From NCBI GenBank assembly GCA_947444195.1, contig CANEZL010000004.1, positions 1 through 64,000 on the forward strand: a DNA stretch of 64,000 nucleotides, written 5' to 3'. The translations under genes were made by a program, and so were the position numbers. The notes beneath the pieces were generated by a model, which made no database searches, was not told where the DNA came from, and was given only the letters and a program-made list of their open reading frames with translations. Shown here in pieces: positions 1 to 64,000 of this stretch. How positions within the stretch are numbered: position 1 is the first letter of the stretch; each line of letters begins with the position of its first letter. The stretch is from Methylobacteriaceae bacterium (lineage in GTDB: Bacteria > Pseudomonadota > Alphaproteobacteria > Rhizobiales > Beijerinckiaceae).

Positions 1-325
1 AAGTGGAGGCTTCTGTTGCCAGGTGCCTCCGAACCCCGCCTATGCGGTGCTACCCGCTAGGACTTTAGGTCGGTATTGGGGACCGCTTACGCGGCCACCG
101 CCACCGGAGCAAAGTTGTCGTTGGCAACTATTGCAAAGGCCCGATAACGGCGGAACCATGCCGAGCGAAAGCTCAACCTTTACGCCCTCGTCGATCCTAT
201 TTCGCCCCCGCCGAAGCCCAGTTCCGTGGCCAGCCGCCTTGCGGCAGCATGTCCTGGGCTCGGGTGGAGGCGCCGGGTACCGCCCCCGGGTCCGATAGGT
301 TTATTCCGAAGAACGTTTATCGCCA
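1..325 (-). ncRNA. ssrA: Two-piece (circularly permuted) tmRNA
   Basis: Transfer-messenger RNA, which rescues stalled ribosomes and tags the unfinished protein for proteolysis. On the minus strand, positions 125-87 read as the tag ANDNFAPVAVAA followed by TAA. The coding piece begins GGGGGCG at 209-203 and continues with a tmRNA-like 5' block (GAAATAGGATCGACGAGGGC). The acceptor strand CGCCTCC-A lies upstream on the same strand (plus 272-265) and pairs with GGGGGCG over 7 bp with one G-U. The acceptor piece therefore precedes the coding piece, the permuted order known from alphaproteobacteria, with an intervening segment of about 53 nt (210-262). The gene encodes CCC rather than CCA after the discriminator, so the last base would have to be added or trimmed. 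A GGAGGC/GCCTCC hairpin (5-30) lies at the 3' end. The outer ends are approximate and may run off the window. Confidence 0.9.
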
Positions 326-376
326 TAGCCGGCCTCGCGACCGGCAAAGGGGAATATAGAGGGGATCGCTCCGGTT

Positions 377-1213
377 TTGAAGCCCGATCCTGCCGCGCCG
401 GTGCCGGAGGCCGCCCCTGTTGCTGGAAGCGCGCAGGGGGCGCCCGCGGCCGGGTCCGGCCCGCGCCGGATCGGGCGGGCGCTCCTGCATGTCCTCGGTC
501 TCGCGGCGCTCGGCCTCCTCTATCTCGGGGCGGCGAGCCTGATGGCGCTGGCCGTCGTGCGGGTGGGGGCTGACCTGCTGGCCGGGATCGATCCGTTCCT
601 GCCCGCGGGCCGGCGCCCGTTCCTGGGGGCGATGGCCCTGGCGCGCCGGGAACTCGCCGTCGACATCCTGCGCCAGGTCTTCCTGGCCGGGCTCGTCCTC
701 GCCACGGCCCTGCGGTGGAGCGGGGGCGGCTGGCGCGCCCGCCTCGCCCTCGACCGGGCCGAGCCCAACGGCATGCGCCCGCGCGACCTGCTCCTCGTCC
801 TGCTTCTCTGGCCGGTGCTGCACATCGCCTGGGTCGGCTTCACGGCGGACCTGTTCGGCGCCCGCTTCGGCCAGGGCACGCGCCTCTCGCCCCTCCTTAC
901 CCCCGGCGCGGTGGCCGCCTGGCTCGCCTACGTGGTGGTGCTGGCGCCCCTCGCCGAGGAGATGCTGGTGCGCGGCGAGCTGTTTTGCCGCGCCCGCGCC
1001 GTCCTCGGGCCGCTGGCGACGGTCCTGGTCACGGCGCTGCTGTTCTCGGCCGCCCACGTCTCCGGCTGGGGCCTCGCCCGGCCGGTCTCGCTGCTGCCGC
1101 TGGCCCTCGCCCTCGGCGTCCTGCGCTGGCGCACGGGCCGGCTCTGGCCCTGCATCGCGCTGCATGGCTGGAGCAACCTCGCCCTCCTCGCCTACGTGCT
1201 CTGGCCGGGCTGA
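377..1213 (+). CDS. CPBP family intramembrane metalloprotease
   Basis: Predicted multi-pass membrane protein of 278 residues belonging to the CPBP (Abi/CAAX-protease and bacteriocin-processing) family, thought to be intramembrane glutamic-type or metal-dependent proteases. The C-terminal half carries the hallmark EExxxR motif (LAEEMLVRGELFCRAR, about residue 195) and the later FSAAHVSGWG histidine motif. Several hydrophobic segments are visible, starting near residue 37. The N-terminal 35 residues are Ala/Pro-rich and probably cytoplasmic. The start is uncertain: position 377 is a TTG codon, GTG at 401 is an alternative, and neither has a good ribosome binding site. The substrate is unknown. 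It stands alone, followed after 84 nt by thyA. Confidence 0.8.
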   Translation: MKPDPAAPVPEAAPVAGSAQGAPAAGSGPRRIGRALLHVLGLAALGLLYLGAASLMALAVVRVGADLLAGIDPFLPAGRRPFLGAMALARRELAVDILRQVFLAGLVLATALRWSGGGWRARLALDRAEPNGMRPRDLLLVLLLWPVLHIAWVGFTADLFGARFGQGTRLSPLLTPGAVAAWLAYVVVLAPLAEEMLVRGELFCRARAVLGPLATVLVTALLFSAAHVSGWGLARPVSLLPLALALGVLRWRTGRLWPCIALHGWSNLALLAYVLWPG

Positions 1214-1297
1214 GACCCCGGGCGGGGCGCGCTGTCCACACCCCGCCGTGCGTTCGGAGCTCAAGCCCTGCTATGGTCGCGTCCCAAGCGAGGGACC

Positions 1298-2092
1298 ATG
1301 CACGCCTACCACGACCTGCTGCGCCGCATCCTCGACGAGGGCACGGCCAAGGAAGACCGCACCGGCACCGGCACCCTCTCGGTGTTCGGCCACCAGATGC
1401 GGTTCGATCTGCGCCAGGGCTTCCCCCTCGTCACCACCAAGCGCCTGCACCTGCGCTCGATCGTCCACGAGCTGCTCTGGTTCCTCGCGGGCGACACCAA
1501 TGTGCGGGCGCTCAACGCCCATGGCGTCACCATCTGGGACGAGTGGGCCGACGCGGAAGGGGATCTCGGCCCGGTCTACGGCCGGCAATGGCGCTCCTGG
1601 GAGAAGCCCTCCGGCGGCACCGTCGACCAGATCGCCGGGGTGGTGGACGAGATCCGCCGCAACCCGGATTCGCGACGCCTCGTCGTCTCGGCCTGGAACC
1701 CGGCCGATCTCGACCGGATGGCGCTCGCTCCCTGCCACTGCCTGTTCCAGTTCTACGTGGCCGACGGCCGGCTCTCCTGCCAGCTCTACCAGCGCTCCGC
1801 CGACGCCTTCCTCGGCGTGCCCTTCAACATCGCGAGCTACGCCCTGCTGACCCACATGGTGGCCCAGGCCACGGATCTGGCGCCGGGGGATTTCGTGCAC
1901 AGCTTCGGCGACGTCCACCTCTACCGGAACCACCTCGATCAGGCCCGCCTCCAGCTCACCCGCGAGGCGCGCCCGCTGCCCACCCTGCGCCTGAACCCGG
2001 AGGTGCGCGACCTCTTCGCCTTCCGCTTCGAGGACATCGCGGTCGCGGACTACGACCCGCATCCGGCGATCGCCGCCCCGGTGGCGGTCTGA
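1298..2092 (+). CDS. thyA: Thymidylate synthase
   Basis: Folate-dependent thymidylate synthase: converts dUMP and 5,10-methylene-tetrahydrofolate to dTMP and dihydrofolate. The product has 264 residues, the same length as E. coli ThyA, and aligns without gaps through the active site. The catalytic cysteine is C146 in [11 protein letters not shown], and the phosphate-binding [10 protein letters not shown] and nucleotide-binding [12 protein letters not shown] stretches are intact. ATG at 1298. The stop codon ends 5 nt before the folA start, so the dihydrofolate produced here is recycled by the next gene, a classical thyA-folA operon. Confidence 0.97.
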
Positions 2093-2097
2093 CGGCC

Positions 2098-2595
2098 GTG
2101 GGCGAGCCCCGCATCACCCTCGTCGTCGCGGTGGCGCAGAACGGCGTCATCGGCCGCGACAACGGCCTCGTCTGGCGCCTGCGCTCGGACCTGAAGCGGT
2201 TCAAGGCGCTGACCATGGGCAAGCCCATGCTGATGGGCCGCAAGACCTGGGATTCCATCGGCCGCCCCCTGCCGGGCCGCCGCACCCTGGTCCTCACCCG
2301 CGATCCCGCCTTCGCGGCGGAGGGCGCCGAGGCGGTGCACGACTGGGCCGGGGCGCTGGCCGCGGTCGCGGGCGCCGAGGAGCTGATGGTGGTGGGCGGC
2401 GCCGAGATCTACCGCCTCGCCCTGCCGCGGGCCGACCGCATCCACCTCACGGAGGTCATGGGCGACTTCGCGGGCGACACCCGCTTCCCCGATCTCGACC
2501 GCGCCGCCTTCCGGGAGACGGCGCGCGAGGCCCACGGGCCGGGCGAGCACGACGAATGCGCCTTCGCCTTCGTCACCCTGGAGCGGATCGGCTAG
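2098..2595 (+). CDS. folA: Dihydrofolate reductase
   Basis: NADPH-dependent dihydrofolate reductase (165 residues) that regenerates tetrahydrofolate from the product of ThyA. N-terminal ITLVVAVAQNGVIGRDNGLVW is the family signature; the catalytic acid corresponds to D31 in WRLRSDLKRF, and the cofactor loop GRKTWDSIGRPLPGR and the ELMVVGGAEIYRLAL glycine motif are present. GTG at 2098 is chosen because the conserved strand begins only four residues later and no closer start exists; it lies 5 nt after the thyA stop, so translation is probably coupled. Confidence 0.95.
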   Translation: MGEPRITLVVAVAQNGVIGRDNGLVWRLRSDLKRFKALTMGKPMLMGRKTWDSIGRPLPGRRTLVLTRDPAFAAEGAEAVHDWAGALAAVAGAEELMVVGGAEIYRLALPRADRIHLTEVMGDFAGDTRFPDLDRAAFRETAREAHGPGEHDECAFAFVTLERIG

Positions 2596-2601
2596 GGCGT
2601 C

Positions 2602-2624
2602 GTCCCGGATGCCGGATCCGGGAC
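2602..2624 (+). terminator. Hairpin downstream of folA
   Basis: Perfect 9-bp inverted repeat (GTCCCGGAT / ATCCGGGAC) with a 5-nt loop, 7 nt after the folA stop. There is no T run, so it is either a weak terminator, an RNA-stabilising hairpin, or a member of the GC-rich hairpin repeats seen elsewhere in the window. The rest of the 269-nt gap to hflK shows nothing else I can name. Confidence 0.45.
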
Positions 2625-2864
2625 GCGCGAGCGCGTCAAAGCGCGGAGATGGCGAATGGGCGCCTTGGCCGCGGTTGCCAAGCGGGGGCTCGATGCCCAC
2701 CTGCCAGCCTTGACAGCAGGGGCACGGCCCAGACAGGTGCTGCGGGAGCCCCGGAACGGTCCCTCGGGGCAAGGTTTCCGGGCAGCGGATGAAAGCGGGC
2801 GCGGCGTTCGTCGGTGCATGGGGCGCGGACGGGTCAGGCCGCGCGGGAGGAGAAATCGGCTGGC

Positions 2865-4046
2865 ATGCCTTGGAGCAATCAGAGCGGTGGCGGCGGCGGC
2901 AACGGCCCATGGGGCAACCGCGGCGGCAATGGCGGGGGGCCCTGGGGCAACGGCGGCGGCGGCAAGACGCCCCCGAATCTTGAGGATCTCCTGCGGCGCG
3001 GCCAGGATCGCCTGCGCGGCGTGATTCCCGGCGGGGGCGGCAGCGGCGCCGGCGGCGGGGGTGGCGGACGCAGCGTCGCCGTGGTCGGCGCCATCGCCGT
3101 GGCGGTCTGGCTGCTCACCGGCTTCTACACCGTGGCGCCGAACCAGGTCGGCATCGAGACGATCTTCGGGCGCTACGTCGGCTCGAAGGGCGAGGGCCTG
3201 CGCTACAACTTCCCCTACCCGGTCGGCGGCGTGGTCAAGCCCAATGTCGGCCAGGTCAACTCCATCCAGATCGGCTACCGCGCCGGCGCCGGCTCCCAGG
3301 CCCGCCTGCGCGACGTGCCCGACGAGAGCCTGATGCTCACCGGCGACGAGAACATCGTCGACCTCGACTTCGAGGTGCAGTGGCGCGTGAACCCGCTCAA
3401 GGCCGCCGACTTCGTGTTCAACCTCCAGAACCCGGAGGGCACGATCAAGGCGATCAGCGAGAGCGCGATGCGCGAGGTGATCGGCCGGCGCAACATCCAG
3501 GCGATCCTGACGAACGAGCAGTCGAGCGTCGCCCAGGAGGTCAAGGAGACGGTCCAGAGCTCCCTCGACGAGTACGGGGCCGGCGTGCGCATCGAGGTGG
3601 TGCAGCTCGTCTCGGTCAACCCGCCGCCGGAGGTCCGGCCCGCCTTCATCGACGTGAACGCGGCCCAGCAGGACGCCGACACCGCCCAGAACGAGGCCAA
3701 GACCTACGCGAGCCGCGAGGTGCCCCAGGCCCGCGGCCGGGCCGCGCAGATCGTGCAGGCCGCCGAGGCCTACAAGACCAAGGCCACCGCCGACGCCACC
3801 GGCCAGGCGGCGCGCTTCGACGAGGTCTACCAGTCCTACAAGGCGGCGCCCGCGGTGAGCCGCGAGCGCATCTTCCTCGAGACCATGGAGAAGGTGCTCG
3901 GTTCCGTGAACAAGGTGATCATCGACCAGAACGGGCAGGCCGCCTCCGGGGGTGCCGGCGCCGGTGCCGGGGTCCTGCCCGTCCTGCCGCTTGCCGAGTT
4001 CGCCCCGCGCGGCCCGAACGCCGCCCAGACCGGAGCTGCCCGATGA
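2865..4046 (+). CDS. hflK: HflK, FtsH protease modulator, SPFH/band-7 protein
   Basis: Inner-membrane SPFH protein that together with HflC forms the large periplasm-facing complex around the FtsH protease and modulates its turnover of membrane proteins. The 393-residue product has a Gly/Asn-rich cytoplasmic N terminus (residues 5-33 and a second poly-Gly run at 55-68), a single transmembrane helix at about 69-88, then the SPFH domain beginning FYTVAPNQVGIETIFGRYV and an Ala/Gln-rich coiled coil. The start at 2865 (MPWSNQ) follows GGGAGGAG; an upstream in-frame ATG at 2814 is unlikely because MPWSNQ is the usual HflK N terminus. The stop overlaps the hflC start (ATGA). Confidence 0.95.
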   Translation: MPWSNQSGGGGGNGPWGNRGGNGGGPWGNGGGGKTPPNLEDLLRRGQDRLRGVIPGGGGSGAGGGGGGRSVAVVGAIAVAVWLLTGFYTVAPNQVGIETIFGRYVGSKGEGLRYNFPYPVGGVVKPNVGQVNSIQIGYRAGAGSQARLRDVPDESLMLTGDENIVDLDFEVQWRVNPLKAADFVFNLQNPEGTIKAISESAMREVIGRRNIQAILTNEQSSVAQEVKETVQSSLDEYGAGVRIEVVQLVSVNPPPEVRPAFIDVNAAQQDADTAQNEAKTYASREVPQARGRAAQIVQAAEAYKTKATADATGQAARFDEVYQSYKAAPAVSRERIFLETMEKVLGSVNKVIIDQNGQAASGGAGAGAGVLPVLPLAEFAPRGPNAAQTGAAR

Positions 4047-4966
4047 ACGCCCAGGCCCTCCGCACCGGCCTCCTCGTCGTCGTCGCGGCCGTCGCCGCCG
4101 CGCTCTACGCCTCCGTCTTCACGGTCGGGCAGATGCAGCAGGCGCTCGTCCTGCAGTTCGGCCGCGTGCGCGCCGTGCTGAACCAGACCGGCGAGGACCG
4201 GCCCGGCCTCTACTTCAAGGTGCCCTTCGTCGAGAACGTGGTGCTGTTCGACAAGCGGGTGCTCGATCTCGACCTGCCGGTCCAGACCCTGCTCACCGCC
4301 GACCGCCAGAACCTCGAGGTCGACGCCTTCGCCCGCTACCGGATCACCGATCCCCTGCGCTTCTACCAGTCGGTGAACAATGTGGGCCTCGCCAACCAGC
4401 GCCTGCAGAGCTTCATCAACTCGTCCCTGCGCAACGTGCTCGCCCGCTCCGACCGCGACGCGATCATCAAGACCGACCGCACCCGGATCATGAACGAGAT
4501 CCAGGAGGACGTGAACCGCCAGGCCAAGTCGCTCGGCATCGAGATCGTCGACGTGCGCATGACCCGCGTGGACCTTCCGGCGCAGAACTCCTCGGCCGTC
4601 TACAAGCGGATGAAGACCGAGCGCGAGCGCGAGGCCGCCGACATCCGGGCGAACGGCGAGCAGATCGCCGCCACGATCCGCGCCAAGGCCGACCGCGACG
4701 TCACGGTGATCCTGGCCGAGGCCCAGCAGACCGCCGAGAAGCTGCGCGGCCAGGGCGAGGGCGACCGCAACCGCATCCTCGCCGAGGCCTTCGGCAAGGA
4801 CGCCGACTTCTTCGCCTTCTACCGCTCGATGCAGGCCTACGAGGCCGGGCTGAAGGGCTCCGACACGCGCCTCGTCATCAGCCCGAACTCGGACTTCTTC
4901 CGCTACTTCAACGACCCGCAGGGCCGGCCTACCGCCTCGGCGCCGGCCACGGCCGCCGCGCGCTGA
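4043..4966 (+). CDS. hflC: HflC, FtsH protease modulator
   Basis: Partner of HflK in the HflKC complex. The product has 307 residues with an N-terminal signal-anchor (about residues 8-28) followed by the SPFH/band-7 domain (VGQMQQALVLQFGRVRAVL) and a long charged helix with ERxREAADIRANGEQIAATIRAKADRD, typical of HflC. The hflK stop and hflC start overlap by four bases, so the two are translationally coupled and expected in equimolar amounts. The C-terminal PTASAPATAAAR tail is probably disordered. Confidence 0.95.
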   Translation: MNAQALRTGLLVVVAAVAAALYASVFTVGQMQQALVLQFGRVRAVLNQTGEDRPGLYFKVPFVENVVLFDKRVLDLDLPVQTLLTADRQNLEVDAFARYRITDPLRFYQSVNNVGLANQRLQSFINSSLRNVLARSDRDAIIKTDRTRIMNEIQEDVNRQAKSLGIEIVDVRMTRVDLPAQNSSAVYKRMKTEREREAADIRANGEQIAATIRAKADRDVTVILAEAQQTAEKLRGQGEGDRNRILAEAFGKDADFFAFYRSMQAYEAGLKGSDTRLVISPNSDFFRYFNDPQGRPTASAPATAAAR

Positions 4967-4996
4967 GGAGCGGGAGGCGGGACGAAGGCGGGACAC

Positions 4997-5020
4997 GGGG
5001 CCGCTCTTGAACGCGGCCCC
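4997..5020 (+). terminator. Hairpin after hflKC
   Basis: Perfect 8-bp stem GGGGCCGC / GCGGCCCC with an 8-nt loop, 30 nt after the hflC stop. No clear T run follows. A likely end of the hflKC transcript. Confidence 0.5.
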
Positions 5021-5188
5021 GCTCCCCCGATCTAAGTGCCTCTCGCGAGACCTGCTCCGCGCCGTCGCGGCCCGGGGGAGAACTTCCGGAGACGGACGTT
5101 TCGCGAGGGGCAGCGAGAGCTCGCCCGGGGGGCGCCCCGCGCGCCGGGCCACGATTCTGATGGAAACGCGTTCTTGAAGAGGTCGATC

Positions 5189-6715
5189 ATGCACCCCCTC
5201 ACGGGCGCCTCCGCGGCGCCGGGCATCCGAGGGCTCGCCCGCGCGCGCGCCGGCCTCGCCGCCGCCCTCATCGGCCTCTCCGTCGCCGGGACCGCGCTGC
5301 CGCTGCCGGCCTTCGCCAAGGGGCCGGAATCGCTGGCCGACCTCGCCGAGCAGGTGACGGACGCGGTGGTCAACATCTCCGCCTCCACCACCGTCGAGGC
5401 GCGCACGGGCCGCAGCGGCCCGCAGCTCCCGCCGGGCACCCCCTTCGAGGATCTGTTCGAGGAGTTCTTCAACCGGCGCGGCGGACGCGGCGGTGGCGAG
5501 GGCGAGCAGCAGCAGCCGCGCACGCAGCGCAAGTCGAACTCACTGGGCTCCGGCTTCGTCATCGACGCCTCCGGCATCGTGGTGACGAACAACCACGTCA
5601 TCGGCGACGCCAACGACATCCAGGTCATCCTGCACGACGGCACCAAGCTGAAGGCCGAGATCATCGGCAAGGATTCGAAGATCGACCTCGCGGTGCTGCG
5701 GGTGAAGCCCACCGCCGAGCGTCCGCTCAAGGCCGTGCCCTTCGGCGATTCCGACAAGATGCGCCCGGGCGACTGGGTGATGGCGATCGGCAACCCGTTC
5801 GGGCTCGGCGGCTCGGTCTCCGCCGGCATCGTCTCGGCGCGGGGCCGCAACATCGAGTCCGGACCCTACGACAACTACATCCAGACGGATGCGGCCATCA
5901 ACAAGGGCAATTCCGGCGGTCCGCTGTTCAACATGAACGGCGAGGTCATCGGCATCAACACCGCGATCCTCTCGCCCACCGGCGGCTCCGTCGGCATCGG
6001 CTTCGCGGTGCCCTCCGGCTCGGCCAAGCCCGTCATCGACCAGCTGCGCGAGTTCGGCGAGGTCCGCCGCGGCTGGCTCGGCGTGCGCATCCAGAACGTG
6101 GACGACACCACCGCCGAGGCCCTCGGGCTCAAGGGCGGCGCCAAGGGCGCGCTGGTGGCCGGCGTCGACGAGAAGGGCCCGGCCAAGACCGCGGGGCTCG
6201 AGGTCGGCGACGTCATCGTCCGCTTCAATGGCAACCCGGTGAAGGCCTCGAGCGACCTGCCGCGCATCGTCGCCTCGACGCCGGTGGGCCAGAAGGTCGA
6301 CGTGGTGATCGTGCGCAAGGGCGAGGAGCAGACCAAGGCCGTCACCCTCGGCCGCCTGGAGGACACCGACAAGCCGCAGCCCGCCAATGTCCGCCAGCCG
6401 GAGCCCGAGAGCGCGATCCGCCAGGCGCTCGGCCTCAACCTATCGGGCATGACGGACGAGCTGCGCCGCCGCTACAGCATCAAGGACAGCGTCAAGGGCG
6501 TGGTCGTCACCCGCGTCGACCCGAATTCCAACGCCGCCGACAAGCGCATCCAGCCGGGCGAGGTGGTGGTCGAGGTCGGTCAGGAAGCGGTGAGCACGCC
6601 GGCCGACGTGACCAAGCGCGTGGACGCCCTGAAGAAGGAGGGCCGCAAGTCGGTGCTCCTCCTCGTGGCGGCGGCGAGCGGCGACGTCCGCTTCGTGGCG
6701 ATCGGCCTCGAATAG
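5189..6715 (+). CDS. degP: Periplasmic DegP/Do-like serine protease
   Basis: HtrA-family periplasmic serine protease and chaperone that degrades misfolded envelope proteins; functionally linked with the preceding HflKC quality-control pair. 508 residues: signal peptide with cleavage after AFA (about residue 43), a trypsin-like domain with catalytic H136 (TNNHVIG), D166 (SKIDLAVL) and S242 (GNSGGPLF), and two PDZ domains (about 280-370 and 410-500). A Gly/Gln-rich loop near residues 97-114 corresponds to the LA loop. The start at 5189 follows GAAGAGG; an open frame extending to 5036 lacks sequence typical of secreted proteins. The MucD/DegP/DegQ subtype cannot be fixed from sequence alone. Confidence 0.93.
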   Translation: MHPLTGASAAPGIRGLARARAGLAAALIGLSVAGTALPLPAFAKGPESLADLAEQVTDAVVNISASTTVEARTGRSGPQLPPGTPFEDLFEEFFNRRGGRGGGEGEQQQPRTQRKSNSLGSGFVIDASGIVVTNNHVIGDANDIQVILHDGTKLKAEIIGKDSKIDLAVLRVKPTAERPLKAVPFGDSDKMRPGDWVMAIGNPFGLGGSVSAGIVSARGRNIESGPYDNYIQTDAAINKGNSGGPLFNMNGEVIGINTAILSPTGGSVGIGFAVPSGSAKPVIDQLREFGEVRRGWLGVRIQNVDDTTAEALGLKGGAKGALVAGVDEKGPAKTAGLEVGDVIVRFNGNPVKASSDLPRIVASTPVGQKVDVVIVRKGEEQTKAVTLGRLEDTDKPQPANVRQPEPESAIRQALGLNLSGMTDELRRRYSIKDSVKGVVVTRVDPNSNAADKRIQPGEVVVEVGQEAVSTPADVTKRVDALKKEGRKSVLLLVAAASGDVRFVAIGLE

Positions 6716-6744
6716 GCGCTCCCGCCTCCGGCAGGACCCCGGGC

Positions 6745-6781
6745 GGCGCGCGGCATCGAACCGCGCGCCGTTTCTCGTTTT
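6745..6781 (+). terminator. Rho-independent terminator after degP
   Basis: Perfect 9-bp stem GGCGCGCGG / CCGCGCGCC (6745-6753, 6761-6769) with a 7-nt loop, followed by GTTTCTCGTTTTC. Located 29 nt after the degP stop. Confidence 0.8.
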
Positions 6782-6968
6782 CGGAGGGGCGAACCGCGGC
6801 GGTTCAGCGAACCTTCAGCGCCGATGCCGTCTTATCCCTGACAGCCTGCCGGAGCCTCTCCGGCCCGAGGGAGATCCCGACCGAAGCCTGTCCGTTCGAA
6901 ATCGGTCGTGATACCCGCCGGCTCAGCATTCTCCCGAACTGCTGTCACTCGAAACCTCGGTTCGCCGC

Positions 6969-8051
6969 GTGAAGATCGCTGTCATCGCTCATCTCAAGTA
7001 TCCCATCGGCCAGCCCTACGCGGGCGGTCTGGAGATGCACACCCACCTGATGACGCGGGAGCTGCGCCGCCGCGGCCACGCGGTCACGCTCTTCGCCTCC
7101 GCCGGGTCCGATCCGGCCCTGGAGCCGGTCTGCGTCTGCCCGCCCACCGGCGAGGATCTCGGCGATCCCCTGCGCTGGGCCGCCATCGAGCGGGCCGAGC
7201 GCGAGGCCTACCGCCGCATCATGGACGCGGTGCACGCGGGCGGCTTCGATCTCGTGCACAACAATTCCCTGCACGCCCTGCCGCTGGCCGAGAGCGGCGA
7301 GACCGATATCCCCTGGGTCACGGTCCTGCACACGCCGCCCTTCGAATCCCTGGTCTCCGGCATCCGCGCCGCGCGCGCCGACATGCGCTACCTCGCCGTC
7401 TCGCGGACGCTGGCGACGGAGTGGACCGACCTGATCCCCGATCTCGACGTCGTCTCGAACGGCATCGATCTGGCGACCTTCCCCTACAGCGCCGAGGCGG
7501 ATCCCGAGGCCCACGCCTTCTGGTTCGGCCGCATCGTGCCCGAGAAGGGCCTGCATCTCGCCATCGACGCCGCCCGCGCGGCCGGTTTCCCCCTCGTCTT
7601 CGCCGGCCCGAAGCTGAACCCGGCCTATTGGGAGGCCGAGATCGCGCCCCGGCTCGGGCCCGACCTCACCCATCTCGGACACCTCTCCCACCGGGACCTC
7701 GCCCACCATCTCGGGCGCGCCCGCGTCGCCGTGGTGACGCCGCGCTGGGAGGAGCCCTTCGGCCTCGTCGTCACCGAGGCCCTCGCCTGCGGCACGCCGG
7801 TGGCGGCCTTCCACCGGGGCGCCATGCCGGAGATCCTCGACGCCTCCTGCGGCCGCCTCGCCCGCGGCGACGATGCCGCCGACCTCGCCCGCGCCATCCG
7901 CGGCGCCGCCGCGCTGGACCGCCGCGACTGCCGCGCCCGCGTCGAGGCGCAGTTCGACGCCGAGGTCATGACCGCCCGCTACGAGGCGGTCTACGATCAG
8001 ATGATCGCGGGTATGCACCTGCACCGGCCGCTTCTCAGCGCGGCGGAGTGA
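6969..8051 (+). CDS. Glycosyltransferase, GT4 (GT-B fold)
   Basis: Retaining glycosyltransferase of family 4, which moves a sugar from a nucleotide donor to an unknown acceptor. 360 residues. The N-terminal Rossmann domain begins MKIAVIAHLKYP and carries GGLEMHTHLMTREL; the C-terminal domain has FWFGRIVPEKGLHLAI and the donor-binding E-x7-E motif in WEEPFGLVVTEALACGTPVAAF. The start is GTG at 6969, the only one that preserves the first beta strand. It is first in a run of three glycosyltransferases with 5-nt or overlapping junctions, so the three probably act in one pathway, such as a cell-surface glycan or glycolipid; the product cannot be named. Confidence 0.88.
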   Translation: MKIAVIAHLKYPIGQPYAGGLEMHTHLMTRELRRRGHAVTLFASAGSDPALEPVCVCPPTGEDLGDPLRWAAIERAEREAYRRIMDAVHAGGFDLVHNNSLHALPLAESGETDIPWVTVLHTPPFESLVSGIRAARADMRYLAVSRTLATEWTDLIPDLDVVSNGIDLATFPYSAEADPEAHAFWFGRIVPEKGLHLAIDAARAAGFPLVFAGPKLNPAYWEAEIAPRLGPDLTHLGHLSHRDLAHHLGRARVAVVTPRWEEPFGLVVTEALACGTPVAAFHRGAMPEILDASCGRLARGDDAADLARAIRGAAALDRRDCRARVEAQFDAEVMTARYEAVYDQMIAGMHLHRPLLSAAE

Positions 8052-8056
8052 GGGCG

Positions 8057-9130
8057 ATGGCCGTCGTCTGCATCCCGGCCCGCGACGAGGTGGAGCGCCT
8101 GCCGCGCCTCCTGCGCTCGCTTGCGGCACAGAGCGGGCTTCCCCCCGAGGCCGTTCCCTTGCGCGTGGTGGTGCTCGCCAACAATTGCGGCGACGGCACC
8201 GTCGAGGCCGTGCGCCGCCTGGAGGCGGAGGGCGCGCTCCACGGCCTCGCCCTGCGCGTGGTCGAGGTGCGGATCGCCGGGCCCGAGGCCCATGTCGGCA
8301 CCGCCCGCCGCATGGCGCTGGAGGCCGGGGCCGACTGGCTCGCGGCCGACGGGATGCCCGCGGGCGCCCTCCTCACCACCGACGCCGATGCCTGGCTGCC
8401 GCCGGACTGGGTGGCGCGGAACCTCGCCGCGCTGGCGCAGGCCGACATCGTCGGCGGCCGCCTCGTGATCGATCCGGACGCCGATCCCGATCCGGCCCTC
8501 GCCGACCTGCACGGGCGGATCGAGCGCTACTGGTCGGCCGTGCGCGCGCTCGAGGATATCCTCGACCCGCCGCTGCACGATCCCGCCCCGCGCCACGGCG
8601 ACCACACCGCCGCGAGCCTCGCGGTGCGGGCCGATCTCTACCGCGCGGTCGGCGGCCTGCCGGCCATCGCCTGCGGCGAGGACAACGCGCTCGTCGGCCA
8701 GATGCTGCGGGCGGGCGCCCGCCTGCGCCACTGTCCGCGCGTGCAGGTCCATGTCTCGGACCGCCGCCAGGGCCGCGTCAGCGGCGGCATGGCCACCGAG
8801 ATGGCGCGCCGCGCCGAGGCCGTGGCCCGGGGGGAGGCCTATGCCCTGCCCGAGGCCGCGCACTGGCACGCCCTCGTCGCGCGCCGGGCCGAGCTGCGCC
8901 GCGCCTGGCGCCAGGGCGAGGAGGCGCGCCGCCGGACCTGCCAGCGCCTCGGCCTCGACGTCGCCGACATCGCGGCGATCGAGGCGGAGCCCTGCCCGAA
9001 CGACATCGCCTTCGTGGAGCGGGCCCATGCCCGCCTGGAGACGCGGGACGCGCCGGCCCGCTTCGTGCCCCTCGACGCGGCGCTCGCCGCCCTCGAGGCC
9101 CTCGCGCAGGGGCTCAGGGCCGCCGCGTGA
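8057..9130 (+). CDS. Glycosyltransferase, GT2-like (GT-A fold)
   Basis: Family 2-type glycosyltransferase of 357 residues. The N-terminal MAVVCIPARDEVERLPRLL is the standard GT2 nucleotide-binding strand, LLTTDADAWLPPDW holds the metal-binding DxD, and CGEDNALVGQMLRAG resembles the ED acceptor/catalytic motif. The C-terminal 100 residues are charged and helical. ATG at 8057 lies 5 nt after the preceding stop. The stop overlaps the next start (GTGA), so this is the middle gene of a three-gene glycosyltransferase operon. Acceptor and donor are unknown. Confidence 0.85.
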   Translation: MAVVCIPARDEVERLPRLLRSLAAQSGLPPEAVPLRVVVLANNCGDGTVEAVRRLEAEGALHGLALRVVEVRIAGPEAHVGTARRMALEAGADWLAADGMPAGALLTTDADAWLPPDWVARNLAALAQADIVGGRLVIDPDADPDPALADLHGRIERYWSAVRALEDILDPPLHDPAPRHGDHTAASLAVRADLYRAVGGLPAIACGEDNALVGQMLRAGARLRHCPRVQVHVSDRRQGRVSGGMATEMARRAEAVARGEAYALPEAAHWHALVARRAELRRAWRQGEEARRRTCQRLGLDVADIAAIEAEPCPNDIAFVERAHARLETRDAPARFVPLDAALAALEALAQGLRAAA

Positions 9131-10179
9131 CCCGGGGCATCGGCTACTACGTCCACCATCAGGGCGTCGGACACTGGCAGCGCGCCTGCGCCATCGCGGC
9201 GCGGCTCGACCGGCCCTGCACCCTGATCGGCACCTTTGCCGGGATCGACACCGCGGAGGCGCCGGGCCCGGTCCTCGACCTGCCCGACGACCGTCTGGAC
9301 GCGGCCTTCGACGGCGCGGACGGCGCGGCCGACCGCCCGCACGGGTTGCACTACGCCCCCCTGCGCCACGCCGGCATCCGGGCGCGCATGGCCCGCATCG
9401 CCGACTGGGCGGCGCGGACCGACCCGGCGCTCCTCGTGGTGGACGTGTCGGTGGAGGTGGCGCTCCTCGCCCGTCTCCTCTCCCTGCCGACCCTGGTCTT
9501 CCGGCTCGCGGGCACGCGCACGGACCTGCCGCATCTGGAGGCCTTCCGCGCCGCCGACCGGCTGATCGCGCCCTTCCCGGAGAGCCTCGACGCGGCGGGC
9601 GTCCCCGACTGGGTGCGCGCCAAGACCTATCACGCCGGCTTTCTCGGCCGGACCCGGCCGGCCGGCCCGGCCGCGGATCCGGCCGGCCCGGTCGTGGTGG
9701 TGTTCGGCCGCGGCGGGGCCGGCGGCACGGCGACCGACCTCGCGGCAGCGGCCCGCGCCGTCCCCGATCGGGTCTGGCACGTCCTGGGACCTGTGACGGG
9801 CACGGCCGAGATGCCGCCCAACCTCCACCTGCACTGCTGGGTCGCGGACGTGGATGCCTGGATCGCGCGGGCCGGGCTCGTGGTCGGCGGCGCGGGGGAC
9901 GGCGTCGTGGCGGCGGTGGCGGCGGGCGGCAAACGCTTCCTGTGCCTGCCCGAGCCCCGGGCCTACGGCGAGCAGACCGAGAAGGCGGAGGCGCTCGCCC
10001 GCCTCGGCGCGGCGCTCGTCCATCCGGGCTGGCCCGAGCCGACGCACTGGCCCGCCCTGCTGCGGGCGGCCCGGGACCTCGACCCGTCGCGGATCGCGGC
10101 ACTCCACGATCCCGAGGCGATCGCGCGGACCGCGGGTTTCATCGCGCATCGAGCGGATATGGGCGCGGCCGGCGCCTGA
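9127..10179 (+). CDS. Glycosyltransferase, MurG/GT28-like (GT-B fold)
   Basis: 350-residue protein whose N terminus (GIGYYVHHQGVGHWQRACAIA) is like the membrane-facing glycine/histidine loop of MurG-type enzymes and whose C terminus (WVADVDAWIARAGLVVGGAGDGVVAAVAAGGKRFLCLPEPRAYGEQTEKAEAL) matches the GT28 C-terminal donor-binding domain. It is therefore probably a glycosyltransferase using a UDP- or GDP-sugar. GTG at 9127 overlaps the stop of the preceding gene by four bases, the only plausible start. Sequence divergence is high enough that the substrate cannot be inferred. Confidence 0.75.
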   Translation: MTRGIGYYVHHQGVGHWQRACAIAARLDRPCTLIGTFAGIDTAEAPGPVLDLPDDRLDAAFDGADGAADRPHGLHYAPLRHAGIRARMARIADWAARTDPALLVVDVSVEVALLARLLSLPTLVFRLAGTRTDLPHLEAFRAADRLIAPFPESLDAAGVPDWVRAKTYHAGFLGRTRPAGPAADPAGPVVVVFGRGGAGGTATDLAAAARAVPDRVWHVLGPVTGTAEMPPNLHLHCWVADVDAWIARAGLVVGGAGDGVVAAVAAGGKRFLCLPEPRAYGEQTEKAEALARLGAALVHPGWPEPTHWPALLRAARDLDPSRIAALHDPEAIARTAGFIAHRADMGAAGA

Positions 10180-10191
10180 GGCCGGCCGCGC
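10163..10191 (+). terminator. Hairpin across the glycosyltransferase operon stop codon
   Basis: 10-bp inverted repeat GCGCGGCCGG / CCGGCCGCGC (10163-10172, 10182-10191) that includes the stop codon at 10177-10179. Likely a transcript end without a T tail. Confidence 0.45.
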
Positions 10192-10310
10192 GCCGGGTCG
10201 GGGATCGTGTCCCCGGGTCGATCACCCCGGCGGCCGGTGAGGCGACCGTCCCCTCCCGCAAGGGCGAGAAGGGCCGCCCGCCACCGCTTCGGCGCCGCCG
10301 CGCGGAGGCG

Positions 10311-10493
10311 TCAGGAGATCAGGTCGAGGCGCTTCGCGTCGAGGCCGCTCGCGCGCAGGGTGTCCGGCAGGGCGGAGAAGTCGCGGTAGCCGGCCTCGCG
10401 GGCCATGGCGTCCAGCGCGGTCCGCTCGTCGTCGGCCGAGCCGGTCCAGAGCACGGCGCCGCTCGACCTCTGCTTGATCTGGAAGATGCTCAT
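10311..10493 (-). CDS. Small conserved-looking hypothetical protein
   Basis: 60-residue soluble protein, MSIFQIKQRS... to ...LDAKRLDLIS. It has balanced, non-repetitive composition (charged helix with DDERTALDAMAREAGY) and codon use like the neighbouring genes, which argues for a real gene. The ATG at 10493 is chosen because the upstream reading frame becomes Arg/Gly-rich and noncoding in character. It sits alone between a plus-strand glycosyltransferase operon and the efflux operon, divergent from the latter. No function recognised. Confidence 0.55.
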   Translation of the reverse strand: MSIFQIKQRSSGAVLWTGSADDERTALDAMAREAGYRDFSALPDTLRASGLDAKRLDLIS

Positions 10494-10734
10494 CGTCACT
10501 CTCACCGTGGATTCGGTCGCGTGCGGGGATAACGCGCCGTTGCGGCCCCGGTTGCACCGGCCGCCCCGCGGGCGCCGGATCGAGGATGTCGCATTTCGGC
10601 ACCGGCGGCCCCTGCGTCGCCATGTGGCCCGTGCGGTGCCGCAAACCCGCCGCACGGGCGCGTATAAGATTGCTGTGTCGTCCGGCCCCCGCTCGGGCCG
10701 CGCCATCCCGATTCCGTGCCCGTGAGGCCCGCCC

Positions 10735-11964
10735 GTGTCCGACCGCTCCGCTCTCCCCGCGCGTCCCCGCGCCAACACGGTCCGTGCGGCGGCGGTCGCG
10801 GCCTGCCTCCTGATGGGTGCCCGGCCGGTCGCCGCCGTCGAGCCGGCGGCCGTGCCGGATGCCGCCGCCATCGCCCCCGCCGTCACCGTGGTGCCGGCCG
10901 AGACCCGGGAGGTGGTGGAGCGCGCCGTGGTCAGCGGCACCCTGGTCCCCCGCGACGAGATCCTCGTCGCCCCCGAGATCGAGGGCTACCGCATCACCGC
11001 GCTCCTGGTGGAGGAGGGCGACAGCGTCGCGAGGGGCCAGGTGCTCGCCCGCCTGTCGCAGGAGATGATCGCCACGCAGGAGGCCACGAACGCCGCCGCG
11101 ATCGCCCGGGCCGAGGCGGCCATCGTCCAGGCCCGCAGCCAGATCCTCCAGGCCGAGGCCGCCCAGGTGGAGGCCAAGCTCTCCCTGGAGCGCGCCCAGG
11201 CCCTGGTGCGCACCGGCAACGCCACCGCGGCCGTGCTGGAGCAGCGCACCGCCGCCGCCCAGGGCGCGGACGGCAAGCTCGCCGCGGCGCGCGGCGGCCT
11301 GCAATCGGCGGAGGCCGACCTCGCCACCGCGAAGGCGGCGGGCGCCGAGATCGCCCTCAAGCGCGCCCGCACCGAGATCCGGGCGCCGGAGGCCGGCATC
11401 GTCAACCGCCGCACCGCCCGCGTCGGCGCCACCGCCACCGCGGTGGGCGAGCCCCTGTTCCGCCTCATCGCCCGCGGCGAGATCGAATTGGAGGGCGAGG
11501 TGCCCGAGACGCAGCTGCCCCGCCTGAAGGCGGGCGACGCGGCCACCCTCGAACTGGAGGAGGGCGGGCGCATCGGGGGCCGGGTCCGCCGGGTCTATCC
11601 GGAGGTCGACCGCGCCACGCGCCTCGGCAAGGTCCGCATCGCGCTGGATCCCGATCCGCGCCTGCGCATCGGCGCCTTCGCCCGCGGCAACGTCGAGATC
11701 GCCCGCCGCCGCGGCGTCACGGTGCCGGTGGCGAGCCTGCTCTTCGCAAGCGACGGGCGCGTCGGCGTGCTCGCCGTGCGCGATGGCCGCGTCGAGGCCC
11801 GCACCGTGCAGACCGGGCTCTCCGCCGAGGGCATCACCGAGATCCGCTCCGGCCTCGCCGCGGACGAGCTGGTGGTGGCCCGCGCCGGCAGCTTCCTGCG
11901 CGACGGCGACCGGGTCCGCCCCGTGGCGCCGGAGGCCGTGAAGCCCCTGGCGGACGCGCGCTGA
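10735..11964 (+). CDS. RND efflux periplasmic adaptor subunit
   Basis: Membrane-fusion protein that links an inner-membrane RND pump to an outer-membrane channel. 409 residues: a signal peptide (hydrophobic run about residues 17-34, likely cleaved near PVAA-VEPAA), a split biotinyl-lipoyl domain (PEIEGYRITALLVEEGDSVARGQVLARL and IRAPEAGIVNRRTARVGA), a long alpha hairpin between them rich in Ala/Glu (AQVEAKLSLERAQALVRTGNATAAVLEQ), and a beta-barrel domain. GTG at 10735 is the start that includes the whole signal peptide. It lies 11 nt before the pump gene. The cargo is unknown; no outer-membrane factor is next to it. Confidence 0.9.
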   Translation: MSDRSALPARPRANTVRAAAVAACLLMGARPVAAVEPAAVPDAAAIAPAVTVVPAETREVVERAVVSGTLVPRDEILVAPEIEGYRITALLVEEGDSVARGQVLARLSQEMIATQEATNAAAIARAEAAIVQARSQILQAEAAQVEAKLSLERAQALVRTGNATAAVLEQRTAAAQGADGKLAAARGGLQSAEADLATAKAAGAEIALKRARTEIRAPEAGIVNRRTARVGATATAVGEPLFRLIARGEIELEGEVPETQLPRLKAGDAATLELEEGGRIGGRVRRVYPEVDRATRLGKVRIALDPDPRLRIGAFARGNVEIARRRGVTVPVASLLFASDGRVGVLAVRDGRVEARTVQTGLSAEGITEIRSGLAADELVVARAGSFLRDGDRVRPVAPEAVKPLADAR

Positions 11965-11975
11965 AGGTCCGACCC

Positions 11976-14900
11976 ATGCGCCTCAACATCTCAGCCTGGG
12001 CGATCCGCAAGCCCCTGCCGTCGATCGTGATGTTCCTCGTGCTGATGGTGCTCGGCCTCGTCAGCTTCCGGTCCCTGCCGATCACGCGATTCCCCAACAT
12101 CGACATCCCGATCGTCTCGGTGACGATCACGCAGTCGGGCGCCGCTCCCTCCGAGTTGCAGACCCAGGTCACCAAGTGGGTCGAGGATTCGGTGGCGGGC
12201 GTGAAGGGCGTCAAGCACGTCCTCTCCAACATCACCGAGGGCGTCTCGACCACCACGATCGAGTTCCGCCTGGAGGTGAACCAGGACCGCGCCGTCAACG
12301 ACGTGAAGGACGCGATCTCGAAGATCCGCATCAACCTGCCGCGCACCATCGACGAGCCGGTGATCCAGCGCGTCGAGATCGCCGGCCTGCCGATCATGAT
12401 CTACGGCGCCTCCGCGCCCGCCATGACCCCCGAGGACCTGTCGTGGTTCGTCGAGGACAAGGTCGCCCGCACCCTCCAGGGGGTGAAGGGCGTGGGCGGC
12501 GTCGAGCGGGTGGGCGGCGTCGCCCGCGAGGTCCGGGTGACCCTGAAGCCCGACCGGCTGCTCTCGCTCGGCATCACCGCGGCGGACGTGAACCGGCAAT
12601 TGCGCCTCACCTCCGCCGACATGGCGGGCGGGCGCGGCGAGGTCGGCGGCCAGGAGCAGTCGATCCGCGCGCTCGCGGCCTCGGCGAGCCTCGACACGCT
12701 GGCGGCCACCTCCATCGTCGTGCCCGGCAACCGCAAGGTGCGCCTCGACGAGCTGGCCACTCTGACCGATACCGCCGAGGAGCCGCGCACCTTCGCCCGC
12801 TTCAACGGCGAGCCGGTGGTGGCCTTCGCGATCTCCCGGGCCATGGGGGCGAGCGACGCCGACGTCTCGGTGGGCGTCGCCAAGAAGATCGCCGAGATCC
12901 AGGCGGCCACCCCCGGCGTGCGCTTCGACCTCATCGACACCAGCGTCACCAACACCATCGGCAACTACCACTCGGCGATGATCGGCCTCCTCGAAGGGGC
13001 GGCGCTCGCGGTGGTGGTGGTGTTCCTGTTCCTGCGCGACTGGCGCGCCACGCTCATCGCCGCCATCGCCCTGCCGCTCTCGGTGCTGCCGACCTTCTGG
13101 GTGATGAGCGCGCTGGGCTTCTCCCTCAACGCGGTCAGCCTCCTCGCCATCACCCTCGTCACCGGCATCCTCGTGGACGACGCGATCGTGGAGATCGAGA
13201 ACATCGTCCGCCACATGCGCATGGGCAAATCGGCCTACCGCGCGTCCCTCGAGGCCGCCGACGAGATCGGGCTCGCCGTCATCGCCATCACCGCGACCAT
13301 CATCGCGATCTTCGCGCCGGTCTCCTTCATGCCGGGCATCGCCGGGCAGTACTTCAAGCAGTTCGGCCTCACCATCGCGGCGGCCGTGTTCATGTCGCTG
13401 CTGGTCGCGCGCCTGATCACGCCGGTGCTCGCCGCCTACTTCCTGCGCGATCACGGGCCCGACCACACCCGCGAGGGGGTCGTGATGCGCGCCTACACGC
13501 GCCTCGTGGCGTGGTCGGTGCGGCACAAGTTCATCACCCTGGTGGCGGGGCTCGCCTGCTTTGCCGGCTCCATCATGTCCACGGGCCTCCTGCCCTCGGG
13601 CTTCCTGCCGGCGGAGGACGCCGCCCGCACCCTCTTCGTGGTGGAACTGCCGCCGGGCGCGCGCCTCTCCGAGACCACCCGCGTCAGCGACAAGCTCGTG
13701 GAGCGGATCCGCAAGCTGCCCGAGGTGGCGAGCGTCTTCGTGGACGGCGGCCGGCAGCTGCCCGGCAAGAAGGAGGTCAGGCTCGCGAGCCTGACCATCA
13801 ACCTGACCCCGAAGAACCAGCGCCACCGCACCCAGAAGCAGGTCGACGTGGCGATCGCCGACATCCTGCGCGACGAGCCCGACATCCGCTTCTGGGCGCT
13901 GCGCGAGGGCGGCCAGCGCGACCTCGCCCTCATCGTCAGCGGGCCCGACAAGGGGGTGGTGGCCGACGTCGCCGCCCGCCTGCAGCGCGAGGCGTCGCAG
14001 GTGCCCCACCTCGTCAACGTGATCTCGACGGCGCCCCTCGACCGCACCGAGATCCGCATCCGCCCGCGCCCGGGCGTGGCGGCCGATCTCGGCGTCTCCA
14101 CGGATCTGCTGGCCGAGACGGTGCGGGTCGGCACCATCGGTGACATCGGCGCCAACCTCGCCAAGTTCAACGCGGTGGACCGGCAGGTGCCGATCCGGGT
14201 GATGCTGCCCGAGCGCCTGCGCGGCGACCTCGACGCGCTCGGCTCCCTCAAGGTGCCCGTGAAGGGCGGGGCGGCGGTGCCGCTCTCCACGGTGGCCGAG
14301 ATCAGCCTGGGCCAGGGCCCCACCGCCATCGACCGCTACGACCGCGCCGTGCGCGTGGCGCTGGAGGGCGACATGCGCGGCACCGACGCGCTCGGCACCC
14401 TGATCGAGCAGGTGATGGCCCTGCCCGCCGCCAAGAACCTGCCGCCGGGCGTCACCATCCGCCAGACGGGGGACGCCGAGGTGATGGGCGAGGTCTTCGA
14501 GGGCTTCGCGCTCGCCATGGGCGCCGGCCTGATGATGGTCTTCGGCGTGCTGATCCTGCTGTTCGGCTCGTTCCTGCAGCCGATGACGATCCTGTTCTCG
14601 CTGCCCCTCTCCATCGGCGGGGCCATCCTCGGGCTCCTCATCTTCCACATGCCGATCTCGATGCCCGTGGTCATCGGCATCCTAATGCTGATGGGCGTGG
14701 TCACGAAGAACGCCATCATGCTCATCGACTTCGCGGTGGAGGAGATGGCCCGCGGCGTCGACCGCGCCACCGCCATCGTCGATGCCGGCCGCAAGCGCGC
14801 CCGCCCCATCGTGATGACGACCATCGCCATGGCCGCCGGCATGGTGCCCTCGGCCCTGGCGCTGGGCATCGGCGGCGAGTTCCGGGCGCCCATGGCCGTG

Positions 14901-15113
14901 GCGGTGATCGGCGGCCTCATCGTCTCGACCGTGCTGTCCCTCGTGTTCGTGCCGGCGATCTTCATCCTGATGGACGATCTCTCCCGCCTGTTCGGGCGCC
15001 TGTTCGGCCGCCTCGTGGGCGAGCGGGACGACCCCCTCGACGATGCCGCCTTCCCCCCGCCGGCACAGGCCGCCAACGACACCCGCTACGGGCCGCGCGT
15101 CGCGGCCGAGTGA
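11976..15113 (+). CDS. RND-family efflux pump, HAE1-like inner-membrane subunit
   Basis: Proton-driven resistance-nodulation-division transporter, 1045 residues, the usual length. It has the N-terminal helix with ISAWAIRKPLPSIVMFLVLMVLGL, a first periplasmic loop beginning ITRFPNIDIPIVSVTI, six helices with the proton-relay segment TGILVDDAIVEIENIVRH (paired aspartates), a second transmembrane block, a second porter loop, and the repeat GVVTKNAIMLIDFAVEE. Such pumps export hydrophobic drugs or metabolites from the periplasm and inner membrane. Cotranscribed with the adaptor. The substrate cannot be predicted. Confidence 0.93.
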   Translation: MRLNISAWAIRKPLPSIVMFLVLMVLGLVSFRSLPITRFPNIDIPIVSVTITQSGAAPSELQTQVTKWVEDSVAGVKGVKHVLSNITEGVSTTTIEFRLEVNQDRAVNDVKDAISKIRINLPRTIDEPVIQRVEIAGLPIMIYGASAPAMTPEDLSWFVEDKVARTLQGVKGVGGVERVGGVAREVRVTLKPDRLLSLGITAADVNRQLRLTSADMAGGRGEVGGQEQSIRALAASASLDTLAATSIVVPGNRKVRLDELATLTDTAEEPRTFARFNGEPVVAFAISRAMGASDADVSVGVAKKIAEIQAATPGVRFDLIDTSVTNTIGNYHSAMIGLLEGAALAVVVVFLFLRDWRATLIAAIALPLSVLPTFWVMSALGFSLNAVSLLAITLVTGILVDDAIVEIENIVRHMRMGKSAYRASLEAADEIGLAVIAITATIIAIFAPVSFMPGIAGQYFKQFGLTIAAAVFMSLLVARLITPVLAAYFLRDHGPDHTREGVVMRAYTRLVAWSVRHKFITLVAGLACFAGSIMSTGLLPSGFLPAEDAARTLFVVELPPGARLSETTRVSDKLVERIRKLPEVASVFVDGGRQLPGKKEVRLASLTINLTPKNQRHRTQKQVDVAIADILRDEPDIRFWALREGGQRDLALIVSGPDKGVVADVAARLQREASQVPHLVNVISTAPLDRTEIRIRPRPGVAADLGVSTDLLAETVRVGTIGDIGANLAKFNAVDRQVPIRVMLPERLRGDLDALGSLKVPVKGGAAVPLSTVAEISLGQGPTAIDRYDRAVRVALEGDMRGTDALGTLIEQVMALPAAKNLPPGVTIRQTGDAEVMGEVFEGFALAMGAGLMMVFGVLILLFGSFLQPMTILFSLPLSIGGAILGLLIFHMPISMPVVIGILMLMGVVTKNAIMLIDFAVEEMARGVDRATAIVDAGRKRARPIVMTTIAMAAGMVPSALALGIGGEFRAPMAVAVIGGLIVSTVLSLVFVPAIFILMDDLSRLFGRLFGRLVGERDDPLDDAAFPPPAQAANDTRYGPRVAAE

Positions 15114-15266
15114 GGGGAGGCCCGAGGGCTGGTCTCCACCCCTCGCGGCGGGGGCGATCGCCCATCGGCCCGTGGGGTCCGCCTCCGGGCGGTCTGGAAT
15201 ATCGAGCCTCGCCCTCGCCCGTGCGGGCAACGGTATTCTCCATCTCGGGCGGTCGCTGCCGCGTCG

Positions 15267-15430
15267 TCCCTCCCCCCTCTGCGGGGGAGGGTGGCCCCCG
15301 GAGGGGGTCGGGAGAGGGGAGCGGCGCTTCCGGATGGGGCTCGGCATCGACGTTTCGCCTTTGCCGGAAGCGGGGTTCCCCTCTCCCGCCTCGCTGCGCT
15401 CGGCACCCTCCCCCGCAGAGGGGGGAGGGA
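15267..15430. repeat. GC-rich inverted-repeat element
   Basis: Perfect 27-bp inverted repeat: 15267-15293 is the exact reverse complement of 15404-15430 (core CTCTGCGGGGGAGGGTG). A shorter match, GGGAGAGGGG / CCCCTCTCCC, continues inside each arm. Similar CCCCGCAGAGGGGGGAGGGG sequence recurs near 42948, so this is probably a dispersed intergenic element or strong terminator. The rest of the 515-nt gap between the efflux pump and xerC shows no gene I would support. Confidence 0.7.
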
Positions 15431-15628
15431 AGACGCGCGGCTCTGCGCGTTGTGTGAATCCGGTAGCCCGCACGGGGGAGGAGACCCGCGCCTCGCTCAC
15501 GGACCGTCTCTCCGGCATCCGCGCGCGCCCTGTCCCGCAAGGGGGCGGCGAGACCCGCGCCGAAGCGGGGCGGTCGAGACCGACGGCCCGTTAACGCATC
15601 CTCAAGCGGCGGGGGCTTGGCTGTCGGC

Positions 15629-16711
15629 ATGACCCTGCCCACCGCCCTCGGGACGGCTCCCCCGTCCTCCGTCCCGGAGCCCGCCCGGCCCGTCCCGCTC
15701 CCGGGGGATGCGGGGCTGCGGCTGGCGGTGGCCGACTGGCTCACGGCCCTCGCCCGCGAGCGGCGCATGGCCGCCAACACGGTGACCGCCTACGAGCGGG
15801 ACCTGCGCCAGTTCCTCGACCATCTCGCCCGCCGGGGCGGGCCGCCGACGATCGCGCGGATCGTCGCCCTGAAGCCCCGCGCGGTGCGCGCCTTCCTCGC
15901 CGAGCGCCGGGCGGCCGAGATCGGCGGGCGCTCGCTGATGCGGGCCCTCGCGGGCCTGCGCTCCTTCGCGCGCCACCTGGAGCGCGCGGGCCACGGCAGC
16001 GTGGCGGCCCTCGCGGCGGTGCGCTCGCCCAAGCTCGAACGGCGCCTGCCCCGGCCGCTCCCCGTGGCGGCGGCCCGCGCCCTCACCGATCCGGACCTGC
16101 ACGCCGATACCGAGCGCGCGCCCTGGATCCTCGCCCGCGACGCGGCGGTGCTGGCGCTCCTCTACGGCTCGGGCCTGCGCATCTCCGAGGCGCTCGGCCT
16201 CCTGCGCCGGGACGCGCCCCTGCCGGGCACCGACGCCGTCACCGTGCGCGGCAAGGGCGACAAGGCGCGCATGGTGCCGGTCCTGCCCGTCGTGGCGGAG
16301 GCGGTGGCGGCCTACGTGTCCGCCTGCCCCTTCACCCTGGCCCCCGAGGAGCCGCTGTTCCGGGGGGCGCGGGGCGGCCCCCTCTCGCCGCGCATCATCC
16401 AGTACGCGGTGGCCCGCGCCCGCGGGGCGCTCGGCCTGCCCGACAGCGCGACGCCGCACGCCCTGCGGCACTCCTTCGCCACCCATCTCCTCGCCCGGCA
16501 GGGGGAGCTGCGCGCGATCCAGGAACTGCTCGGCCACGCCTCGCTCTCGACGACGCAGCTCTACACCAAGGTCGACGCCGCCCGCCTGCTCTCCGCCTTC
16601 GAGGCCGCCCATCCCCGCGCCGGCCGGACGCCGCCGCCGCCGCGGCCCGAGCCGGACGCGGAGGCGCCGCGGCGCTTCCGGTCCGGGCACGCGTTCCGAG
16701 CCCCTGTCTGA
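15629..16711 (+). CDS. xerC: Tyrosine recombinase XerC
   Basis: Site-specific tyrosine recombinase; with XerD it resolves chromosome dimers at dif during division. 360 residues: an N-terminal SAM-like core-binding domain (LTALARERRMAANTVTAYERDLRQFLDHL), then the catalytic domain with the full set of residues: Arg in YGSGLRISEAL, Lys in RGKGDKARMVPVL, His/Arg in PHALRHSFATHLL, His in LLGHASLSTTQ and Tyr in QLYTKVDA. ATG at 15629 is preferred; TTG at 15617 is an alternative. XerC rather than XerD is inferred from overall resemblance. There is no adjacent integrase target, so it is likely the housekeeping enzyme. Confidence 0.88.
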   Translation: MTLPTALGTAPPSSVPEPARPVPLPGDAGLRLAVADWLTALARERRMAANTVTAYERDLRQFLDHLARRGGPPTIARIVALKPRAVRAFLAERRAAEIGGRSLMRALAGLRSFARHLERAGHGSVAALAAVRSPKLERRLPRPLPVAAARALTDPDLHADTERAPWILARDAAVLALLYGSGLRISEALGLLRRDAPLPGTDAVTVRGKGDKARMVPVLPVVAEAVAAYVSACPFTLAPEEPLFRGARGGPLSPRIIQYAVARARGALGLPDSATPHALRHSFATHLLARQGELRAIQELLGHASLSTTQLYTKVDAARLLSAFEAAHPRAGRTPPPPRPEPDAEAPRRFRSGHAFRAPV

Positions 16712-16733
16712 GCTGCTTCGAGGCTCCGGATCG

Positions 16734-17095
16734 CTACGGCGACCTCGCCGGCTCCGCCCCGCGCGGGGCGGAAGGATCGGGCGCCGCGTCCCCGGCGGGC
16801 CGGGCGGGACCCGGCGGCAGGACGACCTCGCGGAATTTCGGCCGGGCCCGGACGGCGAAGGTGGGCCGGGTCTCCCCCGCCCCCGCCGCCGCGGGCGTCT
16901 CGCGGGTCGTCACGCTCAGCCCGGGAACGAGCCGAAACCCTCGAACCCGCTGGTGGCGGTCGGCCCCGGGCGGACGCTCTCCTGGGGGGGCGGCGGCGGG
17001 GCCGCGGGCCGCTCCTGCGCCGTCACCTCGGGAGCGGTGGCCTCTTCCGCGGCGACGGGCCAGATCGGACGATCCTCAAGGACGAGCTTCGGCAT
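16734..17095 (-). pseudogene. Small hypothetical gene, probably frameshifted
   Basis: ATG at 17095 follows a good ribosome binding site (AGGGGA, 6 nt upstream) and opens a 59-codon frame, MPKLVLEDRPIWPVAAEEATAP..., that stops at 16916. A second frame, one base off, runs on with coding character to a TAG at 16734 (…GFRLVPGLSVTTRETP…, …RPTFAVRARPKFREVVLPPGP…). One added base in the run of seven G at 16984-16990 would fuse the two into a Pro-rich protein of about 120 residues. So either the gene is broken, a sequencing error lies in the homopolymer, or a programmed slip occurs. No function recognised. Confidence 0.5.
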
Positions 17096-17223
17096 CGCAT
17101 TCCCCTGTCGAGGGCTGGAACGGTCGAGATTGGTATATGGCATGCCAACCGATTTTCAAGGCTTGCGGCGGCCGCCCGGCGGCCCGTCCGCGGTTTTCCC
17201 GGGGATGACGGGCCGGCGATGCC

Positions 17224-17988
17224 TCAGGGCCGGGCGGCGAGGAAGGCCAGCACCCCGTCCCGGTGCTCCTTGGCGCCGACCGCGGTGCTGTGGTCGCGCC
17301 CCTGGATCTCCAGGGCGCGGGCGTTCGGCATCAGCGCGGCGAGGGCCGGACCCGCGCCCGACACGGTGTCGAGGGTGCCTACCGAGACCAGCGTCGGATG
17401 CTCGATCTGCGCCACCTCCGCCCGCGACAGGGTCTGGCGCGAGCCGCGCATGCAGGCGGCGAGCGCGCGCAGGTCGCTGCGGGTCTGCTCGGCGAAGGTG
17501 CGGAAGGCGGCGGCCGTCGGGTTCGGCGCCGGCGTGCCGGGGGCGGCCTCCAGCGCCTCGGCGATGCCGTCGGGCAGGCCGCGGCCCTCGACGAGGTGCA
17601 TGCCGAGCCCGCCCAGCAGCACCGAGCGCACGCGGCCCGGATGGTCGAGGGCGGTGAAGGCGGTGATGCGCGCGCCCATCGAGTAGCCCATCACGTCGGC
17701 GCGGGGGATGCCGAGATGGTCGAGGAGGCGCACCGCGTCGCCCGCCATCGCCTCGGAGCTGTAGAGGGCGGGGTCGTAGAGCTTCTCGCTCTCCCCGTGG
17801 CCGCGGTTGTCGGGGGCGATCACCCGGTATCCCGCCTGGGACAGGGTGCGCACCCAGAGAGTGTTGACCCAGTTCACCGCGTGGTTCGAGGCGAAGCCGT
17901 GGATGAGCAGGATCGGATCGCCGCCCCCGCCCGCCGCCGGAACGTCGAGATAGGCGATCCGCACGCCGTCCGAATCGAAGCTCTGCAT
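17224..17988 (-). CDS. Alpha/beta-fold hydrolase
   Basis: 254-residue alpha/beta hydrolase. The oxyanion HG motif (LLIHGFASN), the nucleophile elbow GYSMGAR (S103), an acid in VGTLDTVSG and the late histidine in QGRDHSTAV make a complete catalytic triad. The DNRGHGESEK stretch is typical of esterase/epoxide-hydrolase-like members. Start ATG at 17988. It is monocistronic and convergent with the upstream region of the small broken gene. The substrate is not predictable. Confidence 0.85.
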   Translation of the reverse strand: MQSFDSDGVRIAYLDVPAAGGGGDPILLIHGFASNHAVNWVNTLWVRTLSQAGYRVIAPDNRGHGESEKLYDPALYSSEAMAGDAVRLLDHLGIPRADVMGYSMGARITAFTALDHPGRVRSVLLGGLGMHLVEGRGLPDGIAEALEAAPGTPAPNPTAAAFRTFAEQTRSDLRALAACMRGSRQTLSRAEVAQIEHPTLVSVGTLDTVSGAGPALAALMPNARALEIQGRDHSTAVGAKEHRDGVLAFLAARP

Positions 17989-18028
17989 CGTGTAAGCCGC
18001 GCACCCGCTGGTCCGAAGACCATCGCTT

Positions 18029-18130
18029 AGAGCACGATGCGAAAAAGTGGAATCCGGTTTTTCGGGATCGTCGTGCGATCACAAAAAGATAGAGCGTGCT
18101 GCTGTTTCCCTGAAAAAGCAGCACGCTCTA
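18029..18130. repeat. Twin-hairpin dispersed repeat, copy A
   Basis: About 100 bp made of two imperfect hairpins: one beginning GCACGATGCG with the loop segment GTGGAATCCGG, and a second with arms AGAGCGTGCTGCTG / AGCAGCACGCTCT. Four other copies occur at 19817, 45413, 51134 and 51949. Intergenic, between the hydrolase and fkbM. Confidence 0.85.
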
Positions 18131-18202
18131 GAGCACCCCGGCGGGGCAGGGCAACGCGCCGGCGCTTGCCCGGGGCCGGTTCCGCTGTCATCACCCCGCC
18201 CG

Positions 18203-19030
18203 ATGACAGACGTTCCGCCCTACGGCACCTACGCCCCGGCCGGGCTCGTGGCCGCGATCGCCCGGCGCACCGGCCGCCTCCCCGCCGAGAACTGGTACGG
18301 CCGCCGGCTCGCCCTGTTCCTGCGCCGGCTCGCCATCACGCTCCTGCGCGGCAGGCCCCTCGACGTGGAGCGCTACGGCGCCCGGATGCGGCTCCACCCC
18401 TACAACAACAACTGCGAGAAGAAGGTGCTCTTCACCCCGCAGTTCTTCGATCCGGCCGAGCGGGCGATCCTGCGGGACTACCTCCGGCCCGGCTGCGTCT
18501 TCATGGATATCGGCGCCAATATCGGCGCCTACACGCTGTTCGTGGCAGCCTTCGCGGGGCCGGGCGCGCGCATCGTCGCGGTGGAGCCGCAGCCCGACGT
18601 GTTCGACCGGCTGAGCTACAACATCGCCCTCAACCCGTTCCACACGGTGAAGGCGGTGGCCTGCGCGGTGGCCGACAAGGCGGGCGAGCTCACCCTGTTC
18701 GTGGATCCGCGCAACCGCGGCGAATCGAGCCTCAGGATCGTGGGCACCAACGAGGGCGCCCAGATCCGCGTGCCCGCCGTCACCCTCCTCGACCTCGTGC
18801 AGGGCGAGGGCCTCACCCGCATCGACGCGATCAAGCTCGACGTGGAGGGCGCCGAGGACCTGATCCTGGAGCCCTTCCTGCGCGAGGCCCCGCCCGCCCT
18901 GCGGCCGGGCCTGCTGCTCCTGGAGAACGGCACCGACCAGTGGCAGCTCGACCTGCCGAAGCTCCTGGAGAGCCACGGCTACCGCGAGCGCGCCCGCACC
19001 CGCCTCAACATCGTGTTCGAGCGGGCCTGA
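18203..19030 (+). CDS. FkbM family methyltransferase
   Basis: 275-residue SAM-dependent methyltransferase of the FkbM type. The SAM-binding motif I is MDIGANIGAYTLFVAAF, followed by IVAVEPQPDVFDRLSYNI and the family motif DAIKLDVEGAEDLILEPF. Such enzymes O-methylate sugars or other small acceptors; the acceptor here is unknown. ATG at 18203 is used because sequence upstream in frame belongs to the intergenic repeat copy A. The last codons overlap a tandem repeat (19021-19074). Confidence 0.85.
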   Translation: MTDVPPYGTYAPAGLVAAIARRTGRLPAENWYGRRLALFLRRLAITLLRGRPLDVERYGARMRLHPYNNNCEKKVLFTPQFFDPAERAILRDYLRPGCVFMDIGANIGAYTLFVAAFAGPGARIVAVEPQPDVFDRLSYNIALNPFHTVKAVACAVADKAGELTLFVDPRNRGESSLRIVGTNEGAQIRVPAVTLLDLVQGEGLTRIDAIKLDVEGAEDLILEPFLREAPPALRPGLLLLENGTDQWQLDLPKLLESHGYRERARTRLNIVFERA

Positions 19031-19074
19031 ACCTTCGCGCGGGCCCGAACCTTCGGGCGGGCCTGAACCTTCGG
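19021..19074 (+). repeat. Three tandem 18-bp repeats at the end of fkbM
   Basis: Three head-to-tail copies of GCGGGCCTGAACCTTCGG (units at 19021, 19039 and 19057; one or two differences). The first copy contains the fkbM stop codon. Confidence 0.9.
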
Positions 19075-19091
19075 GCGCGCCCGGGCACGGC

Positions 19092-19805
19092 TCAGGGCGG
19101 GCCGAGCACCGGGATCTCGGCCTCGATGCGCACGCCCTGCGGCCCCACCGCGCAGCGATAGGCGTGGGCCTCGACGCCCGCGGCCCGCGCCGCCTGGAAG
19201 GCCGCGTCGAAGCCCGGATCGATGTCGCGGGCGACGTCGAAGGCCTCGGCCGCCATCTGCACCACCACGATCACCACGGCGCGCCCCCCCGCCGCGACGA
19301 CGGCGGCGAGTTCCCGCATGTGGCGGGCGCTGCGGGCGGCCGTGCAGTCGGGAAACTCGGCGAGCCCGGCCCGGCGCATCAGGTGGCAGTTCTTCACCTC
19401 CACGTGGCAGGGGGGCAGGCCCGGCCCCGAGGCCAGGAAATCGACCCGGCTCGCCGCCCCGTAGCGGACCTCCGGGCGCAGGGCGTCGTAGCCCGCGAGC
19501 GGGGCGAGCGCGCGAGCGCGAAACGCCTCCGCCACCAGGGCGTTCGGGCGCAGGGTGTTGATGCCGACCCATTGCGGGCCCCCCGGCAGGTCGGCCTCCA
19601 CCAGCTCCCAGGAATGGCGGAGCTTGCGCTTCGGGTTGTCGGAAGCCGAGAGCAGCACCCGCGCCCCCGGCACCGCGAGCCCCAGCATCGCCCCGGGATT
19701 GGCGCAGTGCGCCGTGATCGCGCTGCCGTCGGCGCAGACCACGTCGGCGAGGAAGCGCTGGTAGCGCCGCACGAGGCGGCCTTCGACGAGGGCGGGGAAC
19801 TTCAT
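19092..19805 (-). CDS. sfsA: SfsA family DNA/sugar-fermentation protein
   Basis: 237-residue member of the SfsA family, a nuclease-fold protein named from sugar fermentation stimulation in E. coli, biochemical role uncertain. It matches along its whole length: LVEGRLVRRYQRFLADV, ITAHCANPGAM, the VDFLASG...CHVEVKNCHL block that contains the PD-(D/E)xK-like residues, and FPDCTAARSARHMREL. ATG at 19805. It converges on the fkbM gene across the tandem repeat. Confidence 0.92.
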   Translation of the reverse strand: MKFPALVEGRLVRRYQRFLADVVCADGSAITAHCANPGAMLGLAVPGARVLLSASDNPKRKLRHSWELVEADLPGGPQWVGINTLRPNALVAEAFRARALAPLAGYDALRPEVRYGAASRVDFLASGPGLPPCHVEVKNCHLMRRAGLAEFPDCTAARSARHMRELAAVVAAGGRAVVIVVVQMAAEAFDVARDIDPGFDAAFQAARAAGVEAHAYRCAVGPQGVRIEAEIPVLGPP

Positions 19806-19816
19806 CGCCCGGGGTT

Positions 19817-19920
19817 TAGAGCTCGATGCGGAAAAGTGGAATCCGGTTTTCCGACATCATCGTGCGACCACGAAGAGATGGAGCGTGCTGCCGTTTCCGT
19901 GAAAGAGCAGCATGCTCTAG
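19817..19920. repeat. Twin-hairpin dispersed repeat, copy B
   Basis: Same structure and orientation as copy A (GTGGAATCCGG loop segment, then arms around GAGCGTGCTGCC and AGCAGCATGCTC). Lies 12 nt upstream of sfsA and 86 nt upstream of the MoaB/CinA-like gene, between divergent starts. Confidence 0.85.
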
Positions 19921-20005
19921 GCCGCGGGCCGCGCCGGCGGAAGACGTGGCCGGGCCCACGCGCCCGCGCTATCTGCGGAGCAACCCCCGAGCCTCCCGGA
20001 CCCGC

Positions 20006-20740
20006 ATGAGCACCGACACCGTCACCGCCGCGATCCTCGTCATCGGCGACGAGATCCTGTCCGGGCGCACGAAGGACAGGAACATCGGCACCATCGCCGA
20101 CTATCTCACCGCCATCGGCATCGCGCTGCGCGAGGTGCGCATCGTGCCCGACGAGGCCGAGGCCATCGTCGCGGCGGTGAACGCGCTGCGCGCCTCCCAC
20201 ACCTACCTGTTCACCACCGGCGGCATCGGCCCGACCCACGACGACATCACCGCCGATTGTGTGGCCGCGGCCTTCGGCGTCGGCATCGACGTGGACCCGC
20301 GCGCCCGGGCGATGCTGCTGGAGCGGCACAAGCCCGAGGACCTCAACGCGGCGCGCCTGCGCATGGCCCGCATCCCGGAGGGGGCCGACCTCATCCCGAA
20401 CCCGATCTCGAAGGCGCCGGGCTTCCACATCGGCAACGTCTTCGTGATGGCCGGCGTGCCCGCGATCATGCAGGCGATGCTCGACGCGGTGGGGCCGAGC
20501 TTGGCGACGGGCGCGCGCATGCTCTCCGAGACGATCGAGGCGGGGGGGCTCCCCGAGGGCGCCTATGCCGGGGGCCTGGCCGAGATCGCGAAGGATTTTC
20601 CCGGCGTCTCCATCGGCTCCTATCCCTCGATGACGGAGGCGGGCTTCCGCAACCGCATCGTCGTGCGCAGCACGGATGCCGCCGCTCTGGCCGAGGCGCA
20701 GGGGGCGGTGCAGGCGCTGGTCGCGGGGCTGACGGGGTAG
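20006..20740 (+). CDS. Competence/damage-inducible-like molybdopterin-binding protein (MoaB/CinA N-terminal domain)
   Basis: 244 residues with a single molybdopterin-binding fold of the MoaB/MogA/CinA superfamily. It begins AAILVIGDEILSGRTKDRN and contains the signature TTGGIGPTHDDITADCVAAAF. It lacks the CinA nicotinamide-nucleotide amidase domain, so it corresponds to the stand-alone CinA-N form common in alphaproteobacteria. The biochemical role is uncertain; binding of a pterin or ADP-ribose-like ligand is inferred from the family. ATG at 20006. Confidence 0.85.
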   Translation: MSTDTVTAAILVIGDEILSGRTKDRNIGTIADYLTAIGIALREVRIVPDEAEAIVAAVNALRASHTYLFTTGGIGPTHDDITADCVAAAFGVGIDVDPRARAMLLERHKPEDLNAARLRMARIPEGADLIPNPISKAPGFHIGNVFVMAGVPAIMQAMLDAVGPSLATGARMLSETIEAGGLPEGAYAGGLAEIAKDFPGVSIGSYPSMTEAGFRNRIVVRSTDAAALAEAQGAVQALVAGLTG

Positions 20741-20922
20741 GAGCGGTCGGGCGTCCAGTTACAACTCTACGTAGATCTACAGGGAGAACCCCGCCGCGAG
20801 CCTTCGCGAGGGCCCGGGGGCCAAGCTAGGCTGTTCCCGCCGACATTGCCTCGCGGGGAGGGCCCCATGCCGACGCCGTTGCTCTGGTCCTGCCCCCGCG
20901 CCCCGGCCCTCGGCGGCCCGCG

Positions 20923-21597
20923 ATGAGCTACGGCATCCGCCTGCACGTCTGGGGCGAGCGCGCCCTGTTCACGCGCCCGGAGATGAAGGTCGAGCGCGTC
21001 TCCTACGACGTGATGACGCCGTCGGCCGGCCGCGGCATCGTCGAGGCGGTGCTGTGGAAGCCGCAGATCCGCTGGGTGGTCGACCGCATCCACGTTCTCC
21101 GGCCGATCCGCTTCCAGTCCCTCCGGCGCAACGAGGTCGGCGCCAAGGCTTCCGCCGTCAACGCCGAGCGGGCCATGCGCGCGGGCACCACCGCCGGGCT
21201 CGGCCTCGTGGTGGAGGAGCACCGGCAGCAGCGGGCGGCGACGCTGCTGGTCGACGTCGCCTACGTCATCGAGGCGCATTTCACGCTGACCGACAAGGCC
21301 GGGCCGGAGGACAGCCCGGCCAAGTATCTCAGCATGTTCAACCGCCGCGCTGGGGCCGGCCAGTGCTTCCACCGGCCCTGCCTCGGCACCCGCGAGTTCC
21401 CGGCCGATTTCGAACTTCTGCCCCCCGGGGCCCCGCTGCCCGAGAGCCGCTTCCCGGCCGACCCGCCGGTGCGCGACCTCGGCTTCATGCTGCACGACAT
21501 CGTCGGCCCGCGGCGGGAACCGCGCTTCTTCCGGGCCGAACTCGTCGGCGGTGTGCTCGACGTCGCCGCCTGCCTCGACCGGGGGAGCGTGGCGTGA
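20923..21597 (+). CDS. cas5c: Cas5c, type I-C CRISPR pre-crRNA endonuclease and Cascade subunit
   Basis: 224-residue Cas5d/Cas5c protein. In type I-C systems, which have no Cas6, it cuts the repeat RNA and stays bound to the 11-nt 5' handle. A RAMP-like fold is suggested by IRLHVWGERALFTRPEMKVERVSYDVMTPSAGRGIVEAVLWKP, and VVEEHRQQRAATLL lies where the catalytic histidine region is expected. First gene of cas5-cas8-cas7; its stop overlaps the cas8c GTG start. ATG at 20923; the preceding 180 nt should contain the operon promoter, but I see no clear -10/-35. Confidence 0.93.
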   Translation: MSYGIRLHVWGERALFTRPEMKVERVSYDVMTPSAGRGIVEAVLWKPQIRWVVDRIHVLRPIRFQSLRRNEVGAKASAVNAERAMRAGTTAGLGLVVEEHRQQRAATLLVDVAYVIEAHFTLTDKAGPEDSPAKYLSMFNRRAGAGQCFHRPCLGTREFPADFELLPPGAPLPESRFPADPPVRDLGFMLHDIVGPRREPRFFRAELVGGVLDVAACLDRGSVA

Positions 21598-23414
21598 GCG
21601 TCCTTCAGGCCCTCGACCGCTACTACGCCCGCATGGCCGCCCGTGGCGAGGCCGAGGCGCCGGGCACTTCGCGGGAGAAGATCGGCCTCTGCGTCGTCCT
21701 CGACCCGGATGGGACGGTGACCGGGATCGCCGACCTGCACGAGCGGGACGGCCGCAAGGCGAAGCCCCGGCTCCTGGAAGTGCCGGCGGCCGTCAAGCGC
21801 ACGGCGGGTATCCTGCCGAACCGGTTCTGGGACAAGACCTCCTACACGCTGGGCCGCACCGCCGGCGCGGGCAAACGCACCGGCGAGGAGCACGCGGCCT
21901 TCAAGGCGCTGCACCGCGACCTCCTCGCCGGCACGGACGATCCCGGCCTCCTGGCTCTCGCTCGCTTCCTGAGCCGCTGGGACCCGGCCGGGCTCGACCA
22001 TTTTCCCGAGGCCGTGTCGGCCCTCGACGCGAACGTCGTGTTCCGGCTCGCCGGCGAGCACGGCTACATCCACGAGCGCGAGGCCGCGCGGCGCCTTCTC
22101 ACCGGCGTGGCCGCGGAGGGCGAGGCCGGCGCGGTCTGCCTCGTCACGGGCGAGACCGCGGTGCCGGCCCGGCTCCATCCCGCCATCAAGGGGGTCTGGG
22201 GGGCGCAATCCTCCGGCGCGGCCCTGGTCTCGTTCAACCTCGACGCCTTCACCTCCTACGGCAAGGCGCAAGGGGACAACGCGCCGGTGAGCGAGGCCGC
22301 CGCCTTCCGCTACGGCGCGGCCCTGAACCGGATGCTCGATGCGGGGAGCCGCAACCGCTTGGCCCGCCCCATCGGCGACGCCACCGTGGCGTTCTGGGCC
22401 GACACCTCGGAGGCGGTGAAGGAGCATGCGGCCAAGGCCGCCGAGGACTGGTTCGCGGCGCTGATCGAGCCGCCCCCCGCCGACGACCAGGAGGCCGCCA
22501 AGATCCGCGACGCCCTCGACGCGGTGGCCGCGGGCCGCGCGGTCGCCGACGTCGCCCCCGGCGTGGTGCCCGGCACCCGCTTCCACGTGCTCGGCCTCGC
22601 ACCCAATGCCGCGCGGCTCTCGGTGCGCTACTGGCTCGACGACACCTTCGAGCATTTCGCCGAGCGCCTCGCGCAGCACCATGCCGACCTCCGCATCGAG
22701 CCCAAACCCCGCCGCTGGGGCGCGGCCCCGGCGATCGGCCGCCTGCTCGTGCAGACGACGGCGCTCGCCGAGAAATTCGAGAACATCCCGCCCCTGCTCG
22801 CCGGCGAGGTCACCCGCGCGGTGCTGGCCGGCACGCCCTATCCCCGCAGCCTGCTCGCCGCCGCCCTCATCCGCCTGCGGGCCGGCGACGACGCGGGCAG
22901 CGGCTGGCACGCGGCCGTGATCCGCGCCGTGCTCGTGCGGGAGAAGCGCATCCGCACCGGGGCCGCCCCCGAGATGACGAAGGAGGAACTGGTGAGCCTC
23001 GAAAGAACGCGGGAGAACGACCCCGCCTATCATCTCGGGCGCCTGTTCGCGGCGCTGGAGGCCGCCCAGCGCCTCGCGCTCGGGCGCATCAACGCCACGA
23101 TCCGCGACCGCTATTTCGGCGCCGCCTCGGCCGCGCCCGCCGGTGTGTTCCCGCTGCTCCTGCGCGGCGCCCAGAGCCACGTGGGCAAGCTGCGCAAGGA
23201 GCGCAAGGACGGCTGGATCGAGCGCGAGATCGCCGAGATCGTCGAGCGCCTGCCGCCGGCCCTGCCGCGCACGCTGAAGCTCGAGCAGCAGGGGCGCTTC
23301 GCCATCGGCTACTACCACCAGCGCCAGGCGCAGTTCGCCGGGCGGCCGGAGGTGAAGGCCGCCATCGAGGCCGACGCCGAGACCGAGATCAACGGGGAGG
23401 ACGGGGATGTCTGA
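21594..23414 (+). CDS. cas8c: Cas8c (Csd1), type I-C Cascade large subunit
   Basis: 606 residues, the normal size for Csd1/Cas8c, the large subunit that reads the PAM and positions the R-loop. Recognisable stretches include LPNRFWDKTSYTLG, CLVTGETAVPARLHPAIKGVWGAQSSGAALVSFN, AFWADTSEAVKEH and PAYHLGRLFAALEAAQ. GTG at 21594 overlaps the cas5c stop. The last eight bases overlap the cas7c start. The 3' quarter contains an internal start for the small subunit Cas11c, annotated separately. Function in DNA recognition is from the family. Confidence 0.93.
   Translation: MSVLQALDRYYARMAARGEAEAPGTSREKIGLCVVLDPDGTVTGIADLHERDGRKAKPRLLEVPAAVKRTAGILPNRFWDKTSYTLGRTAGAGKRTGEEHAAFKALHRDLLAGTDDPGLLALARFLSRWDPAGLDHFPEAVSALDANVVFRLAGEHGYIHEREAARRLLTGVAAEGEAGAVCLVTGETAVPARLHPAIKGVWGAQSSGAALVSFNLDAFTSYGKAQGDNAPVSEAAAFRYGAALNRMLDAGSRNRLARPIGDATVAFWADTSEAVKEHAAKAAEDWFAALIEPPPADDQEAAKIRDALDAVAAGRAVADVAPGVVPGTRFHVLGLAPNAARLSVRYWLDDTFEHFAERLAQHHADLRIEPKPRRWGAAPAIGRLLVQTTALAEKFENIPPLLAGEVTRAVLAGTPYPRSLLAAALIRLRAGDDAGSGWHAAVIRAVLVREKRIRTGAAPEMTKEELVSLERTRENDPAYHLGRLFAALEAAQRLALGRINATIRDRYFGAASAAPAGVFPLLLRGAQSHVGKLRKERKDGWIEREIAEIVERLPPALPRTLKLEQQGRFAIGYYHQRQAQFAGRPEVKAAIEADAETEINGEDGDV
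22992..23414 (+). CDS. cas11c: Cas11c small subunit from an internal start within cas8c
   Basis: In-frame GTG at 22992 inside cas8c is preceded by a perfect AAGGAGG (22980-22986) with 5-nt spacing, far stronger than most ribosome binding sites in this window. Translation from here gives 140 residues starting VSLERTRENDPAYHLGRLFAAL, helical and basic, ending with cas8c. In type I-C systems the hidden small subunit Cas11c is known to be made by internal initiation in cas8c, and it stabilises the non-target strand in the complex. ATG at 22974 is an alternative start. Production here is inferred from sequence. Confidence 0.75.
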   Translation: MSLERTRENDPAYHLGRLFAALEAAQRLALGRINATIRDRYFGAASAAPAGVFPLLLRGAQSHVGKLRKERKDGWIEREIAEIVERLPPALPRTLKLEQQGRFAIGYYHQRQAQFAGRPEVKAAIEADAETEINGEDGDV

Positions 23415-24345
23415 GGAAGCGGGCGTCACGCGCCGCCACGAATTCGTGCTCTACTTCGACGTCGCCAACGGCAACCCGAACGGCGATCCGGACGCCGGCA
23501 ACCTGCCGCGCCTCGACCCCGAGACCAACCAGGGCCTCGTCTCGGACGTCGCCCTCAAGCGCAAGATCCGCAACTACGTGGCGCTCGCCCGCCCCGACGC
23601 GCCCGGCCACGAGATCTACATGCGCGACGGCGCGACGCTCAACGTCGAGCACAAGCGCGCCTGGGGTGCGGTGATGCCCGAGGTGACGAAGGCGGAGGAT
23701 CTGAAGAAGGGGCCGAAGGAGGCCGACAAGGCCCGCGCGCTCACCCGCTGGATGTGCGCCAATTTCTGGGACATCCGCGCCTTCGGGGCGGTGATGACCA
23801 CCGGGGTCAATGCCGGCCAGGTGCGGGGCCCCGTGCAGATCGCCTTCGCCCGCTCCATCGAGCCGGTGCTGCCCCTGGAGATCGCCATCACGCGGCTCGC
23901 CGCCACCACCGAGGCCGATGCCGAGGCCAAGGGCGGGCGCACCATGGGCCGCAAGTTCATCGTGCCCTACGGGCTCTACCGCGCCCACGGCTTCGTCTCG
24001 GCCCCGCTCGCCTCGCATCCCACCAAGGGCACCGGCTTCTCGGACACCGACCTCGACCTGCTGTTCGAGGCGCTCACCAATATGTTCGACCACGACCGCT
24101 CGGCCGCCCGCGGCGAGATGGCGACCCGCAAGCTCGTCGTCTTCCGCCACGCCTCGGCGCTGGGCAACGCCCCGGCGCACGCCCTGTTCGACCGGGTGAA
24201 GACTTTTCGGATGCACAAGGACAGCCGTCAGCCGATCGGCGCGGACGCCATCGACAACTGGCCGGCGGCGCGCAGCTTCGCAGACTACGCGGTGACGGTG
24301 GACCGGGAGGGGCTGCCGGAGGGCGTGGAGGTGATCGAGCGGTGA
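23407..24345 (+). CDS. cas7c: Cas7c (Csd2), Cascade backbone subunit
   Basis: 312-residue Csd2/Cas7c protein that polymerises along the crRNA spacer. The start HEFVLYFDVANGNPNGDPDAGNLPR is the family signature, with later TTGVNAGQVRGPVQIAFARSIEPV and GRKFIVPYGLYRAHGF. It overlaps cas8c by eight bases and is the last gene of the interference operon. After its stop comes an unusual 297-nt gap before cas4 that holds a degenerate repeat RNA, its target, and a small ORF. Confidence 0.95.
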   Translation: MSEEAGVTRRHEFVLYFDVANGNPNGDPDAGNLPRLDPETNQGLVSDVALKRKIRNYVALARPDAPGHEIYMRDGATLNVEHKRAWGAVMPEVTKAEDLKKGPKEADKARALTRWMCANFWDIRAFGAVMTTGVNAGQVRGPVQIAFARSIEPVLPLEIAITRLAATTEADAEAKGGRTMGRKFIVPYGLYRAHGFVSAPLASHPTKGTGFSDTDLDLLFEALTNMFDHDRSAARGEMATRKLVVFRHASALGNAPAHALFDRVKTFRMHKDSRQPIGADAIDNWPAARSFADYAVTVDREGLPEGVEVIER

Positions 24346-24361
24346 GGGTGAGCCCGCTCCT

Positions 24362-24438
24362 CACGCCTGGAACCAGGCCTTGGGCAACCGCGCTAGTGTT
24401 TCAATCCGCACCCCACGGAGGGGCGACCGGAGCGGGCT
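24362..24438 (-). ncRNA. Putative crRNA-like regulatory RNA (CreA/CreR-type) with one degenerate repeat
   Basis: On the minus strand, 24427-24398 is a 30-nt degenerate copy of the array repeat: it starts GTCGCCCCT, keeps a CCCC/GGGG stem, and its last 12 bases GCGGATTGAAAC are identical to the array repeat, so the Cas5c 5' handle is intact. The following pseudo-spacer (24397 downward) begins ACTAGCGCGGTTGCCC. No second repeat follows; instead GCCTGGTTCCAGGC (24378-24365) can fold as a hairpin that may end the RNA or the guide. A promoter lies directly upstream. The first 16 guide bases match a PAM-flanked site at 24484-24499. The arrangement is that of CreA/CreR RNAs, which guide Cascade to a nearby promoter without cleavage. 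The ends are approximate. Confidence 0.8.
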
Positions 24439-24444
24439 CGTCAC

Positions 24445-24474
24445 AACATACAGCCGCAGCCTCATCCGGCGCAA
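24445..24474 (-). promoter_or_regulatory. Predicted promoter of the crRNA-like RNA
   Basis: Minus-strand TTGCGC (24474-24469) and TATGTT (24450-24445) separated by 18 nt. Transcription would begin about 10 nt before the degenerate repeat. The AT-rich -10 stands out in this GC-rich sequence. Confidence 0.55.
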
Positions 24475-24480
24475 GCATGG

Positions 24481-24499
24481 TTCACTAGAGCGGTAGCCC
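24481..24499 (+). promoter_or_regulatory. PAM plus pseudo-protospacer for the crRNA-like RNA
   Basis: TTC at 24481-24483 (the usual type I-C PAM) is followed at once by ACTAGAGCGGTAGCCC (24484-24499). It equals the guide ACTAGCGCGGTTGCCC except at positions 6 and 12, where Cascade flips the base out and does not read it. From position 17 on there is no match, so binding without Cas3-driven cleavage is expected. The site is 7 nt upstream of the RNA's own -35 and 65 nt upstream of the small ORF; a possible plus-strand -35 TTGCCA (24505-24510) would fall inside a Cascade footprint. Confidence 0.8.
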
Positions 24500-24563
24500 G
24501 TCCATTGCCAAGACCGAATGGATGTGATTGTCTCCGGTCTGCGGATTCGCGCCGGAGGTTGTC

Positions 24564-24662
24564 ATGCTGGAATTTACGATCGTGGCTGGGCTTGGTCTGC
24601 TCATTCTGGGATTCATGGATTTGAAGCTCGCGGCTGTTCCCCATGCCCGCCCCGCCCCCTGA
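24564..24662 (+). CDS. Small hydrophobic 32-residue protein between cas7 and cas4; candidate toxin or leader peptide
   Basis: ATG at 24564 is preceded by GGAGG (24554-24558) with 5-nt spacing, a strong ribosome binding site. The 32-codon frame starts MLEFTIVAGLGLLILGFMDL, one predicted membrane helix, and ends in a Pro-rich tail (PHARPAP). Codon use is unlike the neighbours: codons ending in A or T (TTT, GCT, CTT, GGT, ATT, GGA, GAT) are frequent, whereas adjacent cas genes almost always use G/C. The frame overlaps the cas4 start by 20 bases. Because the Cascade-target site lies just upstream, it is a candidate for the repressed toxin of a CreTA-like pair; alternatively it is a leader peptide coupling translation to cas4. 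Toxicity is inference. Confidence 0.6.
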   Translation: MLEFTIVAGLGLLILGFMDLKLAAVPHARPAP

Positions 24663-25284
24663 CCCCACCGCCGAGGACGCGCTGATCCCGCTCTCGGCGC
24701 TCCAGCACCATCTGTTCTGCCCGCGCCAGAACGCGCTCATCCACGTGGAGCAGATCTGGGCGGAGGATGCGGCGACCGCGGAGGGGCGGCTCCTGCACGA
24801 GCGGGTGGATGCCGGCGGGTCCGAGGGGCAGCCGGGGATCCGGGTCGCCCGCGGGCTGGCCCTGCGCTCCCTGGCGCTCGGCGTGGCGGGCCGGGCCGAT
24901 GCGGTCGAGTTCCGGGGGCGCCCGCCGCGGCCCTATCCGGTGGAGTACAAGCGCGGCAAGCCCAAGGCCCACCGGGCCGACAAGGTCCAGCTCTGCGCGC
25001 AGGGTCTCTGCCTGGAGGAGATGTTCGGCGTCGAGATCCCCGAGGGCGCCTTGTTCTACGGCGCCACCCGGCGGCGGCAGGCCGTGGCCTTCGATGCCCC
25101 CTTGCGCGCCCTCACCGCGCGGGTGGCGGCCGAGGCGCGCGCCGTGATCGCGGGCGGCACGACGCCGGCGCCCGTGAAGACGTCCGCCTGCCGCCGCTGC
25201 TCGTTGGAGGATCTCTGCCGGCCGGACCGGCTGGCGCGGGCCCCGCGGATCGCCCACTGGCTCGCCGCGCAGATCGAGGCGTGA
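24643..25284 (+). CDS. cas4: Cas4, CRISPR adaptation exonuclease
   Basis: 213-residue RecB-family nuclease with an iron-sulfur cluster that works with Cas1-Cas2 in choosing and trimming PAM-containing prespacers. One cysteine near the N terminus (HHLFCPRQ) and three at the C terminus (SACRRCSLEDLC) would bind 4Fe-4S; GRADAVEF and YPVEYKRGKPK carry the PD-(D/E)xK catalytic residues. ATG at 24643 has only a weak ribosome binding site of its own and lies inside the upstream small ORF, suggesting coupling. First of the adaptation genes cas4-cas1-cas2. Confidence 0.93.
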   Translation: MPAPPPDPTAEDALIPLSALQHHLFCPRQNALIHVEQIWAEDAATAEGRLLHERVDAGGSEGQPGIRVARGLALRSLALGVAGRADAVEFRGRPPRPYPVEYKRGKPKAHRADKVQLCAQGLCLEEMFGVEIPEGALFYGATRRRQAVAFDAPLRALTARVAAEARAVIAGGTTPAPVKTSACRRCSLEDLCRPDRLARAPRIAHWLAAQIEA

Positions 25285-25291
25285 GACGGCC

Positions 25292-26332
25292 ATGCGTACC
25301 TTACGCAACGCCATCTACGTCACCAGCGAGGAGGCGTGGCTGCGCAAGGACGGCGAGAACCTCGTGGTGGAGGTCGCCGGCGCCGAGCGCGGCCGGGTGC
25401 CCCTGCACCGGATCGAGGGCGTGGTCAGCCTCGGCCGGGCCGGCGCCTCGCCGAAGCTGCTGGCGGCCTGCGCCGAGGCGGGCATCGCCGTCTCGCTCCT
25501 CGATCCGAACGGGCGCTTCCTCGCCCGCGTCGAGGGCCCACGCAGCGGCAACGTGCTCCTGCGGCGCCAGCAATACCGCGTCGCCGACGATCCCCCGCGC
25601 ATGGTGCCGATCGTGCGCGGCATCGTGGCGGCCAAGGCCGCCAACCAGCGCGCCGTGCTGCGCCGCGCCCTGCGCGACCACGCCGAGCGGATCGGGCCGG
25701 CGGGCGGGCAGGCCCTGGAGGCCGCCGAGCGCCGGCTGACCGACGCGGCCCGGCGCACCCTCGCGGCCGAGACCGTGGACAGCCTGCGCGGCATCGAGGG
25801 CGAGGCGGCCTCCGTCTACTTCGCGGTGTTCCCCCACCTGATCCGGGTCGAGGACCCGGCCTTCGCCTTCGGCGGCCGCTCGCGCCGGCCGCCGCTGGAC
25901 CGGATCAACGCCCTGCTCTCGTTCCTCTACGCCATGCTCGGCCACGATTGCCGCGCCGCGCTCGAGACCCACGGCCTCGATCCGCTGGTGGGCTACCTCC
26001 ACGCCGACCGGCCGGGCCGCGCGGGCCTCGCCCTCGACCTGATGGAGGAGCTGCACCCGGTGCTCGCCGACCGGCTGGCGCTGAGCCTCGTGAACCGGCG
26101 CCAACTCGCGGCCGACGACTTCTTCATCGAGGAGGCCGGCGGCGTGCGCCTCACGGACGAGGCCCGCAAGCGGGTCCTCGTCGCGTGGCAGGAGCGCAAG
26201 CGGGAGGAGCTGCGCCACCCCTTCCTCGACGAGAGCCTGCCGCTGGGCCTCGTCGCCCAGGCCCAGGCGCAGATGCTGGCCCGGCACCTGCGCGGCGATC
26301 TCGACGGCTACCCGACCTTCGTCTGGCGGTGA
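25292..26332 (+). CDS. cas1: Cas1, CRISPR integrase
   Basis: 346-residue type I-C Cas1, the metal-dependent integrase that inserts new spacers at the leader end of the array. The catalytic Glu is in RGIEGEAASVYF, His in VGYLHADRPGRAGLALDLMEE and the acidic partner in the same block. Begins MRTLRNAIYVTSEEAWLRKDGE. ATG at 25292, 7 nt after cas4; cas2 follows after 7 nt. The whole motif set is intact, so adaptation is probably functional. Confidence 0.96.
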   Translation: MRTLRNAIYVTSEEAWLRKDGENLVVEVAGAERGRVPLHRIEGVVSLGRAGASPKLLAACAEAGIAVSLLDPNGRFLARVEGPRSGNVLLRRQQYRVADDPPRMVPIVRGIVAAKAANQRAVLRRALRDHAERIGPAGGQALEAAERRLTDAARRTLAAETVDSLRGIEGEAASVYFAVFPHLIRVEDPAFAFGGRSRRPPLDRINALLSFLYAMLGHDCRAALETHGLDPLVGYLHADRPGRAGLALDLMEELHPVLADRLALSLVNRRQLAADDFFIEEAGGVRLTDEARKRVLVAWQERKREELRHPFLDESLPLGLVAQAQAQMLARHLRGDLDGYPTFVWR

Positions 26333-26339
26333 CGCGGCC

Positions 26340-26630
26340 ATGCTGATGCTCGTCGCCTACGACGTGAACACCGCTTCCCCGGCCGGGCGGACGCGGTTGC
26401 GGCGCGTGGCCCGGGCCTGCCTCGATTACGGCCAGCGGGTGCAGAACTCGGTCTTCGAGTGCGAGTTGGAGCCGGCCCAGTGGACGGCCCTGCGGGCGCG
26501 CCTCGTCGCCGAGATCGACCCCGCCCGCGATTCCCTGCGCTTCTACCGGCTCGGCGCCGAAGGCCGGCGCCGCGTCGAGCATGTCGGCGCCAAGCCCGTC
26601 CTCGACCTCGACGGACCGCTCGTGTTCTGA
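26340..26630 (+). CDS. cas2: Cas2, CRISPR adaptation protein
   Basis: 96-residue Cas2, the dimeric scaffold of the Cas1-Cas2 integrase. The N-terminal beta strand MLMLVAYDVNTASPAGRTRLRRVARAC contains the conserved Asp, and NSVFECELEPAQW is the usual second block. It ends the adaptation operon; the leader and array begin directly downstream in the same direction. Confidence 0.95.
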   Translation: MLMLVAYDVNTASPAGRTRLRRVARACLDYGQRVQNSVFECELEPAQWTALRARLVAEIDPARDSLRFYRLGAEGRRRVEHVGAKPVLDLDGPLVF

Positions 26631-26810
26631 GCGCGCGAACCGGAAGCGACCGGCCCCCGCGTCACCGGTTCGCGCACGCGCCAACCCCCTGATGCGGCGC
26701 GCCTTTCCCCCAGCCGACCCCCACGCCCTCGCCGCAGCAGGGCCGCCCGCGCGCCGGTTCGCGCAACGGGACGGATTCCCTGCATCGGATCAGTTCGTTA
26801 CGAAGGGGCC
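26631..26810 (+). promoter_or_regulatory. CRISPR leader
   Basis: 180-nt noncoding stretch between the cas2 stop and the first repeat. It contains an 11-bp motif CCGGTTCGCGC twice in direct orientation (26665-26675, 26754-26764) and once inverted (26633-26643). These could be leader recognition or promoter elements. The first repeat side is confirmed as leader-proximal because the degenerate repeat is at the far end. Confidence 0.75.
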
Positions 26811-27754
26811 GTCGCCCCCTCACGGGGGCGCGGATTGAAACCTCGCCGCCGATGCCCTCGAATGCCTGATCCGGCGTCGCCCCCTCACGGGGGCGCGGAT
26901 TGAAACACCAACATGCCGGGCACGCTCCGGACCCCGCTGGTCGCCCCCTCACGGGGGCGCGGATTGAAACAACTACCTGCACGGCATCGAGACCGTCGAG
27001 CTCAACGTCGCCCCCTCACGGGGGCGCGGATTGAAACCCCAGCGCGTGGGTGATGTAGTGCCCGTCGAGCTGTCGCCCCCTCACGGGGGCGCGGATTGAA
27101 ACCACTGCGCCAGAAGTTGAGCGGCGCTTCGGTCATGTCGCCCCCTCACGGGGGCGCGGATTGAAACAAGGCGGAGCCGGTGCTGGACCTCTACAGCTTC
27201 GGGTCGCCCCCTCACGGGGGCGCGGATTGAAACAGCCTCGACGAGTTCGGCGAGGTCGAGATCTGGGGGTCGCCCCCTCACGGGGGCGCGGATTGAAACC
27301 ACGCGGGCTATGTGGCCTTGACGCAGTCGTTCGGGGTCGCCCCCTCACGGGGGCGCGGATTGAAACGTCCTCTCGACGCGCGATGCGTTCCCGGTCGATC
27401 GTCGCCCCCTCACGGGGGCGCGGATTGAAACTACCACACGAGCACCCATGACCACGGCGCGCCTAGTCGCCCCCTCACGGGGGCGCGGATTGAAACTCGA
27501 ACTGGCCGAGATACGCCCGCATCCGCGCCGAGTCGCCCCCTCACGGGGGCGCGGATTGAAACGCCTCGACCAGCGCCTGCGCGAGTTGCGGCACGGTCGC
27601 CCCCTCACGGGGGCGCGGATTGAAACAGCCACAACAACTGCGGCGGCCACTGCTGCAAGGTCGCCCCCTCACGGGGGCGCGGATTGAAACATGGGGAAGC
27701 TGCCGGTGCTGCGCCAGTTCTAGGGCCGCCCCCTCGCGGGGGCACGAATGAAAC
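26811..27754 (+). CRISPR. Type I-C CRISPR array, 15 repeats and 14 spacers
   Basis: Fourteen identical 31-bp repeats that begin GTCGCCCCCTCACGGG and finish GGCGCGGATTGAAAC start at 26811, 26876, 26940, 27007, 27072, 27137, 27203, 27269, 27336, 27401, 27466, 27532, 27596 and 27660. A degenerate last repeat lies at 27725-27754. Spacers are 33-36 nt and all different from one another. The GATTGAAAC end and CCCCC/GGGGG stem are typical of type I-C. The array is transcribed away from cas2. Short open frames through it are artefacts of the repeat. Spacer targets cannot be assigned without a search. Confidence 0.98.
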
Positions 27755-27772
27755 ACCGAGAAGGGCCGCGTC

Positions 27773-30019
27773 TCAGGCGATGATGTTGTCCTCCGCCGCG
27801 CGCTCGGCCGGGCCGTCGAGGCGCAGGCCCGTCCGCGGGTCGTAGAGGTCGAGGTCGTCGAGGCGCAGGAGGGCCTCGCCGAGGCCGGGATGGACCGGGC
27901 GGAGGAGGCCCTGCGCCAGCCAGGCTGCCCGGATGCGCGCCGGCACCGGCACCGTGTAGCCCTGCAGGCTGCGCAGGTCGGCGGCCAGCGGCCGGTCCAT
28001 GGCCGCGATGCGCCCGAGGAGTTCGGCGGCGGCCGTGTCCTGCGCATCGGCGCGCCAGGGCACGATCACCGGCTCCATCGCCTCGTCGACGAGGCGGAAC
28101 ACCTGCGCGATGGAGGCGAAAGGGAACGCGCCCGTCCCCGCGCGCTCGGCGATGTGCGGGAGGATCGGCCAGACCTGCCCGTCGCGGCGCCCGGCATCGA
28201 GGGCCGCCGGCCCCTTGCGGAAGTAGAGTTCCCGGAAGTAGGCCCGCACCGCCTCCGCCGCGAGGGGATCCTCGGCCGTGCGCAGGTGCGGCAGCGCCGC
28301 CGCCCAGGGGGCCTCGAGGTCCCGCGGCAGGCGGCCCTCGGCCTCGAACACCACGACGCGCCCGGCCGCCATCCGGCCCTCCCGGTTGCAGCGCCCGGCC
28401 GCCTGCGCCACCGCGTCGAGGCCGGCGGCCGCGCGCCAGACCTCGGGCAGGTCGATGTCGACCCCGGCCTCGATGAGCGAGGTGCTCACGATCCGCACCG
28501 GCGCGTCCGCGGTGCGCAGGCGCGCCCGGGCGTCGTCGAGCACGGTCCTCCGGTGGCGCGGGCACATCAGCGTGGAGAGGTGGACGGCGCCGGGCAGGTC
28601 GCGGATCCCCTCGAACAGGGCGCGGGCCTGGGCGCGGCTGTTGACGATGCACAGCATCCGCGGCGCCTCCCCGAAGCGCGCGGCGACGCCCGCATCCGCC
28701 ACGGGGCCTCGATGCTCCACCGCGACGCGCCGGAACTGCCGGTAGAGGCGCGGCGGGTCGGGGGCGAGTTCGCGCTCCGCGTCCACCTCCAGCCCGCCGG
28801 GAAACCCGTCGATGGCCCGCAGGGCCGGCTGCGTGGCCGTGCACAGCACGAGGCTCACCCGGTAATTGGCGGCGAGTTCGGCGATGGCGGCGAGGCAGGG
28901 GCGCAGCAGGCGCAGCGGCATGGCCTGCGCCTCGTCGAGCACGACGACGCTGCCGGCGATGTTGTGCAACTTGCGGCAGCGGGCGGTGCGGTTGGCGAAC
29001 AGGCTCTCGAAGAACTGCACCGCCGTGGTCGCCACCACGGGCGCGTCCCAGTTCTCGGCGGCCCGGCGCAGGCGCGAGGCGGCGTCCGCGCCGAAGCCCT
29101 CGTCCGCCGCGCCGGCGGCTTCCCAGTCGAAGCTCGCATGGTGTTCCAGCACTCCCGCATCGGCCCCGAGGGCGTGCCGGAACACCGCGGCGTTCTGCTC
29201 GATGATCGCGGTGAAGGGCGCCACGTGGATGACGCGCCGCAGGCCGTGGATCGCGGCGTGTTCCAGGGCGAAGGCCAGGGAGGCCAGCGTCTTGCCGCCC
29301 CCCGTGGGCACGGTGAGCGTGAACAGGCCCGGCGCCAGCCCGGCGCGGCCGACCGCGTGGTCGAGGATCTCCCCGCGCAGGGCGTTGACGGGGCTCGGCA
29401 CCGCACCGAGCCCGGCGAGATGCGCCCGCAGGCGGTCGCGCAGGATGGCGATGTCGGGGTGGCCCCCGCGCGCGACCGGGGCGCCCCCGGCGTAGAAGCG
29501 CTCGGTCTCCAGGAAATCGGCGTCGACGAGGCAGGAGAACAGCATGCGGGTCAGCATCGCCCAGTCGAAGCCCTTGGCCGCGTTCGCGGTGGGGCGCCGG
29601 TCCGGCCTCAGCGCCGCGAAGGGCGGGAGGGGAGCGGTCTGCGCCTGCCAGCCGTCATAGGCCGGGATGTCGTGGGCGGGATCGAGCCGGCGGTCGAGAT
29701 CCGGTCCGTCGCAGAGCCCGGCATGATGGCCCGCGACGATGGCCGCGAGCGTGCGGCCGAGGAGGCCCGGATAGGCGGCGGCGACGCGGGCGCCGGCCGT
29801 CGAATGGTCGCGGCTCGGGCCCTCGCCGCGCAGGTAGCGCTGCACTTCCGGCGAGACCTTGCCGATGTCGTGGAGGTATCCGGTGGCGCGCGCGGCCTCG
29901 GCCCAGCCGAACACGGCCGCGAAGGCCGCGGCCCGCTCGCCCACCGCCGCATGGTGGTCCCGCAGCAATTCCCACGCGGTCAGGGGCCGACCGGGGAGCG
30001 AGTGCCCATAGACCGCCAT
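27773..30019 (-). CDS. cas3: Cas3, CRISPR helicase-nuclease
   Basis: 748-residue fusion of an N-terminal HD nuclease and a C-terminal SF2 helicase that degrades DNA marked by Cascade. HD motif in ATGYLHDIGKVSPEVQ and a second histidine pair in IVAGHHAGL; Walker A TVPTGGGKTLASLA, DEAD-box-like VVLDEAQAMPLR, motif III LCTATQPAL and motif VI AAGRCNREGR. ATG at 30019. It lies on the opposite strand on the far side of the array and is transcribed toward it, rather than heading the cas operon as is usual for type I-C. Its stop is only 18 nt from the last repeat, so the array and cas3 are convergent. Confidence 0.95.
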   Translation of the reverse strand: MAVYGHSLPGRPLTAWELLRDHHAAVGERAAAFAAVFGWAEAARATGYLHDIGKVSPEVQRYLRGEGPSRDHSTAGARVAAAYPGLLGRTLAAIVAGHHAGLCDGPDLDRRLDPAHDIPAYDGWQAQTAPLPPFAALRPDRRPTANAAKGFDWAMLTRMLFSCLVDADFLETERFYAGGAPVARGGHPDIAILRDRLRAHLAGLGAVPSPVNALRGEILDHAVGRAGLAPGLFTLTVPTGGGKTLASLAFALEHAAIHGLRRVIHVAPFTAIIEQNAAVFRHALGADAGVLEHHASFDWEAAGAADEGFGADAASRLRRAAENWDAPVVATTAVQFFESLFANRTARCRKLHNIAGSVVVLDEAQAMPLRLLRPCLAAIAELAANYRVSLVLCTATQPALRAIDGFPGGLEVDAERELAPDPPRLYRQFRRVAVEHRGPVADAGVAARFGEAPRMLCIVNSRAQARALFEGIRDLPGAVHLSTLMCPRHRRTVLDDARARLRTADAPVRIVSTSLIEAGVDIDLPEVWRAAAGLDAVAQAAGRCNREGRMAAGRVVVFEAEGRLPRDLEAPWAAALPHLRTAEDPLAAEAVRAYFRELYFRKGPAALDAGRRDGQVWPILPHIAERAGTGAFPFASIAQVFRLVDEAMEPVIVPWRADAQDTAAAELLGRIAAMDRPLAADLRSLQGYTVPVPARIRAAWLAQGLLRPVHPGLGEALLRLDDLDLYDPRTGLRLDGPAERAAEDNIIA

Positions 30020-30130
30020 GACCCCACCCGTGCGAAAGCACCCCTCGGCGCGGGCGCGCCGCGGCCCTACCATCCCCTCGGACGGCGCGTTGCGGAAGCT
30101 GCGGGCGCCGATATTGCTCAGGTTGTCCCG

Positions 30131-31147
30131 ATGATTCCGTCCGGCTCCTCGCCGCAACCGCCCGCGGCCAGATCCGAGAAACGATCCGGGAACCGGACCG
30201 CCCCGGTTCTGCTCCCGTTCGCGCCGCCCTACGACTGGGACGCCGTGCTGGCCTATCTCGCCGCCCGCGCCATTCCCGGCGTCGAGGCGTGCGGGCCCGG
30301 CCTCTATGCCCGCACCTTCGCTCACGCGGGCGGGCACGGGATCCTCACGGTGGCGCGGGCGGGCGATGCCCTCGCCGTCACGGGCGCCGCGCCCGGCATC
30401 GAGGCCCGGATCCGGCGGCTCTTCGACCTCGATGCCGATCCGGGTGCGATTCGCGCGGGTCTGGCCCGCGATCCGCTGATGGCGCCCCTCGTCGCGGCCC
30501 GGCCGGGCCTGCGGGTGCCCGGCGCCTTCGACGGGTTCGAGCTCGCGGTGCGGGCGATCCTCGGCCAGCAGGTCTCGGTGGTGGCCGCCACCCGGCTCGC
30601 GGGCCGCCTGGTCGCGGCCTTCGGCGCAGGGTTGCCGGACGGCGCGCCCTCCGAGCCCGGCCTCACCCACCTCTTCCCCACGCCTGAGGCCCTGGTGGAG
30701 GCCGATGTCGCCCTCGCCCTCAACATGCCCCGCGCCCGGGGCGCCGCGATCCGGGCGCTCGCCGTCGCGGTGCTCGCCGAGCCGGACCTGTTCGCGCCGG
30801 GGCAGGGGCTCGCGGCGGCCACCGCCCGCCTCACGGCCCTGCGCGGCATCGGCGCCTGGACGGCGCAGTACATCGCCATGCGGGCCCTGCGCGAGCCGGA
30901 CGCCCTGCCCACCGGCGATATCGGCCTGCTGCGCGCCCTCGAAGAGGCCGGGCGCCGCCCGAGCGCGCGGGATCTGGAGGCGCGCTCCGCCGCCTGGCGG
31001 CCCTGGCGCGCCTACGCCGTCCTCCACCTCTGGGCCCACGACGCGGCGCGGGCCCACGACGCGGCGCGGGCGCGCGACGCGGCCCGGATTGCCGAGCAAG
31101 GTGCGGGATGCGCGGGGGACGCGAAGGGCGCAGGAAGGGTACCGTGA
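30131..31147 (+). CDS. alkA: DNA-3-methyladenine glycosylase II
   Basis: 338-residue HhH-GPD DNA glycosylase of the AlkA type, which removes alkylated purines and pyrimidines. AILGQQVSVVAATRLAGRLV and the helix-hairpin-helix LRGIGAWTAQYIAMRAL followed by the catalytic Asp in LPTGDIGLLRALEEAG are diagnostic. ATG at 30131, divergent from cas3 by 111 nt. The C terminus ends in a degenerate HDAARAHDAARARDAAR tail encoded by a tandem repeat. The next gene encodes Ada, which controls and complements alkylation repair in E. coli, so the two likely form an adaptive-response operon. Confidence 0.92.
   Translation: MIPSGSSPQPPAARSEKRSGNRTAPVLLPFAPPYDWDAVLAYLAARAIPGVEACGPGLYARTFAHAGGHGILTVARAGDALAVTGAAPGIEARIRRLFDLDADPGAIRAGLARDPLMAPLVAARPGLRVPGAFDGFELAVRAILGQQVSVVAATRLAGRLVAAFGAGLPDGAPSEPGLTHLFPTPEALVEADVALALNMPRARGAAIRALAVAVLAEPDLFAPGQGLAAATARLTALRGIGAWTAQYIAMRALREPDALPTGDIGLLRALEEAGRRPSARDLEARSAAWRPWRAYAVLHLWAHDAARAHDAARARDAARIAEQGAGCAGDAKGAGRVP
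31034..31087 (+). repeat. Three tandem 18-bp repeats at the end of alkA
   Basis: Units at 31034, 31052 and 31070 (GCCCACGACGCGGCGCGG, the third varied). They encode the H/RDAARA tail, suggesting recent expansion by slippage. Confidence 0.85.
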
Positions 31148-31182
31148 GCGGGCAGGGGCCCGCGCCGCGGGGAGGACGCGCC

Positions 31183-32343
31183 ATGACGATCACCACATCC
31201 GGGACGGCCGCCGAGGCGCGGGACGCGGCGATGGCCGACGATGCGGCGATGGCCGACGACGCGGCGATGGCCGACGATGCGGCGCGCTGGGCGGCGCTCC
31301 TGGCGCGCGACCCCCGCGCCGACGGCCGCTTCGTCTACGCCGTGCGCACCACCGGCGTGTATTGCCGCCCGAGCTGTCCCTCCCGGGCCGCGCGGCGGGA
31401 GAATGTCAGCTTCCACGCCAGCTGCGCCGCCGCCGAGGCGGCGGGCTTCCGCCCCTGCCGCCGCTGCCGCCCCGACGAGCCCTCCCGCGCCGAGCGCCGG
31501 GCCGAGGCGGTGGCCCGGGCCTGCCGCCTGATCGAGGCCGCGGAGACGGTGCCCGGCCTCGACGCCATGGCGCAGGCCGCCGGGATGAGCCCGTTCCACT
31601 TCCACCGGGTGTTCCGGGCGGTCACCGGCATCACGCCCCGGGCCTATGCCGAGGCGCGGCGGGCGGACCGGGCGGCGGTCGCCCTGCAGCGGGCGGGCTC
31701 GGTGACCGAGGCGGTCTACGAGGCCGGCTACAATTCCGCGAGCCGGTTCTACGCTCAGGCGCCCGAGCGGCTCGGCATGGCGCCCGCGGCCTATCGCCGG
31801 GGCGGGGTCGGCGCCCGCATCCGCTTCGCGGTGGCGCAATGCGCGCTGGGCGCGCTCCTGGTCGCGGCGACCGAGGCGGGCCTGTGCGCGATCCTGCTCG
31901 GCGACGACCCGGACGCCCTCGTCCGCGAGCTTCAGGACCGCTTTCCGCGGGCCGCGCTGTCGGGGGGCGATGCCGCGTTCGAGGCCTGGGTGGCGCAGGT
32001 CGTCGGCTTCGTCGAGGCGCCGGGCCGCGGCCTCGACCTGCCGCTGGACATCGGCGGCACCGCCTTCCAGCAGCGGGTCTGGGCGGCCCTGCGGGCGATT
32101 CCCCTGGGCCGGACGGCGACCTATGCCGAGATCGCCCGCGCCATCGGCGCGCCCGCGGCGGTGCGGGCGGTGGCCCAGGCCTGCGGCGCCAATCGCCTCG
32201 CGGTGGCCATCCCCTGCCACCGGGTCGTGCGCTCGGACGGCGCGCTGTCCGGCTACCGCTGGGGCGTGGCGCGCAAGCGCGACCTCCTCGCCCGCGAGGG
32301 GGCCCTCGCCCACGAGGGGGGCTCGCCCGCGAGGGAGCGGTGA
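31183..32343 (+). CDS. ada: Bifunctional Ada: transcriptional activator and O6-methylguanine-DNA methyltransferase
   Basis: 386-residue Ada protein. The N-terminal zinc domain has four cysteines (TGVYCRPSCPSR and FRPCRRCRP), of which the first accepts methyl groups from phosphotriesters; an AraC-type helix-turn-helix follows (MSPFHFHRVFRAVTGITPRAYAEARR). The C-terminal alkyltransferase domain has the active-site motif AVAIPCHRVVRSDG. The start at 31183 follows GGGGAGGA; GTG at 31144, overlapping the alkA stop, is an alternative. The first 35 residues contain three MADDAA-type repeats from a tandem DNA repeat. It would repair O6-methylguanine and activate alkylation-response genes. Confidence 0.93.
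   Translation: MTITTSGTAAEARDAAMADDAAMADDAAMADDAARWAALLARDPRADGRFVYAVRTTGVYCRPSCPSRAARRENVSFHASCAAAEAAGFRPCRRCRPDEPSRAERRAEAVARACRLIEAAETVPGLDAMAQAAGMSPFHFHRVFRAVTGITPRAYAEARRADRAAVALQRAGSVTEAVYEAGYNSASRFYAQAPERLGMAPAAYRRGGVGARIRFAVAQCALGALLVAATEAGLCAILLGDDPDALVRELQDRFPRAALSGGDAAFEAWVAQVVGFVEAPGRGLDLPLDIGGTAFQQRVWAALRAIPLGRTATYAEIARAIGAPAAVRAVAQACGANRLAVAIPCHRVVRSDGALSGYRWGVARKRDLLAREGALAHEGGSPARER
31222..31275 (+). repeat. Three tandem 18-bp repeats near the start of ada
   Basis: Units at 31222, 31240 and 31258 (GACGCGGCGATGGCCGAC with one variable base). They encode the DAAMAD repeats in the poorly conserved N terminus of Ada. Confidence 0.9.
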
Positions 32344-32346
32344 TCC

Positions 32347-32397
32347 CTACACCGTGACCTACGCTACACCGTGACCTATGCTACACCGTGACTTGGG
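32347..32397 (+). repeat. Three tandem 17-bp repeats at the 3' end of kup
   Basis: CTACACCGTGACCTACG repeated at 32347, 32364 and 32381. The third copy encodes the stop codon and last residues (VTV) of Kup on the minus strand; the other two lie in the short gap between convergent ada and kup. Confidence 0.9.
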
Positions 32398-34384
32398 TCC
32401 CCACCTCCACCACGCGGCCGGTGGGGATCTGGAAGAAGTCGGTGGCGTCGTTGGCGTTCTTGGCCAGCGTGATGAAGATCCGGTCCTGCCAGAGCGGCAT
32501 GCCGGAATGGGCGGCGGGCCGGATCGAGCGGCGCGACAGGAAGAACGACGTCGCCATGATGTCGAACTTGAAGCCCTGGCGGCGCAGCAGGGTCAGGGTC
32601 TTGGGGATGTTGGGCGTCTCCATGAAGCCGAACTTCATCACCACCTTGTAGAAATGCGGGCCGATCGGCTCGATGCGGACCTTGTCGGCCGCGTTCGAGC
32701 GGGGCGTGTCGACCGTCTCCACCGTGAGGATGACGTTCTTCTCGTGGAGCACCTTGTTGTGCTTCAGGTTGTGCAGGAGCGCGGCCGGGGCGATCTCGGG
32801 ATCGCTCGTGAGGAACACCGCGGTGCCGCGCACGTGGTGGGGCGGGCTCTTCTCCAGCATGCCCACGAGTTCGAGGATCGGCACGTCGGTCTTGCGGGTC
32901 TTGTTGAACAGGATCGTGACCCCGCGCACCCAGGTCCACATCAGCACGATGAGGCCGCCCGCCAGGATCAGCGGCACGTAACCGCCCTCGAAGACCTTGA
33001 GCAGGTTCGAGAGCAGGAACAGGAACTCGATCACGATGAAGGGCAGCATCACCGCCGCCGAGGCGACCGGCGACCAGCCCCACCGCTTCCACATCACGAG
33101 GTAGGTCATGCTCGCGGTGAGCAGCATCGTGCCCGTCACCGCGATGCCGTAGGCGGAGGCGAGCGCCGAGGAGGTGCGGAACAGGATCGCCAGCACCACC
33201 ACGCCGAGCATCAGCAGGGTGTTGATCTGCGGCAGGTAGATCTGGCCCGAATGCGATTCGGAGGTGTGGCGGATCTCGAGCCGCGGCAGCAGGCCGAGCT
33301 GGATCGCCTGGCGCGAGAGGGAGAAGGCGCCGGTGATCACCGCCTGGCTCGCGGTGACGGTGGCGAGCGTCGCCAGGATCACCATCGGCAGCAGGCCCCA
33401 TTCGGGCACGAGCTGGTAGAACGGGTCCGAGGTGTCGGGCTTCTCCAGCACCAGCGCCGTCTGGCCGAGATAGTTCAGGGCGAGCGACGGGAAGACGAGG
33501 CCGATCCAGGCGAACTGGATCGGCCGGCGCCCGAAATGGCCGAGATCGGCGAACAGGGCCTCGGCGCCGGTCACCGCCAGGAAGACGGCGCCCAGCGCGA
33601 TCAGGGCGCCGCTGCCGTGGCCGAGCAGGTAGTGCACCGCGTACCAGGGATTGAGGGCGGCGAAGACGCCCGGATTGCGGATCACGTAGGGCAGGGCCGC
33701 GGCGGCCAGCGCCAGGAACCAGACCACCATCACCGGCCCGAAGAAGGCGGCGACCTTGCTGGTGCCCCGGCTCTGCACGAGGAACAGGGCGACGATGATG
33801 CCCACCGTGATCGGCAGCACCGAGTTCTCGAAGGCGGGGGTGACGAGCTTCAGGCCCTCCACCGCCGAGAGCACCGAGATCGCGGGGGTGATGATCGCGT
33901 CGCCGTAGAACAGGGCGGCGCCGAGGAGCCCCAGCGTCAGCACGATGCGCGAGCCGCCGAGCGCCTTGCGGGCGAGTGCCATGAGCGAGAGGATGCCGCC
34001 CTCGCCGTTGTTGTCCATGCGCAGGAGGATGACGACGTACTTGACCGTGACGATCAGGAACAGCGCCCACAGGATCAGCGAGGTGGTGCCCAGCACCTCC
34101 TCGGGGAGGAGGATGTTGTCGGCCCGGGCCGGCGCCAGCGCCTCGCGGAAGGCGTAGAGCGGGCTCGTGCCGATGTCGCCGTAGACGACGCCGACGGAGC
34201 CGACCACGAGGCTCCAGAAGCCGGCATGGGCGTGGGTCTCGCCGTCCACGGCGCCGGCGGGCGTGGTCAGCGCCTCGGTCTGGCCTTCGCCGGGATTGGC
34301 GCCCGCGGGCGCCCTCGGTGCTGCGGATTCGGTCATTGCTGGTGATCGGGGCTCAGGCCTGCCCGGCGCTTCGCTTGGCTGCAT
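32381..34384 (-). CDS. kup: Kup-type potassium uptake protein
   Basis: 667-residue proton-coupled potassium importer of the KUP/HAK/KT family. A Pro/Ala-rich cytoplasmic N terminus of about 55 residues precedes the first helix ([25 protein letters not shown], the family signature), followed by about 12 membrane segments and a cytoplasmic C-terminal domain from about residue 480. [25 protein letters not shown] and [18 protein letters not shown] are further hallmarks. ATG at 34384 with GAGGA 5 nt upstream is preferred over the internal ATG at 34336. Convergent with ada. Confidence 0.95.
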
Positions 34385-34562
34385 CGGTATCCTCGCCGGA
34401 GGATGCGACGATCACGCGAAAGCGCGTCCGGTGCGCGCGGCGCCGGCCGCGCAGGAAACCGCGTCTCCGCTCGCTACCATGCCGGCCCGCGTGCGGAAAC
34501 AGCCCCCGGCCCCGGCGCCCGCGGGCATCGGGGTCGATGGCGGCGTTCTGAAACCGCCGGCC

Positions 34563-35873
34563 CTACTCGGCGGCGTTGCGGGCGCCCTGGCCGAAGCGGC
34601 GCTCGATGTAGTCGACCACGATGGTCTCGAACTCCTTGGCGAGGTTGGCGCCGCGGAGCGTCATCGCCTTCTTGCCGTCGATGAAGACCGGCGCGCTCGG
34701 GCTCTCGCCGGTGCCGGGCAGGGAGATGCCGATATCGGCGTGCTTCGACTCGCCCGGGCCGTTGACGATGCAGCCCATCACCGCGACGTTCAGACCCTCG
34801 ACCCCCGGATAGGTCTTCTTCCATTCCGGCATGGAGGTGACGATCCAGTTCTGGATGTCGCGGGCGAGCTCCTGGAAGGTCGTCGAGGTGGTGCGCCCGC
34901 AGCCGGGGCAGGCGGCGACCAGCGGCACGAAGGTGCGGAAACCCATGGTCTGCAGGAGTTCCTGGGCGACCTTCACCTCCACGGTGCGGTCGCCGCCGGG
35001 CTCCGGCGTCAGCGAGTAGCGGATCGTGTCGCCGATGCCCTCCTGCAGGAGCACGCCGATGGCCGCCGAGGCCGCCACGATCCCCTTCGAGCCCATGCCC
35101 GCCTCGGTGAGGCCGAGATGGATCGCGTAGTCGGAGCGGCGGGCCACCTCGCGGTAGACCGCGATCAGGTCCTGCACCGCCGAGACCTTGGCGGAGAGGA
35201 TGATGCGATCCTTGGGGAGGCCGAGATCCTCGGCGCGCCGGGCGGAGGAGAGGGCGGACTGCACCATCGCCTCGCGCATCACCGCGCGCGCGTCGATGGG
35301 GCGGGCGGACTTGGCGTTCTCGTCCATGAGGTGGGTGAGGAGCTCGCCGTCGAGCGAGCCCCAGTTGGCGCCGATGCGCACGGTCTTGCCGTACTTGATC
35401 GCCTGCTCGACGATGGTCGAGAACTGGGTGTCCTTCTTCTCCTTGAAGCCGACGTTGCCGGGGTTGATCCGGTACTTGGCGAGCGCCTCGGCGCAGGCCG
35501 GATGGTCGGAGAGGAGCTTGTGGCCGATGTAGTGGAAGTCGCCCACCAGCGGCACGTGCACGCCGATGCGGTCGAGGCGCTCGCGGATCTTCGGCACGGC
35601 GGCGGCGGCCTCGTCGCGGTCGACGGTGATGCGCACGAGCTCCGAGCCGGCCCGCGCCAGCTGGGCGACCTGGGCCACCGTGGCGTCGATGTCGGCCGTG
35701 TCGGTGTTCGTCATCGACTGGACGACGATCGGGGCGCCGCCGCCCACCGTGACCGCGCCCTCGCCCTGGCCGACCACGACCCCCGCCGTGCGGTGGCGCG
35801 GGGCGGGGCCGGCGATCTCGGGGCCGGCACCGGCGAGCGGGTTTGCGGAGAGGGCGGCTTCCATGGTGTCCAT
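34563..35873 (-). CDS. ispG: 4-hydroxy-3-methylbut-2-enyl-diphosphate synthase (flavodoxin)
   Basis: 436-residue IspG (GcpE), the iron-sulfur enzyme of the methylerythritol phosphate pathway that reduces MEcPP to HMBPP for isoprenoid synthesis. [21 protein letters not shown] opens the TIM barrel; the 4Fe-4S cysteines are in [14 protein letters not shown] and [13 protein letters not shown]. Start ATG at 35873; ATG at 35864 is equally possible. The N-terminal 40 residues are poorly conserved. Monocistronic, divergent from the patatin gene over 418 nt. Confidence 0.96.
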
Positions 35874-36291
35874 CGGGGACCTTCGCTCCAGGGCCTCGGG
35901 CGCGTCGGGGGGATCCCGTCGTTCGGAACCCGGACCACCCGCGGCCGTCGCGTCTGTCTTCGGTACGATCTGGGGTACGATTCGTACACGGGCCGTTGCG
36001 GATTCTGCGCAGGCAGAGCTTGAGCTGCGGTTGACGCACCGCAGAGTCAAGCCGGGACACGATACGAAGCGGACGACGGATCCGGCCCGTGTCATGTCCC
36101 ATCCGGGCGCGGATGTCGAGTTCGCACCGCGCCGCAGCGGACGCGGCCCGGCCGCCGCGCGGGATCCAGCCGCCCCCTGTTTCGTTCTCGGCGCGGGGGT
36201 GCCCGCCGTCGGCGGCGCAGCTCCGCGGCCCGCGAATTGCTGCGATGCAAACGTTGCGGCCGCACCGCAGCAACCCATGTTCGAGGGCATG
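35874..36291. other. Divergent intergenic region between ispG and patatin
   Basis: 418 nt without a supported gene, expected to hold both promoters. The only clear structure is a 13-bp palindrome GTACGATTCGTAC (35975-35987), preceded by a partial copy GGTACGATC at 35962, which could be an operator. A frame open through this region lacks coding character. Confidence 0.4.
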
Positions 36292-37425
36292 ATGAGCGAA
36301 CATCCTCACGGCGAGCAGCCCGAGAATCCCGCCACCGCCGTCCCGAGCACCGCGCTCGATCCCGGCCCGGTGGGCGACAACCCGGCCACGCATCCGCCCC
36401 GCCACGTCCTGGCCGGGCCCCGGGCGGAGAAGAACGTGGCGCTGGCCCTCCAGGGCGGCGGCGCGCACGGGGCCTTCACCTGGGGCGTCCTCGACCACCT
36501 GATCGAGGACGGGCGCCTCGGCTTCGAGGCGGTGACGGGGGCGAGCGCGGGGGCGATGAACGGCGTCGTGCTGGTCGACGGCTGGCTGAAGGGCGGCCCG
36601 GACGGGGCCCGCGCGGGGCTGGAGCGGTTCTGGCGCGAGGTGAGCCTCGACGGCGATCTCGGGCCGGCGACGCGCAGCCTGTTCAGCACCGTGCTCGGCT
36701 TCTGGAAGGGCAACCCGGTCGCCGAGTTCTGGGCCAAGGCGCTGACGCCGAGCCCCTACGTCTCGAACCCGCTCAACATCAACCCGCTGCGCAAGGCGCT
36801 GGCCGCGCAGGTCGATTTCGCGCGCCTGCGCGAGGCCGACACCGCGGGCCTCTACGTCTCGGCCACCAATGTCTGGACCGGCAAGCTCGCCGTGTTCGAG
36901 CGCGAGCGGCTCACCGTCGACCACCTGATGGCCTCGGCCTGCCTGCCCACCGTGTTCCAGGCGGTGGAGATCGACGGCGTGCCCTACTGGGACGGCGGCT
37001 ATCTCGGCAACCCGCCCCTCTATCCCCTCCACCGGGGCGCCGAGACCCGCGACATCCTCCTCGTCCAGATCAACCCCGTGGAGCGGCGCGAGACGCCCCG
37101 CACGGAGCGCGAGATCCAGGACCGCCTCAACGAGATCACCTTCAACGCCAACCTGATGCGTGAATTGCGGGCCATCGACTTCCTCGACGGGCTCATCGAG
37201 GAGGGCGTGCTGGGGCAGGGCGCCTACCGCCGGGTGCTGGTCCACCGCATCGACGGCACCGACGCGCTGGAGCACTACAACGCCGCCTCGAAGCTCGACG
37301 CCCGCTGGCGCGTCTTCCTGCGCCTGCGCGACAAGGGCCGCCGGGCGGCGCAGGACTGGCTCGACCAGCATTACGACGCGATCGGGCGCACCTGCAGCCT
37401 CGACCTCGAATCCGCCTACCAGTGA
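36292..37425 (+). CDS. Patatin-like phospholipase
   Basis: 377-residue patatin-family lipid acyl hydrolase. The oxyanion loop [18 protein letters not shown], nucleophile motif GASAGAMNG (S85) and catalytic Asp in [11 protein letters not shown] form the Ser-Asp dyad. No signal peptide; the first 45 residues are Pro-rich. The start at 36292 is chosen for GAGGG 4 nt upstream; ATG at 36289 or 36277 would add one or five residues. Family members deacylate phospholipids; substrate and role here are unknown. Confidence 0.88.
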
Positions 37426-37470
37426 GCCCGCCCGCCGCTGCGGCGGGCCGCCTCGCGCGCGCCTCACGCG

Positions 37471-37496
37471 AACGTGCGGTGTCAACGTGCGGTGTC
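37471..37496 (+). repeat. Two tandem 13-bp repeats upstream of the ECF sigma gene
   Basis: AACGTGCGGTGTC occurs twice head to tail (37471-37483, 37484-37496), about 95 nt before the sigma-factor start. A possible regulator binding site; no proof. Confidence 0.5.
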
Positions 37497-37591
37497 CCGG
37501 CGCACGCGGCGGGCAAGCGGTGGGATGGTCCACGGGATTAGGCGGTCGCCTCGCCCGTTGACCCATTGATAAGGTGTCACCAGGAACAGGC

Positions 37592-38248
37592 ATGGGCCCC
37601 GACAAGTCGAAGCGTCCGGAGATCGTCGACCTGCTGGTGCCCCTGCGGCGCTACGCCCGGTCGCTCACCCGCGACACGCTGCGCGCGGACGACCTCGTGC
37701 ACGACACGCTGGTGCGCGCCCTCGAATCGCAGGGCACGCTGCGGGCCAACACCAACCTGCGCACCTGGATGATGACGGTGCTGCACAACGTCTTCATCGA
37801 CGACCAGCGCCGCAAGCAGGTGGAGGCCCGCCACGCCGACGCCCTGGTGCAGATGAACGACGAGCTGATCCCGCCGGCCCAGGACGCGCAGGTGCGCCTC
37901 GCCCAGATCCGGCAGGCCTTCCTCACCCTGCCCGAGGAGCAGCGCGCCGCGCTCCACCTCGTGACCCTCGAGGGCATGGCCTACGCCGACGCCGCCGCCG
38001 TCCTCGGCATCCCGATCGGCACCCTGATGTCGCGCCTCGGCCGCGGCCGGGCGGCCCTGCGCGCCTTCGAGGAGGGCACCCGCGCCGGGGAGGCCGGGCG
38101 CGGCGGCAAGGACGGCAAGGACACCAGGGGCGAGGCCCGCGAGGAGCCGCCCCGGCCCGCGCGCGCGCCCCTGCGGCTCGTCACCCGCGACGGCAGCCCG
38201 GAGACGGAGGCCGACCCCTTCTCGCGGCGCGCGCTGCGCGGCTGGTGA
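37592..38248 (+). CDS. ECF sigma factor
   Basis: 218-residue extracytoplasmic-function sigma-70 factor. Region 2 is LLVPLRRYARSLTRDTLRADDLVHDTLVRAL...NLRTWMMTVLHNVFIDDQRRK and region 4 is LPEEQRAALHLVTLEGMAYADAAAVLGIPIGTLMSRLGRGR. A charged Gly/Arg/Pro-rich tail of about 50 residues after region 4 is unusual for the family. ATG at 37592 with AGGAACAGG upstream. It is followed by a membrane protein with a zinc-finger-less anti-sigma layout, so the pair probably forms a sigma/anti-sigma switch. Confidence 0.9.
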   Translation: MGPDKSKRPEIVDLLVPLRRYARSLTRDTLRADDLVHDTLVRALESQGTLRANTNLRTWMMTVLHNVFIDDQRRKQVEARHADALVQMNDELIPPAQDAQVRLAQIRQAFLTLPEEQRAALHLVTLEGMAYADAAAVLGIPIGTLMSRLGRGRAALRAFEEGTRAGEAGRGGKDGKDTRGEAREEPPRPARAPLRLVTRDGSPETEADPFSRRALRGW

Positions 38249-38304
38249 CGGCCGCATCCCATGGCTCGGACGACAGGATTTGGCGCGATGCAGGAGTTGG
38301 CGCG

Positions 38305-39066
38305 ATGATCGACCCGATCACTGACAACGACATCACCGCCTTCATCGACGGTCAGCTCGACGTGATGCGACGTCTCGAGGTCGAGGCGCATCTGGCCGGC
38401 AGCCCCGAGACCGCCGCCCGCGTGATGGCCGCGATGCACGACCGCGACGCCCTGCGCGCGGCCTTCAGCCACCATCCCGGCCCGGGCCCCGAGCGCAACC
38501 GCGTCGCCGCCCGCCGCCTCGACCGGTCCCTGCGCTGGCGCCGGGTCGGCGCCCGGCTGAAGCGGGCGGCGGCCATCGCCGTCCTCGTGGGCGCGGGCTG
38601 GCTCGCCCACGACGAGGTCGGCCGCTTCGGCGTGCCCGGCACCTTCGCGGCCACCGTCGACCCCACCCTCGTGGAGGACGCGCAGCAGGCCCGGCAGGTC
38701 GCGCTCCTGCGCGCCGGCATCGCCTCGCAGCGCGGCAGCGCGGCCTACGACCGTGCCGCGATCGAGACGGCCACCGGCATCCGCCTGCCGTCCCTGCCCG
38801 CGGACTGGCGCGTGCGCGACGTGCAGGTCTTCCCCGCCCGCCACGGCACCGGCGTCGAGATCGTGGCCGATGCGGGGGATCTCGGCGAGGTCTCCCTGTT
38901 CGCCACCCACCGCCGCAGCAACGGGCCGCTCCACGACATCGCGGGGGGTGCGGACGGCACCACCGTCTACTGGAGCGGGGCGCAGTGCGCCTACGCCCTC
39001 AGCGGCGACCGCGACGAGGCCGCCCTGCGCCGCGCGGCCACGGCGCTCGCCGCCTCGACGCTCTGA
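38305..39066 (+). CDS. Membrane-anchored anti-sigma factor
   Basis: 253 residues. The N-terminal 80 residues (ITDNDITAFIDGQLDVMRRLEVEAHLAGSPETAARV) are like the cytoplasmic domain of transmembrane anti-sigma factors; one membrane helix follows (AAAIAVLVGAGWLAHDEVG, about residues 95-113), then a periplasmic domain with a conserved-looking DWRVRDVQVFPARHGTGVEIV segment. It likely holds the preceding ECF factor inactive until an envelope signal releases it. The start at 38305 has AGGAG 9 nt upstream; a GTG at 38245 overlapping the sigma stop is less likely. Confidence 0.8.
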   Translation: MIDPITDNDITAFIDGQLDVMRRLEVEAHLAGSPETAARVMAAMHDRDALRAAFSHHPGPGPERNRVAARRLDRSLRWRRVGARLKRAAAIAVLVGAGWLAHDEVGRFGVPGTFAATVDPTLVEDAQQARQVALLRAGIASQRGSAAYDRAAIETATGIRLPSLPADWRVRDVQVFPARHGTGVEIVADAGDLGEVSLFATHRRSNGPLHDIAGGADGTTVYWSGAQCAYALSGDRDEAALRRAATALAASTL

Positions 39067-39135
39067 GGCCCTCGACAGGCCGCCCGGCCCGGTGCCAAAC
39101 AGCCCGGGGACGGGCGGCGAGGGCGGGCTGACGCG

Positions 39136-39537
39136 GTGACCACGGATCTCGACGCGCTGTTCTCCGCGGCGCTCGGCGCGCGCGCGCAGGCCCACGCGCC
39201 CTATTCCCGCTTCCCCGTCGGCGCCGCCCTGCGGGACGAGCACGGCCGCATCCACAGCGGCTGCAACGTGGAGAACGCCGCCTACCCGGTCGGCACCTGC
39301 GCCGAGGCAGGCGCCATCGCCGCCATGGTCGCCGGGGGCGGCCGGCGCATCCGCGCGATCCTCGTGCTCGCGGCCGGCGCCCGGCTGGTGACGCCCTGCG
39401 GGGCCTGCCGCCAGCGCATCCGCGAATTCGCCGATCCCGCGACGCCGATCCACGCGGCCGGGCCCGGGGGCGTCCTCGCCCGCTTCACGCTGGAGGAACT
39501 GCTGCCCGCCTCCTTCGGTCCGGAGACCCTCGGATGA
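39136..39537 (+). CDS. cdd: Cytidine deaminase
   Basis: 133-residue homotetrameric cytidine deaminase of the zinc-dependent family: cytidine or deoxycytidine to uridine or deoxyuridine. Catalytic/zinc motifs HSGCNVENAAYPVGTCAEAGAI and VTPCGACRQRIREF give the usual Cys zinc ligands and the proton-shuttle Glu. GTG at 39136. Its stop overlaps the next start by four bases, and it heads a four-gene nucleoside salvage operon. Confidence 0.95.
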   Translation: MTTDLDALFSAALGARAQAHAPYSRFPVGAALRDEHGRIHSGCNVENAAYPVGTCAEAGAIAAMVAGGGRRIRAILVLAAGARLVTPCGACRQRIREFADPATPIHAAGPGGVLARFTLEELLPASFGPETLG

Positions 39538-40361
39538 GCGGCGCCGTGGAGGCCCGGGCGGTCGCGCGGCTGCGGGCGGAGGGTTTCACCGGACCCTACG
39601 CCTGCGCCGTCGTGACCGGGACCGGCCTCGGCGCGGTGGCGGCCCTGCTCACCGGGGCGCGAAGCCTCGCCTATGCCGGGATCCCCGGCTTTCCGGCCCC
39701 CGGCGTGAGCGGGCATGGCGGGCGGCTCCATGCGGGGCGCCTCGCCGGGCGCCCGGTCCTCGTGCTGGAGGGGCGCGCCCACGCCTACGAGCGCGGGGAG
39801 GCCGCCGCCATGCGGGTGCCCCTCGCGGCGCTCGCCGCCCTGGGCGTGGAGCGCCTGCTCCTCACCAATGCCAGCGGCTCGCTGATGCCGGAGGCCGGGC
39901 CCGGACGCCTCGTCCTCGTGAGCGACCACATCAACCTGTCGGGCCTGAACCCCCTCGTCGGCGAGGGGAGCGAGGCCCGCTTCGTGCCCATGAACGACGC
40001 CTACGATCCCGCCCTGCGCGCCCGCCTCGCGGCGGCGGCGGCGGCCTGCGGCGTGCCGCTGGCGGAAGGGGTCTACGCCTGGTTCTCCGGCCCGAGCTTC
40101 GAGACCCCGGCGGAGGTGCGCATGGCGGGCCGGCTCGGGGCCGATCTCGTGGGCATGTCCACCGTGCCGGAGGTGATCCTCGCCCGCTTCCTCGGCCTGC
40201 CGGTCGCCGCCGTCTCGGTGGTGACGAACTGGGCGGCGGGGATCGCGGGGGGCGCCCCCCACCACGCCGAGACCCAGGCGACCGCGCGGGGGGCGGCGGA
40301 CGACCTCGCCCGCCTGATCCGGGCCTTCGTCGCCGCCCTGCCGGATGGAGCCGAGCCGTGA
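39534..40361 (+). CDS. Purine-nucleoside phosphorylase (trimeric PNP family)
   Basis: 275-residue member of nucleoside phosphorylase family I, trimeric PunA/XapA type: splits purine (deoxy)nucleosides with phosphate to base and (deoxy)ribose 1-phosphate. Phosphate loop and VVTGTGLGAVAALL at the N terminus, GRAHAYERGEAAAMRVPL, LLTNASGSLMPEAGPGRLVLVSDHIN and AWFSGPSFETPAEVRMAGRLGADLVGMSTVPEV are diagnostic. Coupled with cdd and deoC by four-base overlaps. PunA and XapA cannot be told apart here, so no symbol is given. Confidence 0.92.
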   Translation: MSGAVEARAVARLRAEGFTGPYACAVVTGTGLGAVAALLTGARSLAYAGIPGFPAPGVSGHGGRLHAGRLAGRPVLVLEGRAHAYERGEAAAMRVPLAALAALGVERLLLTNASGSLMPEAGPGRLVLVSDHINLSGLNPLVGEGSEARFVPMNDAYDPALRARLAAAAAACGVPLAEGVYAWFSGPSFETPAEVRMAGRLGADLVGMSTVPEVILARFLGLPVAAVSVVTNWAAGIAGGAPHHAETQATARGAADDLARLIRAFVAALPDGAEP

Positions 40362-41113
40362 CCGAGCCCCTCGATATCGAGCCCTTCGACCCCGCCGCCG
40401 TGGCCCGGCGCGCCCTGCCCCTCCTCGACCTCACCGATCTCGGCGCCGATTGCACGCCCGCGCGCGTGGCGGCCCTGTGCCGCGACGCGCGCGAGGGCGG
40501 CGTGGCCGCGATCTGCGTCTGGCCGGCCTTCGTCCGGCAGGGGGCCGAGGCCCTGGCCGGGGCCCCGGTGCGCGTGGCCACGGTGGTCAACTTCCCCGCG
40601 GGCGGCGAGGACGTCGCCGCCGCGGTCGCAGAGACCGGGGCGGCCCTGCGCGACGGGGCGGACGAGATCGACCTCGTCCTGCCCTACGCCGCCTTCCTGC
40701 GCGGCGAGGCGGAGGCGGCCCGGGAGATGGTGGCCGCCGTGCGCGCGGCCTGCGGCGCCGCCTGCCTCAAGGTCATCCTGGAGACCGGCACCCTGGGGGA
40801 TGCGGAGCGGATCACGGCGGCGAGCCGGCTCGCCCTTGAGGCGGGCGCCGACTTCCTGAAGACCTCCACCGGCAAGAGCCCGGTCTCGGCGACGCCCGAG
40901 GCCGCCGCGGCGATGCTCGAGGCGATCCGCGCGAGCGGCCGGCCCGCCGGGCTGAAGGTGTCGGGGGGCCTGCGCGCCGTGGCCGACGCGGCGGCCTATC
41001 TCGCCCTCGCCGACCGCCTGATGGGCCCCGGCTGGGCCGCGCCCGCCCGCTTCCGCCTGGGGGCGAGCAGCCTCTACGCCGCCCTCGCGGCGGCCCGGGG
41101 AGCGGCGGCATGA
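40358..41113 (+). CDS. deoC: Deoxyribose-phosphate aldolase
   Basis: 251-residue class I aldolase that splits 2-deoxyribose 5-phosphate into acetaldehyde and glyceraldehyde 3-phosphate. The TIM-barrel motifs [32 protein letters not shown] and the Schiff-base lysine region [18 protein letters not shown], with the second lysine in [11 protein letters not shown], are intact. GTG at 40358 overlaps the preceding stop. It would consume deoxyribose phosphate arising from the neighbouring phosphorylases after mutase action; no deoB is seen here. Confidence 0.94.
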
Positions 41114-42426
41114 GCGGGGGCATGAGCGGGGCCGATTTCCTTCCCCAGGAGACGATCCGGCGCAAGCGCGACGGGCAGGCCCTGGAGCCCGCCGAGATCG
41201 CCGCCTTCGTGGCCGGGCTCACCGCGGGCCGGGTGGGGGAGGGGCAGGCGGCGGCCTTCGCCATGGCGGTGTTCTTCCGCGGCCTCACCCTGCCCGAGCG
41301 CGTGGCGCTGACCCGGGCGATGACCGGATCCGGCAGCGTCCTGCGCTGGGACCTGCCCGGCCCGATCCTCGACAAGCACTCCACCGGCGGCATCGGCGAC
41401 ACGGTGAGCCTCGCCCTCGCGCCGATGGTGGCGGCCTGCGGCGGCTACGTGCCGATGATCTCGGGGCGCGGCCTCGGCCATACCGGCGGCACCCTGGACA
41501 AGCTCGCCGGCATCCCCGGCTACGACGTCGCCCCCGGCCTCGACCGCTTCCAGGCGGTGGTGGCGGAGGTCGGCTGCGCCGTCATCGGCCAGACGGCCGA
41601 CCTCGCCCCGGCCGACCGGCGGCTCTACGCCATCCGCGACGTCACCGGCACCGTGGAATCCCTCGATCTCATCACCGCCTCGATCCTCTCGAAGAAGCTC
41701 GCGGCCGGGCTCCGGGGCCTCGTGATGGACGTGAAGGTGGGCTCGGGCGCCTTCATGACGGAGATGGCGGCGGCCCGCGCGCTCGCCGAGAGCATCGTCG
41801 CGGTGGCGGCGGGGGCGGGCTTGCGCACCACGGCCCTCGTCACCGACATGGACGCGCCCCTGGCTTCCGCCGCCGGCAACGCGGTCGAGGTCCGCTACGC
41901 CCTCGACTACCTGACGGGCCGGCGCCGCGAGGCGCGCTTCCACGCGGTCACCCGGGCGCTCTGCGCCGAGATGCTGGTGGCCGGCGGCCTGAGCCCGGAC
42001 GTCGCCGCCGCGGACGAGCGCCTGGAGGCGGCCCTCGCCTCGGGCCGGGCCGCGGAGGTCTTCGCGCGGATGGTCGCGGCCCTCGGCGGTCCGGCCGACC
42101 TCCTCGACGCGCCGGACCGGCACCTGCCGGGGGCGCCGGTGATCCGCCCGGTCCGGCAGGCGGGCACGGTCGCCGCGGTGGACACCCGCGCCCTCGGCCT
42201 CGCGGTGATCGGCCTCGGCGGTGGGCGGCGGCGGGCCGAGGACGGGATCGACGCGCGGGTGGGCTTCACCGATCTCGCCCGGCCGGGGGACGCGCACGGC
42301 CTGCTCGGGCATGTCCACGCCGCCGACGACGCGGCGGCCGACCGGGCCGAGGCGGCCCTGCGGGCGGCCTACCGCATGGGCGCGGCCCCTCGGGAGAGGC
42401 CGTGCGTGCTGGAGCGGATCGGCTGA
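41110..42426 (+). CDS. deoA: Thymidine phosphorylase
   Basis: 438-residue pyrimidine-nucleoside phosphorylase: thymidine plus phosphate to thymine and deoxyribose 1-phosphate. Family signature residues in [46 protein letters not shown], and [33 protein letters not shown] in the substrate and phosphate site. Last gene of cdd-pnp-deoC-deoA, joined by a four-base overlap. An operon of this composition lets the cell use nucleosides as carbon and base sources. Confidence 0.95.
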
Positions 42427-42438
42427 GCCGGGGGCGCC

Positions 42439-42798
42439 CTACCAGTGATAGTGGTGCCGCGGGCCGCCCCAGCCGTGGTGGCGGCGGGGGCCGCCCCAGT
42501 GGCGATGGCCCCAGCCGTGATGGCGGTGCCCCCAGCCGTGGCGGTGCCCCCAGCCGTGGTGATGGCCCCAGTGCCGGCGGTGATGGTCCCAATGGTGGGG
42601 ACGGTGGCGGTAGCCGTACCCGTAGCCGTACTGGACGGCGACGACGGGTGCGGCCTCGGCCAGGGGCGCCGGGCCGATCGGCGCGGCCTGGGCGGCCGGC
42701 GCCGCCGCGAGGAGGCCGCCGGCGAGGGCGAGGATCGCGAGGGCCCGGCTCCGCGCGGTGCGGCCGGGATTGGCGGTCGAAGGGGTCGTGCTCGGCAT
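42439..42798 (-). CDS. Secreted His/Gly/Trp-rich small protein
   Basis: 119 residues. A signal peptide (SRALAILALAGGLLAAAPAAQAAP, cleaved near AQA-AP) is followed by a tail of HHGWGHRHWGG-like repeats with about 25 histidines. Such proteins can bind Ni, Cu or Zn in the periplasm, but structural roles are also possible. ATG at 42798 with GGAG 5-6 nt upstream is preferred over the ATG at 42828. Convergent with deoA. The repeat tail is prone to length variation. Confidence 0.75.
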   Translation of the reverse strand: MPSTTPSTANPGRTARSRALAILALAGGLLAAAPAAQAAPIGPAPLAEAAPVVAVQYGYGYGYRHRPHHWDHHRRHWGHHHGWGHRHGWGHRHHGWGHRHWGGPRRHHGWGGPRHHYHW

Positions 42799-43012
42799 GA
42801 CGCTCTCCTGTCTGACGTCCGGCGGCACGGGCCGCCGGGGTGAGGACAGGATCGCGCCGCGGGCCTGAACGGAACCTGATCCCGCCGCTCAGGCGCCAGA
42901 CAGGCGGGTTCCGCATTGTTTCGGACGAGGCCCTGCGCCCCTCCTTCCCCGCAGAGGGGGGAGGGGACCCGCGCCTCGTTCGGGATCGTCGAGGAGGGTG
43001 GCCGGGCGCTCG

Positions 43013-43089
43013 AGCATCGTCCCGAAAGAAGGACGATGCTAAATCAATAGTTCAGAGCATCGTCCCGGATCCGGTTTCCAGGACGATGC
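43013..43089. repeat. Two GC-rich hairpins downstream of cheR
   Basis: Perfect stem AGCATCGTCC / GGACGATGCT (43013-43022, 43031-43040) and a second GCATCGTCC / GGACGATGC (43057-43065, 43081-43089) with CCGGATCCGGTTTCC between. The CCGGTTT and GCATCGT words recall the twin-hairpin repeats, so this may be a divergent member. It lies just past the cheR stop and may end the che transcript. Confidence 0.65.
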
Positions 43090-43090
43090 G

Positions 43091-43966
43091 CTAGCGGCCC
43101 GCCAGGGCCCGCAGCGGCGCCGCTGCGGGGGCGGGGACGGCGGCGGCCGGGGCGGGGGCGGCGTGGCCGTAGAGGCCGCGATGCTCCGGGACCGGGGCGA
43201 GGCGGTTGGTGAGGCCGATCACCGTCTCGGCGGCGCCGAGCACGAGGGCGCCCCCCGGCGCGAGGCAGGCGGCGATCCGGTTGAGCACGTCGGCCTTCGT
43301 CGGCGCGTCGAAGTAGATCAGCACGTTGCGGCAGAACACCACGTCGAAGCTGCCCAGCGCCTCGAAGCCGTTGAGCAGGTTGATCTGCCGGTAATCCACC
43401 ATCGACCGCAGGGCGGGGGTGATCTGCCACTGCTCGCCGGCCTGGGTGAAGTACTTGATCAGCCACTGCACGGGCAGGCCGCGCTGCACCTCGAAATGGC
43501 TGTAGACGCCGCTCTTGGCGCGCTCGATCACCTCCAGGGAGAGGTCGGTCGCCACGAGCTCCACCTGCCAGCCGGCGAGCCGGGGCCCCGCCTCCTGCAG
43601 CAGCATGGCGATCGAGTAGGGCTCCTGCCCCGTCGAGGAGGCCGCGCACCAGATCCTGAGGCGCCGCCGCGCGGCGTTCCGGGCGATCGCCTGCGGCAGC
43701 AGCACGTCGCGGAACAGGTCGAAGGGGACGCGGTCGCGGAAGAAGAAGGTCTCGTTGGTGGTCATCGCCTCGACCACGGCGCGCTCCAGGGCGGTGTCGT
43801 GGCCGAGCCGGAGCTGCGCGACGAGGTCGTGCAGGCTCGCCAAGCCGCGCTGGCGGCAGATCGGGGTGAGGCGGCTCTCCACGAGGTAGCGCTTCTCGGC
43901 CGTCATGGCGAGGCCGGAGCGGGTCTTGAGGAAGCCGCGCAGGAACTCGAAATCGAGGTCGGTCAT
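43091..43966 (-). CDS. cheR: Chemotaxis protein methyltransferase CheR
   Basis: 291-residue SAM-dependent methyltransferase that methylates glutamates on chemoreceptors for adaptation. N-terminal helical domain with LVESRLTPICRQRGL, the linker TTNETFFFRD, then the SAM-binding domain with RIWCAASSTGQEPYSIAMLL, VATDLSLEVIERAKSGVYSHFEVQRGLP and FDVVFCRNVLIYFD. The last 25 residues are Ala/Pro-rich and lack an obvious pentapeptide-binding insertion. ATG at 43966 overlaps the cheB stop by four bases. Last gene of the che operon. Confidence 0.95.
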   Translation of the reverse strand: MTDLDFEFLRGFLKTRSGLAMTAEKRYLVESRLTPICRQRGLASLHDLVAQLRLGHDTALERAVVEAMTTNETFFFRDRVPFDLFRDVLLPQAIARNAARRRLRIWCAASSTGQEPYSIAMLLQEAGPRLAGWQVELVATDLSLEVIERAKSGVYSHFEVQRGLPVQWLIKYFTQAGEQWQITPALRSMVDYRQINLLNGFEALGSFDVVFCRNVLIYFDAPTKADVLNRIAACLAPGGALVLGAAETVIGLTNRLAPVPEHRGLYGHAAPAPAAAVPAPAAAPLRALAGR

Positions 43967-45159
43967 GCGGGCTGCCCCGTGATGATGCCGCGGAGCGCCG
44001 CGCCGATCTCCGGCAGCGGCAGGACGGCCTGGGCGAGGCCGGCCTTGGCCACGCTGCCCGGCATGCCCCAGACGGTGCTGGTGGCCTCGTCCTGGGCGAG
44101 CACGGGGCCGCCGGCCTCCACCAGCGCGCGGGCGCCGTGGGTGCCGTCGGCGCCCATGCCGGTGAGGATCACCGACACGGTGGCGGCCCCGAAGAGCGCG
44201 GCGGCGTCCTTGAACAGGACGTCGACCGCGGGCCGGCAGAAATTCACGAGGGGGCCGTCGTCCAGGCGGATCACCGGCTCGCGGCCGGGGCCGGCGGCGA
44301 GCCCCATGTGCCGGCCGCCCGGCGCCACGTAGATCCGGCCGGGCTGGAGCGGCTCGTCGGCCTTGCCCTCGCCCGCGGGCAGCCCGACCCGGCTGCCCAT
44401 GTGCTCGGCGAAGACCGCGGTGAAGACCGGCGGCATGTGCTGGACGATGAGCACCGGCAGGCGGCGCAGGGCCGGCGCCCCGATCTTCTCCAGCACCTCG
44501 CCGACGGCGCGCGGGCCGCCCGTGGAGGAACCGATGAGGAGCACGCGGGGCGGGCTGGTCATGCGCGCCTTGGGGCGCAGGGTGAAGGGCGCCGAGAGCC
44601 GCGAGACGGGGGCGGGCGCCGCCACCGGGCCGGCCCCGGGGACGGGGGCGGCCGGGACCGGCCGGCGCCCGCGGGCCCGCGTCGCGCCGAACAGGCGCAC
44701 CCGCTCGATCAGGTCGGCGCGGAAGGCGTCGGAGGTGGTGACGCCGCGGTTGCTCTCGGGCTTGGCGAGGTAGTCGACGGCGCCGAGCGCGAGGCATTTC
44801 AGCGAGATGTCGGCGTTGCGCGTCGTCAGCGTCGACATCATCACGACCTGGACCGACGGGCTCGCGGCGAGGATGCGCGGCAGCGCCTCGGTCCCGTCGA
44901 GCTCGGGCATGTCGATGTCGAGGAGGACGACGTCCGGGTCGAGCCGGGCCATCATCTCGATGGCCACCCGGCCGTTCGGGGCGGTGCCGACCACGTTGAA
45001 GCCGGCCTCGCCGATCCAGCGGGCGACGAGACCGCGCACCACCACCGAATCGTCGGCGATCAGCACCCGGATCTGGCCCGGCGCGGGCTGACCCGCCGCG
45101 GCGGTCGCTGGACTCTTCGACACCGGGCGCGGCGCCTGCTGCGGGGTAGCTGCCAACAT
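43963..45159 (-). CDS. cheB: Protein-glutamate methylesterase CheB
   Basis: 398-residue response regulator that removes receptor methyl groups when phosphorylated. Receiver domain IRVLIADDSVVVRGLVARWI with phospho-acceptor Asp in DVVLLDIDMPELDG, a Pro/Ala linker, and the methylesterase domain with catalytic Ser in LLIGSSTGGPRAVGEVL, His in IVQHMPPVFTAVFAEHMG and Asp in ILTGMGADGTHGARAL. The start is uncertain: ATG at 45159 gives a normal length; upstream in-frame starts at 45234 and 45222 would add a low-complexity extension. Confidence 0.93.
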   Translation of the reverse strand: MLAATPQQAPRPVSKSPATAAAGQPAPGQIRVLIADDSVVVRGLVARWIGEAGFNVVGTAPNGRVAIEMMARLDPDVVLLDIDMPELDGTEALPRILAASPSVQVVMMSTLTTRNADISLKCLALGAVDYLAKPESNRGVTTSDAFRADLIERVRLFGATRARGRRPVPAAPVPGAGPVAAPAPVSRLSAPFTLRPKARMTSPPRVLLIGSSTGGPRAVGEVLEKIGAPALRRLPVLIVQHMPPVFTAVFAEHMGSRVGLPAGEGKADEPLQPGRIYVAPGGRHMGLAAGPGREPVIRLDDGPLVNFCRPAVDVLFKDAAALFGAATVSVILTGMGADGTHGARALVEAGGPVLAQDEATSTVWGMPGSVAKAGLAQAVLPLPEIGAALRGIITGQPA

Positions 45160-45412
45160 CGGAGAATACGCCTCGGATACGGTGAGGGCGTCCGCACGGG
45201 GTGCGTGCGGGGGAGCCGGCATGGGCTGGAGCATCGTCGGCCGGAGCGGCGCCCGACCGGGAGCCGTCGGGGCCGCACGATGCGGTCGCGGTGACCCGCG
45301 CCGCGCCCCGGATCCGACATCCGGGGGCGCGGCGCGGGGCCCTGGTCTTGGGCGCCCCCCGGTCCGGCGATCCGGGAGGCGCGCGTCGGGGCGGGTGTCG
45401 GGGCGCGGGCCT

Positions 45413-45512
45413 GGAGCGCGCTGCCGTCTCACGGACCCGGCAGCACGCTCCATCCTCCTCTCGTCGCACGATGATCGCGGAGAACCGGATCCCGCTCTTG
45501 CGCATCGTGCTC
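45413..45512. repeat. Twin-hairpin dispersed repeat, copy C
   Basis: Inverted relative to copies A and B. It contains GGCAGCACGCTCC, TCGCACGATGATC and AACCGGATCCCG, ending GCGCATCGTGCTCC. Lies between cheB and cheY; the che transcript would carry it. Confidence 0.8.
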
Positions 45513-45528
45513 CGGAACGTGCTCCGGC

Positions 45529-45909
45529 TCAGGCGGCGTGGGCCTGGACCAGGCCGACCTGTTCGAGCTTGGCCGCCAGGATGTCCCGGTCGAAGGGCTT
45601 CATGATGTACTCGTCCGCCCCCGCGCGCAGGGCCCGGGCGATGGCGCCGACATCGTTCTCGGTGGTGCAGAACAGGACCTTCGGGCGGTCGCCGTCCGGC
45701 ATCCGGCGCAGGGACTGGAGGAACATGTACCCGTCCACGTTCGGCATGTTCCAGTCGAGCAGGATCACGTCGGGCATGGCCGCGCGGCACTGCTCCAGCC
45801 CCTCGGCGCCGTCCTCGGCCTCGGCGACCTGGAGCCCGAGCATCTCCACGATGCGGCGGGCGACCTTGCGGATGACGGCGGAATCGTCGACGACGAGACA
45901 GGTCTTCAT
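45529..45909 (-). CDS. cheY: Chemotaxis response regulator CheY
   Basis: 126-residue stand-alone receiver. Acidic pocket in CLVVDDSAVIRKVARRIVEML, phospho-acceptor D52 in VILLDWNMPNVDG, switch Thr in VLFCTTEND and Lys in DEYIMKPFDRD. It would carry the signal from CheA to the flagellar switch or act as a phosphate sink. ATG at 45909, 14 nt after the cheW stop. Confidence 0.93.
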   Translation of the reverse strand: MKTCLVVDDSAVIRKVARRIVEMLGLQVAEAEDGAEGLEQCRAAMPDVILLDWNMPNVDGYMFLQSLRRMPDGDRPKVLFCTTENDVGAIARALRAGADEYIMKPFDRDILAAKLEQVGLVQAHAA

Positions 45910-45923
45910 CGGCGCGGGCTCCC

Positions 45924-46427
45924 TCAGGCGGCCGAGGCGGCGGGGCGATCCGAGCCGAAGGCCAGGATGCCGTCCACGTCGAGGATCACGAGGAGCCGCC
46001 CGTCGAGGCGGTGGACGCCGAGCGCGAGGTCCCGCCAGCGGGCGTCGAGGTTGATCGGCACCGCCTCGTGGGTGTCGGGTCCGAGCTTCAGCACCTCGCC
46101 GACGCCGTCGACCACGAGGCCGAAGGTCTCGCCGCCCTGTTCCAGGCCGATCGCCATCGCGGGCGCCGTGCCGGCCCCCTGCGCGGGGATGCCGAGGCGG
46201 CTGCGCAGGCACATCGCCGTCACCACCCGCCCGCGCAGGTTGAGCAGGCCGACGATCTCTGGCGGGGCGAGGGGCACCGGGGTGATGCCGGTGGGGATGA
46301 ACACGTCGTGGACCCGGTTGATCGCCAGACCGAACATAGTCTCGCCGACGAAGACGGTGACGTATTCGTGGGTGGCGCCCGTCTCCTTGGCCGCCTGGGC
46401 GGCGCCGTTGCTGTTGGCGTGCTGCAT
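45924..46427 (-). CDS. cheW: Chemotaxis coupling protein CheW
   Basis: 167-residue adaptor linking receptors to CheA. A CheW domain is recognised from EYVTVFVGETMFGLAINRVHDVFIPTGITPVPLAPPEIVGLLNLRGRVVTAMCLRSRLG and FGLVVDGVGEVLKL. The first 18 residues are polar and variable. ATG at 46427, downstream of cheA in the same operon. Confidence 0.93.
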   Translation of the reverse strand: MQHANSNGAAQAAKETGATHEYVTVFVGETMFGLAINRVHDVFIPTGITPVPLAPPEIVGLLNLRGRVVTAMCLRSRLGIPAQGAGTAPAMAIGLEQGGETFGLVVDGVGEVLKLGPDTHEAVPINLDARWRDLALGVHRLDGRLLVILDVDGILAFGSDRPAASAA

Positions 46428-46468
46428 GGGGCTCTCCGGCCTCTCTGATCCGTGGGACGCGACGGCCG

Positions 46469-49192
46469 TCAGGCCGCCGCCGCGGTGCGGGCGGGCGCGT
46501 CGATCTCGGCGAGCGCCGCCACGAGGCCGCTGCGGTCGAACTTCGCCACGAGGTCGCTGATGGCGAGGCGGCGGGCCCGCTCCACCATCTCCGCGCCGAC
46601 GGTCGCGGCGAGCGCGATCACGGGCAGTTCGGCGCTCGGCGTGCCGGCCCGGCGCATCTGGGCGACGAGGTCGAACCCGTCCTGGCCGGGCATCTCCAGG
46701 TCGGTCACCACCACGTCCACGCGGGTCTCGCCCGAGAGGATCGCCATGGCCTGCTCGGCGCCCGCGGCGCTGATCACCGCGTAGCCCGCCGCCTTGAGGA
46801 CGGGGGTGAGCATGTCGCGGAAGAAGGCCGAGTCGTCGACCAGCAGCAGGGTCCGCGCCCGGGCGGCGGCCTTGCGGGGCCCGCGCGCCCAGTCGTCGTA
46901 GGCGAGCGGCAGGAAGTGGGCGATGTTGATGATGTCGGTCGCCCGGCCGCGCAGCACCGCCGAGCCGATGAGGTCGGTGCGGTCGGCGGCGATCTCGATG
47001 TCGAGGCGCTCGTCCACGATGTCGACGATCTGGTCGACCACGAGGCCCATGGCGCGGTCGCCGTCGGAGAACACCACCAGCGCCTGCATGCCCTCGCTGC
47101 GGATCTGGATCGCCTCGTCGGCCACCACCAGCGGCATCAGGCGGCCGCGGTACTGGATGAGCGGGCGCCCGCCGAGCCACTCCACCTTGCTCGCGTCGAT
47201 CTCCTCCAGGCGGGTGACGAGGGAGAGGGGCACCGCCTTGAAGGCGCCGTTGCCGCCCTTGAAGACGAGGAGCGTAGTGCGCGCCTCGCCGATCTCGGTC
47301 TCCTCGCTCTCGGCCTCGACCGGGATCTGGCCGGCCTGGGCGCTCTGGCTCACCTGCCGGGCGATGCCGTTCGGGTCGATGATCAGCACCACGGCGCCGT
47401 CGCCAAGGATGGTGTTGCCGGCAAACAGCGGGATGTGCCGCAGCTTCGAGGACATCGGCTTCACGACGATCTCCTCCGTGTGGAAGACCTCGTCGACGAG
47501 GATGCCGAAGCGCTGGCGCCCGACCTGGGCCACCACCACGAAGCCCGACTGGATCTCGCCCTCGTCCTGGCCGAGGATCCCCGTCAGCGTCACGATGGGC
47601 AGGAGCCGCTCGCGCAGGCGCATCACCGGCGCGCCGTTGATGCGCTCGATCTTCTGGGCGGCGGCGGGGTCGACCCGCACGAGTTCCAGCACCGCCACCT
47701 GCGGCAGGGCGAAGCGGTGGTCCCCCGCCCGGACGATCAGCGCGGCCACGATGGCGAGCGTCAGCGGGATCTTGATGGTGAAGGTGGTGCCGCGGCCGGC
47801 CTGGGTGTTGATGTCGATGGCGCCGCCGATGGTCTCGATGTTGGTCTTGACCACGTCCATGCCCACGCCCCGGCCCGAGACCGAGGTGACGGCCGCGGCC
47901 GTCGAGAAGCCGGCATGGAAGATGAACTTGGCGACCTGCGCGTCGGTCATCTTCTCGACGTCGGCCTGGGAGGCGAGGCCCCGCTCCACCGCCTTGCGGC
48001 GGATGGCGGCGAGATCCAGGCCCTTGCCGTCGTCGGCGATCTCGATCGTGATCGTGCCGCCCTCGTGATAGGCCGAGAGGCGGATGGTGCCCCGCGCCGG
48101 CTTGCCGGCGGCGACGCGCGCGGCCGTCGATTCGAGGCCGTGATCGGCGGAGTTGCGCACCATGTGGGTGAGCGGGTCCTTGATCACGTCGAGGACCTGG
48201 CGGTCGAGCTCGGTCTCGGCGCCGAGCATGACGAGCTCGATCTGCTTGCCGAGTTCGGCCGAGAGGTCGCGCACCACCCGCGGCAGCTTCTGCCACGCGT
48301 TGCCGATGGGCTGCATGCGCGTCTTCATGACGCCTTCCTGCAGCTCGGCGGTGACGTGGGAGAGCCGCTGCAGCGGCACCTTGTAGCTCGAATCCTCGTG
48401 GCGCCGGGCGATCTCGAGGAGCTGGTTGCGGGTCAGCACCAGCTCCGAGACCATGGTCATCAGGTGCTCGAGGGTGTCGACGTTCACCCGGATGGTCTGG
48501 ACCTTGGCCGGCCCTTCGCCCTCCGAGGCGGCGGCCTGCGGGGCTGGCGCCTCCGGCCTGTGGGCGGCCGGCGCCGGGCTCGGCGCGGGCGCCGCGGGGG
48601 CAGGGGCCGCCGCCGCGGGGGCGGGGGCAGGCGCGGGCACGGCTGCGGGCATGGCTGCCGGCGCGGGCAGGGGCGGGAGATCCTCCTCCGGGCCGGGGGC
48701 GGCGAGGAAGGCGGCCTCGAGATCCGCCAGGCTGACCTCGCCGGGCTTCAGCTCGCGCTCGACCATGGCCGGGAGCGGCGGAGGGGGCGGGGGCGGCGCG
48801 GCGGCGGCGGCCGGCACCTCGCCCGCCGACATCCGGTCGAGGGCCTCGATCAGGTCGTCGTCGGAGCCGGCCGGCTCGGTGCCCGCGACCTCCAGATCCG
48901 CCAGGATCGCCTTGAGCCGGTCGAGGGTGGCGAGGATCAGGGTGACCGAGGCGCCGCTCACCGGCATGCCGTCGCGGAAGCGGCCCATCAGGGTCTCGGC
49001 GGCGTGCGCCAGCGCCTCCAGGCGGGGCAGGCCGAGGAAGCCGCAGGTGCCCTTGATGGTGTGCACGAGGCGGAAGATGTTCCGCAGGATGGTCTCGTTG
49101 TTCGGATCCTGCTCGAAGCGCACCAACTCGGTGTCGACCGTGTCGAGATGCTCACTGCTCTCGGTCAGGAACTCACGCAGCAGATCATCCAT
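46469..49192 (-). CDS. cheA: Hybrid chemotaxis histidine kinase CheA with C-terminal receiver
   Basis: 907 residues, much longer than classical CheA. Order: P1 phosphotransfer domain with H44 (RLVHTIKGTCGFLG); a long Pro/Ala linker (about 130-240); dimerisation P3 (DTLEHLMTMVSELVLTRNQLLEIA); HATPase P4 with NSADHGLE, IADDGKGLDL and SVSGRGVGMDVV; a CheW-like P5 domain; a second CheW-like segment (TTLLVFKGGNGAFKAVPLSLVTRLEEI); and a C-terminal receiver with Asp in VDVVVTDLEMPGQDG. The receiver may feed phosphate back or act as a sink. ATG at 49192 with GAGTAG 5 nt upstream, part of a hairpin arm. Confidence 0.94.
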   Translation of the reverse strand: MDDLLREFLTESSEHLDTVDTELVRFEQDPNNETILRNIFRLVHTIKGTCGFLGLPRLEALAHAAETLMGRFRDGMPVSGASVTLILATLDRLKAILADLEVAGTEPAGSDDDLIEALDRMSAGEVPAAAAAPPPPPPPLPAMVERELKPGEVSLADLEAAFLAAPGPEEDLPPLPAPAAMPAAVPAPAPAPAAAAPAPAAPAPSPAPAAHRPEAPAPQAAASEGEGPAKVQTIRVNVDTLEHLMTMVSELVLTRNQLLEIARRHEDSSYKVPLQRLSHVTAELQEGVMKTRMQPIGNAWQKLPRVVRDLSAELGKQIELVMLGAETELDRQVLDVIKDPLTHMVRNSADHGLESTAARVAAGKPARGTIRLSAYHEGGTITIEIADDGKGLDLAAIRRKAVERGLASQADVEKMTDAQVAKFIFHAGFSTAAAVTSVSGRGVGMDVVKTNIETIGGAIDINTQAGRGTTFTIKIPLTLAIVAALIVRAGDHRFALPQVAVLELVRVDPAAAQKIERINGAPVMRLRERLLPIVTLTGILGQDEGEIQSGFVVVAQVGRQRFGILVDEVFHTEEIVVKPMSSKLRHIPLFAGNTILGDGAVVLIIDPNGIARQVSQSAQAGQIPVEAESEETEIGEARTTLLVFKGGNGAFKAVPLSLVTRLEEIDASKVEWLGGRPLIQYRGRLMPLVVADEAIQIRSEGMQALVVFSDGDRAMGLVVDQIVDIVDERLDIEIAADRTDLIGSAVLRGRATDIINIAHFLPLAYDDWARGPRKAAARARTLLLVDDSAFFRDMLTPVLKAAGYAVISAAGAEQAMAILSGETRVDVVVTDLEMPGQDGFDLVAQMRRAGTPSAELPVIALAATVGAEMVERARRLAISDLVAKFDRSGLVAALAEIDAPARTAAAA

Positions 49193-49197
49193 CGGCG

Positions 49198-49237
49198 CTA
49201 CTCGAACTACGGGCCGCACACGCGACGCTTCGAGTAG
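49198..49237. promoter_or_regulatory. Inverted repeat just upstream of cheA
   Basis: Perfect 9-bp arms CTACTCGAA / TTCGAGTAG (49198-49206, 49229-49237). On the mRNA (minus) sense the arm next to cheA contains the GAGTAG that would be its ribosome binding site, so the hairpin could mask it; it could equally be a protein operator. Confidence 0.45.
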
Positions 49238-49429
49238 AACCGTAAAACAGGTGAGGTTAGGAAAGCGTTTCTGTTGTTTCCGTCCCCGCCCCGATGGTGG
49301 GGAGAGATGATCGGGCGGCGCGGAAACCGTGGCCGACCGGGCCGGACGCCGCCCGCGGATCCTCGCCCCGCCGCGCTTCCGGCCCGATCCGCCGATCGGG
49401 CCGGTCGTTCCATCGTGCCGCGGCGACGA

Positions 49430-50125
49430 TCAGGCCAGGGCGGTGTCGGGCTCCTCGCCGCCGGCCTCCGTCTCCGTTCCGGCCGCTGCGGGCTCGGCGC
49501 GGATCGTGACCTCGTCCTCCACGATGGAGAAGGCCACCGACATGCCCGCGGCGCGGGCCACGAGGCCGGCGTAGAAGGCGAGGATGCCGTGGGCGTCCAC
49601 GGTCCCGCTCTCCGGGCTGCCCGCCATCAGGCTCTCCACGTGGGGCGGGATGCGGGCATGGGAGCCCTTGGACTTCAGGACGAGGGTGGGCGCCTCGCCG
49701 TCCCCGCTCACCGCCACGTCGATGCGCCCGCCGCGGGGGATCGCCTGGGTGGCGATCATCACGAGATTGAGAAGGAGCTTGACCTTGTTCTTCGGGAACA
49801 GGGCCTGCGGCGCGCTCCAGGCGAGCTGGGTCTTCTCGTCGCCGAACATCCCGCGCGAGACCTTCTCGGCGTCGGCGAGGTCGATGGAGGCCCCGGCCGA
49901 GCCCGCCGCGCCGAAGGCGATGCGCGCGAATTGCAGCCGCGCGGAGGCCTGCCGGGCGCTCTTGCGGATCAGGTCGAGGGCGAATTCGCGCATCGACTCG
50001 TCCTGGTCGTCCTCCAGGACCTCGAGCCCGTTCACGATCGCGCCGACCGGGCTGATCACGTCGTGGCAGACGCGGGAGCAGAGCAGCGCGGACAGGTCGA
50101 GCGCATCGAGATTCACGGTAGTCAT
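49430..50125 (-). CDS. chpT: ChpT-like histidine phosphotransferase
   Basis: 231-residue ChpT-type phosphotransferase. The H-box helix ALLCSRVCHDVISPVGAIVNGLEVL has H21 as the phospho-site, followed by a second helix and a degenerate HATPase-like domain (PKNKVKLLLNLVMIATQAIPRGGRIDVAV). In alphaproteobacteria ChpT passes phosphate from the hybrid kinase CckA to CtrA and CpdR, controlling cell cycle and motility. ATG at 50125. It lies 237 nt upstream of a hybrid CheA whose receiver could be an additional partner. The acidic tail is probably disordered. Confidence 0.85.
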   Translation of the reverse strand: MTTVNLDALDLSALLCSRVCHDVISPVGAIVNGLEVLEDDQDESMREFALDLIRKSARQASARLQFARIAFGAAGSAGASIDLADAEKVSRGMFGDEKTQLAWSAPQALFPKNKVKLLLNLVMIATQAIPRGGRIDVAVSGDGEAPTLVLKSKGSHARIPPHVESLMAGSPESGTVDAHGILAFYAGLVARAAGMSVAFSIVEDEVTIRAEPAAAGTETEAGGEEPDTALA

Positions 50126-50320
50126 GGCACGCTCCGGGGCGTTTGTCAGAAGAGCCGGCAGGTTCGGCGCACGGGCCGTGGCTGGACGGGGATAGATTCC
50201 ATCGCCGTCTTTGGAAAGCGTTACGCGGTCCCGCCGGGTTGCTCCGCGGTCGACAGGGCGGGCGGCCTCGGGCATGACGGCGGGGTGAGGAAAGCGGGTC
50301 GCGGCAGGGAAGAGGGCGCC

Positions 50321-51133
50321 ATGGACGCGGAGGCCACCGAGCTCGGGCGGATCGCCCGCGGGCTCGCGGAGATCGCCTGCCGGGCGGGGGAGATCCTGCG
50401 CCGCCACCACGGGGGCCCGTGCGCGCACAGCTTCAAGGCGGACGGCTCGCCCGCCAGCGTGGCCGATCTCGAATCGGAGGCGCTGATCCTGGCCGAACTG
50501 CGCGCGGCCTTCCCCGAGATCCCGGTGGTGGCGGAGGAGACCTGCCACGACGTCGCCCCGGCCCGGCGCTTCTTCCTCGTCGATCCCCTCGACGGCACCC
50601 GCGACTTCCTGGCCGGCACGCCGGACTACGCCGTCAACATCGCCCTGGTCGAGGCCGGGCGCCCGGTCGCGGCGGCCCTCGCCGCCCCCGGCCGCGGCCG
50701 GGTCTGGTACGCGGGCGAGAGCGCCCGCGAGGCCGCGGTGGCGGACGGCCGGCCGGGCCCGGGCCGGCCGATCCGGGTGCGGCCCGCGCCGATGGCGGGC
50801 CTCACGGCGCTCGGCAGCCGGCGCCACGGCGATCCGGAGACCGAGGCCTGCCTCGCCGCGCTGCCCCTCGCCGAGCAGCTCAGCATCGGCTCGGCCCTGA
50901 AGTTCGGCCTCGTGGCGGCGGGGGAGGCCGACCTCTACGTGCGCTGCGGGCCCACCATGGAATGGGACACGGCGGCCGGCGACCACATCGTCGCGGCGGC
51001 CGGCGGACGGGTGGTCACCCCCTCGGGCGAACCCCTGGCCTACGGGCGGCCCGACAGGGGCTACCGCAACGGCGCCTTCGCGGCCCTGGGCGACCCCGCC
51101 CTCGCCGGCCGCGTGGCGCTGCCGGCGCGGTAG
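50321..51133 (+). CDS. cysQ: 3'(2'),5'-bisphosphate nucleotidase / inositol-phosphatase family
   Basis: 270-residue member of the lithium-sensitive phosphatase family, CysQ type, which hydrolyses adenosine 3',5'-bisphosphate from sulfate assimilation. Metal-binding motifs are intact: PVVAEET, DPLDGTRDFLAGTPDYAVNIAL and the C-terminal EWDTAAGDHIVAAAGG. ATG at 50321, divergent from chpT. A role in sulfur metabolism fits the sulfonate operon in the same window, but the two are not linked. An inositol monophosphatase activity is the main alternative. Confidence 0.88.
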   Translation: MDAEATELGRIARGLAEIACRAGEILRRHHGGPCAHSFKADGSPASVADLESEALILAELRAAFPEIPVVAEETCHDVAPARRFFLVDPLDGTRDFLAGTPDYAVNIALVEAGRPVAAALAAPGRGRVWYAGESAREAAVADGRPGPGRPIRVRPAPMAGLTALGSRRHGDPETEACLAALPLAEQLSIGSALKFGLVAAGEADLYVRCGPTMEWDTAAGDHIVAAAGGRVVTPSGEPLAYGRPDRGYRNGAFAALGDPALAGRVALPAR

Positions 51134-51233
51134 GGCGTGCCGCTTCTTCACGGAAACGGCAGCACGCTCCATCCTCTCGCGGTCGCACGACGATTTCCGA
51201 GAAACCGGTTTCCACGTTCTCGCATCGTGCTCC
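51134..51233. repeat. Twin-hairpin dispersed repeat, copy D
   Basis: Starts right after the cysQ stop codon. It has CACGGAAACGGCAGCACGCTCC and GAAACCGGTTTCC, ending CGCATCGTGCTCC; same orientation as copies C and E. Could serve as the cysQ terminator. Confidence 0.85.
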
Positions 51234-51325
51234 AGGGGCGCGGCCTCGCCGGCGGCGGGCGGATTCCGGCTCCCCGACCGCGCAGGCGCGGGAAAGGCCG
51301 GGCGCCCGGCCCGGGCGCGTCGCGC

Positions 51326-51559
51326 TCAGGTGCGCTTGCTCATGTTGCCGCGACCCATCTTCTCGCAGCAGCAACCGGCCTTCCTGCCCTTGCCCCCGTG
51401 GTTCATGGCCATGCCGCCTTTGCCGCACATCATCGCGCCCTTGCTGTTGCCGCCGCCGCAGCAGCTCATGGCGCGGGCCGGGGCGGCGCCGAACATCAGC
51501 AGGGCGGCGGTCACGGCAAGCGTCCTCACGACAAATGGCCTCACGGCAAGCGTTCTCAT
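51326..51559 (-). CDS. Secreted Cys/Met/Gly-rich small protein
   Basis: 77 residues. A signal peptide (TLAVTAALLMFGAAPARA) precedes a mature part with MSCCGGGNSKGAMMCGKGGMAMNHGGKGRKAGCCCEKMG: six cysteines, several Met and one His, a composition typical of copper or other soft-metal binding. ATG at 51559 with AAGGAAGGA upstream. No neighbour suggests the metal. Could alternatively be a ribosomally made peptide precursor, but there is no modification enzyme nearby. Confidence 0.7.
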   Translation of the reverse strand: MRTLAVRPFVVRTLAVTAALLMFGAAPARAMSCCGGGNSKGAMMCGKGGMAMNHGGKGRKAGCCCEKMGRGNMSKRT

Positions 51560-51948
51560 GGCGTGGTCCTTCCTTATCCCGGCCTCGGGCCGGGGCCCGC
51601 GTGCCGTGGACCTTCCCAGCGTGGGAAGGTCAACCCGCCCCGCACGCTTCCTGCCTCACCGGGGCAAGGCCGTCCCGGGTGCCGCCCCCTCGCGCGGGCC
51701 TGTCCCCGCCTCGCGAGGGATCCGCCTGTCGGGCTCCCCGGCGCCGAAACGATAGCCGGACGACCACCGCGCCGGCGGCCCGCTCAGGCGCGGGACGATG
51801 CGCGAGGCTCTCCATCGTCCATCGCCCCGAAAGCCGGCAGGCACCTTGGGGCCGTTTCCGATCGCGTCGCAATCGTCCACGGCTCCCAGTGATCGTTCTT
51901 GCGCGCTCTTGCGCCGAACCGGCCTCCACTCCGGCGCAGGAGCGCCCT
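51560..51948. other. Intergenic region with no supported gene
   Basis: 389 nt upstream of the Cys-rich gene, ending at repeat copy E. CGTGCCGTGGACCTTCCCAGCGTGGGAAGGTC contains a CCTTCCCA/TGGGAAGG hairpin (51610-51629). Otherwise I see only short frames without coding character. Confidence 0.4.
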
Positions 51949-52048
51949 GGAGCATGCTGCCTTTTTCACGGAAACAGCAGCATGCTCTATCTCTCTGTAG
52001 TCGCACGATGATGTCGGAAAACCGGATTCCACTTTTCCGCATCGTGCC
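51949..52048. repeat. Twin-hairpin dispersed repeat, copy E
   Basis: Closest to copy B, inverted: GAGCATGCTGCC, CACGGAAACAGCAGCATGCTC, then AAACCGGATTCCACTTTTCC and GCATCGTGCC. Ends right at the stop of the phospholipase-like gene. Confidence 0.85.
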
Positions 52049-52633
52049 TCAAGGAGCACGACAATCCATCGCCGCCGTCGCCTCGATCACGCTGAGCGCC
52101 CGGCGCCGCACCTCCAGCGCGGCGTACGGGCTGTCCGAGACCGCGGAGGCCTCGCGCTTCAACGCCGCGTCGCAGGCGCACGAACCGTACCCCGCCGCGT
52201 CGTAGCAGGCGTCGTGGCGCATGCACGCCGCGTCGAGGTCGTCGGTCGGCGGCAGCGCCTCGCCGCGCTGCCCCTTCCCGCAATAGTTCCCATGGAACAG
52301 CTCCGTGCCGGCCACGACACGGCCGAGGTCGCCCCTCGGCGGTGCCGGAGCCTCGGCCAGGCCGCCGGGATTGAGATCGTTGGCCGGCCCGCCGGCCTTG
52401 GATGCGGAACCGCGCAGCGCCTTCGGGATGTCGGAGCGCTCGCCCGGCTCGTTCAGGGCCTCCCCGGCCCGGCCGTTCGGGTCCGACAGGTCCGGCAGCG
52501 GCGGCGGCGGTCCCGGTCGGGGCTCGTCCGCCGCGACGGATGCGGCGGGCGCTTCCGGGACGCCCTGCGCCACGGACGCGTGCGGGCCGGTCACGAGCAG
52601 CAGCCCCGCCAGGGCGAGGAGAGACGGTCTCAA
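52049..52633 (-). CDS. Secreted phospholipase A2-like protein
   Basis: 194-residue predicted secreted protein. A signal peptide (MRPSLLALAGLLLVTGPHASVAQG) is followed by a Pro-rich linker (about 25-110) and a small domain with FHGNYCGKG (calcium-loop-like) and PTDDLDAACMRHDACYDAAG, the phospholipase A2 active site with His140-Asp141; GSCACDAALKRE supplies further disulfide cysteines. The only start that gives a signal peptide is TTG at 52633, with GGGAG 6 nt upstream. The family cleaves the sn-2 acyl chain; the target is unknown. Confidence 0.72.
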   Translation of the reverse strand: MRPSLLALAGLLLVTGPHASVAQGVPEAPAASVAADEPRPGPPPPLPDLSDPNGRAGEALNEPGERSDIPKALRGSASKAGGPANDLNPGGLAEAPAPPRGDLGRVVAGTELFHGNYCGKGQRGEALPPTDDLDAACMRHDACYDAAGYGSCACDAALKREASAVSDSPYAALEVRRRALSVIEATAAMDCRAP

Positions 52634-52662
52634 GGGCGGCTCCCGGATCGGCCGTCGTTGCT

Positions 52663-52703
52663 GCACCGTCCCGAAAGCCGGCGGCCACCGCTCGGGACGG
52701 TGC
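52663..52703. repeat. GC-rich hairpin upstream of the phospholipase-like gene
   Basis: Perfect 12-bp arms GCACCGTCCCGA / TCGGGACGGTGC (52663-52674, 52692-52703). Similar in wording to the hairpins at 43013; perhaps a dispersed element or a bidirectional terminator. Confidence 0.6.
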
Positions 52704-52772
52704 TCTAAACCCGAAGCTCGGCCTTCCCGTTCCGGGGACGTTCCCGCGAGGCCGCGGCCGTCGCGGACGGCC

Positions 52773-53150
52773 TCACCCGCGGTTCGCGGTCCCGCAGCAG
52801 GTCTCGGCGGCGACCGGTTCGCCGGACATGGCTGCCCTGGCGATGTCCGCGCAGAGCTCGGCACGCCCCCCGCAGCATTCGTCCAGGAGGTACTTCATCA
52901 GGCCCCCGAGCGCCTCGGGCACGGCGGTGTAGATCACCGAGTTCGCCTGCCGCCGCGACCGGACCAGACCCGCCTGCTCCAGCTGCGCGAGATGGAAGGA
53001 CAGGGTGGAGGGCGTGCCGTCCACCGCCTTCGCGATGCGCCCGGCGGCGAGGCCGGCCGGATGGCTCCGCAGCAGCGCGCGCACGACCCGCAGCCGCGTC
53101 TCCTGGGCCAGGGCCGCCAGCACCGCCAGCGCCGCGTCGTCGTTTAGCAT
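52773..53150 (-). CDS. ArsR-family transcriptional repressor
   Basis: 125-residue winged-helix repressor of the ArsR/SmtB family. LAQETRLRVVRALLRSHPAGLAAGRIAKAVDGTPSTLSFHLAQLEQAGLVRSRRQANSVIYTAV is the DNA-binding domain. The C terminus has ECCGGRAELC and ETCCG, which could sense As(III) or another thiophilic metal; the classical ELCVCDL motif in helix 3 is absent. ATG at 53150. A perfect palindrome lies 11 nt upstream. It is divergent from the NepR-EcfG fusion; no ars transporter is adjacent. Confidence 0.88.
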   Translation of the reverse strand: MLNDDAALAVLAALAQETRLRVVRALLRSHPAGLAAGRIAKAVDGTPSTLSFHLAQLEQAGLVRSRRQANSVIYTAVPEALGGLMKYLLDECCGGRAELCADIARAAMSGEPVAAETCCGTANRG

Positions 53151-53160
53151 GGGTTCATGT

Positions 53161-53176
53161 TTCGATTGTTATCGAA
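53161..53176. promoter_or_regulatory. Probable ArsR operator
   Basis: Perfect inverted repeat TTCGAT-TGTT-ATCGAA in the 77-nt gap between divergent arsR and the sigma-factor fusion. Such AT-rich palindromes are typical ArsR binding sites and this one could control both genes. Confidence 0.65.
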
Positions 53177-53227
53177 ATTGGAAAGACTACAAACGGCGCA
53201 GTTCCAACGGTCCAGGTTACTCCCAGC

Positions 53228-53926
53228 ATGGATGATGGATTGCAAGAGGCGGTCGAGGCCGGCGGCGGCACCGTCCGGGAGGAGAGGCGCAGGAGCGATC
53301 TGTCGCGTTGCCTGGCAACGCCCCTGCGCGCGTATTTCGGCCAGATCCAGGGCGAGCCGCTGCCCGCCGCCCTCGCCGACCTCGTCCTGCGCTTCGAAGC
53401 GGCCTCCGCCCGCCAGGGGCGGACCGTTACGAACGCGTTCCGCGACGACCTGATGCGGGCGCTTCCCGCCCTGCGGACCTTCGCGCTCTCGCTCACCGGC
53501 GACGTCGCCCGGGCCGACGATCTCGTGCAGGAGACCTTCGCCCGGGCCTGGAGCAAGTGGCACCATTTCACGCCGGGCACGACCTTCACCGCGTGGCTGT
53601 TCACGATCCTGCGCAACCAGCTCTACACCGAGGCGCGGAAGCGGAAGCGCGAGGTCGAGGACGCGGAGGGCCTTCAGGCGGCCAAGCTGACGTCGCCGGC
53701 CGATCAGGAGGATGCCAGCATGCTCAAGGTCGTCTGGGACAGGATCGGGGACTTGCCCGCGACCCAGCGTCAGGCCCTGCTCCTGGTCGGGGCCGAGGGC
53801 CGCACCTACGAAGAGGCGGCGGCCCTGATCGGGTGCCAGGTCGGTACGGTCAAGAGCCGGGTCAGCCGGGCGCGGGCCGTGCTCGTCGAGCAGCTCGGAA
53901 CGGGGAAGGACAGGCAGCCGGCCTGA
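53228..53926 (+). CDS. NepR-like domain fused to an EcfG-type sigma factor
   Basis: 232 residues. Residues about 25-60 (LSRCLATPLRAYFGQIQGEPLPAALADLVLRFEAA) match the anti-sigma factor NepR; residues 72-228 are an EcfG-like ECF sigma factor with region 2 (ALPALRTFALSLTGDVARADDLVQETFARAWSKW...FTAWLFTILRNQLYTEARKRKR) and region 4 (LPATQRQALLLVGAEGRTYEEAAALIGCQVGTVKSRVSRARAVL). In the general stress response of alphaproteobacteria these are normally two genes and NepR is removed by PhyR. No in-frame start exists at the junction (TVTNAFRDD). ATG at 53228. Function of the fused form is inference. Confidence 0.8.
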   Translation: MDDGLQEAVEAGGGTVREERRRSDLSRCLATPLRAYFGQIQGEPLPAALADLVLRFEAASARQGRTVTNAFRDDLMRALPALRTFALSLTGDVARADDLVQETFARAWSKWHHFTPGTTFTAWLFTILRNQLYTEARKRKREVEDAEGLQAAKLTSPADQEDASMLKVVWDRIGDLPATQRQALLLVGAEGRTYEEAAALIGCQVGTVKSRVSRARAVLVEQLGTGKDRQPA

Positions 53927-53966
53927 CCGGGAAGGCCGTCCGGCCCCGCGGGGAAACGGTCCCGTC

Positions 53967-54431
53967 TCAACCCGGCTCCAGGTCCCGCAGCCGGTTCAGG
54001 CCCGGCCACCCCCGCTCGGCGCGGGCGAGGAGGCCGGGCTCCTCCGCCAGCAGGGCGAGGAGACGCGTGCGCCGGTCGGCGTCGCGGAACAGGTAGAGGC
54101 GCCCGTCGAGGACGGCGAAGGCCAGCGGATCGGTCTCCACGAGGCGGCCCTCCAGGATGCCGGCCGGATCGTAGCCGCCGAGCCGCGGGGCGTAGGCCGC
54201 GGGGTCGCCCCGGAAGGCCGCGCGGTTGGCGGGGCCCGCGAAGCGCCAGCCGAGGCCCTGCCACGCCACCTCGTAGGCCGCGCTGCCGGCGACCGGGCCG
54301 CCCGGCAGGAAATAGCTCACCGCGTCGAAGCCGCGCAGGGCGAGGCCCGCGGTGGCCCGGGCCGGCGCGGCGCCCGCAGCGGCGCCCGCGGCGCAGGCGA
54401 GGCGGCAGATGTCACGGCGCGTTAACCACAT
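53967..54431 (-). CDS. YHS-domain protein with signal peptide
   Basis: 154 residues. The N terminus MWLTRRDICRLACAAGAAAGAAPARATAG looks like a Tat-type signal (RR followed by a hydrophobic run). The mature part, GFDAVSYFLPGGPVAGSAAYEVAWQGLGWRFAGPANRAAFRGDPAAYAPRLGGYDP, is a YHS-type domain found in copper-related and other periplasmic proteins. ATG at 54431. No cysteines in the mature chain. Convergent with the sigma factor fusion. The role is unknown. Confidence 0.72.
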   Translation of the reverse strand: MWLTRRDICRLACAAGAAAGAAPARATAGLALRGFDAVSYFLPGGPVAGSAAYEVAWQGLGWRFAGPANRAAFRGDPAAYAPRLGGYDPAGILEGRLVETDPLAFAVLDGRLYLFRDADRRTRLLALLAEEPGLLARAERGWPGLNRLRDLEPG

Positions 54432-54573
54432 GATCGGTCTATTCGGGTCCTTCGCCGGGCTCGGCCCGCGCGGGGTCCCGGTCCCGCGGCGGCCACCCTC
54501 GGCGCGCCGCATTTCCGGGGCGTGATCGGGGCCCCCCGCGTGCGGCGGGAGCCCGCACGGCAGGAGACACGGG

Positions 54574-55251
54574 ATGACGAGCGCACGAGACCACCAGAGC
54601 GCCGGCCGGCGCAAGGGCCCGCACCGCGCGGGCCGGACGCGTGCGGGCCGCCTCGCCCCCCGCCTCGCCGCCTTCCTGGCCGCGTTCCTGCCCGCTTTCC
54701 TGGCCGCCTGCCTCGCCCTCGGCGGCACGGGCTTGGCGCAGGGCCGCCCCAGGGATGCCGGCGCTCCCGAATCGTTCCGGCCCGGGGAGATCGTGGAGAA
54801 CGGGCACCGCTTCTTCGGCTCGGTCTCCCGCGGGCTCGCCCTCACCGTCGAGGAGGCGAGCCGGCGCTGGGGCGAGCCGAACGGCTACATCCTCGGCCAG
54901 GAGGCCTCCGGCGCCATCGTCGGCGGCGTGCGCTACGGCGAGGGCACGCTCTACACCCGCAACGCCGGCAGCCGCCGCATCTACTGGCAGGGCCCCTCCC
55001 TCGGCTTCGACGTGGGCGGGGACGGGGCGCGCACGATGATGCTCGTCTACAACCTGCCCTCGGTGCGCGGCCTCTACCGCCGCTTCGGCGGCGTCGACGG
55101 CTCGGCCTACTTCATCGGCGGGTTCGGCATGACGGCGGTGACGAACGGGAACATCGTGGTGGTGCCGATCCGCAGCGGCGTCGGCGCCCGCCTCGGCATC
55201 AATGTCGGCTACCTGAAATTCACCGCGCAGCCGACCTGGAACCCCTTCTGA
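54574..55251 (+). CDS. eipA: EipA family (DUF1134) envelope protein
   Basis: 225-residue member of the EipA/DUF1134 family, small periplasmic or envelope proteins of alphaproteobacteria needed for envelope integrity in Brucella and Caulobacter. A basic N terminus and hydrophobic stretch (LAAFLAAFLPAFLAACLALGG, residues 32-52) form the signal; FFGSVSRGLALTVEEASRRWGEPNGYILGQEASGAIVGGVRYGEGTLYTR and DVGGDGARTMMLVYNL are the conserved core. ATG at 54574 with AGGAGA 7 nt upstream. Monocistronic. Confidence 0.88.
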   Translation: MTSARDHQSAGRRKGPHRAGRTRAGRLAPRLAAFLAAFLPAFLAACLALGGTGLAQGRPRDAGAPESFRPGEIVENGHRFFGSVSRGLALTVEEASRRWGEPNGYILGQEASGAIVGGVRYGEGTLYTRNAGSRRIYWQGPSLGFDVGGDGARTMMLVYNLPSVRGLYRRFGGVDGSAYFIGGFGMTAVTNGNIVVVPIRSGVGARLGINVGYLKFTAQPTWNPF

Positions 55252-55376
55252 CCGGCCGCCGTTTCGAGGGGTCGGCTCCCGGCGGGCTGGCCCGCGCGGG
55301 CGGGTTTCGGCTAGAGTGGTGCCCTTCCGCCGGGACGGACATCGGTTCGGCGCGAGAGAGCACGTCACAACGAGCC

Positions 55377-55412
55377 CCGGGCCCTGCCCCACCGCGGTCG
55401 GGCAGGGCCCGG
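55377..55412. terminator. Inverted repeat between eipA and the coiled-coil gene
   Basis: Perfect 13-bp arms CCGGGCCCTGCCC / GGGCAGGGCCCGG with a 10-nt loop. Strongest stem in this region; likely ends the eipA transcript although no T run follows. Confidence 0.55.
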
Positions 55413-55465
55413 GGCCCGGACATCTGGGGCAGGCTCTGCCCGGCCCGATCGGAGCGGCCCCGCGC

Positions 55466-56167
55466 GTGATCGAAACCCTGCTGATCTTCGCTCTCGGCTT
55501 CCTGGCCGCGTGCCTGTGCGGCCTGCTTCTCCTGCCCACGCTGAACGCCCGCGCCGCCCGCCTCGCCCGGCGCCGCGCCGAGGCGCGCGTGCCCCTCGCC
55601 CCCGAGGAGATCGCCGCCGAGCGCGACTTCCTGCGCGCCCGCTTCGCCGTCGAGACCCGCCGCATGGAGCGGATCGTGGAGGCCACCCGGGCCCGGCGTC
55701 AGGCCGACATGGCCGCGATCGGCGCCCGCACCGTCGAGGCGGCCCGGCTCGCGGACGAGATCGACCGGCGCAAGGTCGAGATCGCCGAGGTCGAGGCCCA
55801 GCGCGGCCGGCTCGCGGGCGAGCTCGACACCGCCCGCGGCGACGGGGCCGCGAGCCTCGCCACCCTGCAGGCCCTGGAGGAGGCCCATGCCGACCTCCTC
55901 GACAGCCTCATCGCCGCGCGGCAGGCGCGCCTGGCCGCCGAGGCGGTCTCGGAGGAGGGGGGCGACGCCGCCCTGCGCGCGCGCCTCGCCGCCGCCGAGG
56001 AGGCCCTCGCCCAGGCGCGCGCGGCCCGCCGGGACGCGGTGGAGCAGGAGAACGCGGCCCTGCGCGCCCGGATCACGGAGGTCGCCGACAGCCTGATCCG
56101 GCGCGACCGCCTGCCGAGCACCGGCGCCTTTCCCCCCGCGCCCCAGACGGCCTCCGTGGGCGGCTGA
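55466..56167 (+). CDS. Membrane-anchored coiled-coil protein
   Basis: 233 residues. One N-terminal membrane helix (IETLLIFALGFLAACLCGLLLLPTL) followed by an Ala/Arg/Glu-rich, almost continuous helix likely to form a coiled coil from about residue 30 to 210. The architecture is like small envelope scaffolding or division-associated proteins, but no family is recognised. GTG at 55466 is taken as start since it directly precedes the hydrophobic helix; the ribosome binding site is weak. Little can be said about function. Confidence 0.6.
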   Translation: MIETLLIFALGFLAACLCGLLLLPTLNARAARLARRRAEARVPLAPEEIAAERDFLRARFAVETRRMERIVEATRARRQADMAAIGARTVEAARLADEIDRRKVEIAEVEAQRGRLAGELDTARGDGAASLATLQALEEAHADLLDSLIAARQARLAAEAVSEEGGDAALRARLAAAEEALAQARAARRDAVEQENAALRARITEVADSLIRRDRLPSTGAFPPAPQTASVGG

Positions 56168-56280
56168 CCCGGGCCGCACGCGCGGGCGGCCCCTTGAATC
56201 ATGCGGCGGGCGCCTTGTTTCGACCACGCAAAGGCATCATCGCAGCACCAGTTTCAAACCGGACACATGGAACGCGCCAC

Positions 56281-56550
56281 ATGGCCCTGAAGCTCACGAC
56301 TTTCGCCATCGCGCTCGGCGTCGCCGCGCTCAGCGTGCCCGCCGTCGCGCAGCAGACGAAGCGGGGCAACGAGACGCTGAAGAAGTACTGCACCGGCGAT
56401 TATCTGAACTACTGCGGAAACCTCGCGCCCGAGGATCCTGCACTGGATGCCTGCTTCGAGAAGAACTGGAAGCAGCTCTCCGAGAACTGCCGCCGGGCCA
56501 TCGATGCCTATCAGGCCACGCAGAACATGAACAAGAACAAGCGCGGCTGA
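56281..56550 (+). CDS. Secreted cysteine-rich small protein (GLG1-type repeat), paralogue 1
   Basis: 89 residues. Signal peptide MALKLTTFAIALGVAALSVPAVAQ, then a compact domain KYCTGDYLNYCGNLAPEDPALDACFEKNWKQLSENCRRAIDAYQ with four cysteines spaced like the cysteine-rich GLG1 repeat (C-x6-C ... C-x11-C). ATG at 56281. A second copy of the same layout is encoded at 57975-58304. Function unknown; probably a periplasmic disulfide-stabilised binding module. Confidence 0.75.
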   Translation: MALKLTTFAIALGVAALSVPAVAQQTKRGNETLKKYCTGDYLNYCGNLAPEDPALDACFEKNWKQLSENCRRAIDAYQATQNMNKNKRG

Positions 56551-56580
56551 CGAAGCGGCGGGGTCCGGTTCGCCCCGCCC

Positions 56581-57366
56581 TCAGGAGCGTGCGCTGAGCA
56601 CGGGCGCGGCGGCGGGCGCCGCCTCCGGCACCAGCCCGCAGCGCGCGGCGGCATCCGCCGGCACCAGCGGATCGAGCAGGGCCCGGCGCGCCCCGAGCGC
56701 CGCCAGCGCCCGCTCGGCCTGGACCGCCTCCGGGCTCGGCAGGGCGGCGAAGAGGTGCTCCAGGGCGTAGCGGTAGCGTCCGATCCGCGCCCCCGCCTCC
56801 AGGCGCGTCCAGGCGATCAGGCAGCGGTTCTCGGCCACCCGCAGGGCGGCCTCGCGCACGTCCCCGTCGTCGAGGCTGCGGGAGAAGGGCAGGCTGCGCA
56901 GCCGGCGGGCATCCGCCTCGATCACGCGCGCGGCCAGGGCGGCGAAGGCCGGGATCAGGCGGGCATCGGCCGTGGCATCCTCCGAGAGGCGCCGGTAGAG
57001 CGGCACGGGCGAGGGCGCCGGCTCCGCGGCGAGCCCGTCGTGATAGGCCTCTGGCCCGGCCGGCAGCCAGCCCGGCGGCAGCACGCGGGTCCGGGCGAGG
57101 TTGGCCACCGCGTCGGTGAAGGCCGCCCCGGGCGCGGCCGGCATCAGGAAGCGCCAGGCCCGGTCGCGCAGGCTGCGCTCGTCGTCGGTGAAGGGCAGGA
57201 GCGCCGCCTCCCCGCGGGCCGCGGCGGCCAGCGTGCCGGTGGTCTCGACGAGGCCGTTCCAGGCCCCCGCCTGCGGGCGCCCGAGATCGCCCTGCTGCGC
57301 GCAGGCCCCCACCAGCGCCAGCGCAAGGGCGGCGAGGCCGCGCGGAACGGGCCGGGCCGGGCGCAT
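56581..57366 (-). CDS. Hypothetical lipoprotein
   Basis: 261 residues. Type II signal peptide with a lipobox (ALALALVGACAQQ, Cys about residue 22), so predicted to be lipid-anchored. The mature part is helical and rich in Ala, Leu and Arg with no motif I recognise (LLPFTDDERSLRDRAWRFLMP, YALEHLFAALPSPEAV). Start ATG at 57366, 2 nt after the stop of the small gene upstream, so they form an operon. No function assigned. Confidence 0.7.
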   Translation of the reverse strand: MRPARPVPRGLAALALALVGACAQQGDLGRPQAGAWNGLVETTGTLAAAARGEAALLPFTDDERSLRDRAWRFLMPAAPGAAFTDAVANLARTRVLPPGWLPAGPEAYHDGLAAEPAPSPVPLYRRLSEDATADARLIPAFAALAARVIEADARRLRSLPFSRSLDDGDVREAALRVAENRCLIAWTRLEAGARIGRYRYALEHLFAALPSPEAVQAERALAALGARRALLDPLVPADAAARCGLVPEAAPAAAPVLSARS

Positions 57367-57368
57367 CG

Positions 57369-57581
57369 TCAGGAGGCGCGGCGCTCGTAGCGCACGCCGA
57401 GGAAGAGCAGGATCTCGCCCCGGCGCTCGTCGAGGCGGGCCGTGCGGCGGGCGCGGCGGCCCAGGGGCAGGGGCACGATCGCCGCCGGCTGGCGGGGGCG
57501 GCCGAAGACCGGGGCGGTGCCGCGCTCGTTGGCGGGGGCGGCCGGCAGCGGGGGCGGGCGGAGGTAGGTCGAGATCTGCAC
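57369..57581 (-). CDS. Small hypothetical protein
   Basis: 70 residues if started at GTG 57581, which has AGGTG 6 nt upstream; GTG at 57590 is an alternative. Pro- and Arg-rich N-terminal half, ending in EILLFLGVRYERRAS. It is close-packed with the lipoprotein gene (2-nt gap), which supports it as a real gene. No family recognised. Confidence 0.5.
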   Translation of the reverse strand: MQISTYLRPPPLPAAPANERGTAPVFGRPRQPAAIVPLPLGRRARRTARLDERRGEILLFLGVRYERRAS

Positions 57582-57773
57582 GTTCTGCACCTGTCGGCGT
57601 TCCGGGCCATCCGCCCGGGCCCTCCGGAAAGGGCGACGGCAAGGGCTGTCGGCGGCAGATCAGCACGCGTTGGTTAACGAGACCTTGATGCGGCGCACAC
57701 CGCCCGCCGCGGGCTCTGGCGCACCCCTTGCATCGCGTTCCCGGCCCATGGTGGGCGTTTCCTCCCTAGACTT

Positions 57774-57802
57774 GGCCCCGCCCCTCCGGGCGGGGCCTTT
57801 TT
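57774..57802 (+). terminator. Strong rho-independent terminator with no plus-strand gene before it
   Basis: Perfect 10-bp stem GGCCCCGCCC / GGGCGGGGCC with tetraloop CTCC, followed by TTTTT. The nearest plus-strand gene ends over 1.2 kb upstream, so it probably terminates an unannotated RNA transcribed from about 57600-57770. The surrounding gap (57582-57974) holds nothing else I can support. Confidence 0.85.
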
Positions 57803-57974
57803 CTCGCTCCCGTTTTCGCGCACCTGTTGCCGCGCTGCCAGGGTGCGCGCGGGCGGCCGGGCGGAGACCGGTCCGGAACTCCGCGACCACCGGGCGCTTG
57901 CCTAGCGGCGGCGCGGCCCGATATGCCGGGGCGACACGCACGAACCGCGGCTGGATATGCAAGGACACGGCTGG

Positions 57975-58304
57975 ATGCGACTGGACACGGCACGATTCGA
58001 GCCCGAGGCCTCCACGACGCGGCGCGGACGCCCGACCGGGCGCCGCGGCCTCCGCGCAGGGCTGTCTCTGGGCCTCGCCATCGCGGTGCTCGGCGGCGGG
58101 CCGGCCCTGGCCCAGCGGGAGGACCAGGGCCTCCAGCTCGGCTGCGCCAACGACTACTTCCGCCTCTGCGTCGGCGTCGATCCGAACAGCCCGGAGGCCG
58201 AGCGCTGCATGACGCGCAACCGCAAGCGCCTCTCGCCCGAGTGCCGCGCGGCCATCGGCGACTACGACCGCCGCACCGGCGGCAAGTCGATGCCGGACGA
58301 ATGA
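57975..58304 (+). CDS. Secreted cysteine-rich small protein (GLG1-type repeat), paralogue 2
   Basis: 109 residues from ATG 57975 (AAGGA 9 nt upstream; ATG 57957 would add six). An Arg-rich N terminus leads into a hydrophobic signal (GLSLGLAIAVLGGGPALAQ). The mature domain GCANDYFRLCVGVDPNSPEAERCMTRNRKRLSPECRAAIGDYDRR shares the cysteine spacing and the LS-x2-CR-x-AI-x3-Y ending of the protein encoded at 56281. The two are paralogues 1.4 kb apart, separated by the lipoprotein operon on the other strand. Function unknown. Confidence 0.72.
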   Translation: MRLDTARFEPEASTTRRGRPTGRRGLRAGLSLGLAIAVLGGGPALAQREDQGLQLGCANDYFRLCVGVDPNSPEAERCMTRNRKRLSPECRAAIGDYDRRTGGKSMPDE

Positions 58305-58724
58305 GCCAGGGGCGTCCGGCTCGCGGGCGCTTCCCGGGTGGGTTCAGGGTGGGGCGGTAAACCCGTCTACCCTGGGGCCCGGCCAGCCGCGCTTATCCCG
58401 TCCCTCGCATCCGGGGGTGACGGGATCACACGATGCGGGATCGCACGGCGCATGAGGCCGCGGGCTCGGCCCACCCTCGCAGAAGGGGAAGGGAGAGCGC
58501 GCAGACGACCGCCCGACAGGCGTGAATACGGTCGCCTCCGCGAGCAGGGCGATCGCGGCCGTCCCCGGCCTCGTTCCGCGGCGCTCGCCGAGCGAGCCCG
58601 GACCCGAAGGGGCGCGCGGAGCCTGCGATCCACGAACACCGCACGCCCGGCCAGGCGATGCCCTCGCGCAGGGGCGCGGCCGGGCCTCATCCGAAGCCCG
58701 GCCGCGGTGCCTTTCCGGCGATCC
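58305..58724. other. Intergenic region downstream of ssuD with a GC-rich hairpin
   Basis: 420 nt between convergent genes. A 10-bp inverted repeat GCGGCCGGGC / GCCCGGCCGC (58676-58685, 58696-58705) lies 20 nt past the ssuD stop and probably ends the ssu operon. The remainder shows no supported gene. Confidence 0.5.
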
Positions 58725-59903
58725 TCAGTGCGCGCCGACGCGCCGGGCCGGGACGATGTCGTTGGCGATGACCTCGCCGAAGGGGCCGTTGTTGCGGATC
58801 GGGGCCGCGTCCCCGTTGCCGGTGGTGGCGCGCAAGGGGAGCTTGGGGAAGACGAGTTCGGCGAAGCGGTAGGCCTCCTCCAGGTGCGGGTAGCCGGAGA
58901 GGATGAAGCGGTCGATGCCGAGGTCGATGTACTCCTTCATCCGGTCGGCCACCTGATCGGCGGAGCCGACCAGGGCGGTGCCCGCGCCCCCGCGCACGAG
59001 TCCGACGCCGGCCCAGAGGTTCGGGGAGACCACGAGCTTGTCGCGGCGCCCGCCGTGGAGCGCCATCATCCGGCTCTGCCCCACCGAATCCTGCCGCTTC
59101 AGGGTGGCCTGCGCCTGGGCGATGGTGGCGTCGTCGACCCGCGAGATCAGCCGCTCGGCCGCCTCCCACGCCTCGCCCTCCGTCTCTCGCACGATGACGT
59201 GCAGGCGGATGCCGTAGGAGAAGGTCTTGCCCTTGGCCTCTGCGGCCGCGCGCGCCAGGGCGATCTTCTCGGCGACGCCCGCGGGGGGCTCGCCCCAGGT
59301 CAGGTAGACCTCGCAGTGTTCGGCCGCCACCGCGATGCCGGCGGGGGAGGAGCCGCCGAAATAGAGGGGCGGGTGGGGCGCCTGGACGGGAGGGAAGATC
59401 AGGCGCCCGTTCTCGGTGCGCAGGTGCTCCCCTTCGAAGGTCACGGTCTGCCCGGCCAGGAGCCCGCGCCAGATGGTGAGGAACTCGTCGGTGACGGCGT
59501 AGCGCGCGTCGTGGTCGAGGAAGACGCCGTCCCCGCGCAGCTCGACGGGGTCGCCCCCCGTGACCACGTTGACGAGGAGGCGTCCCCCCGAGAGCCGGTC
59601 GAGGGTCGAGGCCATGCGGGCGGCGGCGGCGGGCTCCATCAGGCCGGGGCGCACGGCCACGAGGTAGCGCAGGCGCTTCGTCAGCGGCGCCAGCGCCGAG
59701 GCGACGATCCAGGAATCCTCGCAGGAGCGGCCGGTGGGCAGCAGCACGCCGTAATAGCCGAGATCGTCCGCCCCCTGCGCGATCTGGCGGAGGTAGTCGA
59801 GGGAGACGGCCCGCGCCCCCTCCGCGGCGCCGAGATAGCGCCCGTCGCCGTGGGTCGGCAGGAACCAGAGGACGTCCGCGCGCCCGTCGCTGTGCTGGGT
59901 CAT
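58725..59903 (-). CDS. ssuD: FMNH2-dependent alkanesulfonate monooxygenase
   Basis: 392-residue bacterial-luciferase-like monooxygenase that releases sulfite from alkanesulfonates using FMNH2 made by SsuE. Signature stretches: [85 protein letters not shown] and [31 protein letters not shown] at 59903. Last gene of the minus-strand ssu operon, 19 nt after ssuB. Expression is expected under sulfate limitation. Confidence 0.96.
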
Positions 59904-59921
59904 GGTGGGCTCCGTGTCGGC

Positions 59922-60755
59922 TCAGGCGGCGTGCGCGCCGAGCAGGTGTTCGAGGATGCGGCCTTCGAGCGCCGCGAGGTCGGGGTCGCCGCGGCGGCGC
60001 GGGCGGGGCACGTCGACCCTGAGGTCGAGGGCGATGCGGCCGGCCTCCACCACGAGGATGCGGTCGGCCAGCGCCACCGCCTCGGCGACGTCGTGGGTGA
60101 CGAGGAGGGCGGTGAACCCTTGCGCGCGCCAGATCCGCTCGATCAGATCCTGCATGCCGATGCGGGTGAGGGCGTCCAGCGCCCCGAGCGGCTCGTCGAG
60201 GGCGAGGAGCCCCGGCCCGCTGACGAGCGCGCGGGCGAGCGCCACGCGCTGGCGCTGGCCCCCCGACAGAGTCGCCGGCCACTGCCCCGCCTTGTCGGCG
60301 AGCCCGACCTCCTCGAGCGCCGCCGCGGCCCGCGCGCGCCGCTCCGCCCGGGTGCCGAGCCCGGAGAGCCCCACCGCCACGTTGTCGATGACCCGGGCCC
60401 AGGGCAGCAGGCGCGGTTCCTGGAACATGATCCGCCGCGACGGGTCCCGGCGCGCGCCCTCCGGCCGCTCCAGCACGATCCGCCCGCCGCTCGGGGCCTC
60501 GAGCCCGAGGATCAGCCGCAGCAGGGTGCTCTTGCCGCAGCCGGAGCGCCCGACCACCGCGGTGAACTGGCCCGCCGGGACGTGGAGGTCGATGCCCTCG
60601 ATCACGGCGTGGCCGTCGAAACCTTTGCGCAGGTCGCGCAGGGTCACGGCGATGCCGCGCTGCCCCGCCGGGGCGTTCCGCGCCGGCGGGGGCGCCCCGG
60701 CCGTCCGGCCGGGCTCCGTCCCGGAGATCTCGGGTCTGATCGCGTCGAGCAGCAT
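59922..60755 (-). CDS. ssuB: Aliphatic sulfonate ABC transporter ATP-binding protein
   Basis: 277-residue ABC ATPase. Walker [21 protein letters not shown]-loop [11 protein letters not shown], signature [15 protein letters not shown], Walker [13 protein letters not shown] and switch His in [17 protein letters not shown]. The Asn/Gly-poor N-terminal 35 residues extend beyond the typical SsuB. ATG at 60755, 2 nt after the ssuC stop. Energises sulfonate import through SsuC with SsuA. Confidence 0.95.
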
Positions 60756-60757
60756 GG

Positions 60758-61624
60758 TCAGGCGCTCCTGTAGGCGGGGTTCCAGGCGAGGCAGACGCGC
60801 TCCAGCCGCCGCGTCAGGGCGTCGGCGAGCTTGCCGAGCGCGGCGTAGATGAGGATCGCCAGCACCACGACGTCCACGAGCATGAACTCGCGCGCCTGCA
60901 TGGCCATGTAGCCGAGGCCGGACGAGGCCGAGATCGTCTCGGCCACGATGAGCGTCAACCACATGATGCCGAGGCCGTAGCGCAGGCCGACGAAGATCGA
61001 GGGAAGCGCACCCGGCAGCACCACGCGCCGGAAGAGTTCGAGGCGCGACATGCCGTAGACGTGGCCCATCTCCACGAGGCCCGGATCCACCGAGCGGATG
61101 CCGTGCAGGGTGTTGGCGTAGATCGGGAAGAACACGCCGAGCGCCACGAGGAAGAGCTTGGCCCCCTCGCCGATGCCGAACCACAGGATCACCAGGGGGA
61201 TCAGCGAGAGGTGGGGGATGTTGCGCACCATCTGCACGCTGGTGTCGGTGAGCCGCTCGGAGAGCCGCGAGAGCCCGTTGGCGAGGCCGAGCGCGAAGGC
61301 AATGCCGCCGCCCACCGCGAAGCCGGCGAGCGCGCGCAGCGCGCTGACGCCGAGATTGGTCCAGAGCTCGCCGCTGGAGGCCGCCGCCACGCCCGCCCGC
61401 GCCACGTCGAGGGGGGCGGGCATGAAGCGGTTCGAGACGAGGCCGAACGAGACCGCCCCCTGCCAGCCCGCCAGGGCGAGGACCGGCAGCAGCCAGGGCA
61501 CGAGGTGAAGGCCCGCCTCGCGCAGCGGCGGGAGGTAGGACGCGGCGCCGTTCCTGCGCGGGGCGGCGGGAGTGGTGGCGGCGCTGGGGCGCCCCACCGC
61601 GAGGGGGATCGCGGGATTTGCCAT
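60758..61624 (-). CDS. ssuC: Aliphatic sulfonate ABC transporter permease
   Basis: 288-residue BPD-type permease with about six membrane helices. The EAA loop is seen in [40 protein letters not shown], which contacts SsuB. The first helix [23 protein letters not shown] follows a 40-residue cytoplasmic Pro/Ala-rich lead. ATG at 61624. Middle of ssuE-A-A-C-B-D. Confidence 0.95.
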
Positions 61625-61641
61625 GGGGGATCCGCCGGGGC

Positions 61642-62661
61642 TCAACCGTTGCGCCCTGCGGGCGGGGTCCAGACCGCATCGGCGATGCGGACGGGCTTCG
61701 GGATCAGCTTGAGGGCGTGGAAGCTGTCGGCGATGCGCTGCTGCTCGGCGATCGCCCCGGCGTCGAGGGGCGCGACCCCGTAGGATTGCCGCTCCAGGGC
61801 GACCGCCAGGACCTGGGCCGGAATGCCGATCGCGGGGGCGAGTTCGGCGGCCACGCTCGCGGTGTTGTCCCGGGCCCAGGCATCGATCGCCCCGATGACG
61901 TCGAGGGTCGCCGCGACGAGGCCGGGGGCGGTCTCGGTGATCGTCCGGCTCGCGAGGTAGAACTGCCGGTTCGGGGTCAGGCCCTCGGCGGTGGCGAGCG
62001 TCCGCGCCCCCGTCGCGCGCTCGGCGGCGGCGAGGTAGGGGTCCCAGATCGCCCAGGCATCCACCGCCCCGCGCACGAAGGCGGCGTTGCCGTCGGCGGG
62101 CGCGAGGAAGGCGGTGTCGACGGCCTCGTAGGGCACGCCGGCCTTCTCCAGGGCCCGCAGGAGCAGGGCGTGCACGTTGGAGCCCTTGTTGAGGGCGACC
62201 CGCTTGCCCCGCAGGTCCGCCACGGTGCGGATCGGGCTGTCCCTCCGTACCAGGATCGCCTCGCCGCGGGGGGCGGGCGGCTCGGCCGCGACGTAGCGCA
62301 GTTCCGGGCTCGCGGCCTGGGCGAAGATCGGCGGGGTCTCGCCGGCCGAGCCGAGATCGATGGCGCCCGCGTTGAGCGCTTCGAGGAGCGGCGGCCCGGA
62401 GGGGAATTCCGACCACGCCACCGCGACGCCCTGCCTGGCCAGGGCCCGGTCGAGGTCGCCCCGGCCCTTCAGGAGCACCAGGGTTCCGTATTTCTGGTAG
62501 CCGATGCGCAGGGTCTTCGGCGCTCCCCGCTCGGGCGCCGCCCGCAGGGGCTTGGCGCCGAGCCAGGCCGCGAGGCCGAGACCCGCGGCGAGCAGGGTGC
62601 GCCGGTTCGTGGGCGCGGCGGCGGCGAGGGCGGTGCTGCGGGGTTGGCGTGGGAGTGTCAT
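61642..62661 (-). CDS. ssuA: Aliphatic sulfonate-binding protein, copy 2
   Basis: 339-residue periplasmic solute-binding protein of the SsuA/NMT1 family. An N-terminal signal with [25 protein letters not shown] is followed by [25 protein letters not shown] and [35 protein letters not shown], diagnostic for SsuA. It is about half identical by eye to the next upstream gene, so it arose by tandem duplication. The two may widen the range of sulfonates bound. ATG at 62661. Confidence 0.93.
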
Positions 62662-62670
62662 GACGTCTCG

Positions 62671-63630
62671 TCAGCCGTTGCGTGCGGGTGGGGTCCAGAC
62701 CACGTCGGCGACGCGGATGGGCCTGGGGATCAGCTTGAGGGCGTGGAAGCGGTCGGCGACGCTCTGCTGCTCGGCCACCACCTGCGGCGTCAGCGGTCCG
62801 ATCCGGTAGTTCGCCCGGTCGACGGCGCGGCGCGTGGCGGCGAGCGGCACGCCGGTGCCCTGCGCGAGGATGGCCGCGACCGAGCCGCGGTTGGCCTCCG
62901 CCCAGCGCGCGACGCCGTCGAGCACGTCGAGGGCTTCGCCGAGCACATCGGGCCGGGCCTGGGCGAAGCCGCGGTTGGCCAGGAAGAAGATGTTCGGGCG
63001 CGCGACGTCGGTGGCGTAGCTGAGCACCCGCACCCCGTCCCCGCCCTCCGCGATGGCGAAATAGGGGTCCCAGATCGACCAGGCGTCGAGGCTGCCGCGG
63101 GCGAAGGCGGCGGCGGCGTCCGCGGGCGCCAGGATCACCGGCTCGACATCGGCGTAGGAGAGCCCCGCCTTCTCCAGCGTCGCCACCGCGAGGTTGTGCG
63201 CGCTCGTGCCCTTGGCGAAGCCCAGGCGCTTACCCTTGAGGTCGGCGATCGTCCGGAGGGGCGAGCCCTTGGGCACCAGGATGCCCGAGCCCGTCCCGGC
63301 ACCCTCCTGCGCGGCGGCGTAGACGAGGTCGGCGCCCGCCGCCTGCGCGAAGATCGGCGGCGCGTCGCCGGTCTGGCCGAGATCGATCCCGCCGAGGCCG
63401 AGCGCTTCGAGGAGCGGCGGTCCGAGGGAGAACTCCACCCATTTCACGGCGTAGCCGAGGGGCTTCAGCCGCGCCTCGATCACGCCCTGCTGCTTGGCGA
63501 TCACCAGGATGCCGTTCTTCTGGTAGCCGATCCGGAGCAGGCCGGGCTCGGCGGCGCGGGCGCGCCGCGGCAGGGCGGCGGGCAGGCCCGCGGCGAGGGC
63601 GCCCGCGAGGAGGGAGCGCCGGTCGATCAT
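62671..63630 (-). CDS. ssuA: Aliphatic sulfonate-binding protein, copy 1
   Basis: 319-residue periplasmic binding protein paralogous to the following gene. Signal MIDRRSLLAGALAAGLPAALPRRARAAEP, then LLRIGYQKNGILVIAKQQGVIEARL and [36 protein letters not shown]; ends IPRPIRVADVVWTPPARNG, almost the same as its paralogue. ATG at 63630 overlaps the ssuE stop (ATGA). The two copies differ most in the ligand-facing middle, consistent with different sulfonates. Confidence 0.93.
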   Translation of the reverse strand: MIDRRSLLAGALAAGLPAALPRRARAAEPGLLRIGYQKNGILVIAKQQGVIEARLKPLGYAVKWVEFSLGPPLLEALGLGGIDLGQTGDAPPIFAQAAGADLVYAAAQEGAGTGSGILVPKGSPLRTIADLKGKRLGFAKGTSAHNLAVATLEKAGLSYADVEPVILAPADAAAAFARGSLDAWSIWDPYFAIAEGGDGVRVLSYATDVARPNIFFLANRGFAQARPDVLGEALDVLDGVARWAEANRGSVAAILAQGTGVPLAATRRAVDRANYRIGPLTPQVVAEQQSVADRFHALKLIPRPIRVADVVWTPPARNG

Positions 63631-64000
63631 CGGGCGCCTGCCGCGAGGCGGGCGGACGGCGCGGCCTGAAGTCCGGGCAGGCCGCCGCGGGCGTGGGTCG
63701 CGAGCGCGGCGATCTCGGCGCCGGCCTGCCCGATCCGGGCGAGGAGGCCGGGCTCGACGGGAAGCCCGTCGCGGAAATCCGCGTCCGCCCCGTAGACGGC
63801 GGTGGGGGCCTGCAACGCGCTGAAGAAGCCGAAGAGGGGGCGGAAGGCGTGCTCCACCACCAGGGCGTGCCGGCTCCCGCCGCCCGTGGCCACGATCGCC
63901 ACCGGCTTGCCGGCGAGCGCCTCGGGGGGGATCAGGTCGAACAGGTGCTTGAACAGGCCGGTATAGCTGCCCTTGTAGACCGGCGAGCCGACGACGAGGG
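63627..64000 (-). CDS. ssuE: NAD(P)H-dependent FMN reductase, partial
   Basis: The 3' 123 codons of an SsuE-type flavin reductase that supplies FMNH2 to SsuD; the start lies beyond position 64000. The visible part reads LVVGSPVYKGSYTGLFKHLFDLIPPEAL, the conserved flavodoxin-like loop, then PVAIVATGGGSRHALVVEHAFRPLFGFFSALQAPTAVYGADADF. First known gene of the ssu operon in this window; its stop overlaps the ssuA start. Confidence 0.92.
   Translation of the reverse strand, partial: LVVGSPVYKGSYTGLFKHLFDLIPPEALAGKPVAIVATGGGSRHALVVEHAFRPLFGFFSALQAPTAVYGADADFRDGLPVEPGLLARIGQAGAEIAALATHARGGLPGLQAAPSARLAAGAR

Follow-up and report, generated by a model that had tools for sequence, protein, structure and literature searches.

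A candidate CreA-like guide and its partial target in the type I-C CRISPR-Cas locus of a Methylobacteriaceae bacterium

Introduction

CreTA modules and CreR RNAs are known kinds of Cascade-guided regulators. The earlier described creTA genes surround cas6 of type I or type III systems, and a further one was found in the cas3-csy1 gap of a type I-F system (PMC10097628). This I-F module, from Acinetobacter WCHA45, has a guide with a degenerate repeat (psi-repeat) in an insertion between cas genes that most relatives lack, a partial target flanked by the PAM CC, and a Shine-Dalgarno-led mini-ORF of 33 bp downstream of the target and divergent from creA; the pairing of guide and target skips the 6th, 11th and 18th of 20 positions (PMC10097628). 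In the type I-B modules of Haloarcula hispanica and Halobacterium hubeiense the PAM is TTC and positions 1-5 and 7-11 pair; for H. hubeiense CreA these ten positions are needed, whereas positions 6 and 12 are not and can be freely changed (PMC8501985). The three CreT described are toxic as RNA, not as peptide, among them the Acinetobacter one (PMC10097628, PMC8501985), and the haloarchaeal CreT acts by sequestering rare tRNAs via AGA or AUA codons in its RNA.

CreR RNAs are crRNA-like guides that repress cas promoters via limited pairing (review PMC12737573) and are named for types I-B, I-E and V-A (PMC13131331). In CrePA a CreA-like guide represses the gene of a toxin, the KilA-N-type protein CreP, which anti-CRISPRs would release (PMC12737573). 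Type I-C systems have Cas5c in place of a separate Cas6 (PMC7684278). The term I-C is absent from the main text of PMC8501985, PMC12737573, PMC10097628, PMC9458426 and PMC12948488, and in the portion of PMC13131331 covered here type I-C is mentioned solely for an anti-CRISPR. Among the titles and abstracts listed in a literature search, which did not extend to the founding 2021 Science paper or the primary CreR paper, none is on a type I-C module of this kind.

Here we describe a lone psi-repeat with a guide in a type I-C locus, which on sequence grounds is a CreA/CreR-like guide, appears to be new for this subtype and likely works like the CreA of CreTA. It lies in a stretch of 64,000 nucleotides, called the window below (GenBank assembly GCA_947444195.1, contig CANEZL010000004.1, positions 1 to 64,000). 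The locus resembles the Acinetobacter module in the place of its psi-repeat guide, in an insertion between cas genes, in the PAM-flanked partial target, in the Shine-Dalgarno-led mini-ORF downstream of the target and divergent from the guide, and in a pairing that skips positions. It differs in being type I-C, with no Cas6/Csy4, in its PAM TTC, in having one psi-repeat, a second being doubtful, and in a frame of 32 codons that is hydrophobic and overlaps cas4. TTC and the paired blocks 1-5 and 7-11 are shared with the haloarchaeal modules, the mismatches at positions 6 and 12 correspond to the freedom at these positions in H. hubeiense, a crRNA-like guide of limited pairing is shared with CreR, and a CreA-like guide with CrePA. 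Unlike the named CreR cases, the window has a hydrophobic mini-ORF together with the acquisition genes downstream of the target, and unlike CreP the predicted product is a hydrophobic peptide of 32 residues and not a KilA-N-type protein.

Organization of the type I-C locus

The gene content marks the locus as type I-C. On the plus strand it consists of cas5c (20923-21597), whose product would process the repeat RNA, cas8c (21588-23414, start approximate), cas7 (type I-C, Csd2; 23407-24345), cas4 (24643-25284), cas1 (25292-26332), cas2 (26340-26630) and a CRISPR array (26811-27749) with 31-nt repeats (GTCGCCCCCTCACGGGGGCGCGGATTGAAAC), the final copy of which is degenerate. The cas3 gene (27773-31099, minus strand) encodes HD and helicase domains in an ORF with an N-terminal extension.

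Between the end of cas7 at 24345 and the start of cas4 at 24643 lie 297 bases. When the loci of 80 relatives were compared, 10 had no cas4 in the stretch; in the 70 others the gap measures at most 50 bases in 59, 74 bases in one and more than 200 bases in 10. Methylobacterium sp. Leaf118 (L006), the sister row of the window in the Cas7 tree with a support of 86, below the 95 that the tree program stars, has 8 bases between the two genes, and the gap is 8-18 nt in the three Methylobacterium loci L006, L007 and L026. In the stretches examined of three other Methylobacterium loci, L002, which is nearest by path in the tree, L004 (M. oryzihabitans TER-1) and L008, no cas4 was found. The Cas7 tree omits one of the 136 loci of the survey described below, whose Cas7 is short or broken. 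The G+C content of the gap is 61% (58% in its right part), compared with 70% in cas7 and 76% in cas4. Because the gap is short in most relatives and its G+C content is lower, the guide module appears to have been inserted between cas7 and cas4 of the cas operon.

A search of window positions 20000-32000 against Rfam at gathering thresholds gave no match. A search with the whole gap across 397 genomes of the order yielded, apart from the window itself, three matches of just 22-30 nt, and two of these, L082 and L083, were read and contain no such module.

Psi-repeat, guide and target

The psi-repeat is 30 nt long and lies on the minus strand at 24398-24427, as the earlier note had claimed. It retains the first 8 (GTCGCCCC) and the last 12 bases (GCGGATTGAAAC) of the array repeat. 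The window contains 15 copies of the latter sequence, of which 14 belong to the array and one to the psi-repeat, with 0.02 occurrences expected. The stem-loop is also retained, with a sequence altered from that of the array repeat; the element is thus a repeat-like sequence with stem-loop and handle sequence that lies outside the array and within the cas locus, as in described CreTA modules.

The guide (psiS) starts at 24397 and reads ACTAGCGCGGTTGCCC; its comparison with the target covers 16 positions, 24382-24397 on the minus strand. It is followed by a small hairpin, GCCTGGTTCCAGGC (24365-24378, minus strand), which may be a 3' handle or a second degenerate repeat. Psi-repeat and guide are bracketed by a perfect 11-bp inverted repeat on the minus strand, with its 5' arm at 24429-24439, immediately upstream of the psi-repeat, and its 3' arm at 24350-24360. 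This stem, as read from the sequence, would close the creA-like RNA into a single hairpin. The fold of the whole RNA has a z-score of -1.75, and 13 of 200 shuffled sequences fold equally well.

On the plus strand the PAM TTC (24481-24483) is followed by the partial protospacer ACTAGAGCGGTAGCCC (24484-24499), separated from the guide by 86 bases. Guide positions 1-5, 7-11 and 13-16 match, which makes 14 of 16 with mismatches solely at 6 and 12, exactly as first reported, and Cascade bound there would probably reach to about 24518. TTC had been named as a type I-C PAM, in agreement with the type I-C system of Neisseria lactamica, for which the PAMs are TTC and TTT (PMC10865793). The locus therefore has, near its guide and flanked by a PAM of its subtype, a site partly complementary over positions 1-5 and 7-11, the arrangement by which CreTA modules are recognized. 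The assembly of 4.83 Mb contains a single copy of the string TTCACTAGNGCGGT, and the target site is unique.

The claim that a chance match is very unlikely was borne out when the 800 bases surrounding the site were shuffled 20,000 times with dinucleotide content preserved: of the shuffled sequences none contained TTC with the ten core positions (1-5 and 7-11), none the full pattern, and 12 contained a match of at least 14/16 anywhere with no PAM required. When 38 array spacers (from both arrays of the genome, with exact repeat ends) were compared with 11.2 kb around the cas genes, none reached 10/10 core positions after TTC; the best was one spacer at 9/10. The second array of the genome (contig C23, 17730-19249; L221) has 24 repeats with a different stem, GTCGCTCCCTCACGGGAGCGCGGATTGAAAC. 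A search of the genome for cas7 gave one match.

Related type I-C loci

The survey combined 80 loci with a related cas7, 60 more with wide flanks and the window, 141 in total and 136 after five duplicates were dropped. Fragments and several Cas7 matches near contig ends were left out of the 60, and loci with short flanks (L085-L149) did not enter the survey. Lone repeats were picked by repeat sequence and position alone, blind to targets, which gave 31 in 31 loci, window included, that met the position and score rule among 151 lone-repeat matches. A further 19 in the same gaps scored just 12/15, and 4 of these reach at least 9/10 core positions, while the core match never exceeds 8/10 for the 101 lone repeats elsewhere.

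A target was counted when at least 9 of the 10 positions 1-5 and 7-11 matched within 400 bases. With TTC required, 24 of the 31 lone repeats between cas genes have a partial target, compared with 1 in 930 when guides were tried on the regions of other loci, 1 in 155 (at 9/10) for the array spacers of the loci themselves and 1 in 3,100 for shuffled regions. With no PAM required the count is 26 of 31, and the triplet preceding the target is TTC in 24 cases and TTT in two; the corresponding cross-locus control gave 26 in 930, and TTC is not among its eight commonest leading triplets. The remaining five lone repeats have no 9/10 match even in this PAM-free search, although L015, which is among the five, reaches 8/10 after TTC. 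Together with the shuffles and the survey controls, the PAM-free search rules out a chance origin of the guide-target match, and the array spacers, both those of the surveyed loci and the 38 of this genome, rule out that it is a property of any spacer.

The two targets preceded by TTT, in L067 and L027, match at 10/10 core positions; L067 belongs to a Micavibrio assembly and is placed at a long distance from the window by the Cas7 tree. Outside the scored set, L061 (9/10) and L070 (10/10), from Chromatiales and Aeromonadaceae assemblies, have weaker repeats with TTC-flanked targets in the first 500 bases, and these would extend the pattern beyond the Alphaproteobacteria.

Addition of four weaker repeats to the 24 gave 28 pairs with TTC. 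Of these, 19 lie upstream of cas5 and 6 between cas7 and cas4; the other 3 are some 1.8 kb ahead of cas7, a distance that puts them at the start of cas8c. Across the 28 pairs, matches are found in 26-28 at each of positions 1-5, in 23-28 at positions 7-11 and in 12-24 at positions 13-17. The selection took no account of positions 13-17, and 95 of their 140 cells match (binomial tail 2e-26, treating loci as independent). The number of matching pairs drops to 5 at position 6, to 3 at position 12 and to 3 at position 18; jointly these are 11 matches in 84, compared with 21 expected (p 0.006). Positions 19-24 are at background (37/168). With five matching pairs, position 6 is not always mismatched.

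Guide and target are seen to change together in L175, L176 and L177, whose Cas7 are nearly identical (end branches of 0-0.013) and whose gaps can be aligned: L176 has a different guide from L175 and L177, and its target is altered in the same way. The earlier note had proposed to look in related type I-C loci for guides and targets that co-vary while sparing positions 6 and 12, and this search succeeded; together with the concerted change it supports the reading as a CreA/CreR-like module in a type I-C locus, in which repression is the inferred part. The parts of the module and the co-evolution of guide and target are apparent from the sequences compared. Most of the 26 psi-repeats that were folded retain the stem-loop, with sequences unlike those of the arrays; L049, L053, L066 and L170 are clear exceptions.

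An ordinary mini-array that targets its own locus, and would cleave it but is tolerated because pairing stops early, is extremely improbable. TTC is a functional PAM in a type I-C system (PMC10865793), which speaks for this reading, but self-cleavage is expected to be lethal, the HD and helicase domains of cas3 are present, and the end of pairing near position 17 in the 28 pairs fits guides that do not cut, such as CreA.

The mini-ORF and the small frames of relatives

Downstream of the target and divergent from the guide, a Shine-Dalgarno sequence GGAGG (24554-24558, plus strand) precedes a hydrophobic mini-ORF of 32 codons, MLEFTIVAGLGLLILGFMDLKLAAVPHARPAP (24564-24662, plus strand), our candidate for creT; its start is 80 nt from that of the protospacer. 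The presence of such a frame at this place agrees with described CreTA modules. The earlier note does not mention this mini-ORF or its overlap with cas4, nor the small frames of relatives and the module site upstream of cas5, which is the commoner one. The hydrophobic core has a mean Kyte-Doolittle value of 2.39 over 15 residues, and the frame is predicted to encode a toxic membrane peptide. In shuffles of the stretch, a Shine-Dalgarno-led mini-ORF of any kind appears in 4.5% (strict rule) or 18% (the rule used for the count in 28 modules), and a hydrophobic one in 0 of 3,000, with a hydrophobicity threshold that was fixed after the frame was seen.

No relative of the peptide was found beyond its own locus; one search gave four weak matches (E 0.01-0.08), which lie inside longer frames, and the 32-codon frame has no match in Pfam or NCBIfam. 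The mini-ORF may accordingly be untranslated or non-toxic. The hairpin that covers its start does not exceed chance in strength (z -0.06). It has no AGA, AGG or ATA codons and hence lacks the AGA/AUA signature of haloarchaeal RNA toxicity, which does not define all CreTA; ATT and GGA codons, absent from five cas genes, are present in it. The lack of peptide relatives is what could be expected of a dead relic, that is, a stray repeat and spacer which an earlier array insertion left behind and whose match is accidental or a fossil. This we regard as very improbable, as the stem-loop, the handle, the PAM and all 14 of 14 read positions are retained and 26 of the 31 lone repeats show the pattern.

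In the 28 modules a frame was sought that is Shine-Dalgarno-led, has 20-45 codons and starts 10-110 bases from the target. It is present at 16 of the 28 targets, with 4.8 expected from shuffles, so that some of the 16 could be accidental. Peptide families were sorted by eye. One, whose members have a basic start and end in, for example, EWEPP, comprises L041, L042, L022, L024, L028, L039, L040 and L009, with L015 and L189 as looser members; the frames of L022, L028 and L040 fail the strict Shine-Dalgarno rule. This family is represented at the site upstream of cas5 as well as in the cas7-cas4 gap, and modules therefore seem to move between the two sites. Hydrophobic or amphipathic frames are found in L205, L198, L182, L066, L053 and L048. 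In L022, L024, L028, L039, L040, L041, L042, L009 and L015 the basic start goes with an end of E-W/Y and then P-P, P-L or P-I. Ends of proline followed by stop are reminiscent of nascent-chain stalling. The same arrangement of guide, target and mini-ORF was observed upstream of cas5 in L009, L020, L041, L042, L047, L048, L053, L066, L182, L189, L198 and L205.

The mini-ORF overlaps the start of cas4 by 20 nt, and the acquisition genes may thus share its control. This overlap, the lack of a visible Shine-Dalgarno sequence of cas4's own and the lack of any terminator found between the mini-ORF and cas4, with cas4-cas1-cas2 downstream on the same strand, would suit a regulator of the CreR type with no toxin. 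Its guide would repress the cas4-cas1-cas2 promoter and tune acquisition to the amount of free Cascade, and the mini-ORF would be a leader for translation coupling. Consistent with this, 12 of the 28 targets have no Shine-Dalgarno-led mini-ORF by the strict rule. These include L049 and L175-L177, where the pairs lie close upstream of cas5 and the guides appear to be aimed at the region before that gene; the four are likely CreR-type regulators of the cas operon. For the window a CreR-type regulator is rather unlikely: its mini-ORF has a strong Shine-Dalgarno sequence and a hydrophobic core not reproduced by shuffling, the frames at this place in the 28 modules are well above the number expected, and the peptide-family frames in L022, L028 and L040 come in addition to them.

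Promoter signals at the target

The best promoter-like sequence on the target (24484-24511, minus strand) is TTGGCA, 16 nt, TCTAGT, which agrees at 9 of 12 positions; this weak candidate for PcreA points at the psi-repeat. A stricter promoter scan found none at the target, the best plus-strand sequence there has 7/12 with none convincing, and promoter-like sequences are not enriched at the targets of the 28 pairs (mean z 0.18). No terminator was found after the guide. Given these weak signals, the target may sit on the guide's own promoter, on that of the mini-ORF or on both, and the divergent layout allows it to overlap both promoters.

If the sole promoter on the target were that of the creA-like gene, Cascade would fix the level of the guide and the module would do nothing else. 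The orientation of the candidate promoter speaks for such a self-limiting guide, as does the CreA of Halobacterium hubeiense, which autoregulates the shared promoter PcreTA (PMC8501985). We consider it improbable as the whole explanation, which would leave the mini-ORF and the retention of the module unexplained and would not account for the peptide-sized frame between target and guide in many relatives.

Proposed mode of action

The preferred reading, to which we give a probability of roughly 0.6, is that the guide of the creA-like gene likely brings the cell's own Cascade to the partial site and thereby silences the mini-ORF, as candidate CreT, and perhaps the acquisition genes. The guide would be transcribed from the minus strand, and Cas5c, in a subtype with no Cas6, would cut the transcript and yield the 5' handle. 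The crRNA-like guide would then load into Cascade, which would bind at about 24481-24518 and block the divergent plus-strand transcript but not cut the DNA. A precedent is a type I-C Cascade that lowered expression when placed at a TTC-flanked site over a -10 element (PMC10865793). The repressed transcript would carry the 32-codon mini-ORF, taken here as the toxin CreT, and continue into cas4-cas1-cas2. In the study of expression at the -10 element, Cas3 is said to have been absent.

A cell with such a module would depend on a working Cascade, and loss of Cascade, its block by an anti-CRISPR or a surplus of crRNA would free the peptide (or a toxic RNA) together with the acquisition genes. Within this same scheme the guide may have its promoter on the target site and would then be self-limiting. 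That all three described CreT act as RNA counts against a peptide toxin here. A broader proposal, in which one Cascade-guided switch holds down both a membrane-peptide toxin and the spacer-acquisition operon, and in which alphaproteobacterial type I-C loci often carry guide-controlled genes for small peptides of several unrelated families, is tentative and on the doubtful side.

The PAM-flanked local targets of 26 of the 31 lone repeats suggest that Cascade-guided self-control reaches another common subtype. They also provide a sequence rule for finding more such modules: handle, TTC or TTT, and the paired blocks 1-5, 7-11 and 13-17. The small frames at the targets of relatives, the EWEPP family included, add a new set of candidate small toxins, whose action would set in once a phage disables CRISPR. 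Should the proposed scheme be true, loss, blocking or saturation of Cascade would arm the toxin and turn on cas4-cas1-cas2 together, and this would be an addiction layer in Cas6-less alphaproteobacterial type I-C systems, undescribed in the portions of the literature covered here.

Further features

A lone copy of GCGGATTGAAAC on contig C60 of the genome was rejected as chance; by eye no repeat-like stem precedes it, and it adjoins a transposase-like frame. The cas3 gene of the window lies on the opposite strand beyond the array, as if an inversion or insertion had moved it; in loci such as L042 and L047, by eye, cas3 is found upstream of cas5. At 18027-18131 and 19816-19920 the window contains two 105-nt copies of a sequence that are 87% alike and 1.8 kb apart.
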